From: Armatimonadota bacterium
GTDB lineage: Bacteria; Armatimonadota; Hebobacteria; CAIYQO01
DNA: 34,556 bases
Reading direction: 5' to 3'
Assembly: GCA_029553475.1 (NCBI GenBank)
Contig: JAKPKV010000100.1
Span: forward strand, 1 to 34,556
Shown: positions 1 through 34,556 of the stretch, one piece after another
Layout of the letters: each line of letters opens with the position of its first letter
How positions within the stretch are numbered: position 1 is the stretch's first letter
Position numbers and translations under genes: made by a program
Notes under the pieces: model-generated
The model's input: the letters and a program-made list of their open reading frames with translations, nothing else
What the model was told of the DNA's origin: nothing
The model's database searches: none

Positions 1-212
1 CGCAAAACATCACAGCCCCGCAGGGGCGACAGCAGGAGGAGATCCTGGCCGATTCATTCGCCGCCCCGACCGGAGATGGCCCCGCGCCTCCTCGAGCAGC
101 GTGAGCGGGATGGGACGTGGTGAAGCGGTATCGCGAGCAGAGGATTCCGGATGCTCCGCGGTAGCGATGGGACGGGACGCTGTCGCCCCTGCGGGGCTGT
201 GGATGTTTTGCG
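1..212. repeat. Inverted-repeat element, family C (left edge of window)
   Basis: The arm at 1-33 (starting CGCAAAACATCACAG) is the reverse complement of 179-212 apart from a one-base bulge. Each arm carries its own short hairpin, GCCCC-GCA-GGGGC. The arms enclose about 145 bp with no convincing gene. The left arm touches the window edge, so the element may extend further. This is a REP/MITE-like architecture; the family identity is unknown. Confidence 0.75.
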
Positions 213-405
213 GGGCCGGGGTCCACGGGTTCCGCTGACGCTCCACCCGTGGCGAACGGCTTCGGTCCCTGCGGGACATGGGGGTGGGGGGCGACCGGGT
301 GCTGCGCGCGGGGTCCGCTGATGTGCCGCCCGTGGGCGGCGGGGGTGATCCCTTCGGGATGATATCATATCCTCTACCTCTTACTCCGATCTCCTGTCCC
401 CTATC
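213..405. repeat. Cluster of short hairpins in intergenic DNA
   Basis: Several small palindromes follow one another: CCACGGGT at about 222 pairs with ACCCGTGG about 22 bases further on, GCCGCCC pairs with GGGCGGC near 321-336, and ATCCC-TTC-GGGAT lies near 350. No reading frame here looks like a protein. It appears to be a continuation of the repeat-rich spacer. Confidence 0.45.
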
Positions 406-612
406 TGTCGCGGGTTGTCACGCTGTCTCGTGCCCTGCGAACCGACCGCTGGTCGGGAACGCCCGCCGTGGCGTTCCTGGTCGCCGCAGGGGTGAGCCGA
501 TGCGGGCGCGAGCCAGCTGTTCGAGGGCGGCTCGACACAAGGGGCACCGGAACGCCACGGAAGGCGTTCCCTACGATGGACGAGGCACGGTATAGCGTGA
601 CGACCCACTACA
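406..612. repeat. Inverted-repeat element, family B, copy 1
   Basis: The arm 406-434 (TGTCGCGGGTTGTCACGCTG...) matches the reverse complement of 584-612 at 23 of 29 positions. Inside are two hairpins built on the same stem: GGAACGCC 456-463 with GGCGTTCC 470-477, and GGAACGCC 549-556 with GGCGTTCC 563-570. A second copy of the outer arms is at 26780-26927. The element lies just downstream of the end of the gene at 638-2509. Confidence 0.75.
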
Positions 613-637
613 CCTAATCCCCAATCCCTAACCCCTA

Positions 638-2509
638 TCACAAATGCGCCACCACCATCGTCATCGCCCCTGTCGCCGCGCGGTCGTTGATGGTCAGCGG
701 CACGCGGGCTTTGGGGTCGGCGGTGTAGCCGACGAGGACGAACCCCTCGCGCAGGTGCGGAGTGGTGAAGAGGCCGGTTTTCGCCTTGTCGCGCAGGCTG
801 TCCAGCATGAACTGCTCCTGCTCGTCCAGCTTCACCGTCGGGGTGGCGCCGCCGGGCGACACCGCCAGGCGTTGGCCCGGTTTCAGCGAAAAGCTGGCCA
901 CCCAGCGCCCTCCGGCATAGAGCTCGCAGAGCGCGAAGTTGAACGGCGTGCCGTTGGTCACCGTGCCGGTGACGTGGGGGGTGGACGAGCCGGTATCGTT
1001 CAGCGCGCCGGTGACGCCGTGCCCCAGCTCGATCTGGTGTGCCATGGTCATCTGGCGGAAGGCCCACATATTCACCTGCAGGCGTTCGACCTGCAAGCCC
1101 GCGGGGGTGTCGAGCAGCGTCAAAGCCCCGGTGCGCGACGGCCGGCCGAAGTCATCGTATTCATCGCGGCCGGATTCCCGTGCCACCAGCGCCGCGCCTC
1201 CCAGGTTCAGCCGGTAGGCGGTGCGCGAGGGCGAGAAGATGAGGAGCTGGGAGACGGCCATGCCGCTTTGCTGGCCGGAGGCGGTTTCCACCACGCTCAC
1301 CACGTTGGTGACCAGCCGGTTCCCCTTGGTGACATAGCCGATGCCGTAGGCGCCGACGGTGAAGACGAGCACGATGACCGGCGTGGTCACCCAGGCCAGC
1401 TCGCGCTTGTCCATCTTCTTCAGCACAAAATAGTTCACCGGCACCAGGATCACCAGATAGATGAGCAGGAAGATGACGATCAGTTGCAGGTTCGGCGGTT
1501 TCAGGTTGCGCACCATCACCGCCGCGCTGAGCGCGTCGCGCAGCGCGTGGACGGCGGCGCCTCCCGCCCCCTGGTTGGCGATGAGCTTGCCGTAGAATTG
1601 GCTGATGCGCCGCCAGTCGCGCGAGCGCGCGGTATCCGGATCGTACGCGAGCACCGTCACGTACCCCGCGCCGAAGGGGCGCATCTGCGCCGTGCCGCCG
1701 TCGGCGTTCGTCAGCGTGGTGCTCGGGCCGGCGGTGAATTGCCGGAAGAACGGCGCGTCCAGCCGGCTCCGCACGGCGCTGCCCGCGATGAGCAGGTGGC
1801 CGCCGTTCGCCGCCCATACCGGAATAGCCGCCTGCGCCTCCGCCTTCAGCGTATTCTCCGTCACGTCGCTCATCAGCGCCAGCATATCCACGCTGCCATA
1901 GGCTTCGGGATTGGCCGGCAGCAGGCTGCCGTCCAGGTAGACGAGGTTCACTTTTCCGCTGGTCGTGCCGCCGCGCGGGTGCGGGTGATGGCCGTAACCG
2001 CCGGAGAAGTCAGGGGTGGCGGAGGTGTCCCAGGGGCGCGGGATCGCATATTCCGGCACGGTGATGACCTGGCCGTTGACGTAGCTCAAGGAGGAGCCGG
2101 TGCCGCCGACGACCACCAGCAGGCGCGCGGTGTCGTACAGCTCCTCGCAGCGGCGGAACGACGCGCTCACCGGGCCGGCGCCGGCCGGGGTGAAGCGCAC
2201 CGTGAGCTCCCGCGTGAAGGCGCGGGGCACGACGTACAGGGTGTAGGTCTGCCGCGCGCCTTTGGGGATGGTGACGCGCATCCGGTAGTGGTCGGGCAGC
2301 GCGCCGGCGCTGCTCGGCGCCAGCACGCGGAACTCGCCGCTCGCGGTGTCGCCGGTGTTCGTCACCTGCACGAGAATCGGCACCACCGTGCGCGAGCGAT
2401 AAAAGCCGCTGAAGCCGACGCTTTTTACGTCGAGGGTGATCCGCGCGCAGGCCAGACCCATGCTGACGAGGAGGACTGCCAGGGTCAACAGCAACCGTTC
2501 GTGACGCAT
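638..2509 (-). CDS. Secreted/membrane protein of unknown function, 623 aa
   Basis: I do not recognise a named family. The N-terminus (MRHERLLLTLAVLLVSMGLACA) is a signal peptide. It is followed by about 320 residues of beta-rich sequence with a CARDB/NEW3-like feel (VPILVQVTNTGDTASGEFRV). Two transmembrane helices lie at roughly residues 341-363 (LQLIVIFLLIYLVILVPVNY) and 371-393, and then a long C-terminal extracytoplasmic-looking segment. Proteins with this layout in other bacteria are often encoded near MoxR ATPases, but none is visible here. The start is chosen at 2509 because AAGGGAG lies about 7 nt upstream and the signal peptide begins there; an upstream in-frame extension lacks any such support. 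A promoter with TATAAT lies at 2555-2583. It is monocistronic as far as can be seen. Confidence 0.8.
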   Translation of the reverse strand: MRHERLLLTLAVLLVSMGLACARITLDVKSVGFSGFYRSRTVVPILVQVTNTGDTASGEFRVLAPSSAGALPDHYRMRVTIPKGARQTYTLYVVPRAFTRELTVRFTPAGAGPVSASFRRCEELYDTARLLVVVGGTGSSLSYVNGQVITVPEYAIPRPWDTSATPDFSGGYGHHPHPRGGTTSGKVNLVYLDGSLLPANPEAYGSVDMLALMSDVTENTLKAEAQAAIPVWAANGGHLLIAGSAVRSRLDAPFFRQFTAGPSTTLTNADGGTAQMRPFGAGYVTVLAYDPDTARSRDWRRISQFYGKLIANQGAGGAAVHALRDALSAAVMVRNLKPPNLQLIVIFLLIYLVILVPVNYFVLKKMDKRELAWVTTPVIVLVFTVGAYGIGYVTKGNRLVTNVVSVVETASGQQSGMAVSQLLIFSPSRTAYRLNLGGAALVARESGRDEYDDFGRPSRTGALTLLDTPAGLQVERLQVNMWAFRQMTMAHQIELGHGVTGALNDTGSSTPHVTGTVTNGTPFNFALCELYAGGRWVASFSLKPGQRLAVSPGGATPTVKLDEQEQFMLDSLRDKAKTGLFTTPHLREGFVLVGYTADPKARVPLTINDRAATGAMTMVVAHL

Positions 2510-2554
2510 CCAAGCGCTCCCTTCCGTCGCGAGTGGAGGATAACGACACCGAGA

Positions 2555-2583
2555 ATTATACGAGGATGCCCCGCGGGCGTAAA
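2555..2583 (-). promoter_or_regulatory. Sigma70-type promoter for the 638-2509 gene
   Basis: On the minus strand TTTACG (2578-2583) and a perfect TATAAT (2555-2560) are separated by exactly 17 bp. The predicted start of transcription gives a leader of roughly 40 nt before the ATG at 2509. Confidence 0.7.
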
Positions 2584-2708
2584 GGGGGCGGCCCCCCAAC
2601 GGCCGTCGTCATCGGGCCCAACCCGCCAGCCCGGCCGCCATACCCCCGCAACGCTGCAACCGCGGGGGCGGGACGGGGAGGGAGCATACGCGTCATCAGC
2701 GCGCCAGC

Positions 2709-2794
2709 GCTCGTGCTCGTGCTCGTACTCGTGCTCGTACTCGAAATCAGATACGTGCGGACAGGATGTCCGCGCTCCGATGAGTACGAGTACG
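2709..2794. repeat. Hexamer tandem repeat plus hairpin (intergenic 2510-2854)
   Basis: Six consecutive hexamers of the form (G/A)CTCG(T/A) run from 2709 to 2744. A hairpin GCGGACA-GGA-TGTCCGC follows at 2757-2773. GAGTACGAGTACG at 2782-2794 is an inverted echo of the hexamer array. The 2510-2854 spacer otherwise shows only the promoter at 2555-2583 and no gene. Confidence 0.75.
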
Positions 2795-2854
2795 TAAGGA
2801 TACGCGAACCCTATCGTGATGCCTATGGGGGGAGAGGGAGACGGCGCCTCACCG

Positions 2855-3505
2855 CTATCCCGCGACGAAGGCGACGACGCGCACGGTGATCGCCCACACC
2901 TGCGCCGCCCACGGTGGCACGCCCGCGTAGCCGTTCACCAGGATCGCCAGCAGCGCGCCGTGAATGGCCAGCGCCAGCGCCGGCACCGCGAGGCAGGAGT
3001 AGAGCAGGCCGCGCGAGGCCAGGTCGGGCTGCCGCGGCGAGAGCTCGCGGTAGCCGCTGAACAGGTGGTACCCGAAGGAGACGCCGATCCAGAAATCGTA
3101 CCACCACAGCGGCCCATGCAGGAAGGGGCGGATGAGGATGAGCAGGGCGGTGAAGGTGGGCAGCACATACGGCGCGAAGCCGATCATGTCATCGCCGAAG
3201 GTGCCGCCGAAACCGCGCAGGAAGATGACGTGCCCGTGATCGCGCTTCACGGAAAAGTTGGTGATCCGCCGGAAATACAGCAGGGCGACCAGCGCGTGCG
3301 TCAGCTCGTGCTCACAAACCTCGAAGCCGGGCACGCGCCGCAGCAGGATGACATACAGCGCCGTCCCCGCCGCCAGCCCGGCGAGAATCGGCCACCAGCC
3401 AAAACCGTCCGCCGCGGCGAGCACCCCCCACAACGCCCCCGCCGCCCCCGGCAGCAGCGCCAGAAAGCCAAGCCCGAGCACCAGACGCACGAAAAAGGCC
3501 GGCAT
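2855..3505 (-). CDS. Multipass membrane protein with HExxH motif (putative zinc metallopeptidase)
   Basis: 216 aa with about five hydrophobic helices. Between the second and third helices lies [18 protein letters not shown], an HExxH motif of the kind that binds zinc in M48/M50-type membrane proteases. A later acidic stretch ([18 protein letters not shown]) could supply the third ligand, as in M50 site-2 proteases. The canonical M50 LDG motif is not evident, so peptidase activity is an inference. The start MPAFFVRL at 3505 is preferred because it opens directly with a hydrophobic helix; no strong Shine-Dalgarno sequence is visible. It is divergent from the HAD hydrolase, with 88 bp between the starts. 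Confidence 0.7.
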
Positions 3506-3593
3506 GATAGGGAATGGTAGCACAGCCGCCCGCCGCTGGCAATACGGGGCGGCCACCTTGACCGCTCCCCGCCCTTTCCGTCACAATAGCGCC

Positions 3594-4358
3594 ATGGCGA
3601 CGCGCGCGTTCTTGCTGGATATGGATGGGGTGCTGGTGCGGGGGAAGACGCCCGTTCCCGGGGCGCAGGAGTTCATCACGCGCCTGACGGAGCGGGAGAT
3701 TCCCTTCCTCATCATCACCAACAACCCCCTCTATTCGCCGCGCGACCTGCAGCATCGCCTCTCCACCCAGGGGTTGCAGGTGCCCGAACAGCGGATCTAC
3801 ACCGCGGCCATGGCCACCGCACGGTTCCTCGCCCACCAGCGCCCCGGCGGCACCGCCTTCGTCATCGGCGAGGCGGGGCTGACCAGCGCGCTGCACGAAG
3901 TCGGCTATATCATGACCGGCGTGAATCCGGACTACGTGGTGCTGGGCGAGACGTATGCCTATAACTTCGAGCAGATCACGCATGCCGTGCGGCTGGTGGC
4001 GGCCGGGGCGCGCTTCATCGCCACCAATCCGGACGTCTCCGGTCCCGCCGAGCAGGGCATCGTGCCCGCCTGCGGCGCCACGGCCGCGCTCATCGAGCGC
4101 GCCACCGGCGTGGCGCCCTACTTCATCGGCAAACCCAATCCGCTGATGATGCGCAGCGCCCTCAATTACCTGGATGTCCACTCCGAGGATACCACCATGG
4201 TGGGCGACCGCATGGACACCGACATCATCGCCGGCATCGAAGCGGGCATGGAGACGCTCCTCGTGCTCACCGGCATCACCCGCCAGGGTGATATCGAACG
4301 CTTCCCCTACCGCCCGACCCGCGTGCTGCCGTCGGTGGCGGCCATCGAGTTGGATTAG
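3594..4358 (+). CDS. HAD-IIA family sugar-phosphate hydrolase (NagD-like)
   Basis: 254 aa, the usual length for HAD subclass IIA phosphatases (NagD, AraL, 4-nitrophenylphosphatase group). Motif I is [12 protein letters not shown] with the nucleophile D9 and general acid D11. Motif II is FLIITNNP. The C2 cap lies in the middle. The conserved [14 protein letters not shown] carries the motif III lysine, and [12 protein letters not shown] near residue 202 is motif IV. The reaction is hydrolysis of a phosphomonoester such as a sugar or nucleoside phosphate; the specific substrate is not readable. ATG at 3594 places motif I right at the N-terminus as the family expects. It is a cytoplasmic single gene, followed by a hairpin at 4382-4412. 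Confidence 0.88.
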
Positions 4359-4381
4359 CCCAACCGAGAGAGAGAAAAAGA

Positions 4382-4412
4382 CCCCGCTCACCGGGACGGC
4401 CGATGAGCGGGG
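4382..4412. terminator. Hairpin after the HAD gene; T-tract faces the minus strand
   Basis: CCCCGCTCA (4382-4390) pairs perfectly with TGAGCGGGG (4404-4412). On the plus strand the U-tract is poor (CTATTCCC). On the minus strand the stem is followed by TCTTTTTCTCTCTC, a good intrinsic terminator aimed at antisense transcripts leaving the FabG leader region. It probably ends the HAD transcript as well. Confidence 0.65.
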
Positions 4413-4448
4413 CTATTCCCTTCCGGTGGATTGCTCCGCCGGTCGGGT

Positions 4449-4475
4449 TGCAGGAACTACCTCGGGGCCGCGAAT
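4449..4475 (+). promoter_or_regulatory. GCAGG-N14-CGCGAAT motif, copy 1 (FabG-like leader)
   Basis: GCAGG at 4450-4454 and CGCGAAT at 4469-4475, 14 nt apart. It lies about 204 nt upstream of the reductase start, further than the other copies. The function is unknown; the spacing resembles a -35/-10 pair for an alternative sigma factor. Confidence 0.45.
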
Positions 4476-4678
4476 ACCTCCCGAATTTCCGTGTGATCGC
4501 TCACACAGCGTGGATGCGGCGCTTGCGCTTTCCACTTCGTAGCTCCAACGACCTGATGATACCATGCCGCCTTTCCCGCGCAACCCCGGAAGGCGACGGA
4601 TTTTGGCGGCCTGTACGAAAAGGTAGACAGCAACGGCGGTCGAAAAGGAGATCATCAACGCGGAAGCGGGACCTGACC
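4476..4678 (+). promoter_or_regulatory. Structured leader of the FabG-like gene
   Basis: Some 200 nt with no credible gene. It holds a perfect hairpin GTGTGA-TCGC-TCACAC (4491-4506) and a second stem, GTGGA 4510-4514 with TCCAC 4531-4535, enclosing GCGC-TT-GCGC. AAGGAGAT occurs near 4645 but is about 26 nt from the chosen ATG. It could be a cis-regulatory RNA leader; no known riboswitch class is recognised. Confidence 0.4.
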
Positions 4679-5434
4679 ATGACAACTCCGATTCCCGAAC
4701 CGACAGTCGCCCTCGTCACCGGCGCGTCGCGCGGCATTGGCCGCGCCATCGCCCGCGCGCTGGCGGCGACGGGCGCGCCGGTGGCCATCACCTACCGCGA
4801 ACAGGCGGAGATGGCGCTGGAGGCCGTGCGCGAGATCGAAGGCGCCGGCGGCCGCGCCGCCGCGTATCAGCTCGACGTGCGCGACGGCGCGCGGGTGAAG
4901 GAGGTGGTGGAGGAAGTGGGCACGCATTTCGGCCCCATCGCCATGCTGGTCAACAACGCCGGACTGGTGCGCGATAATTACCTGCGCTTCATGGCGATGG
5001 AGGAGTGGAGCGACGTGTTGGAGACGCACCTGAACGGCGCGTTTCTCTGCGCGAAAGCGGTGCTGGCCGGCATGCAACGCCTGCGTTGGGGGCGCATCAT
5101 CAACATCAGCTCCGACGCCGCCTTCGTGGGTGACGTGCGCCGCGCCAACTACTCCGCCGCCAAGGCCGGCCTGCTCGGCTTCACCCGCGCCCTCGCTCGC
5201 GAAGTCGCCCCGCAGGGCATCACCGTCAACGCCATCTGCCCCGGCATGATCGCCACGGAGATGACCGCCGAGATGGAAGAGACCCGTCGCCAGGGGCTGC
5301 TGCGCGGCATCCCCGCCGGCCGCTTCGGCGCCCCCGACGACGTCGCCGCCCTCGCCGCCTTCCTCGCCTCGCCCGCGGCCGCCTACATCACCGGCCAGGC
5401 GATCTCGGTAGACGGCGGCCTGCACATGGGATAA
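4679..5434 (+). CDS. SDR-family oxidoreductase, FabG-like (3-oxoacyl-ACP reductase type)
   Basis: 251 aa classical short-chain dehydrogenase. It shows the nucleotide-binding TGASRGIG (14-21), NNAG (92-95), a catalytic serine around 144-145, and YSAAK with Y158 and K162. The C-terminal GQAISVDGGLHMG is typical of FabG. It would use NAD(P)H to reduce a ketone. 3-oxoacyl-ACP reduction in fatty acid synthesis is the commonest role, but no other fab gene is next to it, so another SDR substrate is possible. The start at 4679 puts the Rossmann motif at the usual distance; upstream in-frame codons encode an Arg-rich stretch unlike any SDR. A bidirectional hairpin follows directly after the stop. Confidence 0.85.
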   Translation: MTTPIPEPTVALVTGASRGIGRAIARALAATGAPVAITYREQAEMALEAVREIEGAGGRAAAYQLDVRDGARVKEVVEEVGTHFGPIAMLVNNAGLVRDNYLRFMAMEEWSDVLETHLNGAFLCAKAVLAGMQRLRWGRIINISSDAAFVGDVRRANYSAAKAGLLGFTRALAREVAPQGITVNAICPGMIATEMTAEMEETRRQGLLRGIPAGRFGAPDDVAALAAFLASPAAAYITGQAISVDGGLHMG

Positions 5435-5435
5435 T

Positions 5436-5470
5436 TGTTGGAGGGCGGCGATGCGCGCCGCCCTCCAACA
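5436..5470. terminator. Shared convergent terminator hairpin
   Basis: TGTTGGAGGGCGGCG (5436-5450) and its exact complement (5456-5470) form a 15-bp perfect stem with a 5-nt loop. It fits exactly between the stop of the FabG-like gene (5434) and that of the sialidase-fold gene on the other strand (5474). There is no U-tract on either side. Confidence 0.75.
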
Positions 5471-5473
5471 GCA

Positions 5474-6472
5474 TTAGCGCGCCGCGATGATATCCGCTTC
5501 GCGGAAGACGGACAAGAGCACTTCCGCCGCGCCGTGGCGTTCGCGGTCGTGTACGGCGTAGAGGGTGCCGTCGGGGGACAACGCGGCGTCCGGATAGCTC
5601 ACCTGTTCACGATCTTCCAGTACAAGCGGGGCGCTCCACGTTTTCCCATCGTCCTCGGAAAGCTGGGCGGTGATGCCGGTGCGGGCGGCGGATGCGGCAT
5701 TGTTCAGCAGCAGCCAGCGGCCGCTGGGCAGCGCGCGGATATGGAAGCGCGAGCCGGGGTTGGGGATCTCCGAGGCATATTCCGGGCTCCAGGTGCGCCC
5801 GCGATCCTGCGAATCGCTCATCCAGATGACGCCGCTGCCGGTGCGGATATACATCGCCAGGCTGCCGTCGCGGCATTCGACAATCATATTCTCCAGCGCC
5901 CACGCGGGGGCGTCCACGGCGCCGCACAGCTCCCAGCTTTCGCCGTGATCGGTGGAGATGCCCACGCCTTGCCGGTTGTTGCTCGTCCACCAGACATGCG
6001 GATCATCCGTGCTCCAAGTGACGGGCATCAGCCACTCGCCGGTGGTGAGCACCGTCGGCTTGTTCATACGGGCGCAGAAGGGCACATCGTAGCCCAGCCG
6101 CCGCGGGCGCGACCAGGCGGGGGAGGGGGCGTCCGGATTTTCGCAGCAGCGGGCAAAGATGCCGTGCTCGCCGGTGACGCGGCTCCCCTGGTTGTAGATG
6201 AGCCACAGCACCCCGCGGGGATCGAGCCAGAGGGTGGGGTCGTACGTGCGGGTATCGTCGGCGGGCCAGGTCATCCGCGCCGGGGGCGTGACAGTGCGTC
6301 CGCCGTCATCGCTGACGCTCAGCCACACCTGGTTGTCCGCGTGGGGTTCCTTGTCTCCGCCGGAGAACCACGTCAGATACAGCCGCCCGCCCGGCGTCAT
6401 CTCCACGCCGGGGATGCCCAGCCACGCTTCGCCGATGCCGGCCGCCGTCGCCACTACGATCTTCGTCTTCAT
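5474..6472 (-). CDS. Sialidase/neuraminidase-fold protein (BNR/Asp-box repeats)
   Basis: 332 aa, a six-bladed propeller by its repeats. Asp-box sequences are visible as SVSDDGGRTV, STDHGESW, SQDRGRTW and SEDDGKTW. An Arg of the RIP type may lie near the N-terminus, but I cannot place a complete sialidase catalytic set. No signal peptide is present, so it is probably cytoplasmic or exported by another route. Members act on sialic acids or other glycans, and many family members have unknown substrates. The start at 6472 overlaps the stop of the upstream gene (ATGA), indicating translational coupling; it is the last gene of the minus-strand run. Confidence 0.82.
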   Translation of the reverse strand: MKTKIVVATAAGIGEAWLGIPGVEMTPGGRLYLTWFSGGDKEPHADNQVWLSVSDDGGRTVTPPARMTWPADDTRTYDPTLWLDPRGVLWLIYNQGSRVTGEHGIFARCCENPDAPSPAWSRPRRLGYDVPFCARMNKPTVLTTGEWLMPVTWSTDDPHVWWTSNNRQGVGISTDHGESWELCGAVDAPAWALENMIVECRDGSLAMYIRTGSGVIWMSDSQDRGRTWSPEYASEIPNPGSRFHIRALPSGRWLLLNNAASAARTGITAQLSEDDGKTWSAPLVLEDREQVSYPDAALSPDGTLYAVHDRERHGAAEVLLSVFREADIIAAR

Positions 6473-6978
6473 CGTGTGCCCACCTGATAGCGGATGATCG
6501 TCTTCTGCGCCTTCGCATCCGGCCGCGTCAGATATTCTTCCTCGTGCGGACCGGTGATGACATATCCCTGTGCTTCGATGAAGGCGTGCAGCCGCGCGAC
6601 CGTCGGCCCTTCCGCGGAGAACGGCCCCAGGTGCAGGAGCTGCGCCACCGTGCCGTACGTCCACGTCTCCACGCGCACGTCCACCCCCGGCACTTTCTGC
6701 GGCAGCGCCTCCACGTCATCGGGAATGGGCAGCGCCCAGATGCCCGTCCATGCCGTTTTCGGCTTGCGGTGCGCATCAGGCCAGCGCGCGCGCAGCGGTT
6801 CGACGGTGAACGCTCCCCCGCCGGCCTTCTTGCGCGCGAACTTCAGCGTATAGACCGCGCCATACAGCGCCGGCATGACCTCCGGCCCGACGACGGCGGG
6901 GTCGCCGATGGTGGTGACGACGGCCATCTTACGCGCCGGGAGGACGAGGATGTGCGGATCGGCGTGCTTGGCAGGCAT
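6469..6978 (-). CDS. GyrI-like small-molecule-binding domain protein
   Basis: 169 aa matching the GyrI-like/SOUL-type effector-binding fold. The N-terminal strand is HILVLPARKMAVVTTIGDPAVVG. The middle holds WTGIWALPIPDDV and VETWTYGTVAQLLHLGPFSAEGPTVARLHAFIEAQGY, and the end is GPHEEEYLTRPDA. Stand-alone copies such as this lack the AraC/MerR DNA-binding domain and bind hydrophobic or cationic ligands; some hydrolyse electrophiles. AGGGAGT about 6 nt upstream supports the ATG at 6978. It sits 16 nt after hicA and overlaps the sialidase-fold gene by 4 nt, so the group is likely co-transcribed. Confidence 0.8.
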   Translation of the reverse strand: MPAKHADPHILVLPARKMAVVTTIGDPAVVGPEVMPALYGAVYTLKFARKKAGGGAFTVEPLRARWPDAHRKPKTAWTGIWALPIPDDVEALPQKVPGVDVRVETWTYGTVAQLLHLGPFSAEGPTVARLHAFIEAQGYVITGPHEEEYLTRPDAKAQKTIIRYQVGTR

Positions 6979-6994
6979 GTATGACTCCCTGACG

Positions 6995-7213
6995 TTATAC
7001 CCGTTCCCACTCATCGCGGGTGATTTCTGCTTGGCGAAGGATGCGGATGAGCAACTCTTTCCCGCTACTCCCCTGATGTGGATTTGGGATACGCGCCGTC
7101 GCGGATCCACGGACCATGAATTGATGCTTCCCGCCAGAGTACGGACCTGCGAATCCGAGCTGTTTGAAAAGGCGGATCAGATCACCACGACTGATTGGGG
7201 CAAACGGTGGCAT
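6995..7213 (-). CDS. hicA: HicA-family toxin (mRNA interferase)
   Basis: 72 aa with the dsRBD-like HicA layout. The N-terminal helix is ISRGDLIRLFKQLGF. GGKHQFMVRG contains the catalytic histidine H30. IPNPHQG and the helix GKELLIRILRQAEI follow. HicA toxins cleave mRNA and are neutralised by HicB. Its ATG overlaps the antitoxin stop by one base (TGATG), so translation is coupled. The gene order is antitoxin first, the reverse of the classical hicAB arrangement but known in other hicBA loci. The length is normal and the catalytic His is intact, so the toxin is probably functional. Confidence 0.88.
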   Translation of the reverse strand: MPPFAPISRGDLIRLFKQLGFAGPYSGGKHQFMVRGSATARIPNPHQGSSGKELLIRILRQAEITRDEWERV

Positions 7214-7455
7214 CAGGCCACATCCTTAATCTTCAACTCCATGTCATTGATGATCGGAAGTGGCAAGTGATGTGAGATACGAAAGAACAACCACTCTTCC
7301 AATACTTCTTCGAGCTCGTCGCGGCACGCTTCGAGCGTATCGGCGTTGGCATAGACGCCCGCGAAACCCGGGATCTCGCCATAATAACTCTGGTCGTCCG
7401 CGAGAATCTCGTAATGTGCCTGATGCATGGCAGCCTGGAGATATTTTAACAGCAT
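7213..7455 (-). CDS. hicB: HicB-family antitoxin
   Basis: 80 aa with the partial RNase H-like HicB fold: YEILADDQSYYGEIPGFAGVYANADTLEACRDELEEVLEEWLFFRI. The family signature G-x-x-x-A-x-x-(T)-x-x-E is clear. No ribbon-helix-helix or HTH tail is obvious, so this is a short HicB. The start at 7455 has GGAG 7 nt upstream; an upstream TTG is less likely. Its own promoter-like TATACT and a palindrome (7482-7492) lie in the 42-nt gap after the hydrolase gene, compatible with autoregulation. Confidence 0.86.
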   Translation of the reverse strand: MLLKYLQAAMHQAHYEILADDQSYYGEIPGFAGVYANADTLEACRDELEEVLEEWLFFRISHHLPLPIINDMELKIKDVA

Positions 7456-7481
7456 AGCACGCTCCAACGACGGATATTCGC

Positions 7482-7492
7482 GTATAGTATAC
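7482..7492 (-). promoter_or_regulatory. hicBA -10 element and palindromic operator candidate
   Basis: GTATAGTATAC is an 11-bp palindrome and on the minus strand contains TATACT (7486-7491), a good -10 hexamer. No convincing -35 is seen. Its position about 30 nt before the hicB start is where an autorepressed toxin-antitoxin promoter would be. Confidence 0.45.
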
Positions 7493-7497
7493 CGCAA

Positions 7498-8073
7498 TCA
7501 CCGTAAAAACGGATTGCACCGCCGTTCAACGCCGATCGTCGTGGCCGGGCCGTGGGCGGGATAGACGCGCGTGGCATCGCCGCGGGGGAAGAGTTTTTCG
7601 CGGATGTGCTGGCGTTCCTCCTCATACGCTTCCAGGAAGGTGGTGCCGCCGATGGCGCCGGCGAAGAGGGTGTCGCCGCTGAAGATCACGTCGTCGGCGG
7701 CGAAGCACAGGCAGCCGGGGGTATGACCGGGGGTATGCAGCGCCTGCCAGCGCACGGTGCCGCAGGGGATTTCGTCATCGCCGGCCAGGCGCACGTCCGG
7801 CTGCATCGGCAGCAGGTGCACGTCGGCGGCGTGGACGTAGACCGGCGCGGGCAGGCGCTCCAGCATCGCCCGCAGGCCCTCGGTATGGTCCCGGTGCCCA
7901 TGCGTGAGGGCGATGGCATGCACCACCAATCCCAGGGTTGCCAGCGTCTCGGTGATGGCATCATCCCACCCGCCGGGATCAATGAAGAGGGCATCGCGGT
8001 CGCCATCACGCCAGGCCAGGTGCCCGCGGATCGGGTAGCGACCAAGGACGAATGACCGCACGTGAAGCCTCAT
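7498..8073 (-). CDS. Metallo-beta-lactamase-fold hydrolase (glyoxalase II-like)
   Basis: 191 aa. The metal-binding signature THGHRDH (H58, H60, D62, H63) is complete, with further ligands in TPGHTPG (H117), SGDTLF (D134) and YPAHGP (H174). The C-terminal ERRCNPFLR is typical of the compact glyoxalase II-like/YcbL group. The predicted reaction is thioester hydrolysis, possibly S-lactoylglutathione-like or another thiol cofactor; the native thiol is unknown. It is cytoplasmic. The start at 8073 overlaps the pentapeptide gene stop (ATGA), so the two are co-translated. Confidence 0.87.
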   Translation of the reverse strand: MRLHVRSFVLGRYPIRGHLAWRDGDRDALFIDPGGWDDAITETLATLGLVVHAIALTHGHRDHTEGLRAMLERLPAPVYVHAADVHLLPMQPDVRLAGDDEIPCGTVRWQALHTPGHTPGCLCFAADDVIFSGDTLFAGAIGGTTFLEAYEEERQHIREKLFPRGDATRVYPAHGPATTIGVERRCNPFLR

Positions 8074-8960
8074 GACCGTATCGCTCCGTTCAGATTCGCC
8101 CCCTCCAGGTAGGCGCCGGTGAGGTCGGCGCCTTCCAGGTTGGCGCGCTCCAGGATGGCGCCGCTGAGGTCGCTGTCCCGCAGGTCCGCGCCGCGCAGGT
8201 CCGCCTCGCGGAAGACGGCTTTGCGCAGGTTGGCCAGATGGAACTTCGCGCCGGTCAGGGTCGCGGCGCCGAAGCGGGCGGCTTCCGCGTTGACTTCGGA
8301 GAAATCCGCGCCGTCGAGAAAGGCGCCGACGAAGTTCGCGTGGCACAGCAGCGCGCGCACCAGGGACAGCTGCACGCCGCGCGCGCCGGCGAAGACCGCC
8401 CAGGAACAATCACAGCCGTCCAGCGTCGCTTCGGACAGATCTGCCCCGGTGAACCATGTTTCGCAGAGGGTGGACTGCGCGATGAGCGTCTGCCGCAGCG
8501 AAGCCCCGGAACAGTCCGCATGCGCCAGCTCGACGTCGCGCAATTCCGCGCACTCCCAGACCGCGCCGGGGAAGCGCGCGTCGTTCAAGCAGGCATGCAG
8601 CCAGCGGGTCGCGGTGAGCACCGCGCCGCCCGCCCGCAGCTCCGCGCCGAAGAGGGTATCGCACGATGCGCCGCGCAGGCTGGCGCCGCGCAGATTCGCC
8701 CCCGTCAGCCGGCATTCGGTGAGAAAGGCGCCGTCGAGACAGGCGCCGGTCAGCGTGGCGTAGGAGAGATTCGCCCCCAGCAGCACCGCCTGGCGGAGGT
8801 CTATCCGCGCCAGGTTCGCCCCGATGGCCTCTCCCAGGCGCGGGGAAACCTCCGCGACATACGCGGCGGGATCGGGCACATGCTGGCGGCAATACTCCGA
8901 CGCGAGCAGCGCCGGTAATCGGCAGCCGTCCGCGCGGCAGAGCATCGGTGAAATATCCAT
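8070..8960 (-). CDS. Pentapeptide-repeat protein with N-terminal Cys/His cluster
   Basis: 296 aa. From about residue 45 to the end it consists of A(D/N)LXX-type pentapeptides (for example GANLRGASLRGAS and RGADLRDSDLSGA), which fold as a right-handed quadrilateral beta-helix. The first 30 residues carry CRADGC...SEYCRQH, a small likely zinc site of C-C-C-H type. Pentapeptide proteins can be DNA mimics that protect gyrase, or scaffolds; the function here is unknown. It is the first gene of the minus-strand run and overlaps the hydrolase gene. A GCAGG/CGCGA motif lies only about 10 nt upstream of the ATG. Confidence 0.88.
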   Translation of the reverse strand: MDISPMLCRADGCRLPALLASEYCRQHVPDPAAYVAEVSPRLGEAIGANLARIDLRQAVLLGANLSYATLTGACLDGAFLTECRLTGANLRGASLRGASCDTLFGAELRAGGAVLTATRWLHACLNDARFPGAVWECAELRDVELAHADCSGASLRQTLIAQSTLCETWFTGADLSEATLDGCDCSWAVFAGARGVQLSLVRALLCHANFVGAFLDGADFSEVNAEAARFGAATLTGAKFHLANLRKAVFREADLRGADLRDSDLSGAILERANLEGADLTGAYLEGANLNGAIRS

Positions 8961-8969
8961 ACCGTTCTC

Positions 8970-8996
8970 TTCGCTCGCGACGCCGAAATTCCTGCC
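8970..8996 (-). promoter_or_regulatory. GCAGG/CGCGA-GCGAA motif, copy 2 (pentapeptide gene)
   Basis: On the minus strand GGCAGGAA (from 8996 down) is followed by CGCGAGCGAA (8979-8970). The second half ends 10 nt before the ATG at 8960. It matches the copies upstream of four other genes. If it is a promoter, the transcript would be almost leaderless. Confidence 0.45.
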
Positions 8997-9018
8997 GGGG
9001 GTATCGTTGGAATACGCG

Positions 9019-9047
9019 TTGCGACCGCCCCGCCTTTCGGGTATGAT
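9019..9047 (+). promoter_or_regulatory. Sigma70-type promoter for the YkgJ-family gene
   Basis: TTGCGA (9019-9024) and TATGAT (9042-9047) are separated by 17 bp. Transcription would start near 9054, just before ATG 9061. This supports 9061 over the in-frame ATGs at 9043 and 9046, which lie inside the -10 region. Confidence 0.55.
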
Positions 9048-9060
9048 GACGGCAACCGTT

Positions 9061-10314
9061 ATGTCGTCATCACCGTGGACATTGCTGCCGCCGCCGGGGT
9101 TTCAGCGCTACGACTGCGTGGGCTGCGGCGCATGCTGCCGGGGGCGATTTGCCATCGGCGTGACGCCGGAGGAATACGCGCGCATCATGGCGCAGGGGTG
9201 GGAGGCGGACCCGGCGCTGGCGGGGAAGACGCTCTTCTTGCCGCACGGGGATCACTACGTGACCGCCTATGACGCGGCGGGGGCATGCGTCTTCCTCGAC
9301 GAGCGCGGGCTGTGCCGCATCCACGCGAAGTTCGGCGAGGCGGCCAAGCCGCTGGCCTGTCGCCTGTATCCGTTCCGCTTCATCCCCGCCGGCAGGCAGG
9401 CGCGGGTGAGCATCCGCTTCGACTGCCCGGAAGTCGCGTGCAATCGCGGGCGCGCGTTGCCCGCGCACCTGCCGGCGCTGCGCGCGCTGCTCCCGCACGC
9501 GCTGCCCCCGGCGGCCATGGATGTGCCGGTGCCGCCATTGTTCGGGCGCGTCTCGTGCACCTGGGATCGGCTGGCGCGTATCATTGACGCGGTAGATCGC
9601 CTGCTGTGCGCGAAATCCCTCGACGTCACGCGCCGCGTGGCGGGTGGGGTGAATTTTGCCGCGTTGCTGCGCAATCCGCGCCTCTCCGCGTTGAATGAGC
9701 GGGCCTTTGCGGATTTCCTGACCACGGTCGCCGGCAAAGTGACGGAGGCGGCGGAGGGGGACGCGCTGGGCCGCACGGCGCCGCCCGCCTTGGCGCGGGC
9801 CGCTTTTCGGCAACTGGCGGGGGTGTACGCCCGCGCGGATTACCGCGGGGCGCCGGCCAGGCTGGGGCAGCGCTTCGCCACTGCCGTGCGCCTGCTCACC
9901 GGCGGCGGCGCCGTGCCGGCCATCCAGCCGGATTTTCCCGCCGTGCCCTTCTCCGCGCTGGAGGATGCCTTCGGCATTCCCGACGCGGAGGCCGCGGAGC
10001 CCATCATCCGCTATCTCCGCGCTCGCGTGCTCTCGATGGGCTTCTGCGGCGCCGCCTTCTATGGCCGCGCCGTGCTCGATGGCCTCGATGCCCTGCTCTT
10101 CACGTATCCGCTCCTCCTCTGGTTCGCCCGCCTCTTCAGCGCGGGGCGGAATCGCTCGACGCTTGACCGCGCGGCCGCCGAGCGCGCGGTGGAGATCGTG
10201 GACCACCAGCACGGCGTGACCCCTATCCTCAACCTTCCTTCCGAGCGCCGCCGCCTGAGCTTCCTCTGCGAGCGCACGATATTGCGGTCGCTGGTGGTCT
10301 GGTACGGCAGTTAG
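9061..10314 (+). CDS. YkgJ-family cysteine-cluster protein
   Basis: 417 aa. The N-terminal third is the YkgJ/CxxCxxCC domain. C19, C22, C25 and C26 lie in YDCVGCGACCRGRF, C76 in GACVFLD, C85 in GLCRIH, and C100 in KPLACRLYPF. Such Cys patterns are thought to bind zinc or an Fe-S cluster; FliB-type flagellin lysine methylases share the domain. The remaining 300 residues are helical with some hydrophobic stretches and no recognised family. The start is chosen at 9061 for its fit with the upstream promoter. No Shine-Dalgarno sequence is visible, so the mRNA may be essentially leaderless. It is divergent from the pentapeptide gene. Confidence 0.8.
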   Translation: MSSSPWTLLPPPGFQRYDCVGCGACCRGRFAIGVTPEEYARIMAQGWEADPALAGKTLFLPHGDHYVTAYDAAGACVFLDERGLCRIHAKFGEAAKPLACRLYPFRFIPAGRQARVSIRFDCPEVACNRGRALPAHLPALRALLPHALPPAAMDVPVPPLFGRVSCTWDRLARIIDAVDRLLCAKSLDVTRRVAGGVNFAALLRNPRLSALNERAFADFLTTVAGKVTEAAEGDALGRTAPPALARAAFRQLAGVYARADYRGAPARLGQRFATAVRLLTGGGAVPAIQPDFPAVPFSALEDAFGIPDAEAAEPIIRYLRARVLSMGFCGAAFYGRAVLDGLDALLFTYPLLLWFARLFSAGRNRSTLDRAAAERAVEIVDHQHGVTPILNLPSERRRLSFLCERTILRSLVVWYGS

Positions 10315-10366
10315 CCGTTGTGAGAATGCTGTATACGCGATGTTTTGATTATTACTCGGCTACGCC

Positions 10367-10406
10367 TATATGAATTCCGATACAGGTATATAAATTCCGA
10401 TACAGG
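10367..10406 (+). repeat. 20-bp direct tandem duplication
   Basis: Two adjacent 20-bp units (TATATGAATTCCGATACAGG and the same with A at position 6) differ by one base. The A+T-rich sequence contrasts with the surroundings. Possible paired protein-binding sites or a slippage duplication. Confidence 0.85.
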
Positions 10407-10407
10407 T

Positions 10408-10498
10408 GGACAGTTGACGCCTGGCCGCCATCAGCTCCGCCATGCCCAACCGCGCCACACGGCGCACACCAGCGCGCCGTGCCAGGCGTTGATTGTCC
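10408..10498. repeat. Imperfect long palindrome
   Basis: Outer arms 10408-10425 (GGACAGTTGACGCCTGGC) and 10481-10498 match with three differences. Inner arms CACGGCGC (10458-10465) and GCGCCGTG (10474-10481) match perfectly. It is similar in design to the other inverted-repeat elements of the window but with unrelated sequence. Confidence 0.65.
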
Positions 10499-10750
10499 CC
10501 CCGGCGGATTTGCACTCCGGAATGGCGCCTCCGCCCGGACGGCCTGAAGGCATTGGATGATTGTCACCGTGCAGTTCCACACTACCCCTGGACGAATTTG
10601 CCGCGCGCGGGACAACGGGACGTCCCACGACGGAGAGCTGGTCGCCGAGAGTCGGTATCGGTTTGTGGCTCATACCCCGCGGACAGGTCGCGAAATTCAT
10701 CACAACGGGTATGAGTAGCACGATGGCGATGAGGATGACGATGACGATTT

Positions 10751-10778
10751 GGCAGGAACCCGCGGCCCGCCTCGCGAA
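10751..10778 (+). promoter_or_regulatory. GCAGG-N16-CGCGAA motif, copy 3 (Gfo/Idh gene)
   Basis: GCAGG at 10752-10756 and CGCGAA at 10773-10778, 16 nt apart and 38 nt before the ATG at 10817. The first halves of copies 1 and 3 are identical over GCAGGAAC. Confidence 0.5.
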
Positions 10779-10816
10779 GTAGTCACCATCCCAGAACAGA
10801 TCAGGAGCACCAGATC

Positions 10817-11890
10817 ATGGCGAAGAAGTTGCGATACGGGTTGATTGGCTGCGGCGGCTGCGGGGTGGGGAAACATCTGGCGGCATACGCCAAGTATGCC
10901 GACGACGTGGAGCTGTACGCGGTGTACGATTTCGAGCCGGCCAAAGCCGCCGCGGCGGCGGAGAAATACGGCGTGCCGCACGTTTTTGACACGTATGAGG
11001 CGATGCTGGCCGACCCGAAGCTGGATGTGGTTTCGGTGGTGACGCCGAATGCCCTGCACGCGCCCATCACCATCGCCGCGCTGCGGGCGGGCAAGCACGT
11101 GCACGTCGAAAAACCCATCGCCCTCAACGCCGACGAGGCGCGCGCCATCGTGGCGGCGAAGGATGCGGCGGGCACGCTGGTGATGGTGGCGCTGAACAAC
11201 CGCTTCACCGAAGTGAGCCAGTTCATCAAGCGCTACGTGGACGACGGCCACCTGGGCGAGATCTACCACGCGCGCTGCGGCTGGCGGCGCCGGCGCGGCA
11301 TCCCCGGGCGCGGCGGGTGGTTCACGACCAAAGCGCTGTCCGGCGGCGGCCCGGTGATTGACCTGGGCGTGCATTTCTTCGACCTCACCCTCTTCTTCAT
11401 GGGCTTCCCGGCGCCGGTATCGGTGTCGGCGTCCACCTACTGCAAGTTCGCCAACGCGCCGTCCGGCGGTACGGGCACCTTCGCGGCGGCCGATGCGGCC
11501 GGCACCTTCGACGTGGAAGATTTCGCCGCCGGTTTCGCCAAGCTGGCCACGGGGGCGTCGGTGGCGTTTGAATTCAGTTGGGCGTCGAATATCGAGCGCG
11601 AGGTGAACTACCTGGAGCTCCTCGGCACGCGCGGCGGGTTGAGCATGTATAACGGCGAGCTGCGCCTCTTCGGCGAGGTGGGCGGCGCGCTGACCGACAT
11701 CACCCCGCACGTGCGGAATACCAGCGGATGGGGCGATAATGAGACGCGCCACTTCATCGCGTGTATCCGCAAGCGCCGCCAGCCGATGGCGCCGCCGGAG
11801 GACGCGGTGAAGATGATGCAGATCATTGACGGCATCTACGCGTCGGCGGAGAGCGGGCGCGAGGTGCGCATGGACGCGGTGCCGGCATAG
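10817..11890 (+). CDS. Gfo/Idh/MocA-family oxidoreductase
   Basis: 357 aa. The N-terminal Rossmann fold has GLIGCGGCGVGKH. The family signature HVEKPIALNADEA lies around residues 97-110. The C-terminal beta-sheet domain includes GGGPVIDLGVHFFDLTLFFMG, with the conserved Asp-x-x-x-His lining the active site. These enzymes oxidise or epimerise sugars, inositols or related polyols with NAD(P). AGGAG about 10 nt before the ATG supports the start. It is followed 100 bp later on the same strand by a large beta-helix protein with glycosidase features, suggesting a shared role in processing a sugar; the substrate is not determinable. Confidence 0.9.
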   Translation: MAKKLRYGLIGCGGCGVGKHLAAYAKYADDVELYAVYDFEPAKAAAAAEKYGVPHVFDTYEAMLADPKLDVVSVVTPNALHAPITIAALRAGKHVHVEKPIALNADEARAIVAAKDAAGTLVMVALNNRFTEVSQFIKRYVDDGHLGEIYHARCGWRRRRGIPGRGGWFTTKALSGGGPVIDLGVHFFDLTLFFMGFPAPVSVSASTYCKFANAPSGGTGTFAAADAAGTFDVEDFAAGFAKLATGASVAFEFSWASNIEREVNYLELLGTRGGLSMYNGELRLFGEVGGALTDITPHVRNTSGWGDNETRHFIACIRKRRQPMAPPEDAVKMMQIIDGIYASAESGREVRMDAVPA

Positions 11891-11990
11891 TGTGCGAAGA
11901 TTGCGCCTGCCGCGGGCAGGGATTTGGGCGGGACGGTGGCACTCTGTAGAGAGCGGGCACAGCTCCGCCCCGCTGGTGATGGAGGGGATC

Positions 11991-14885
11991 ATGGTCGCCG
12001 ACAGACTCATCCTGTATGTCGCCCCTGATGGCGATGATGCGCATACCGGCAACCTGCCGGAGCCGAATGCTGATGGCACTGACGGCCCGCTGGCGACGCC
12101 GGCGGGGGCGGGGGCGCGGGTACGCGCGGTCCGTGATGGCCGGCCGGTGCGGGTGCTCTTCCGTGAGGGGACGTACGTTCTGCCGGCGACGTGGACGTTC
12201 ACGGCGGAGGATTCGGGCACGGCGGAGGCGCCCGTCACTTACGGCGCCTATCCGGGGGAAGCGCCGGAGTTCAGCGGCGGGCGGCGCATCGGCGGGTGGA
12301 TGACGGGCGAGGTCAATGGCAAGCCGTGCTGGATGGCCCACCTGCCGGAGGTCGCGGCGGGGGAGTGGTATTTCACCCAGCTCTTCGTGAATGGCGAACG
12401 CCGCAACCGGCCGCGCGTGCCGAAGACGGGCTGCTACCGTTTCGCCGGCGTGCCGGACGGCTCGTGGGGCGGGCAGTGGGGGCAGGGGCCGGATTCCGCG
12501 TTCTTCGCTCCCGGTGAGCTGCGAAACTGGTCGAACCTGGCGGACGTCGAGCTGATCGCCTATCAGCTCTGGTTCGAGACCCATCATCACCTCGCCGCGG
12601 TGGATGAGGAAGCGGGGATCGCCCGTTTTTACGCTCGCAGCCTGGGCAGCCTGGTGGATGAGAAAGGTCAACCCGCGCGCTACATCGTCGAGAACGTTTT
12701 CGAGGCGCTGTCCGAGCCGGGAGAATGGTATCTGGATCGCCCGACAGGGACCCTCTATTACCTGCCGCTGCCGGGGGAGACGCCGGAGGAGACGGCAGTC
12801 ATCGCGCCGCGGCTGGAATGCCTGCTGCGGCTGGATGGGACGGACGCGCCGGTGCGATACCTCCGCTTCGAGAACCTGGCCTTCCGGCACGCGGAATGGC
12901 GGCTGGCGCCGGATAACCCGGGGCCGGTGCAGGCGGCGTTCTTCGTGCCTGGGGCGCTGATCCTGCAGGGGGCGGAGCACTGCGTCCTCTACGGCTGCAG
13001 CGTGGCGCAGGTGAGCCAGTATGCCATCGAAGTGCTGAAGCCCAGTTGCGACGTGCGCATCCTCGCCTGCGCGCTGCACGATCTCGGCGCCGGCGGCGTG
13101 AAGATCGGGCATGAGGGGCTGGGATCGCGGTTGGATGGCGAAACGGAAACCGACCAACCGGCGGACGCGCGCGGTATGCGCACCACGGTGAGCGACTGCC
13201 GCATCTATGACGGCGGGCGCATCTTCCCCAGCGCCATCGGCGTGTGGGTCGGCAACAGCGGGCGCAACCGCGTGCGGCACAACGCCATCTTCAACCACTA
13301 TTACAGCGGCATCTCCTGCGGGTGGACGTGGGGGTACGCGCCGACGCTGACGATGGACAACCGCATCGAATATAACCATATCCACACCTGCGGGCAGGGG
13401 CTGTTGAGCGATCTGGGCGGCATCTACCTGCTGGGCACGCAGCCGGGCACCATCATCCGCGGCAACCTCATCCATGATATTGCGAAATACGGCTACGGCG
13501 GCTGGGGCATATACACGGACGAGGGCAGCTCGGAGATACGCATCGAGGGGAATATCGTGTATCGCACGGCGGAGGAGGGGTTCTTTCAGCACTACGGCAA
13601 GGACAATGTGGTGCGCAACAACTTCTTCGCCGACTGCGACGGTTTTGAGCGCGGGCGCGAGGAGCCGCACCGCTCCTTCGTCATCGAGCGCAACGTCATG
13701 CTGGCGCGCGCGGGGCGCGCGCTGGGCTGGCAATGGATGAACGGCCACTTCACCCTGAACGAGAACCTGTATTGGTGCGCGGACGATGCACCGCTGACCT
13801 TCGCGGGCGGCGACTTCGCCGAGTGGCAGGCCTGGGGGCAGGATATTGACGGCCGCGTCGCCGATCCGCTTTTCCACGATCCCGATTCCGGCGCCTTCAC
13901 GCTGCGCGAGGACTCGCCGGCGCTGGCGATGGGCATCCAGCCGCTGCACCCGCTGCCGGCCGGCCCGCGTTTCACCAGCGTGCGCCCGGCGACGTACGAC
14001 GAGCTGCCGGAGGAGGTACTGCCCCCGGCGCGCATCATACAGACGCGGCTGGAGGTGGCGGGGGCGCCCGTGCCGGGCGAGGCGCCGGGAACGTTGGTCC
14101 TCACCGCGCGCAACCTGGGCGAGACGGCGGAGGCCGGGGCGATCGGCGTCAGCGCCAGCGCGGGGGCGGTCATCATCGGCGACCGCCGGCTCACCTTCGC
14201 GCTGGACCCCGGCGAGGCGGCGGAGCTGCGTTTCGGCCTCGACGTGACCGGCGACGATGCGGTGATGGTCAGCACGCATCCGGAGGCGGACGCCGCCGTG
14301 CCCACGGCGCTCTACCTGGCGTTCCCGCGTCCCTGGCGCGTTCGCCGGCTGCCGGAGACGCAGGCGGTGGCTGACGTGCCGGCGGCGCTGGCGGGCGCCG
14401 ACGCGCGCGGGATTGCCGCCGGTCCGCGGACGCTGGCGGAGGTGCGGCTCGGCATCGTCGGCGAAGACGTGGCGCTGCTGGCGCACGTGCGGGATGCCCA
14501 CCCGATCCAGGCGCCGGAAGCGCCGTGGCAGGGATCGTGTATCGAACTGTTTGGCACGATGCCGGAGAGGACCGATATCGGTCAGGTCTTGCTCATTCCC
14601 GCCACGCATCAGGAGCCCGCGCTGGCACTGCGCGCCGGAGAGGACGGCCCGCGGCCCGCGCCGGGCGTTCGCCTGCACACGCTGCGCGCCGACGACGGCT
14701 ATCTCCTCGCCGCGCTCATCCCCACCGCGCTGCTCCGCCTCGACCCGCGGGCCGACCGCGTCCGAATCGAGATCGCGGTGAGCGCCGTGCAGCCCGACGG
14801 CAGCACCCGTCGGGCGACGCTGTTCGGCAGTACGCGGGCGTATATGGACGCGGAGGCGTATAGGGACTTGATAATTGACGCTTGA
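11991..14885 (+). CDS. Right-handed parallel beta-helix protein, GH141-like, with CBM9-like C-terminus
   Basis: 964 aa. The N-terminal LYVAPDGDDAHTG and GPLATPAGA, then FREGTYVLPATWTF and the following block, are characteristic of GH141-type and related beta-helix glycosidases. A parallel beta-helix runs over about 290-570 (repeated N-x-I/V-x-x-N rungs such as NRIEYNHIHTCGQG and IIRGNLIHDI). A CARDB/NEW3-like sandwich lies at about 680-770. From 779 on, a CBM9-like domain shows LLAHVRDAHP and PWQGSCIELF. GH141 contains alpha-L-fucosidase and xylanase members; the activity here is an inference. No signal peptide is visible. The start at 11991 has GGAGGGG a few nt upstream; the ATG at 11979 lies before that Shine-Dalgarno sequence. 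Confidence 0.8.
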   Translation: MVADRLILYVAPDGDDAHTGNLPEPNADGTDGPLATPAGAGARVRAVRDGRPVRVLFREGTYVLPATWTFTAEDSGTAEAPVTYGAYPGEAPEFSGGRRIGGWMTGEVNGKPCWMAHLPEVAAGEWYFTQLFVNGERRNRPRVPKTGCYRFAGVPDGSWGGQWGQGPDSAFFAPGELRNWSNLADVELIAYQLWFETHHHLAAVDEEAGIARFYARSLGSLVDEKGQPARYIVENVFEALSEPGEWYLDRPTGTLYYLPLPGETPEETAVIAPRLECLLRLDGTDAPVRYLRFENLAFRHAEWRLAPDNPGPVQAAFFVPGALILQGAEHCVLYGCSVAQVSQYAIEVLKPSCDVRILACALHDLGAGGVKIGHEGLGSRLDGETETDQPADARGMRTTVSDCRIYDGGRIFPSAIGVWVGNSGRNRVRHNAIFNHYYSGISCGWTWGYAPTLTMDNRIEYNHIHTCGQGLLSDLGGIYLLGTQPGTIIRGNLIHDIAKYGYGGWGIYTDEGSSEIRIEGNIVYRTAEEGFFQHYGKDNVVRNNFFADCDGFERGREEPHRSFVIERNVMLARAGRALGWQWMNGHFTLNENLYWCADDAPLTFAGGDFAEWQAWGQDIDGRVADPLFHDPDSGAFTLREDSPALAMGIQPLHPLPAGPRFTSVRPATYDELPEEVLPPARIIQTRLEVAGAPVPGEAPGTLVLTARNLGETAEAGAIGVSASAGAVIIGDRRLTFALDPGEAAELRFGLDVTGDDAVMVSTHPEADAAVPTALYLAFPRPWRVRRLPETQAVADVPAALAGADARGIAAGPRTLAEVRLGIVGEDVALLAHVRDAHPIQAPEAPWQGSCIELFGTMPERTDIGQVLLIPATHQEPALALRAGEDGPRPAPGVRLHTLRADDGYLLAALIPTALLRLDPRADRVRIEIAVSAVQPDGSTRRATLFGSTRAYMDAEAYRDLIIDA

Positions 14886-14910
14886 CGATGGTACGTGTTC
14901 TCCGCCCACC

Positions 14911-15008
14911 ACCGGGGCCGCGGAGTTGTACTCCGCACGCGTTGGCACGCTCTGTGTTCAACGACAGGGTGAGAGCACTCGTGCGGAGTACAACTCCGCG
15001 GCCCCGGT
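14911..15008. repeat. Inverted-repeat element, family A, copy 1
   Basis: A perfect 29-bp inverted repeat: 14911-14939 (ACCGGGGCCGCGGAGTTGTA...) and 14980-15008, with a 40-nt centre. Each arm contains its own hairpin, GCGGAGT-TGT-ACTCCGC. Further copies lie at 19169-19237 and 26725-26974. It may act as terminator for the beta-helix gene ending at 14885. Confidence 0.85.
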
Positions 15009-15012
15009 AAAT

Positions 15013-15035
15013 GCGTCCCGATTTCATCGGGACGC
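15013..15035. repeat. Hairpin GCGTCCCGAT-TTC-ATCGGGACGC
   Basis: A 10-bp perfect stem with a 3-nt loop directly beside the family A element. A degenerate relative (GCGTCCCGATTGCCTCGGGA) occurs near 27073, again close to a family A copy. Confidence 0.7.
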
Positions 15036-15045
15036 GGTCCCAGTG

Positions 15046-15230
15046 TAACCGTTCAGCCTTGTCAGCATGATGTGGCGTCTGTCCGCCCACCTCTCCCCCC
15101 GCCCCTCCCCTGAGCGGGGAGGGGAGCACCGGATCTGCATACCAATCACTCCCCCTTCCCTCTCTGGGAAGGGGGATGGGGGGTTAGGTTTGGCATCAAT
15201 CGGCGACATGCTGACAAGACTGAACTGTTA
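15046..15230. repeat. Inverted-repeat element, family D, containing two G/C hairpins
   Basis: Arms 15046-15069 (TAACCGTTCAGCCTTGTCAG...) and 15207-15230 match at 22 of 24 positions. Inside are CCCCTCCCC-TGAGC-GGGGAGGGG (15102-15124) and CCCCCTTCCC-TCTCT-GGGAAGGGGG (15151-15175), both perfect stems of a very common bacterial repeat type. The 14886-15280 gap is fully accounted for by this and the neighbouring elements; no gene is seen. Confidence 0.75.
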
Positions 15231-15280
15231 CGTCCCAGTGTCTGCGGAGCATTCAATTGTCAATTTGCATTTTTCAATTC

Positions 15281-16162
15281 CTACTCGGGCGTCATCACCG
15301 TTAACGCTTTTGGCAGCACGCTGATGTCGAGCGGGGTGCTGCCGGCGGGGTCGCCGTCGAGCTGGACGTGCACGTCCGGTTGGGCAGCTATCCGCAGGGT
15401 GCTGGCGCGGAAGAGGGTGACGTTGGGGTGCTGGGCGTGCAGGCCGACGGCGGTGGCCATGAGCTGCGTCACCCGGTCGAGCGCGGTTTGTTCGCCGAAG
15501 ATGCATACGTCCAGCAGGCCGTCATCCATGCGCGCGTCCGGCGAGAGCGAGAGCTCGTAGGTATAGTAGGCGGCGTTGCCGACGATCATCAGCCAGGCCG
15601 GCACGGTGACGGTGAGCGCATCCATGGTTAGCCGGAACTGGCTGCTCTTGTGGACGGCCAGCGCCTGCAGGCCGGCGGTGACGTAGGCGAAGGGGCCGAT
15701 GAGCGTTTTCAGCTCCGGCATGACATCCGCCACCACGCGCGCGTCAAAACCCAGGCCGGCCATCAACGCGAAGGGTTTGCCATTGGCCTGGCCCAGGTCC
15801 ACCCGGCGCGGCGTGCCCTGCAGCGCGACTTTCAACGCGCTTTCCAGCGTGAGCGGGATGCGGAACTCGCGCGCCAGCACGTTCACCGTGCCCACCGGCA
15901 GGATGCCCAGCGCCGTGTCGCTGCCCGCCAGCGCGGGCAGCACGCTATTCACCGTGCCGTCGCCGCCGCCGACGAGGACGCGCGCGAATCCCGCCGCGAC
16001 CGCTGCGCGGGCCGCCGCTTCCGCCTCCGCCGCGGAGGCCGGCAGCGCCATCTCCAGCGCGTGCCCGGACAGCATCGCCGCGAGCTCCACGAGCGCCACC
16101 CGCGCCGCCGGGATATTGCCGGCCTTCGGATTGAGTATCAAGAGGATGCGCATCGTTGCCAT
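15281..16162 (-). CDS. Diacylglycerol/lipid kinase family protein (YegS/DagK-like)
   Basis: 293 aa. The start MRILLILNPKAG is the first strand of the DAGK catalytic fold. VLVGGGDGTVNSV (65-73) is the nucleotide-binding loop, and GILPVGTVNVLAREF (86-100) carries the second conserved motif. The C-terminal beta-sandwich includes DGLLDVCIFG and HVQLDGDP. It phosphorylates a lipid such as diacylglycerol at the inner membrane face using ATP; the exact lipid is unknown. No Shine-Dalgarno sequence is visible at 16162 or at the alternative ATG 16153. It is divergent from the MlaE gene, consistent with a shared membrane-lipid theme. Confidence 0.87.
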   Translation of the reverse strand: MATMRILLILNPKAGNIPAARVALVELAAMLSGHALEMALPASAAEAEAAARAAVAAGFARVLVGGGDGTVNSVLPALAGSDTALGILPVGTVNVLAREFRIPLTLESALKVALQGTPRRVDLGQANGKPFALMAGLGFDARVVADVMPELKTLIGPFAYVTAGLQALAVHKSSQFRLTMDALTVTVPAWLMIVGNAAYYTYELSLSPDARMDDGLLDVCIFGEQTALDRVTQLMATAVGLHAQHPNVTLFRASTLRIAAQPDVHVQLDGDPAGSTPLDISVLPKALTVMTPE

Positions 16163-16196
16163 GCCGTGGGAACGACTGCGTTATGATACCACAGTG

Positions 16197-16221
16197 GCGC
16201 GCGATAAAGGATGTCGCGCGC
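16197..16221. repeat. Hairpin in the divergent lipid kinase/MlaE spacer
   Basis: GCGCGCGA (16197-16204) pairs with TCGCGCGC (16214-16221) around a 9-nt loop, in the 116-bp region between two divergent starts. It could be an operator or an RNA hairpin. Confidence 0.5.
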
Positions 16222-16237
16222 AAATTCGCTGACGCCG

Positions 16238-16264
16238 GCAGGCGTTTACACACCGGCGCCGAAT
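16238..16264 (+). promoter_or_regulatory. GCAGG-N14-CGCCGAAT motif, copy 4 (MlaE gene)
   Basis: GCAGG at 16238-16242 and CGCCGAAT at 16257-16264, ending 14 nt before the ATG at 16279. It is the most divergent of the five copies but keeps the spacing and position. Confidence 0.35.
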
Positions 16265-16278
16265 GAACAGCGACAGAG

Positions 16279-17070
16279 ATGGCAGCACGATCTACACCGG
16301 TGAAAGATATCGGCCGCGGACTTGTCCAGGGGATGGAGTCGCTGGGTGAGGGGGCGATGGTCCTCTGGGACGCGTTGCGGGGGATTTTCAGCGGGAACGT
16401 GCGCGCCCGCTCCCGCGTGACCGAGCAGATGGCGCTGGTGGGCATCGAATCGCTGCCGATCGTGCTCATCACCGTGCTGTTTGGCGGCATGGTGCTCGGC
16501 CTGCACACGGCGAAGCAGTTCGTGCTCTTCGGCGCCGGGCAGTTTGTGGGCAGTCTGGTGGCGCTGTCCATGGCGCGCGAGCTGGCGCCCACGCTCACCG
16601 GCATCGTCGTCGCCGCGCGCATCGGCTCCGCCTTCGCCGCCGAGCTGGGCTCGATGAAAATCACCAATCAGATTGACGCCATGCGCGCGCTGGCGGTGAA
16701 CCCCGTGCGGTATCTGGTGACGCCGCGGCTGGTCGCCACGATGATCATGCTGCCGGTGCTGACGGTCTTCGCCAACGTCACCGGCATGGCGGGCGGCATG
16801 CTGGTGGCCATTAACGCCGGCGTATCCTCCCAGAGCTTCATCAACTCAGCGCGGCAGTTTTTGGAGGCGTACGACATGGCCGGCGGGCTGCTGAAAACGA
16901 TGGTGTTCGGCGTCATCATCACCATCACCGCCTGCACCGTGGGGCTGCGCACCGAGGGCGGCGCCAGCGGCGTGGGCCGCGCCACCACCTCCGCCGTGGT
17001 CTGGAGCATCATCCTTCTCTATGGCAGCAACCTGCTGCTCTCGTGGATGCTGTATTCGTTTCGGCCGTAA
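16279..17070 (+). CDS. MlaE-family ABC transporter permease
   Basis: 263 aa with five or six membrane helices. It matches MlaE (YrbE) throughout: LVGIESLPIVLITVLFGGMVLGLH, MARELAPTLTGIVVAARIGSAFAAELGSM and ITNQIDAMRALAVNPVRYLVTPR. MlaE forms the membrane core of phospholipid transporters with an MlaF ATPase and an MCE-domain MlaD. Neither partner is encoded next to it in this window, so they must lie elsewhere or this copy is solitary. No strong Shine-Dalgarno sequence is present at 16279. The next region is a 726-bp repeat-filled spacer. Confidence 0.9.
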   Translation: MAARSTPVKDIGRGLVQGMESLGEGAMVLWDALRGIFSGNVRARSRVTEQMALVGIESLPIVLITVLFGGMVLGLHTAKQFVLFGAGQFVGSLVALSMARELAPTLTGIVVAARIGSAFAAELGSMKITNQIDAMRALAVNPVRYLVTPRLVATMIMLPVLTVFANVTGMAGGMLVAINAGVSSQSFINSARQFLEAYDMAGGLLKTMVFGVIITITACTVGLRTEGGASGVGRATTSAVVWSIILLYGSNLLLSWMLYSFRP

Positions 17071-17230
17071 GGATGCGGGCGTCGTGACTGCGGCCGGCGC
17101 GGCGCCACTTCTCCCTTCGCTCAAGCTATAGGGGTAAGCCGCGCTGCTGGGTGGCGCACGACCAACACGCGAGGCGATGTGACAGGCGGCGCGACGGAGC
17201 ATCCCCCGGCGGGCAGGCGCGGGGACGGGG

Positions 17231-17544
17231 CTGTGCGGTTGCACCACGAAGTCAGGAAGGTGGGAAGACGCGAAGGTTTGGTAAGACAAGGGCGGGGGTG
17301 ACGTGAGCAGCGTCAGGGGAGATGCGTGGACGGTTTTCACGCGCGCGGCGCGACGGCGTCTCGTCCGCCAAGGGACGGCGCTGTCATCGGAAAAATGGTA
17401 ACAGTCACGCGTTATTGGGGGTGGATCACTTGGTAAGGTGAGGATAGTCGGAATAATGCGTAACAGTCACCATTTTTTACCGGGCGCTTTTCCCCCATCT
17501 TTAGTGTCTTCCTTTCTTCCGGACTTCGTGGTGCAGCCGCACAG
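17231..17544. repeat. Nested inverted-repeat element between mlaE-like gene and murA
   Basis: Outer arms 17231-17259 (CTGTGCGGTTGCACCACGAA...) and 17516-17544 match at 27 of 29. Inner arms 17391-17416 and 17452-17477 (AAAAATGG...TTATT) match at 22 of 26. GCGCGCGGCGCGACGGC occurs as a direct repeat at 17341-17357 and 17594-17610. These account for most of the 17071-17796 gap; no gene is visible there apart from the murA promoter region. Confidence 0.7.
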
Positions 17545-17742
17545 ACCGGCCCCCCGCGCACGGGTTTGCCCGGAAGCACTCCCCGGTCCCTCCGCGCGCG
17601 GCGCGACGGCATCTCGCCTGCCAGGCGCACGGCCGACACGCGGATGCGATTTTTTCGGAGAACGCGCACGCAGGGTGTCGGCGGTGATGAGACTAGGCGC
17701 TCTCGATTGTGATTGCGATGACAGAGACGCCGGGATTCCCGG

Positions 17743-17748
17743 TATAAT
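17743..17748 (+). promoter_or_regulatory. -10 element upstream of murA
   Basis: A perfect TATAAT at 17743-17748, 49 nt before the murA start. Possible -35 sequences (TGACAG or ATGACA, 18-19 bp upstream) are imperfect. Confidence 0.5.
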
Positions 17749-17796
17749 GGGATACGAGACCTGTTTGCGGGGATTTCCACGGATGAGAGGGAACAG

Positions 17797-19083
17797 ATGG
17801 CGATACAGAACTGCTTGAGAGTGATCGGCGGCACGCCGTTGCGGGGCGAGGTGCGGCTGAACGGCACGAAGAACGGGGCGCTGCCCATTCTGGCGGCGGC
17901 GCTGCTGGTGGAAGGCGAGGTGGCGCTCCACAACGTGCCGCAGATCAGCGATATTGACAAGATGTGCCAATTGATGCGGCTGCTGGGGGCGCGGGTGGAG
18001 CAGGCGGGGGACACGGTGCGCGTGGACGCCTCCACGCTGACCACCGGCAGCGCCGACCGCGATCTGGCGGCGGCGATGCGCGCCTCGCACTACGTGCTGG
18101 CGCCGCTGCTGGCGCGGCTGGGACACGCCGAGGTGCCGCTGCCCGGCGGGTGCGCCATCGGCAGCCGTCCGGTGGATTATATCATCAAGGCGCTGAAGCA
18201 GATGAATATCCCGGTGGAAGAGCACATGGACGTGATGGTGGGCACGCTCGAGCACGGGCTGCACGGCGGCACCGTCACCCTCGACCCGACGTACCGGAGC
18301 CCCGGCGCCACCTTCGACGTGGCGATGGCGGCGGCGCTGGCGGACGGGCAGACGGTGATCGAGAACGCCTCCGCCGACCCCGAAGTGGAAAATTTCTGCC
18401 GTTTCCTGCAAGCCGCGGGCGCCGGGGTGGCGCGCCCCACGGCGGACCGCATCGTCATTGATGGGGTGAAGCGCCTGCACGGCTGCGAGCATACCATCAT
18501 CTGCGACCGCATCGAGGCGGGCACCTACCTGATGGCCGGCGCGGCGACGAAAGGCGAGGTGCGCGTGGGGCCGATCAAGCCGGAATACCTGGGCGCGGTG
18601 CTGGATAAGCTGGAGGAGATGGGCCTGATGGTCCAGCGCGAGAAAGACGCCGTGACCGTGCGCTTCATGGGCCGGCCAAAGGGCACTACCGTCTTCACCC
18701 GCCCATATCCCGCCTTCCCCACCGACCTGCAATCACCGATGGTGGTGCTGATGTGCCTGGCCGAGGGGCAGAGCGTGATGATGGAGACGATCTACGACGG
18801 CCGCCTGACCTACGTGCATGAATTGCGCCGCATGGGCGCGCAGGTAAAGCTGGCGACCAGCAAGGAAGCGGTGATCGAAGGCGTGGCGGCGCTGGACGGC
18901 CGCACCGTGGAAGGCACCGACATGCGCGCCAGCGCCGCCCTGGTGATCGCCGCCCTCGCCGCCGACGGCGAGAGCACGGTGATGGGCCGCAAATATATCA
19001 ACCGCGGGTACGAGCATTTCGAATCGAAGCTGGCGGACCTGGGCGGGCGGATTTGCGAGTGTCCGGAGGAAGGGGAGGGGTAG
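17797..19083 (+). CDS. murA: UDP-N-acetylglucosamine 1-carboxyvinyltransferase
   Basis: 428 aa, full length. It catalyses the first committed step of peptidoglycan synthesis, transferring enolpyruvate from PEP to UDP-GlcNAc in the cytoplasm. Conserved residues are all present: K25-N26 in LNGTKNGALP, the PEP/fosfomycin-reactive cysteine C119 in LPGGCAIGSRPVD, and D310 in AFPTDLQSP. DRIEAGTYLMAGAA is also typical. Cys rather than Asp at the active site predicts fosfomycin sensitivity at the target level. A GAGAGGG sequence lies about 6 nt before the ATG. It is monocistronic between repeat-rich spacers. Confidence 0.96.
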   Translation: MAIQNCLRVIGGTPLRGEVRLNGTKNGALPILAAALLVEGEVALHNVPQISDIDKMCQLMRLLGARVEQAGDTVRVDASTLTTGSADRDLAAAMRASHYVLAPLLARLGHAEVPLPGGCAIGSRPVDYIIKALKQMNIPVEEHMDVMVGTLEHGLHGGTVTLDPTYRSPGATFDVAMAAALADGQTVIENASADPEVENFCRFLQAAGAGVARPTADRIVIDGVKRLHGCEHTIICDRIEAGTYLMAGAATKGEVRVGPIKPEYLGAVLDKLEEMGLMVQREKDAVTVRFMGRPKGTTVFTRPYPAFPTDLQSPMVVLMCLAEGQSVMMETIYDGRLTYVHELRRMGAQVKLATSKEAVIEGVAALDGRTVEGTDMRASAALVIAALAADGESTVMGRKYINRGYEHFESKLADLGGRICECPEEGEG

Positions 19084-19108
19084 GCTATTGATAATTGACA
19101 ATTGACAA
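19084..19108 (+). terminator. A+T-rich stem-loop after murA
   Basis: GGCTATTG and CAATAGCC flank a 15-nt ATAATTGACAATTGA loop immediately downstream of the murA stop. It may end the transcript, although there is no U-run directly after it; AAAATTTTT follows about 10 nt later. Confidence 0.45.
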
Positions 19109-19141
19109 TAGCCAATTGAAAATTTTTCATCGGTGAATGCG

Positions 19142-19237
19142 GCGGTGGAGTTGCACTCCGCCCAAACTGGGGCCGCGGAGTTGTACTCCGCACGTAGACC
19201 AGCGCCGTTAGCGTGCGGAGTACAACTCCGCGGCCCC
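19142..19237. repeat. Inverted-repeat element, family A, copy 2
   Basis: A perfect 26-bp inverted repeat, 19169-19194 and 19212-19237, with a 17-nt centre. It is preceded by a lone half-unit (TGGAGT-TGC-ACTCC around 19146-19159). It lies between the convergent murA and secreted-protein genes. Confidence 0.85.
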
Positions 19238-19248
19238 GGTGTGACTGT

Positions 19249-20133
19249 TCACTGCATTCCCGACTTCGCTTTCGCGGCTTTCCAGCGTTCGTCAGTCATC
19301 ATTTCCACGTGGCCGTCCACGAAGGCGGCGCAGCGCTGGCCGTTGGGCCAGGGTTTGGCTTCGTAGGCGAGGACCATTTCGCTCGGGTTGCGGATGTCGC
19401 CGAGGGGTTTGCCGGCAAGGGTGGGGTTGGGCTGGTAGGGTTCGTTCACCACCGGCTGCAGCCAGAGTTTATTGTTCTGTACTGGGACCGCGCCGTCGTA
19501 GGCTTTCAACGCGGTGTGCATGGCGGCGGCGTTGGTCATCGGCGGGAAATTTTCCTCGTTGTCCTGGCAGAACATCAAGATGGCGACGGCGATCTGGCGC
19601 AGGTTATTTATCGAGATATTCATCAGCGCCTTCATGCGCGCCTCTTCGTAGAGGCTCAACGCGGCTGTGTCGGCGAGCATCTCCTGGCGCGGGTCCACCG
19701 CGCGGATGTCTTTCAGGCTGCCGACGGCGCGCAGATCGAGCAGGCAGAGCGACAGGCCGGTGGTGGCGGTGATGGGCGGCTGCGGAGGCAGCGGCTCGCC
19801 GCGCTCCATCAGCTCTTGCAGGCTCACCACCTGCGCCGGGCGGGCGTAGGCGACGAGGTAGCGGATCGTCGGCGTCACCGCGACCACCATGCCCCGGGTG
19901 TAAAAGACGGTACTCACGCCGAGTTGGCCGGCCATGTTTTGCAGCGTGGAGGCGCCGGGGGCTTCTGATCCGGCGACGGTGAAGCGGTACCAGCCGGGGT
20001 CCATCAGCGCTTGCCCGGTGATGCGCACGGGCGCCAGGTCGCCGGAGAGCAGCGCGGCGAGGGACGCGGGCGCGTCCTGCGCGCCTGCCAGGGCGCACCA
20101 CGCGAGCGATACGATCATCACGAGTCTCTTCAT
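19249..20133 (-). CDS. Secreted protein with DUF1559/H-X9-DG-like C-terminal domain, paralog 1
   Basis: 294 aa. Signal peptide MKRLVMIVSLAWCALAGA, then about 110 residues of unrecognised sequence. From about 165 on comes a stretch recalling the pseudopilin family DUF1559: INNLRQIAVAILMFCQDNEENFPP, then PYQPNPTLAGKPLGDIRNPSEMVLAYEAKP, ending in AAFVDGHVEMMTDERW. The usual N-terminal prepilin helix (FTLIELLVVI) is absent, replaced by a Sec signal and a novel domain. AAAGGA about 8 nt upstream supports the ATG. It lies 18 nt after its paralog and is likely co-transcribed. Function unknown. Confidence 0.78.
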   Translation of the reverse strand: MKRLVMIVSLAWCALAGAQDAPASLAALLSGDLAPVRITGQALMDPGWYRFTVAGSEAPGASTLQNMAGQLGVSTVFYTRGMVVAVTPTIRYLVAYARPAQVVSLQELMERGEPLPPQPPITATTGLSLCLLDLRAVGSLKDIRAVDPRQEMLADTAALSLYEEARMKALMNISINNLRQIAVAILMFCQDNEENFPPMTNAAAMHTALKAYDGAVPVQNNKLWLQPVVNEPYQPNPTLAGKPLGDIRNPSEMVLAYEAKPWPNGQRCAAFVDGHVEMMTDERWKAAKAKSGMQ

Positions 20134-20151
20134 GGCGGATTCCTTTCGCCG

Positions 20152-21009
20152 CTACGGCAGCACCGATTTCGCCTTCACGGCCGGCCAATCTTTTTCGGCA
20201 ATGCGGCTGACGTGGCCGTCGGCAAAGCCCACGCCGCGGGTGCCGTCGGCGGCGGGCGCGGCTTCCCAGATCACCGCCATCAGCGTCGGATTTTTCACCT
20301 CCGCCTCCTTGCGGCCGGCGAGGACGGGATTCGGCTGATAGGGGTCGCGCGTCGCCGGATTCAGCAGGGTTTCCTCATTACCAAGGTAGGGCAGGATGGC
20401 CTTCTTCAGCGCGGCGGCATCCTGCATGGGCGGGTACTTGCCCTGGTTGTCCTGCACGAACATCTGAATGGCGATGGCCACCTGGCGCAGGCGGCTGACG
20501 GATTCGGTGTTCGCATCCTTCACCGTGCGGCCCATGCTCTGCGCGATCTCCGCTTCCAGGTTGAAGGGCGTGATCTCCGTGAAGCTGCCGGCGGTGCGCA
20601 GGCACAGCAGGGAGAGGGCGAGGGGGGTGTCCGCTTTCAGCGGGTCCGGTTTCGGCGGGCGGCGCGCTTCTCCGTAATGCGGCAGCGATATCGTCACCGG
20701 GCGATGCACGCCATACGCCACCAGGTACACCTCGCCGTTCATCACCAGCGTCTGGCCCTTCGTGTAATATGTTTCCGCCTGCATCGGCGCGCCGAGCTGG
20801 CTGCTGACGAGCGAGGCGAAGACGCGCGGCAGGGGGTCAAAATTGCCCGCCAGCGTGACGCGCCGCCATTCCGGCGTGAGCTCGTTCAATAGCAGCTTCA
20901 GCGGCGCCGCTTGACCGGCCAGCACGTCGAGAAAGGAGGTCTCCGCTTCCGCGGCAAGCAGGGGCACGGCCAGCAGCAGGAGGAGCGGGAGCAGGGGTCG
21001 TCGAGACAT
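20152..21009 (-). CDS. Secreted protein with DUF1559/H-X9-DG-like C-terminal domain, paralog 2
   Basis: 285 aa, a divergent tandem copy of the downstream gene. Signal peptide MSRRPLLPLLLLLAVPLLAAEA. The N-terminal domain includes FLDVLAGQAAPLKLLLNEL, parallel to LAALLSGDLAPVRITGQAL in paralog 1. The C-terminal part has VSRLRQVAIAIQMFVQDNQGKYPP and GVGFADGHVSRIAEKDWPAVKAKS. GGAGG 6 nt upstream fixes the start at 21009 rather than an upstream in-frame ATG. It probably forms an operon with the zinc-ribbon gene ahead of it (32-nt gap) and paralog 1 behind it. Confidence 0.8.
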   Translation of the reverse strand: MSRRPLLPLLLLLAVPLLAAEAETSFLDVLAGQAAPLKLLLNELTPEWRRVTLAGNFDPLPRVFASLVSSQLGAPMQAETYYTKGQTLVMNGEVYLVAYGVHRPVTISLPHYGEARRPPKPDPLKADTPLALSLLCLRTAGSFTEITPFNLEAEIAQSMGRTVKDANTESVSRLRQVAIAIQMFVQDNQGKYPPMQDAAALKKAILPYLGNEETLLNPATRDPYQPNPVLAGRKEAEVKNPTLMAVIWEAAPAADGTRGVGFADGHVSRIAEKDWPAVKAKSVLP

Positions 21010-21041
21010 GGGTGATCCTCCGTAATCATTAGATATCTGCA

Positions 21042-22058
21042 TTATACCACGCGCGGGCGCTCAGCAGGTGAGGCGACCGATGCGGGCGCTGTTGGCGCGT
21101 GAGGCATCCCGGTGGCCGGGTGCTGCTTCCAGGCGAGGAACCGCTCGTAACATTCCGGAGGGATCGTACCTTTGATCTTCTGATCGTTCACGTAGAAGGT
21201 GGCCTTCAACCAGCGGCTGAGCGCGGCGCGGCGATGCACGTCGATCTCCAGCCCGGCGGGCGGGAGGAAAAGGACATCGGCGATGGAGTAGCCGATCATG
21301 CGCGCTTCGAGCACTACGAAGACCAGGAGATTGTCCCGCAGCAGGCCGCGCCACAGTCGCCGCGCGAACGCATCGCCCGTGCTGAATTCGATGAGTTCGG
21401 GGGCTTTGCCGCGTTTCGCCTTGCGCAGGGTATCGAGCAGCTCGCCGGCCTGCGCGAGCATGATATCGGTGGGGCGCTGCTCCATGATGGTACCGTATTT
21501 CTTATACCGTTTGAGCAGGGTGATGCCGTAAACGACCAGGATCACGATCAGCAATCCGACGCGGCCATGCAGCAGAAACAGGCCGGCGGATACGAACATG
21601 CCGACCGCGGCCATGAGCATGGCGCGTGCGGAGGGCGCCGTGATGAGCCAGATGCCGCCGGCGATGAAGCCAACGCCGATCACCGACGCCAGGAGACCGG
21701 CGACGATCAGCAGCAGCGGGCCTACCGTACTCACGGCGGCGCCGAAGGAGAAAAACTGTATGGCGAAAAACAGCGCGACCAGGAGCTGGATCACGCCATA
21801 GACGATCTGGCCGATGCCGACGCCGCGCAGCGACCGCGCGATACCCAGGTAGGTCGCGGCGTGCTGCAGCTCGCCATAGGGCAAGATCAGCGGGGCGTGC
21901 CCGGAGACGGCCGGCGTGGGCGGCACCAGCGGCGCCGGCGGCGCGGCCGGTGCCAGCGCGGCGCCGCAGTGCGGGCAGGCCGCGGCGGGCTGGGCCAGCA
22001 AGGTCAGGCAATGGGGGCAGGTCAACGGGACGCCGACGCCCTGATCCTCAACGGTCAT
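21042..22058 (-). CDS. Zinc-ribbon membrane protein of unknown function
   Basis: 338 aa. The N-terminal zinc ribbon has CPHC at about 14-17 and CPHC at about 29-32. A Pro/Ala linker and then four or so transmembrane helices follow (for example GIGQIVYGVIQLLVALFFAIQFF and ASVIGVGFIAGGIWLI). The C-terminal ~140-residue soluble domain (EQRPTDIMLAQAGELLDTLRKAKRG and ALSRWLKATFYVNDQKIKGTI) looks like a PH-type or YokE-like binding domain, but I cannot name it. The ATG at 22058 has GGAGG at a 6-nt distance; the ATG at 22064 directly abuts that Shine-Dalgarno sequence and is unlikely. Confidence 0.75.
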   Translation of the reverse strand: MTVEDQGVGVPLTCPHCLTLLAQPAAACPHCGAALAPAAPPAPLVPPTPAVSGHAPLILPYGELQHAATYLGIARSLRGVGIGQIVYGVIQLLVALFFAIQFFSFGAAVSTVGPLLLIVAGLLASVIGVGFIAGGIWLITAPSARAMLMAAVGMFVSAGLFLLHGRVGLLIVILVVYGITLLKRYKKYGTIMEQRPTDIMLAQAGELLDTLRKAKRGKAPELIEFSTGDAFARRLWRGLLRDNLLVFVVLEARMIGYSIADVLFLPPAGLEIDVHRRAALSRWLKATFYVNDQKIKGTIPPECYERFLAWKQHPATGMPHAPTAPASVASPAERPRVV

Positions 22059-22110
22059 CTCCATCCTCCACGATCACACGCGCTTCCACCGCCTGTGGGG
22101 AGCCGGAAGC

Positions 22111-22139
22111 ATCATACCAGACCATCACCGGCTTGCCTA
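22111..22139 (-). promoter_or_regulatory. Promoter candidate for the zinc-ribbon operon
   Basis: On the minus strand TAGGCA (22134-22139) and TATGAT (22111-22116) lie 17 bp apart, with an extended -10 TGG. It is positioned about 50 nt upstream of the ATG at 22058. Confidence 0.5.
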
Positions 22140-22266
22140 GCGCCGGGTCGAGCCGCGGCTGCCGGTTCGGCGAGCGTTTGTAGGGGCGCCGCGGCAGGGA
22201 GCGACCCGTGGGACGGCGAATAGTGTAAATAGCGGCCGGGTATCCTCCGGCCAGGTGAGTGATGTG

Positions 22267-23148
22267 ATGCTGGTGGTGATGCACATGTTCATGCGGCTCC
22301 TGATGCCGGAGTTCTGGGTGGCGCTGTATCGCGAGGGGCGGCTCGGCGATAGCGAGCCGAACCTCATCGTGGCGGCGGCGGCGCGGCTGGTGGTGGTGCT
22401 GTTCATCTTCGGCGGCGCGCGGGTGCTGGTGGGGATGATGCGGCGCATCGTGACCCGCGGACTCGCGTCCATCGAGGGGGACTCGCGGGGGAGCGCGCGG
22501 CGGGTGGCGACGCTGCACGGGTTGCTCACCTCCGCGCTGTCCTACCTCGTCTACTTCGTCGCCATCATCCTCACCCTCTTCGTGGTGGGCGTCACCTGGA
22601 AAGGGCTGGCGCCGCTGCTGGGCGCGGCCTCCGTGCTCGGGCTGGCGATTGGCTTCGGCGCGCAGAAGCTGGTGCGCGACGTGATCACCGGCCTCTTCAT
22701 CCTCGGCGAGGGGCAATTCGACGTGGGGGACTGGGTGACCATCGGTGCGGTGACCGGGCGCGTGGCGGAGATCGGCCTGCGGGTCACGCGCATCATTGAC
22801 GAACAGGGGCGGCTGTACGTCATCGCCAACGGCGACATCAGTCAGGTGTTCAACGCCTCGCGCGGGCCGGTGAAGCAGGCGCTGGAGTTCACGCTGGCGC
22901 GCGCGGGCGCTGTTGAGGAGGCGGCCGCCCTGGTGCGCCGCGCCGCGGAGGAGGCGCTGGCGGCGCTGGGCCTGCCGCCGGGCGAGGGCGACGCCGCGCC
23001 GTCCGTGCTGGTGACGAACGTCACCGCCGCCGCCGTGACGCTGCGGCTGACCGTCTGGGTGCCGGTGCGTGCCCGCGACGCGGTAGAGGACACGCTGCGG
23101 CGGCGGCTGGCGCAGGCGATCGAGGCGGCCGGCCTGGCAGCGAGCTAG
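22267..23148 (+). CDS. Small-conductance mechanosensitive channel (MscS family)
   Basis: 293 aa. Transmembrane segments occur near residues 35-55 and 90-115. The pore-lining helix is GLAPLLGAASVLGLAIGFGAQKLVRDVITGLFIL, followed by the beta-domain signature GDWVTIGAVTGRVAEIGLRVTRI and YVIANGDIS. The channel opens under membrane tension to release solutes during osmotic downshock. The start is uncertain: ATG 22267 has AGGTGAG 9 nt upstream, while GTG 22255 and ATG 22279 are also in frame. It is first in a four-gene plus-strand series. Confidence 0.88.
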   Translation: MLVVMHMFMRLLMPEFWVALYREGRLGDSEPNLIVAAAARLVVVLFIFGGARVLVGMMRRIVTRGLASIEGDSRGSARRVATLHGLLTSALSYLVYFVAIILTLFVVGVTWKGLAPLLGAASVLGLAIGFGAQKLVRDVITGLFILGEGQFDVGDWVTIGAVTGRVAEIGLRVTRIIDEQGRLYVIANGDISQVFNASRGPVKQALEFTLARAGAVEEAAALVRRAAEEALAALGLPPGEGDAAPSVLVTNVTAAAVTLRLTVWVPVRARDAVEDTLRRRLAQAIEAAGLAAS

Positions 23149-23173
23149 TGGGCTATAGTGGATAAGGGGCATC

Positions 23174-23635
23174 GTGGCGGACATTCCGGTCGAAATCTGG
23201 GAGCTGGTGCGAGACGAGCAGGATCGGGACATCGTGCTGCTGCGCGATGAGCGCGGGCGGCTGCTGCCGATCGTCATCGGCGTGTGTGAGGCGATGGCGA
23301 TCTGGGTGCGCCTGAAGCCTGACAAAGCCGGGGTGTTCGTGCGGCGGCCGTGGGCGCACGACCTGATGCAGGCCATGTTGGAACGGCTGGGGGCGCGGCT
23401 GGAGCGCGTGGTGATTGACGGGCTGGTGGAGGGCACCTTTTTCGCCACGCTGCAGCTCACCCGCGGCGAGGAAGAGATCGTGGCGGACGCGCGGCCCAGC
23501 GACGCCATCGCGCTGCTGCTGCGCATGAACGCCGCGCTGTTTGTCAACGACGAGGTGATGGAGGAAGCGAGCATCAAGCCCGACGCGGACGACGAGCCGC
23601 CGGAGATTGATCCGTGGGGCGAGCTGCCGGAGTAA
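23174..23635 (+). CDS. Bifunctional nuclease (BFN/DUF151) domain protein
   Basis: 153 aa. It is the DUF151 fold: IVLLRDERGRLLPIVIGVCEAMAIWV, then LMQAMLERLGARLERVVIDGLVEGTFFATLQL, then ADARPSDAIALLLRMNAALFVNDEVME. DUF151 proteins of plants and bacteria have been reported to have RNase/DNase activity; the bacterial role is unclear. The acidic C-terminus (DADDEPPEIDPWGELPE) is a normal feature. The start codon is GTG at 23174 with AAGGGG 6 nt before it. It follows the MscS gene by 25 bp. Confidence 0.88.
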   Translation: MADIPVEIWELVRDEQDRDIVLLRDERGRLLPIVIGVCEAMAIWVRLKPDKAGVFVRRPWAHDLMQAMLERLGARLERVVIDGLVEGTFFATLQLTRGEEEIVADARPSDAIALLLRMNAALFVNDEVMEEASIKPDADDEPPEIDPWGELPE

Positions 23636-23661
23636 CGCGTCGTGGTCGTACCTGGAGCATG

Positions 23662-23686
23662 CCTCGGCCGGCGATCCCGGCCGAGG
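23662..23686 (+). terminator. Perfect 10-bp hairpin between BFN and PHP genes
   Basis: CCTCGGCCGG (23662-23671) pairs with CCGGCCGAGG (23677-23686) around CGATC. There is no U-tract, so it may be an attenuator or mRNA stabiliser inside the operon rather than a full terminator. Confidence 0.55.
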
Positions 23687-23704
23687 AGTATCGAGTGAGC
23701 CCAT

Positions 23705-24544
23705 ATGATCGGTTTGAGACAGGCCTCGCAGCTTGATGATCACGTGCACTCCACCGCCGGGTCGGCGGATGCCCGGGATTCGATGATGGCGCTGTGTGCG
23801 CGGGCGGTGGCGCTGGGGCTGCGGCGGGTATGCTTCACCGAGCACGTGGATTACGATGTCACGCTGCCGGAGTATGGGTACTTCGACTTCGCGCGGGTGC
23901 GGCGGGCGTGGGAGGAGGCGCGCTCAGCGTATGCCGGGCGGCTGGAGGTGCGACTGGGGCTGGAGGTGGATTTCCGGCCGGCCTTTCTCGCGCGGATGTG
24001 CGACGACCTGCCGCGGTACGCGGTGGATGTCGTGCTCGGCGCGGTACACAGCTATGGCGGCCGGCACCTGCTGGACGTGCGCGCGGACAAGGCGACCTGG
24101 GCGCCGGAGGAGTTGGGCGCGCTCTACGCCGCGTATTTCCGCGACCTGCGCCTGCTCATCGAGACGGGAGTGATTGACAGCCTGGCGCATTTCGATTATC
24201 CGTACAAACTCGGCCTGCGCCCGGCGGAGACGGCGGACATCCCCGGCTACGAGGAGGAATTGACGGCGACGCTGGCGCTGGCGATCGCCCGCGGCGTGGC
24301 CATCGAGGTGAATACGAAAGGGGCGGATACCGGCACGCCGTTGGCGGCGTCCGCAGCGATATTGCGACGCTATCGCGAGCTGGGCGGCACGCGGGTGACA
24401 CTCGGGTCCGACGCCCACCGCGCGGCGGACCTGGGCGGGGGGCTGGCGGTCGGCGCGGCGGCGCTGCGTGCGGCGGGGTTCACTCACGTCACCACCTACC
24501 GGGCGCGCGCGGCGGAACGCGTCCCGCTGGAGGAGCAGGCATGA
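23705..24544 (+). CDS. PHP-domain phosphatase (histidinol-phosphatase HisJ-like)
   Basis: 279 aa. The metal-binding motifs of the PHP superfamily are in order: DDHVHSTAGSADA (H13, H15), FTEHVDY, GLEVDF, GAVHSYGG, HFDYPYKLGL, EVNTKG and TLGSDAH. The HisJ-type length and the DxHxH start favour histidinol-phosphate phosphatase (last phosphatase step of His synthesis), but no his gene is nearby, and polymerase/exonuclease-like or other phosphoester activities are possible. The ATG at 23705 has GAGTGAG about 7 nt ahead. The stop overlaps the next gene (ATGA). Confidence 0.85.
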   Translation: MIGLRQASQLDDHVHSTAGSADARDSMMALCARAVALGLRRVCFTEHVDYDVTLPEYGYFDFARVRRAWEEARSAYAGRLEVRLGLEVDFRPAFLARMCDDLPRYAVDVVLGAVHSYGGRHLLDVRADKATWAPEELGALYAAYFRDLRLLIETGVIDSLAHFDYPYKLGLRPAETADIPGYEEELTATLALAIARGVAIEVNTKGADTGTPLAASAAILRRYRELGGTRVTLGSDAHRAADLGGGLAVGAAALRAAGFTHVTTYRARAAERVPLEEQA

Positions 24545-25323
24545 CCACGGCCATCATCGGCGGCACCGGCGTCTATGAGCTGGGGGGAGAGGCGACGCCG
24601 GAGTTCGTGCCGACGCCATTCGGCGCGGCGGCGATTTTTCGCGCGCGGGTGGGGGGGGCGGATACCCTTTTCCTCGCCCGGCACGGGGTGGGACACGCCA
24701 TGCCGCCGCACCGGGTGAATTACCGCGCCAACATCTGGGCGCTGCACGCGCTGGGGGTGCGCGAGGTGCTGGCGACGCAGGCGGTGGGCAGCCTGAACCC
24801 CGACATGCCGCCGGGCAGTTTCGCGCTGTTGGGGCAGTTCATAGACTGGACGAAAGGCCGGCCCGCCACCTTTTTCGACGGTGACGACGGCATGGTCGTT
24901 CACGTTGACGTCACCGAGCCGTACTGTCCGCGGGTGACGGCGGCTGCGCGGCACGCGGGGGCATTTCTCGGCGAGGCGCTGCACGGCGATGCCGTCTACG
25001 CCTGTGCCGAGGGACCGCGTTTCGAGACGCCGGCGGAAATTCGCGCCCTGCGCCTGCTCGGCGCCGACTTGGTCGGGATGACGAACGTGCCGGAGGCGGT
25101 GCTGGCGCGCGAGGCGGGGCTGTGTTACGCCGCGGTGTGCATCGTCTGCAACTGGGCGGCGGGCATCTCGCCGACGCCGCTCACCCACGCGGAGGTGCTG
25201 GGCATCATGTCCGACCGCACGGCGGACCTGCGGACGCTCATTCGCCGCTACTTGGCGGAGCGCGCGGCGGGATCATGCCCGTGCGCGGAGCTGGGCTTCC
25301 CCCAGTACCTCCCGGCGCTATGA
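24541..25323 (+). CDS. MTAP/PNP-family nucleoside phosphorylase (probably 6-oxopurine, MTI-type)
   Basis: 260 aa. It has IIGGTGVYEL (phosphate loop), ARHGVGHAMPPHRVNYRANIWAL, ATQAVGSLNPDMPPGSF, and GMTNVPEAVLAREAGLCYA with M180 contacting ribose. The purine-contact position in IVCNWAAG is Asn (N204), where adenine-specific MTAP has Asp. Asn there is characteristic of 6-oxopurine enzymes such as PNP and bacterial S-methyl-5'-thioinosine phosphorylase. The reaction is phosphorolysis to base plus (methylthio)ribose-1-phosphate in purine/methionine salvage. It overlaps the PHP gene by 4 nt, and its end overlaps the convergent EamA gene by 6 nt. Confidence 0.87.
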   Translation: MTTAIIGGTGVYELGGEATPEFVPTPFGAAAIFRARVGGADTLFLARHGVGHAMPPHRVNYRANIWALHALGVREVLATQAVGSLNPDMPPGSFALLGQFIDWTKGRPATFFDGDDGMVVHVDVTEPYCPRVTAAARHAGAFLGEALHGDAVYACAEGPRFETPAEIRALRLLGADLVGMTNVPEAVLAREAGLCYAAVCIVCNWAAGISPTPLTHAEVLGIMSDRTADLRTLIRRYLAERAAGSCPCAELGFPQYLPAL

Positions 25324-26232
25324 TGCCGCCGGCTTCGCGTTGCCCGGCAGGCTCACCAGCAGGATGCCCGCCGCCATGACGGCGATGCCGAGCCAGTGGA
25401 AGGGCGAGAGGCGCTCGTCCAGCCACCACCAGGCGAAGAGGATGGCGCAGGCCGGGGTGATGTACTGCATGACGTTCACCAGGTTGAAGTCCAGGCGATG
25501 GATCGCCTCGTACCAGGCGACGAAGGCGACGCCGGTGGGGAAGAGGCCGATATAAAGGATCATCCCCCAGACGGCCGGTTCCGGCGCGGGCCAGGGGAGG
25601 GGCAGCGCCAGCCGCACCGCGAAAAGCAGGATGCCGCCGAAGAGCATCGCCCACGTGGTGGTGACGAAACCGCCGTGGCGCGCCACCACGCCCCGCCCCA
25701 GCACGGAATAGAGCGCCCAGGCGCCGGCAGAGGCGAGGATGAGCAGGTCGCCGCGCCAGTGCCCATGCGCCCGCCAGACTTCGCCGATGAGCAGGCTGCC
25801 GCCCAGCGCGATGCCGATGCCGAGCGCCTGCCGGGCCGTCACCCGTTCGCCCAGCGCGGCGGTGAGGAGCAGCATGAGCAGCGGGCTGAGCTGCATGATG
25901 AGCGCGCCATTCGTCGCGGTGGTGGAGCTCTGCCCGATGAAGAGGAGCACGCTCATGCCGCACATGCCGAGCAGGCTGAGTCCCGCCATCGCGAGCAGGT
26001 CGCGCGGGGGGACGGCGAGAAAGCGGCGGCGAAAGACGGTGAGCGCCGGCACGAGCAGCACCAGCGCGCCGATGACGAAGCGGACCGCGGAGAGGGTGAA
26101 GGCGTCGGCCTGCCCGTCAGCCGTGAGCGCGCGCACGAAGACGAAGGTGGTGGCCCAGAGCACGGCACTGGTGAACGACCAGAAGAGGCCGAGGGGGTCA
26201 TGCGCCGGGGCGGAGCGGCCGGGCGTGCCCAT
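25318..26232 (-). CDS. EamA/DMT-family transporter
   Basis: 304 aa with ten predicted membrane helices in two homologous EamA halves, for example WSFTSAVLWATTFVFVRAL and, in the second half, ASAGAWALYSVLGRGVV. TPACAILFAWWWLDERLSPFHWLGIAVMAAGILLV is the typical C-terminal end. The family exports or imports metabolites such as amino acids or nucleoside derivatives; the substrate is unknown. The ATG at 26232 follows the fmdB-like stop by one base, so translation is coupled. Confidence 0.9.
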   Translation of the reverse strand: MGTPGRSAPAHDPLGLFWSFTSAVLWATTFVFVRALTADGQADAFTLSAVRFVIGALVLLVPALTVFRRRFLAVPPRDLLAMAGLSLLGMCGMSVLLFIGQSSTTATNGALIMQLSPLLMLLLTAALGERVTARQALGIGIALGGSLLIGEVWRAHGHWRGDLLILASAGAWALYSVLGRGVVARHGGFVTTTWAMLFGGILLFAVRLALPLPWPAPEPAVWGMILYIGLFPTGVAFVAWYEAIHRLDFNLVNVMQYITPACAILFAWWWLDERLSPFHWLGIAVMAAGILLVSLPGNAKPAAS

Positions 26233-26233
26233 C

Positions 26234-26530
26234 TCACTCGCCAGCGGGGGCGGCCGCGGCGGAAGCATCCGCGGCGGGGGCGCCCGCGGCGGGGGTGTCC
26301 GCGGCCGGTTTCGTCTCGGTTTTCGCCGGCGCGTCCGCCGGGGCGGGGGTCTTCTGCGCGCTGTCCGTCACGTACCAGCCGCTGCCTTTGAAAATGATGC
26401 CGGCGGCATGGAACACCTTGCGCACCGGGCCGTCGCAGACCGGGCAATGCAGCCGCGGCGCCTCATCGGCGCTGTGGCGCACATCGAATCGGTGCATGCA
26501 CTCCTGGCAGGCGTATTCGTACAGCGGCAT
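26234..26530 (-). CDS. FmdB-family zinc-ribbon protein
   Basis: 98 aa. The N-terminal 50 residues are the FmdB putative regulatory domain: MPLYEYACQECMHRFDV, then LHCPVCDGPVRKVFHAAGIIFKGSGWYVTD, with CxxC at 8-11 and 29-32. The rest is a low-complexity Ala/Pro/Lys/Asp tail, common in this family and of unknown use. AAAGGAT about 8 nt before the ATG and a clear promoter at 26560-26588 define its 5' end. It is transcribed together with the EamA transporter. Confidence 0.9.
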   Translation of the reverse strand: MPLYEYACQECMHRFDVRHSADEAPRLHCPVCDGPVRKVFHAAGIIFKGSGWYVTDSAQKTPAPADAPAKTETKPAADTPAAGAPAADASAAAAPAGE

Positions 26531-26559
26531 TGGCGTGATCCTTTCGATGGTGACGCGTT

Positions 26560-26588
26560 ATTATACTTTGCCGTCGCGCGGGGGACAA
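26560..26588 (-). promoter_or_regulatory. Sigma70-type promoter for fmdB-eamA
   Basis: On the minus strand TTGTCC (26583-26588) and a perfect TATAAT (26560-26565) are separated by 17 bp, giving a leader of about 25 nt to the ATG at 26530. Confidence 0.7.
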
Positions 26589-26724
26589 GTCCGAAGTCCC
26601 AGGTCCGCAGTTGAGGGGGGCAGGCGCAGGCATGAGTGCCTCACCGTCGTTCTGGCGAGGGCGCGTCGCGTGATGCGGAGTACATGCTGTTTGACAACTT
26701 GTTCCCGCTCTGGTGGGCTGTTCA

Positions 26725-26974
26725 CTGGGGCCGCGGAGTTGTACTCCGCATGCATTTCTATACAAGTCTATCAGATACGTGTCGCGGGTCGTCACGCTGT
26801 ACCGTGTCCCGTCGGCGAGCCCTCGGTAGCGCGTGTTGCCGAAAGGAATACCTGGTTGTTTCTCCCCCCACCCGTGGCGTGGAGGGCACGGATCACACCG
26901 CACGGTACAGCGTGACGACCCACGACAGATAATCCATGTGCAGATGCGTGCGGAGTGCAACTCCGCGGCCCCAG
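26725..26974. repeat. Inverted-repeat element, family A copy 3, with family B nested inside
   Basis: Outer arms 26725-26755 (CTGGGGCCGCGGAGTTGTAC...) and 26944-26974 match at 29 of 31 and are family A. Inside them, 26780-26806 (TGTCGCGGGTCGTCACGCTG...) and 26901-26927 match at 26 of 27 and are family B. CTCGACGGCGTCTCGCC just beyond (26984-27000) echoes the repeats at 17347 and 17603. The 26531-27129 gap otherwise holds only the fmdB promoter, and no gene. Confidence 0.85.
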
Positions 26975-27129
26975 GTGCGGGGGCTCGACGGCGTCTCGCC
27001 CTCCAGGAAGGCCCGGTAGCTGCGGGGCGCAATGAACTAGGAACGCCACGCCGCGGCCTCGGTGAAGGGTCATGCGTCCCGATTGCCTCGGGATGGGCGC
27101 TTTCCCGAGTGACGGCGTAGCCGCGCGCG

Positions 27130-27735
27130 TCAGGGCAGGCGTATCTCGACGGCGTAGCTGAACCAGTCCGCGGCGTCATCCGCGCCGGCGTGGAGGCGGA
27201 GGCAGAAGGTATCGCCGGCGCGGAGCGTGCGGGCGCAGGTGAGGGCGTGGGTCTGGCCGAGCTGGTTGGCGAGGAGGGCGGGTTCGCTGACGCGGGCGGC
27301 GTTGTGCCAGAAGGTGAGGGCGGCGCCGTCGCCCTCGGGGTCGGCGTCGAGACAACTCACGGTGACGGTGAGCTCCGCCGGGCCGGCACGCGGGGCGCGC
27401 CAGGCGATGACGGCGTCGGCGCCCGCGACGGGATGCAGTTTGTGCCGGGCGATGAGCGCGGCGGGATTGGCGGCGTCGCGCCAGCAGTCGGTGATGCCAT
27501 GCCCGGCTTCCGCCGGTGCGGCGCCCCAGGCCAGCGGCTGAGAGGCGGCGCTCTCCGGCGCCGCTTGATGGTAAAACCAGCCGCTCGCTCCCTGCACGGC
27601 CGCGAATTCCTCGGGGAGGCGGTAGCGGCTTGCCTGCGCGGGCGGATGGGCCGGATCATCGGCCAGCGAACCGCCGGCGGTGCATCCCGCACAAATCACT
27701 CCCACCATCCCCAGGCACAGACTCCACCAGCGCAT
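27130..27735 (-). CDS. Putative lipoprotein of unknown function
   Basis: 201 aa. The N-terminus MRWWSLCLGMVGVICAGC has a charged start, a hydrophobic core and a lipobox-like CAG|C (Cys at -3 is unusual), suggesting lipid attachment. The mature part is beta-rich: PAELTVTVSCLDADPEGDGAALTFWHN and RTLRAGDTFCLRLHAGADDAADWFSYAVEIRLP, resembling a C-terminal jelly-roll of carbohydrate-active or pre-peptidase type, without a clear match. The start at 27735 has AGGGGGA about 8 nt upstream, but that Shine-Dalgarno sequence is within a stable hairpin (27742-27785). It lies downstream of the DUF4139 gene on the same strand. Confidence 0.65.
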   Translation of the reverse strand: MRWWSLCLGMVGVICAGCTAGGSLADDPAHPPAQASRYRLPEEFAAVQGASGWFYHQAAPESAASQPLAWGAAPAEAGHGITDCWRDAANPAALIARHKLHPVAGADAVIAWRAPRAGPAELTVTVSCLDADPEGDGAALTFWHNAARVSEPALLANQLGQTHALTCARTLRAGDTFCLRLHAGADDAADWFSYAVEIRLP

Positions 27736-27741
27736 GGCCGT

Positions 27742-27785
27742 TCCCCCTGTGCCGATCAGCTTAGCAGCCTGGCGGCACAGGGGGA
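27742..27785 (-). promoter_or_regulatory. Hairpin overlapping the lipoprotein Shine-Dalgarno sequence
   Basis: TCCCCCTGTGCCG (27742-27754) and its exact complement (27773-27785) make a 13-bp stem with an 18-nt loop. On the minus-strand transcript the arm nearest the gene contains the AGGGGGA ribosome-binding site. It could terminate the DUF4139 transcript or hide the site. Confidence 0.6.
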
Positions 27786-27837
27786 TGTTCAGCGGACGCA
27801 CACGCCGGCGGCGGTGTGCGGCGCAGTGAGCAACCCG

Positions 27838-29859
27838 TCAGTCCAGATTCAACCCCGCCACGTAGTCGTTCAGCTCCTTGCGCAGCGCGCCCTCGCGCTG
27901 GGTGAGCTCTTCGATGCGCTCGCGGAGTTTCTCGATGCGGGTCTCCTGCTCGCCGAGCTTGGCGACGTAGCGCTTGTAGAGATCGGAATTGCGGTCCAGC
28001 GCGCCCATGTTGGAGCGGATGCGGTTCTGCTCGGCGGTGATGGCATTGATCTCCTGCTCGGCGAGATTGCGCTGGTAGCGCAGCTCATTCAGGCGGCGCT
28101 GCATCTCCACCACGCGCTGCATGGCGGCCTTCACCCGGTCGCTCATCTTGCCGGTGGTGATGTAGCCGACCAGCGCGTCGGTGTTCATGCCGGTGATCGC
28201 CAGCGTCTCGCCGGCCTTGCGCTCCTCGACCACCGCCAGCTTCGCGCCCTCCGCCGCCGGCACCTGGCGCACGAAGCGGTACAGATCATTCGTCTTCTCG
28301 TCGGCCTTCTCCGGCTCGATCAGCTCCCAGCCGGCCTGCAGCGGATGCTCGATGATGAGCTTGCGATCTTTCCCGTCGGCGATGGCGGCGATATAGGTGG
28401 CGGTGCGGCGGTACTTGCGCGCGATGTGCAGCATGCCCTGCACCACCTTGAAGGTGAGGATTTCGCTGGTCTCGCGCACGTCCTCGCGCTTCACCTTCAT
28501 GCCGAGATCCACCGCGTAGGAAATCAGCCGGTCCTCGCCGGGCTGCAGGTCTTCCACCACCGCGTCGCCGGCGTAGACGTCATCGCTGTAGACGGTGATC
28601 GGGCCGCCCATCAGGTGCATGCCGGTGGTATTTTTCAGCCGCATGCCGTACATCGGGTGCAGCGAAGAGGGCGAGGAGATGGTCACCTTCCACGCGCCCA
28701 CGCCCTCGGCGATAATCGGCAGCATCGCCGACTGCTGGCGGGGGAGCGTCACCAGCTCCTTCACGGTATACTGGAAGCCCTGGCCGAGATCCTTCGCGGA
28801 GGCGGCGGCCTGCACGGTGTCCGAGTAGGCGCGCAGGCGGCCGGCGACTTCGCCGTTGACCGTGGGCGGTGTCGCCAGCATATTTTCCATTTCACCGAGC
28901 TCAACGCCCCCGCGCAACTGCACGCGCTGGCGCTGATTCATCCTGGGCGTGGCGTTACTATCGTACCCGGCAGCATCCAGCACCGCGCTATACATCACCG
29001 GGCGCAGCGAGGCGAAGCGGGCCGGTTCGTAGACGGGGCGCGGCACGTAGATGGGGGAATACAGGTCCTGGATGAAGCTGACGGGCCGGCCGGAGACGAG
29101 GGAGAGGCGCACATTCTGCCAGTCGGTGTCGCTGGTGTTCTCCACGATCGCCCAGCCCTGCATCAGCGCGTCTTGCTCGCCGAAGACCAGCCGGTAGGAG
29201 GTTTTCCAGATGGGCATCTCGGTGACGTAGCCCACCTTCACCCGCCGCGTGCCCTCGCCGGCGAAGGTGATGCGCACAGGGCGGCGCTGGTTGTCCAATC
29301 CGGAGGCGAGCACGTCCAGCGCGTCGCGCAGCTCGGTGTTCAAGCGCTCATCGGCGATCGCGATATCGGAGATCTCCTCCAGCCGCACCGAGCGGATGCC
29401 GGTGGGGGTGACGAGATTCAGCACCTCCGTCTCCACCACCTCTCCCTCCTTGATGTAGCGCGTTTTCGTCTCCACGCCGAGGACTTTCCCGGTGATGGCG
29501 TTGGTGGCGGTGACGGTGACGGTCACCCCGCGCAGCCGGATGAGCAGCACGGCGATGGAGGGATTGTCGGTGAGGTCAATGGCGTAGGTGGACAGCGTCT
29601 TGCTGATGGGATCCTGGGCGCCGTAGGTGATGGCGCCCACCTTGCCGCCGTCGAGGTCAATGAGCACCAGCGATTTGAGCAGGTCGTTGATCTGCTCGGC
29701 CTTGAAGGAGAGCGTCACCAGGTCATGGCCGGTGACGCTGCCGGTGCGCTGCAGGTAGCCGACGCCGCTGGAATAGAGCACGACGTCGGTGACGGGCAGG
29801 TCGGCCGCGACAGCGGCGAGGGAGAGGACGAGCAGCAGCGAAAGCGCGATGCGGGTCAT
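27838..29859 (-). CDS. DUF4139 domain protein, exported
   Basis: 673 aa. Signal peptide MTRIALSLLLVLSLAAVAA, followed directly by DLPVTDVVLYSSGVGYLQRTG, the typical start of DUF4139/DUF4140-type proteins. A beta-rich centre has VGYVTEMPIWKTSYRLVF, GWAIVENTSDTDWQNVRLSLVSGRP and the DUF4139 core up to about 520. A C-terminal coiled coil (about 555-665: RVVEMQRRLNELRYQRNLAEQEIN...) closes the protein. The family function is not known; it is periplasmic or surface. AGGAGGT 5 nt before the ATG gives a secure start. TATTAT (29914-29919) may be its -10. Confidence 0.88.
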   Translation of the reverse strand: MTRIALSLLLVLSLAAVAADLPVTDVVLYSSGVGYLQRTGSVTGHDLVTLSFKAEQINDLLKSLVLIDLDGGKVGAITYGAQDPISKTLSTYAIDLTDNPSIAVLLIRLRGVTVTVTATNAITGKVLGVETKTRYIKEGEVVETEVLNLVTPTGIRSVRLEEISDIAIADERLNTELRDALDVLASGLDNQRRPVRITFAGEGTRRVKVGYVTEMPIWKTSYRLVFGEQDALMQGWAIVENTSDTDWQNVRLSLVSGRPVSFIQDLYSPIYVPRPVYEPARFASLRPVMYSAVLDAAGYDSNATPRMNQRQRVQLRGGVELGEMENMLATPPTVNGEVAGRLRAYSDTVQAAASAKDLGQGFQYTVKELVTLPRQQSAMLPIIAEGVGAWKVTISSPSSLHPMYGMRLKNTTGMHLMGGPITVYSDDVYAGDAVVEDLQPGEDRLISYAVDLGMKVKREDVRETSEILTFKVVQGMLHIARKYRRTATYIAAIADGKDRKLIIEHPLQAGWELIEPEKADEKTNDLYRFVRQVPAAEGAKLAVVEERKAGETLAITGMNTDALVGYITTGKMSDRVKAAMQRVVEMQRRLNELRYQRNLAEQEINAITAEQNRIRSNMGALDRNSDLYKRYVAKLGEQETRIEKLRERIEELTQREGALRKELNDYVAGLNLD

Positions 29860-29954
29860 AGATACCTCCTAATTATCGGTGAGATGGGTCGGCAGCGTGT
29901 CAGTCTGCTTGCTATAATACGCGTAACGCGGTCGCGTCGTTACGACTATTTCGT

Positions 29955-29971
29955 GCCGGTGAGACACCGGC
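29955..29971 (-). terminator. Hairpin downstream of the lipM-like gene
   Basis: GCCGGTG-AGA-CACCGGC at 29955-29971, 16 nt past the stop of the octanoyltransferase gene. It has a compact 7-bp stem without a U-tract. An inverted pair GTAACG/CGTTAC at 29923-29943 lies between it and the DUF4139 gene. Confidence 0.5.
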
Positions 29972-29987
29972 GCTCCCGGGGCGCGGG

Positions 29988-30833
29988 TCAGGAGTTGAAC
30001 GGCGCCGGGGCGGCGCGTGTTCCCGCCGTCAGCACGGCGTAGTCGGGGAGCAGCTCCCAGGCCCGCCGCTCCTCTTCCGCGGAGAGGGCGCCGTCCTCGA
30101 AGCGGATATCGAGCGCGGCTTCAAACCCGGCGCGGAGGGCGGCCACCACGTCGTCGTAGGGGATGGGGCGCCCGGCGCAGTCATGCAGGCCGACGGCGCC
30201 GGCGCGCATCACCTGCTCCCAGTCGGAGCGGTAGAAGACGTCATCCCAGCGGGGGAAATCAATGGTGAGCGGCAGCGAATTCTGCTGCACGATGATCCCC
30301 TCCTTGCGGAGCTGCGCGCTGCCGATGAGTTTTTTCCCCCCCACCATCAGGTCGCAGCGCGCCTTGGCGGCGAAGCAGGCGGGATTGCCGGCGGCCATCA
30401 CCGACGGGGGATCGGCGGCGCGGGCGGAGGCGCGGCGGTCCACCAATTCGGCGGGCAGGCCCAGCCGGCGCAGGCCGTCCACCAGCGCGCGCCCCAGCGC
30501 CCGGTAGCTCTCCATGATATTGGCCCCCGCGCCGGGGAGGTCGTCTTCGGCGATGATGATGCTGAAGGTCACCTCGTGATCGTGGAGGATGGCGCGCCCG
30601 CCGGTGGGGCGGCGCACCACGTCATACCCCAGCCGCGCGCAGGCATCGAGCCGCACGTTGCCGTCGGCGGGCTGAAACTTGCCCAGGGTGACGCAGGGGG
30701 GGGTCCAGCGGTACACGCGCAGCGCGGGCCGGGCCTGCCCCGCGCGCGCCGCTTCGGCAATCGCCACGTCCGCCGCCATGTGGAAGGCTCCCGGTCCCTC
30801 CACCGGCGCCAGCCATCGCCAGGTCGTCTTCAT
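29988..30833 (-). CDS. Octanoyltransferase LipM-like (lipoate ligase fold)
   Basis: 281 aa of the biotin/lipoate protein ligase fold. RRPTGGRAILHDHEVTFSI (74-92) is the ligand-binding loop and GGKKLIGSAQLR (165-176) carries the catalytic-region lysine. NPACF with C153 corresponds to the acyl-accepting cysteine of LipM, favouring octanoyl transfer from acyl-ACP to GcvH/E2 domains over ATP-dependent ligation. Lipoylation would then need a LipA elsewhere. The start has AGGAGG at a 6-nt distance. A GCAGG-N16-CGCGAAT motif lies just upstream. Confidence 0.85.
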   Translation of the reverse strand: MKTTWRWLAPVEGPGAFHMAADVAIAEAARAGQARPALRVYRWTPPCVTLGKFQPADGNVRLDACARLGYDVVRRPTGGRAILHDHEVTFSIIIAEDDLPGAGANIMESYRALGRALVDGLRRLGLPAELVDRRASARAADPPSVMAAGNPACFAAKARCDLMVGGKKLIGSAQLRKEGIIVQQNSLPLTIDFPRWDDVFYRSDWEQVMRAGAVGLHDCAGRPIPYDDVVAALRAGFEAALDIRFEDGALSAEEERRAWELLPDYAVLTAGTRAAPAPFNS

Positions 30834-30852
30834 GTATACCTCCTGTAGTGTG

Positions 30853-30881
30853 ATTCGCGCCGGGGCGACGGCGTCCCTGCC
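30853..30881 (-). promoter_or_regulatory. GCAGG-N16-CGCGAAT motif, copy 5 (lipM-like gene)
   Basis: On the minus strand GGCAGG (30881-30876) and CGCGAAT (30859-30853) are 16 nt apart, ending 20 nt before the ATG with AGGAGG in between. It is the clearest example of the motif placed as a promoter would be. Confidence 0.5.
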
Positions 30882-30900
30882 GAGAAACGTGACAGACCTG

Positions 30901-30929
30901 TTGACATCACCATGATTCTTTGGTATGAT
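30901..30929 (+). promoter_or_regulatory. Near-consensus sigma70 promoter for tRNA-Glu
   Basis: A perfect TTGACA (30901-30906), a 17-bp spacer and TATGAT (30924-30929). Transcription would start about 25 nt before the mature tRNA. Confidence 0.9.
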
Positions 30930-30961
30930 GACCGGCGTCAGGGAGGACGGCAGACCTGCAT

Positions 30962-31038
30962 GGCCCCTTCGTCTAGTGGCCTAGGACGCCTGGTTCTCAG
31001 CCAGGAGATCAGGGGTTCGAATCCCCTAGGGGCTACCA
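30962..31038 (+). tRNA. tRNA-Glu (anticodon CTC)
   Basis: The cloverleaf is complete. Acceptor GGCCCCT pairs with AGGGGCT (first pair G-U), the D-arm is GTCTAGTGGCCTAGGAC, and the anticodon stem CCTGG/CCAGG carries loop TTCTCAG, so the anticodon is CTC. T-arm AGGGG-TTCGAAT-CCCCT. CCA is encoded. It resembles bacterial tRNA-Glu closely. It is transcribed alone from its own strong promoter and followed at once by a 12-bp hairpin. Reads GAG codons, which are favoured in this G+C-rich genome. Confidence 0.95.
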
Positions 31039-31044
31039 TTCTGG

Positions 31045-31079
31045 GACGGCCGCCGGAACTCCGGCGGCCGTCGCTGTTT
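31045..31079 (+). terminator. Terminator of tRNA-Glu
   Basis: GACGGCCGCCGG (31045-31056), loop AACT, and the exact complement (31061-31072) form a 12-bp G/C stem, with a short TTT afterwards. A second, A+T-rich palindrome (ATCCTTA 31100-31106 with TAAGGAT 31114-31120) lies further on, before the next operon, and could be an operator. Confidence 0.8.
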
Positions 31080-31187
31080 GGTCCGGCGCTCCCGCCGTTA
31101 TCCTTAATTATTATAAGGATCAGTGCAACGTTTCAGCGCTCGCGGCGTATTATCCTTTGAATGACGCTGGATAAGGAGAACGGATCA

Positions 31188-31403
31188 ATGCCAACATGGA
31201 CGTCACTGCTGATGTCAACGCTGGTGTGTGCGGCGGCGCTCCTCGCGGGAAGCGCGCAGGCGGCGCAGGCGTACTACCTGGACCCGGGGTCGGGCAGCTA
31301 CCTTTTCCAGATGGCGATCGCCGGCGTGCTGGGGGGCTTGTTCGCCTTGCGGCAGGCCTGGCGGAAGTGGCGGATGCGCGGGTCGAAATCGCGGAAGCCC
31401 TGA
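31188..31403 (+). CDS. Small membrane protein of polysaccharide clusters
   Basis: 71 aa. An N-terminal signal/helix (MPTWTSLLMSTLVCAAALLAGSAQAAQA) is followed by YYLDPGSGSYLFQMAIAGVLGGLFALRQAWRKWRMRG. The (Y)xDPGxGSxxxQ...GG...R motif marks a widespread family of tiny membrane proteins found in capsule and exopolysaccharide loci; its function is unknown. ATG 31188 with AAGGAG 9 nt upstream is preferred over an in-frame ATG at 31161. The stop directly abuts the methyltransferase ATG. Confidence 0.8.
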   Translation: MPTWTSLLMSTLVCAAALLAGSAQAAQAYYLDPGSGSYLFQMAIAGVLGGLFALRQAWRKWRMRGSKSRKP

Positions 31404-32792
31404 ATGAACGCTTCGACTCCCACGGCGCATCCCGCTTCGTTTCGCGACCCGGCCGGTTTCATCTTCACCCGCGACGGATGTCTCTACCGCCAGGTGAATG
31501 CCCGCTACCGGGAGCAGTATGACCGGTTGATGGGTTCCGGGTTATATCGCGCGCTGGCCGAGGACGGCCTGCTCATCCCGCATGAGGAGGTGAATCCCGG
31601 GCTGGTCGCCGCGGCCGGCGCGTACCGGGTGCTGCGGCCGCGGGCCATTCCCTTCATCTCCTATCCGTACGAATGGTGTTTCAGCCAGTGGCAGGACGCG
31701 GCCTTGCTGACGCTGCGGGTGCAGCAGCGCGCGCTGGAATACGGCATGACGCTGAAAGACTGCTCGGCGTTCAACGTGCAGTTCCTGGACGGCAAGCCCA
31801 TTTTCATTGACACCCTCTCGTTTGAGCGCGCGGTCGAGGGCGCGCCGTGGGCGGCGTACCGGCAATTCTGCGAGCACTTCCTGGCGCCGCTGGCGCTGAT
31901 GGCGCACTGCGACATCCGGCTGGCGCGGCTCTTTCGCACGCAGGTGAACGGCATGCCGCTGGCGATGGCGGCGCGGCTGCTGCCGTGGCGCACGCGTTGT
32001 TCGCCCGGCCTGCTCGTGCACCTCCACCTGCACGCGCGCTTTCAGCGGCGGGCATCCGCCCGCGCGCTGCCCGCCTCCCGCGGGCGGATGCCGCTGCGCG
32101 TCTTGCAGGGCCTGGTGTGCAGTCTCGAGGCGGCGGTGCGCGGCCTGCGCTGGACCGCGCGCGACGCGGGGTGGGGTGGTTATTACGACGAAATGCCCTC
32201 CTACGCGCCGGACGCCTTCGCCGCGAAACGGGCGCTGGTCGGCGAGCTGCTCGATCTCGCCAAGCCGTCCGCGGTGTGGGATATCGGCGCGAACACCGGC
32301 GTCTTCAGCCGGCTGGCGAGCGACCGCGGCATCCCCACGCTCGCGCTGGATTTCGATTACGCGGCGGTGGAGCGCAACTACCGCCGCGCGCGCGATCACG
32401 GCGAGACGCACCTGCTGCCATTGGTGCAGGACGTGATGAACCCCTCGCCGGGCGTCGGCTGGATGATGGCGGAGCGCGATTCGCTCTTCGCGCGCGGTCC
32501 CGCCGACCTGGTGATGGCGCTGGCGCTCCTGCATCACCTGGTGGTGGCCAACAACGTGCCGCTGCCGCGCGTCGCCGCATTTTTCGCGGCGCTGGGCCGC
32601 CAATTGCTCATTGAATATGTGCCGACCGACGATGCGCAGGTCCAGCAGTTGCTGCGGCTGCGCGACGAATCGTATGCCGGCTACACGCGGGAGGACTTCG
32701 AAGGCGCCTTCGCGAAGCACTATGCCATCATCGCATCGCGGCCGATCCCCGGGGCCGGTCGAATCCTCTATCTGATGCGAGCGGCGAGGTGA
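31404..32792 (+). CDS. Class I SAM-dependent methyltransferase (polysaccharide-associated)
   Basis: 462 aa. The N-terminal 260 residues (DPAGFIFTRDGCLYRQVNARYREQYDRL and CSAFNVQFLDGKPIFIDTLSFE) are a family-specific domain often next to sugar-polymer genes. The SAM-binding motif I, VWDIGANTGVFSRLA, is near residue 290, followed by LALDFDYAAVERNY (motif II acidic residue) and ADLVMALALLHHLV. The acceptor is unknown; in such loci it may be a glycan or lipid headgroup. It begins immediately at the stop of the small membrane protein and ends one base before the next gene, so the three are one operon. Confidence 0.85.
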   Translation: MNASTPTAHPASFRDPAGFIFTRDGCLYRQVNARYREQYDRLMGSGLYRALAEDGLLIPHEEVNPGLVAAAGAYRVLRPRAIPFISYPYEWCFSQWQDAALLTLRVQQRALEYGMTLKDCSAFNVQFLDGKPIFIDTLSFERAVEGAPWAAYRQFCEHFLAPLALMAHCDIRLARLFRTQVNGMPLAMAARLLPWRTRCSPGLLVHLHLHARFQRRASARALPASRGRMPLRVLQGLVCSLEAAVRGLRWTARDAGWGGYYDEMPSYAPDAFAAKRALVGELLDLAKPSAVWDIGANTGVFSRLASDRGIPTLALDFDYAAVERNYRRARDHGETHLLPLVQDVMNPSPGVGWMMAERDSLFARGPADLVMALALLHHLVVANNVPLPRVAAFFAALGRQLLIEYVPTDDAQVQQLLRLRDESYAGYTREDFEGAFAKHYAIIASRPIPGAGRILYLMRAAR

Positions 32793-32793
32793 T

Positions 32794-34416
32794 ATGCGGC
32801 GGCTCCTGCGGTGGCATCCGCTCCTATTCGCGGTCTGTCCGATCCTCTGGCTCTACGGGCATAATATCGGCGAGCTGTCGCCGCGCGCGCTGTGGCCGCC
32901 GCTAGGTGTCGCCCTGCTGTTCACCGGCGTGCTCTGGCTGGCGCTCTTTGCGCTGACGCGCCGCGATGCCGCGCGCGCCGGCCTGCTCACCACCCTCCTC
33001 GTCGTGCTGATCTTCACTTACGGCCACCTGTATCACGTCGTCGCCGATTTCGCCGCCACCATCTCCCACTGGCCGTTCATCTTTCTGGGCATCTGGCTGG
33101 TCATCGCCGCGGCGTACTGCTGGGGCGTGGCGCGCTGGCGCGCCGATGCCGCGCCGGTGACCGACGGGCTGGGCGTGGCCGGGATAGTGCTGCTCGCGTT
33201 TTCGCTCATCGGCATCGCGCGGTTCGAGTGGGGGCGGCTGCTCACGGCCCGCCAGGAGCACCGGCGGGCGCGGATCAGCCAAAACACCGACATCCCCACT
33301 GACGCGCTGCCGAATATCTACTTCATCGTGCTCGATTCCTACGCGGGACCGGAGACGATGCGGCGGGTGTACGGCTTTGACAACACGCCGTTCCTTGACG
33401 CGCTGCGCGCGCGCGGCTTTTACGTGGCGGAGCAGAGCCGCGCCAATTACTGCCAGACGATCCTCTCCATTCCCGCCACGTTGAATCTGGATTATATTCC
33501 GGCGCTGACGCCGCTGCCCGACCGCCGCTCGACGGATCGCGCGCCCCTGGAGCGGTTGGTTGATGACAACCTTGTGTGCCGCACGCTGAAAGCGTACGGC
33601 TATCGCACGGTGCTGTTTCCGTCCTCCTACGAGCCGATCAACTTCCCCAGCGACGTGGACGCCGAGCACATTCGCGGATTCGGCGACTTCAACATCGCCG
33701 TGATCAACTCCACCCCGCTGCTCGTGTGCTCGCTCACCGCGGCCAATACCAGCTTCGACGCGTATGCCGTGCATCGCCGGCGCATCCTGGCGACATTCAA
33801 CGGCGTGCCGGACGCGCTGCGGCTGAAAGGCCCGATCTTCGTCTACGCGCATATCCTCGCGCCGCATCAGCCGCTGGTGTTTGACGAGCTCGGCAACCCG
33901 ATTACCGGTGACCCGCACCGGGCGACACAGAGCGGCCGCCACTGGCGCGAAGCGCCGGACGACGCGGCGGCCGAGACGCGAAAATATCGCGGCGAAGTGC
34001 GCTATCTGAACACCCTGACGCTGCGGCTCATTGACACCATCCTGCAGAAGTCCACGCGCCCGACCGCCATCCTGCTGCAGGCGGACCACGGCCCCGGCTA
34101 TTTGCCGGATACCGAAGCGGAGCTCGGCCAGATGAGTATCCCGGAGCGCTACCAGATTCTCAACGCCTGCTATTTCCCCGGCGGCAAGACGGACGAGCTG
34201 TATCCCGCCATCTCGCCGATCAACACCTTTCGCGTGCTCTTCAACACCTACCTGCATACCCGCCTGCCGCTCCGGCCGGAGCGCTGCTACTTCTCGCCCT
34301 TTCTGCGTCCCTACCACTTTCTGGATGTCACCGACGCCACGCACTACGGCCCCGGCGCGGCGATGTCCGCCGATGCCGACACCCGGCGGCGCCTGCGCGA
34401 CTACATGCGCCGCTAG
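32794..34416 (+). CDS. Membrane-anchored sulfatase/alkaline-phosphatase-fold enzyme
   Basis: 540 aa. About five transmembrane helices occupy residues 8-145. From 165 on is an extracytoplasmic sulfatase-superfamily domain: NIYFIVLDSYAGPETMRRVYGFDNTPFLDAL with metal-binding Asp, a likely nucleophile Thr/Ser in NYCQTILSIPATLN, IFVYAHILAPHQPLVF, and the second metal site QADHGPG near 430. The layout is like phosphoethanolamine or phosphoglycerol transferases (LTA synthase type) and some polysaccharide-modifying enzymes. It is the last gene of the three-gene operon, with a terminator 17 nt after the stop. Confidence 0.85.
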   Translation: MRRLLRWHPLLFAVCPILWLYGHNIGELSPRALWPPLGVALLFTGVLWLALFALTRRDAARAGLLTTLLVVLIFTYGHLYHVVADFAATISHWPFIFLGIWLVIAAAYCWGVARWRADAAPVTDGLGVAGIVLLAFSLIGIARFEWGRLLTARQEHRRARISQNTDIPTDALPNIYFIVLDSYAGPETMRRVYGFDNTPFLDALRARGFYVAEQSRANYCQTILSIPATLNLDYIPALTPLPDRRSTDRAPLERLVDDNLVCRTLKAYGYRTVLFPSSYEPINFPSDVDAEHIRGFGDFNIAVINSTPLLVCSLTAANTSFDAYAVHRRRILATFNGVPDALRLKGPIFVYAHILAPHQPLVFDELGNPITGDPHRATQSGRHWREAPDDAAAETRKYRGEVRYLNTLTLRLIDTILQKSTRPTAILLQADHGPGYLPDTEAELGQMSIPERYQILNACYFPGGKTDELYPAISPINTFRVLFNTYLHTRLPLRPERCYFSPFLRPYHFLDVTDATHYGPGAAMSADADTRRRLRDYMRR

Positions 34417-34432
34417 CAGCCCGCGGATACCG

Positions 34433-34462
34433 TCTCGTCGAGCGATAGCGCCGAGATTTTTT
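34433..34462 (+). terminator. Rho-independent terminator of the envelope operon
   Basis: TCTCG-T-CG pairs with CG-C-CGAGA around AGCGATAG, with one mismatch, followed by TTTTTT (34457-34462). Confidence 0.75.
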
Positions 34463-34525
34463 CGCCAGGCAAGCACTCTATCTGTGTACTCTATGGGGGC
34501 ATAGACGACAGAGAGAGTGTGTGGC

Positions 34526-34556
34526 ATGGCGGAAAAAGATCAAGCGAGCGCCGGCG
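34526..34556 (+). CDS. Possible gene start, cut by window end
   Basis: ATG at 34526 opens MAEKDQASAG and runs off the edge. A purine-rich GAGAGAG lies about 10 nt upstream. Too short to identify; it is reported only because it begins right after a terminated operon with a plausible ribosome-binding site. Confidence 0.35.
   Translation, partial: MAEKDQASAG

Follow-up and report, generated by a model that had tools for sequence, protein, structure and literature searches.

A short inverted-repeat element, family B, lies between the arms of a palindromic repeat, family A, and sequence comparison makes it very probable that B is a non-autonomous miniature inverted-repeat element (MITE), moved by an IS481-like DDE transposase of the same genome, that inserted into a pre-existing A. 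What had been read by eye as a repeat within a repeat becomes an insertion that can be dated and that has an identified parent, a footprint and unoccupied sites, set in a lineage dense in palindromic repeats. The proposal draws together ends common to B and an insertion sequence (IS), 6-bp duplications, A copies that have remained unoccupied and several target positions within A. According to the proposed mechanism, the transposase would recognise the B ends (TGTMGYGGGTCGTCACG..) and insert B into a 6-bp target built around TA, which would be duplicated in the process; the target used here would have been GATAAT, beside the apex of a palindromic, REPIN-like A of ca. 92 bp.

The features discussed below (Table 1) lie in a window of 34,556 nucleotides, the whole stretch of DNA that was analysed, which is contig C158 of a genome of 5.27 Mb in 194 contigs (G000). 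The window also carries a tRNA-Glu (CTC) gene at 30962-31038.

Table 1. Positions of family A and family B features in the window
Feature	Position	Strand	Description
Composite	26727..26972	.	Family A copy 3 (REPIN-like palindrome) with family B at the centre
A copy 3, left arm	26725..26755	+	Itself a small hairpin, GCGGAGT-TGT-ACTCCGC
Left 6-bp target duplication	26774..26779	+	GATACG (unoccupied A: GATAAT)
Family B element	26780..26927	.	148 bp; terminal inverted repeats 26780-26806 / 26901-26927
Right target duplication	26928..26933	+	GATAAT
A copy 3, right arm	26944..26974	-	
A copy 1	14914..15005	.	Unoccupied, 92 bp
A copy 2	19169..19237	.	Unoccupied, short-linker form, 69 bp
Second family B copy	406..612	.	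Outside A; further inverted repeat 455-477 / 549-571

Family B interrupts the linker of a family A repeat

The first-pass annotation had described a B inverted repeat between the arms of A copy 3, a separate B copy and two A copies free of B, and had interpreted the arrangement as one mobile repeat inserted into the loop of another. Each of these placements was recovered. The arms of A copy 3 (31 nt, 94% complementary by inverted-repeat finding in the window) enclose the B arms (27 nt, 96% complementary); A copies 1 and 2 are unoccupied; and the second B copy occupies exactly the interval in Table 1, with no A around it and an extra inverted repeat of its own (GGAACGCC..) inside. The interpretation as an insertion is largely borne out, by the 6-bp duplications, the unoccupied A sites and the IS with B ends.

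In the A subtype of the window copy, those copies that lack B (L090, L096, L112 and L115) have the linker ..TCTATCAGATAATCCATG.. and read ..TATCAGATAATCC.. at the insertion point. The linker of the window reads ..CTATCA-GATACG-[B]-GATAAT-CCATG.., and that of a second nested copy, at locus L113, reads ..CTATCA-GATAAT-[B]-GATACT-CCATG... When the window flanks are joined with the six bases counted once, they are 95% identical to unoccupied L115 over 81 bp, and the L113 flanks, joined likewise, also reach 95% to L115 over 81 bp. Since the GATAAT target belongs to A, A preceded B at this locus. The target duplication that the annotation suggested looking for at the A/B junction agrees at 4/6 positions in the window, at 5/6 in L113 and at 6/6 in L097, a copy in which B lies on the border of an A arm. 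That the window duplication reaches only 4/6 counts against insertion; it may be a duplication that has since mutated.

Repeat recombination, in which B would have come to lie between A arms through the joining of lone A arms or of two B copies rather than through insertion into an intact A, finds some encouragement at other loci: L114 has B inverted, between the left flank of L111/L205 and the right flank seen at L113, and in L079 the left junction is that of one nested B and the right junction that of a different one. It is nevertheless very improbable for the window, whose flanks join into one continuous A with a complete linker once the duplicated 6 bp are counted a single time.

The insertion reading is also supported by the census of A arms, which covered 133 stretches picked for holding A or B among the matches listed, with counts that describe this fetched set and not the whole genome. 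Among 116 arms there were at least 30 unoccupied pairs, at least 4 pairs with B, at least 5 lone arms with an inner-side B, at least 41 lone arms without B and at least 1 far pair. A copies both with and without B therefore exist, B without A is also common, and, with at least 30 A pairs lacking B, it is not the case that all copies are A+B composites. A single A+B family, the B-less copies of which would be deletion derivatives, agrees with the inner junction common to the window and L113 within one A subtype, but it would require that 30 copies had each precisely lost B together with one of the two duplicated 6-mers. Moreover, most of the 60 B terminal inverted repeat (TIR) pairs sit outside A with their own, differing 6-bp duplications, and B is found at other A positions as well (a GTTAAA apex and a CGTGCG arm edge). 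We consider a single family barely credible.

Family B, a probable MITE with an IS481-like parent

The 16-base pattern of the B ends (TGTMGYGGGTCGTCACG / CGTGACGACCCRCKACA), with up to one mismatch allowed, has 171 matches in G000 versus 9 when read backwards, and the A core pattern has 103 versus 0; both repeats are thus far beyond chance. The 60 TIR pairs come from the fetched stretches, and at least L072 and L092 look falsely paired. Perfect 6-bp duplications flank 16 of them, versus 0.25 expected from cross-pairing of left and right flanks, and 5/6 matches flank another eight, versus 1.3 expected. Exact duplications of other lengths were absent at 4, 5, 8, 9 and 10 bp and occurred once at 7 bp. 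The remaining 36 pairs (5 at 4/6, 31 at 3/6 or less) count against insertion; they are as expected for decayed or recombined copies together with some false pairings, and prove nothing. By eye, the flanks of the separate B copy in the window, CCTATC and CCTAAT, are alike at 4/6 positions.

Within the 24 best duplications, position 3 is T in 20 and position 4 is A in 19. This preference, together with the 6-bp length, indicated IS481, and a search with the NCBIfam model NF033577 (IS481) then found the parent. Two complete ISs in G000, of 1021 bp (L173) and 1024 bp (L179/L183), have B-type ends at both termini, with 0-2 mismatches to the B ends over 17 positions in L173 and L179. Both are flanked on either side by GCTAGC, a 6-bp duplication that conforms to NCTAGN, and two further IS right ends, also with GCTAGC, open contigs C102 (L203) and C105 (L204). 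The transposase of L173 has 314 aa; that of L179 lies in two frames. The L173 protein scores 46.3 bits against rve_3 (cut-off 26.5), which places an integrase-type DDE core in it, and its best NCBIfam model is NF033577, at 160 bits (E 8e-47). Because this falls under the curated cut-off of 224 bits, a point that also counts against our reading, we term the parent IS481-like only. A further point on that side comes from the transposase search of genome_contigs, which returned one relative, in a Blastocatellia MAG (L257, 48% identity), around which B-type ends are absent. The mover of the window B was presumably a transposase of the L173 type rather than a lost relative.

The ends of IS481 from Bordetella pertussis begin with TGT, as they do here, and differ past these three bases. 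Its 6-bp duplication, given as NCTAGN in PMC3279416, has a CTAG/TA core like the GCTAGC found here; unlike it, the L173 transposase is only distantly similar to the family, as its score against the family model indicates.

B combines two features of a MITE: TIRs that recur on an autonomous element in G000 and a target duplication of fixed length (6 bp). Like MITEs of ISs in the IS481/IS3 group, it is short, present in many copies and flanked by 6-bp target duplications, with ends common to an autonomous IS in the same genome. Unlike them, it comprises several subfamilies with further palindromes in their own centres, and its parent transposase scores under the curated IS481 cut-off. The inverted repeat GGAACGCC..GGCGTTCC occupies the B centre in the 406-612 copy of the window and in L108, L129, L131-L133, L137 and L141, and other B copies hold GTAGTCCGCGCCCTCCGCGGCGCG; palindromes within palindromes are a habit of this genome. 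Separately, the stretch ATGATCGT.TGTCGTATG stands directly before B at three loci (L111, L114 and L205), and B has therefore also been copied along with flanking DNA.

Family A resembles REPINs

Within the A arm, GGGGCCGCGGAGTTGTACTCCGCACG, lies a small hairpin. Arms are found alone or as inverted pairs, most of which measure 92-93 bp from GGGG to CCCC, and the pairs have several unrelated linkers and form mosaics with other hairpin families. The unoccupied 92-nt copies, folded as DNA, have z-scores between -9.5 and -13. On the outside, A pairs read ACY..RGT, and the base beside GGGG is complementary to its partner in 21 of 27 copies, versus 14.1 expected from cross-pairing. For the same number of pairs (27), no target duplication of A was detected, direct repeats being no more frequent than expected at any of the offsets and lengths tried.

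With the anatomy of REPINs and BIMEs as reference (PMC3116915; PMC3733652), the likeness lies in arms that are hairpins of ca. 26 nt, in their occurrence as singlets and as inverted pairs with a linker that varies, in the mosaics that they form with other repeats and in the lack of a target duplication. The difference lies in the link to RAYT genes and in the tag. Ten Y1-transposase loci in G000 were scanned for a RAYT beside A, and none was found: the sole A arm near a Y1 gene, at L163, is ca. 0.8 kb away, and the other nine loci have no A arm. REP hairpins carry a GTAG or CGTC tag at their foot according to PMC3733652, and neither tag was seen by eye at the A hairpin foot in the printed A arms and flanks. 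We call A REPIN-like rather than REPIN because the tested link to a RAYT gene did not hold. A RAYT origin of A was considered through the same search of the Y1 genes of G000 and their loci, and dropped, as A does not adjoin them. Exact A-arm patterns had no matches in genome_contigs and viral_contigs, two collections that may omit records of the window itself or very close to it.

B occupies several positions in A

At least three positions within A contain B, two of them at the hairpin apex. In coordinates of the 92-bp A, these are 48-53 (GATAAT) and 43-48 (GTTAAA), both at the hairpin tip, and 67-72 (CGTGCG). The GTTAAA site is the apex of another linker type: L098 has GTTAAA/GGTAAA around B and joined flanks 93% identical to unoccupied L068, and matching single junctions were seen by eye in L108, L079 and L103. 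At the border of linker and arm, CGTGCG lies on both sides of B in L097 and its right junction occurs again in L079 and L092; the junction of B with the A arm (CTACA/CGTGCGGAG) recurs in these three loci with differing outer flanks. A TA-containing apex may attract the transposase. B appears enriched in A, although this is suggestive only: a rough Poisson calculation gives P of ca. 0.012 for at least three independent target positions, with inputs that were assumed rather than measured (580 kb of intergenic DNA, 58 copies of B and 4.6 kb covered by A) and with L103 found through A only. The reverse nesting, A inside B, was absent from the 133 stretches; one candidate, L087, proved on reading to be a chance match.

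Age order and spread

The annotation had also derived a relative age order from the nesting. This stands for the insertion event in the window, where A came first and B second, and does not extend to the families. The exact B end pattern has 83 matches in G000, 1 in a genome of the same genus (G001) and 27 in one of the same family but another genus (G002), versus 103, 5 and 0 for the A core, and neither occurs in any of 58 other relatives. Since G002 has B ends and no A core, B as a family cannot simply be called the younger of the two. In alignment, G001 has 29 bp in place of window positions 14867-15287 (ca. 420 bp, including A copy 1), a difference that exceeds A in size and tells only of the variability of this interval. 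For the nested copy, the matching G001 contig starts further on, at window position 27932.

The window and L113 have the same A subtype and the same inner junction, with outer flanks that differ past the A ends. Within the insertion reading, separate insertions of B at the same 6-bp hotspot in the two A copies have a slightly less than even chance. B identities are 92.6% between the window and L114, 89.5% between the window and L113 and 93.9% between L113 and L114, yet the three nested copies were joined in only 16% of 200 bootstrap trees, which is no supported clade; the B copy nearest to that of the window by path, L116, lies outside A; and every A copy of this subtype inherits the TA-core target. 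On the other side, the same subtype, the same six bases and the relatedness of the B copies are also compatible with a single insertion, after which the composite spread. The common inner junction as such suits composite spread and repeated hotspot insertion alike.

Landing of insertion sequences in REP-type palindromes

The ISs listed in PMC1525189 as inserting in REP palindromes belong to the IS3, IS110, IS4, IS256 and IS5 families, with ISRm22 placed at the axis of palindromy. The elements ISPpu9, ISPa11, ISRm22, IS1397 and IS621 described there resemble the present case in inserting into a palindromic repeat with a short duplication; they differ in being whole ISs, whereas a non-coding MITE with an IS481-like parent is found here. 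Elements nested like Russian dolls are mentioned in PMC3852290, and we found no description of an IS481-type MITE inside a REP-like repeat in the titles and opening abstract text of open-licence PMC papers. Nested B-in-A illustrates, clearly and in a datable form, a type of event already known; it is not a new kind of system. With it, the range of ISs landing in REP-type palindromes widens to include an IS481-like element, and nature supplies a case in which to test if palindromic repeats can take other elements with them. A further-reaching and rather unlikely scenario is that the A+B composite spreads as a unit, with the REPIN-like A carrying a DDE-type MITE as cargo, and that the parent IS targets REPs while standing outside the five families listed in PMC1525189.

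The whole parent IS may itself use REP-type palindromes for landing. All four IS copies seen (L173, L179 and those at the starts of C102 and C105) end at GCTAGC beside or inside another hairpin family, J (CCACGGGTTCCGC..CACCCGTGGCTAACGGCT). Two perfect inverted J copies, at 1321-1359 and 1912-1950, surround the Y1 (RAYT-type) gene of L161, an arrangement that is likely a REPtron; at least one RAYT in G000 therefore pairs with J, not A. The window, too, has a J copy, at 223-261, just ahead of the B copy at 406-612.

Follow-up and report, generated by a model that had tools for sequence, protein, structure and literature searches.

A bipartite upstream motif in an Armatimonadota genome as the probable core promoter of an alternative sigma factor

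In the Armatimonadota genome analyzed here, a bipartite motif with the consensus (G)(G)CAGGAA-N16/17-gGCGAAT recurs upstream of genes and very probably marks core promoters read by an alternative sigma factor, i.e., a second promoter class of genome-wide scale, as judged from sequence. The window in which the motif was initially noticed is a stretch of 34,556 nucleotides that spans contig C158 in full. The genome (67% GC) comprises 5.27 Mb in 194 contigs, and a sample of 1.23 Mb from it was used for the statistics. Genes were called with a home-made dicodon model, which yielded the upstream regions and gene interiors, with start positions that are approximate.

A two-block EM was run unsupervised on 674 upstream regions with the spacing free from 17 to 27 and returned ccGGCAGGAA(T)(T)c as the first block and ggGCGAA(T)(A) as the second; of 250 weighted sites, 218 fell at two adjacent spacings (132 and 86). 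In the genome consensus obtained without supervision from the 1.23 Mb, AGG is separated from GAA by 18 or 19 nt only. Matches to the core matrix numbered 103 and 85 at these two spacings, compared with about 16 at other spacings. When the PWM was trained on part of the contigs and applied to the others, 44 and 32 held-out sites were recovered vs. 2–11 at other spacings. A seed-free test covering 64 x 64 x 23 spaced 3-mer pairs placed AGG-N18-GAA as the top dyad (97 observed, 28.6 expected), with the sigma70 dyad TTG-N19-GTA ranking below it (59 observed, 12.7 expected). At the PWM threshold used in this work (score 9), matches occurred at 1122/Mb in upstream regions in the sense orientation, at 26 and 23/Mb in genes and at 39/Mb in shuffled upstream DNA, while between convergent genes their density was near zero (3 and 1 matches); the PWM was partly scored on its own training regions, and the held-out and seed-free tests were concordant. 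Motif matches at score 9 were carried by 143 of 664 upstream regions (~21%; 3–5 expected by chance), the EM estimate of motif-bearing regions reached up to 37%, and the sigma70 share at a stringent cut-off was 27%. Extrapolated to the whole genome, this would amount to roughly 600 or more motif promoters. On contig C2, a near-perfect palindrome (GGCAGGAACGCCGCGCGCGGCGTTCCTGCC) that begins like the -35 block was also seen, at a distance of 296 nt before a gene on the plus strand; this could be a hairpin or repeat with no relation to the promoter.

A preliminary description of the window had listed five copies of a GCAGG/CGCGAA pair. Each of these sequences was confirmed at its stated position, and four of them fit one element according to the PWM, while the copy at 4449 is off-register. 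The features of the window are as follows:

30849–30883, minus strand: promoter-like element TCGGCAGGGACGCC-gtcgccccg-GCGCGAATCACA, AGG-N19-GAA (PWM 11.8), GAA 23 nt before the start of a lipoate/biotin-ligase-family gene
8965–8998, minus strand: promoter-like element CCGGCAGGAATTTC-ggcgtcgc-GAGCGAAGAGAA, AGG-N18-GAA (PWM 15.4), GAA 27 nt before the called start of a pentapeptide-repeat gene
10749–10783, plus strand: promoter-like element TTGGCAGGAACCCG-cggcccgcc-TCGCGAAGTAGT, AGG-N19-GAA (PWM 11.6), GAA 41 nt before the ATG at 10817 of a Gfo/Idh/MocA gene
16235–16268, plus strand: promoter-like element CCGGCAGGCGTTTA-cacaccgg-CGCCGAATGAAC, AGG-N18-GAA (PWM 12.2), before the MlaE permease gene
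22191–22225, plus strand: copy missed by the preliminary description, GCGGCAGGGAGCGA-cccgtggga-CGGCGAATAGTG, AGG-N19-GAA (PWM 13.0), GAA 49 nt before a mechanosensitive ion channel gene (MS_channel_2nd)
4616–4649, plus strand: weaker in-register candidate CGAAAAGGTAGACA-gcaacggc-GGTCGAAAAGGA (PWM 9.8), GAA 37 nt upstream of the FabG-like gene start at 4679
4449–4475, plus strand: FabG copy of the preliminary description, AGG-N17-GAA, off-register by sequence and spacing rule, probably a chance or sub-optimal site
11913–11946, plus strand: doubtful site before a GH141-like/beta-helix gene (PWM 7.3, below the threshold of 9)
30901–30929, plus strand: sigma70-type promoter TTGACA-N17-TATGAT of the divergent tRNA-Glu gene (sigma70 score 14.5, motif score 3.0)
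30962–31035, plus strand: tRNA-Glu gene, an ordinary sigma70 target (Rfam RF00005, 60.2 bits; ARAGORN tRNA-Glu)

The sigma70-type promoter at 30901–30929 is an internal contrast to the motif class.

In its exact form, the original pattern (GCAGG-N13-17-CGCGAA) had five matches in the window vs. 0.41 in dinucleotide shuffles, two of which (21341 and 34229) had not been listed, and two of the copies in the preliminary list deviate from it. Across the whole genome, this exact pattern gave 138 matches vs. 49 for the reversed pattern. Enrichment upstream of genes was found for the CGCN0-1GAA form, at 112/Mb in upstream regions in the sense orientation vs. 17 and 30/Mb on the two strands of genes, and it is diluted by chance genic matches; with both strands counted, the loose pattern occurred at 87/Mb in non-coding and 49/Mb in coding DNA. 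When the GCAGG-type sequences of upstream regions were listed, a stricter rule was noticed (AGG and GAA 18 or 19 nt apart), so that the free spacer of 13–17 gave way to a fixed spacing, AGG-N18/19-GAA, since free spacing admits matches in coding regions.

For comparison, a sigma70 model was derived independently from these upstream regions, giving TTGAC-N17/18-TATAAT. The motif was found in 142 regions, sigma70 promoters in 177, and both in only 8 (expected 39.6 ± 4.7), an overlap so low that it was reached in none of 5000 length-matched permutations. The two classes share their position relative to genes, with the same distance profile to start codons and a sharp leaderless peak in each. For leaderless sigma70 genes, the distance from T(-12) to the ATG peaks at 12 nt (9 genes), and for leaderless motif genes the G of GAA lies 13 and 14 nt before the ATG (10 genes), never less than 12. 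Leaderless starts indirectly indicate a fixed distance from the -10 block to the transcription start (13–14 nt from the G of GAA to the ATG), parallel to the 12 nt of sigma70, and the motif has the makeup of a core promoter, with two boxes at near-fixed spacing, located upstream of genes and co-oriented with them. Leaderless genes are frequent in the upstream regions of this genome (L031–L090 and the window).

The leaderless register puts GAA at -13 to -11, with A at -11 in 100% of the sites, T at -7 in only 22% (background level) and A/G at the predicted start in 65%. The A at -11 is the base flipped out of the duplex by sigma factors of the sigma70 family, while T at -7 is required for RpoD. 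Despite the invariant A(-11), the motif does not therefore resemble an RpoD promoter, as its boxes differ and T(-7) stays at 22%. The sigma70 class of the same genome has TTGAC/TATAAT boxes with T(-7), serves tRNA and prepilin genes, and the two exclude each other. An upstream promoter could be scored for seven tRNA genes, the tRNA-Glu of the window among them; all seven have the sigma70 type and none the motif. An eighth tRNA called by ARAGORN has neither a sigma70 promoter nor the motif upstream.

The motif, its spacing, strand and position, the exclusion of sigma70, the leaderless register and the recurrence in other Armatimonadota can be read directly from the DNA, and we infer from them that RNA polymerase would start at motif sites through a non-RpoD sigma factor. 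Such a factor would recognize two boxes spaced 18 or 19 nt apart, one at -35 that resembles CAGGAA and has its AGG at about -35 to -32, the other at -10 with the sequence GGCGAAT, whose GAA covers -13 to -11. Transcription would begin about 11 nt past the final A of GAA, with each transcription unit using either the motif class or the sigma70 class and rarely both. The start previously predicted at 6–8 nt past GCGAA is about 3 nt short of the position indicated by the leaderless genes. The earlier proposal of a -35/-10 pair for an alternative sigma factor is well supported by spacing, exclusivity and leaderless register, and its attribution to an ECF-like factor is possible only.

The motif is also seen in relatives. 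In the Armatimonadetes MAG UR.bin144 (L091), the ortholog of the ligase gene (88% protein identity) has both blocks upstream with the register kept (GGCAGGGA...CGCGAA) and a diverged spacer, and the distance from the GAA side to the ATG is 24 nt there vs. 23 nt in the window. Among 250 other Armatimonadota, GGCAGGRA-N16/17-GAAW exceeds its reversed control widely and in many families (motif:control 57:0 in the own genome, 52:0 in G224, 84:4 in G011, 21:1 in G054 and 16:0 in G089), while in most members of family f15 it stays near the control; family f17 and genus g58 likewise count as poor in the motif. Spacing tests in six other genomes were positive for G224, G044 and G083, marginal for G085, weak for G022 and negative for G081. 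These tests replaced an EM on 200 kb of each of the six, which was over-fitted except in G044 (family f7), where it converged on GCAgGAa/gAa at spacings 22–23.

As readers of the motif, RpoE/SigW-like ECF sigmas that have reciprocal-best relatives in distant families are the foremost candidates, with L097 and L092 ranked first. The genome has 20 sigma70-region-2 genes, comprising RpoD, three group-3 sigmas (L095, L096, and L103) and ECF-type sigmas. In a comparison covering 15 loci from each of G089 and G054, the sigmas with reciprocal-best relatives in both genomes were RpoD and, of the ECF type, L092, L097, and L100 only.

The reader could be L097 (contig C176), an RpoE-like ECF sigma encoded beside bamA, which would then serve as a constitutive second housekeeping sigma tied to the building of the outer membrane; we regard this as a tentative assignment. 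Among NCBIfam models, RpoE matches it best, with a lead of 29 bits, and it has reciprocal-best relatives in families f7 and f26. Its gene adjoins bamA in families f1, f7 and f26 (in f7 and f26 between tamB and bamA), and in all three loci (L097, L287, and L290) the sigma gene directly precedes bamA with no zf-HC2 anti-sigma gene adjoining. ECF promoters typically have GGAA in their -35 box. Furthermore, the place beside bamA fits the LPS and envelope genes of the motif class, which include lpxD, kdsB, a KpsF/GutQ-family isomerase and mlaE, and in E. coli sigmaE transcribes lpxA, lpxB, lpxD and yaeT/bamA (PMC2215328). On the other hand, many motif targets are not envelope genes, the promoter of L097 itself in this genome looks sigma70-type, and nothing links L097 directly to the motif. 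Autoregulation of the L097 relatives in f7 and f26 was considered and rejected, as the motif matches there sit in conserved C-terminal codons of the preceding gene.

Somewhat more doubtful is L092 (contig C96), a SigW/RpoE-like ECF sigma that would be autoregulated through an upstream motif. The motif lies upstream of it in all three genomes of family f1, with the blocks AGGAACTT and GGAACACA conserved in two of them, and close relatives of L092 occur in 121 of 121 genomes tested; most relatives in other families, however, are without the upstream motif, several have sigma70 promoters, and the adjoining zf-HC2 anti-sigma gene suggests a stress sigma.

ECF promoters of the RpoE/SigW type share with the motif a GGAA-like -35 box and the -35/-10 architecture, and RpoE/SigW-like sigmas with distant relatives are present. 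The ECF consensus has a GGAAC-like -35 box, a CGT/GTC-like -10 box and a spacer of 16–17 nt, whereas the motif has AGG rather than AAC at its core, CGAAT rather than CGT/GTC at -10 and a -35 to -10 distance shorter by 1–3 nt, a difference that also counts against L097. Moreover, the motif class is far larger than the usual ECF regulon. ECF genes are often, though not always, preceded by the promoter that their own product reads, a pattern seen here for L092 in family f1 only and not for L097. As an alternative sigma that shares housekeeping transcription, the proposed reader would resemble mycobacterial SigB (PMC6529629), which is a group 2 sigma and co-transcribes SigA-type targets, whereas the boxes of the motif are quite different from those of sigma70 and the upstream regions are partitioned.

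A group-3 sigma, either the SigF-like GGDEF fusion L095 or the SigB-type L096, is an unlikely reader. The type 3 promoters of cyanobacterial SigF (Synechocystis pilA1 and sigF) have TAGGC at -32 and GGTAA at -12, i.e., the same AGG in the -35 box and a -10 box likewise ending in AA, at nearly the same centre-to-centre distance (20 nt vs. 20–21 nt for the motif), and they differ in their other letters (GGTAA vs. GCGAA at -10) and in their small regulon linked to pili and motility (PMC2758279). Relatives of L095 are widespread in the phylum, and its gene overlaps a PilC/GspF-like gene. Unlike the cyanobacterial promoters, the motif occurs in Armatimonadota without SigF-type sigmas, and no prepilin-like targets were found for it. 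The near-complete, motif-positive genomes G089 (16 vs. 0) and G054 (21 vs. 1) are without orthologues of both L095 and L096 and keep the motif, hence SigF/SigB-type sigmas cannot be its universal readers, and in the motif-positive families f5, f12 and f28 the L095 matches look L096-type. Within the own genome, prepilin-like GFTLIE proteins were encoded by none of 134 motif-class genes, by 5 sigma70-class genes and by 13 unclassified genes. A SigF-like pilus regulon, appealing for the position of L095 behind pilC and for the TAGGC/GGTAA boxes, was dropped for the lack of prepilins in the motif class and for the absence of the sigma from motif-positive genomes. The L095 locus itself (also L232; C3:19411–20751, minus strand) encodes a SigF/SigB-like sigma of 447 aa with a GGDEF domain and starts inside the stop codon of the PilC/GspF-like gene, and full-length relatives of about 420–500 aa are found in many Armatimonadota families.

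It is still less probable that the motif, instead of being a promoter, is a binding site through which a nucleoid protein or a global transcription factor acts on nearby sigma70 promoters. Dimeric regulators commonly bind bipartite elements whose halves are about two helical turns apart, and the motif is found genome-wide, but neither of its blocks repeats the other, it excludes sigma70 promoters instead of accompanying them, and its -10 block is in the leaderless register, where A(-11) is invariant and no further -10 box follows downstream. An effect of chance or base composition in a genome of 67% GC, for which the roughly twofold enrichment of the loose pattern in non-coding over coding DNA could be cited, is already refuted at genome scale by the spacing-specific peaks, the strand bias, the held-out test, the seed-free dyads and the recurrence in other families.

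Returning to the motif as a promoter of an alternative sigma factor, the genes behind it cover diverse functions. They include metabolic and translational genes (pyruvate kinase, RNase PH, the ribosome recycling factor gene frr, and lumazine synthase) as well as L-ribulose-5-phosphate epimerase, an aminotransferase and a flotillin, beside the LPS and envelope genes named above; in the window the targets are MlaE, the lipoate/biotin-ligase-family enzyme, Gfo/Idh, the pentapeptide protein and the mechanosensitive channel. The sigma70 targets include FtsZ, MurA, GalE, PyrH, GlyA, prepilins and tRNAs. A bias towards secreted proteins was looked for and none was found. The lipid or envelope regulon suggested earlier is therefore too narrow for a class that is genome-wide and in which metabolic and translational genes stand beside some LPS and envelope genes; an envelope flavour is present, but the class is broader. 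Two of the proteins behind that suggestion also turned out differently, the LipM-like one belonging to the lipoate/biotin ligase family and the one resembling FabG being a generic short-chain dehydrogenase. In the same genome, pyrH (L040:4012–4737) has a sigma70 promoter and frr (L040:2054–2614) a motif promoter of its own, so that a commonly linked pair, often operon partners in other bacteria, is split between the promoter classes here.

No description of such a promoter class was found in the open-access subset of the literature that was searched. The genomes of Armatimonadota are noted for the dispersal of genes that are usually found in operons, and a coordinating role has been suggested, without a mechanism, for the many sigma factors of the phylum (PMC4959169). 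A second code that is nearly as common as sigma70 and avoids it would be a concrete mechanism for coordinating scattered genes, and it would provide promoter predictions for an almost unstudied phylum. More speculatively, and with a good deal of doubt, an ECF sigma such as L097 may act as a second constitutive housekeeping sigma for a fifth to a third of the promoters in much of the Armatimonadota. If true, the genome would be partitioned between two promoter codes, which could compensate for the dispersed operons of the phylum.
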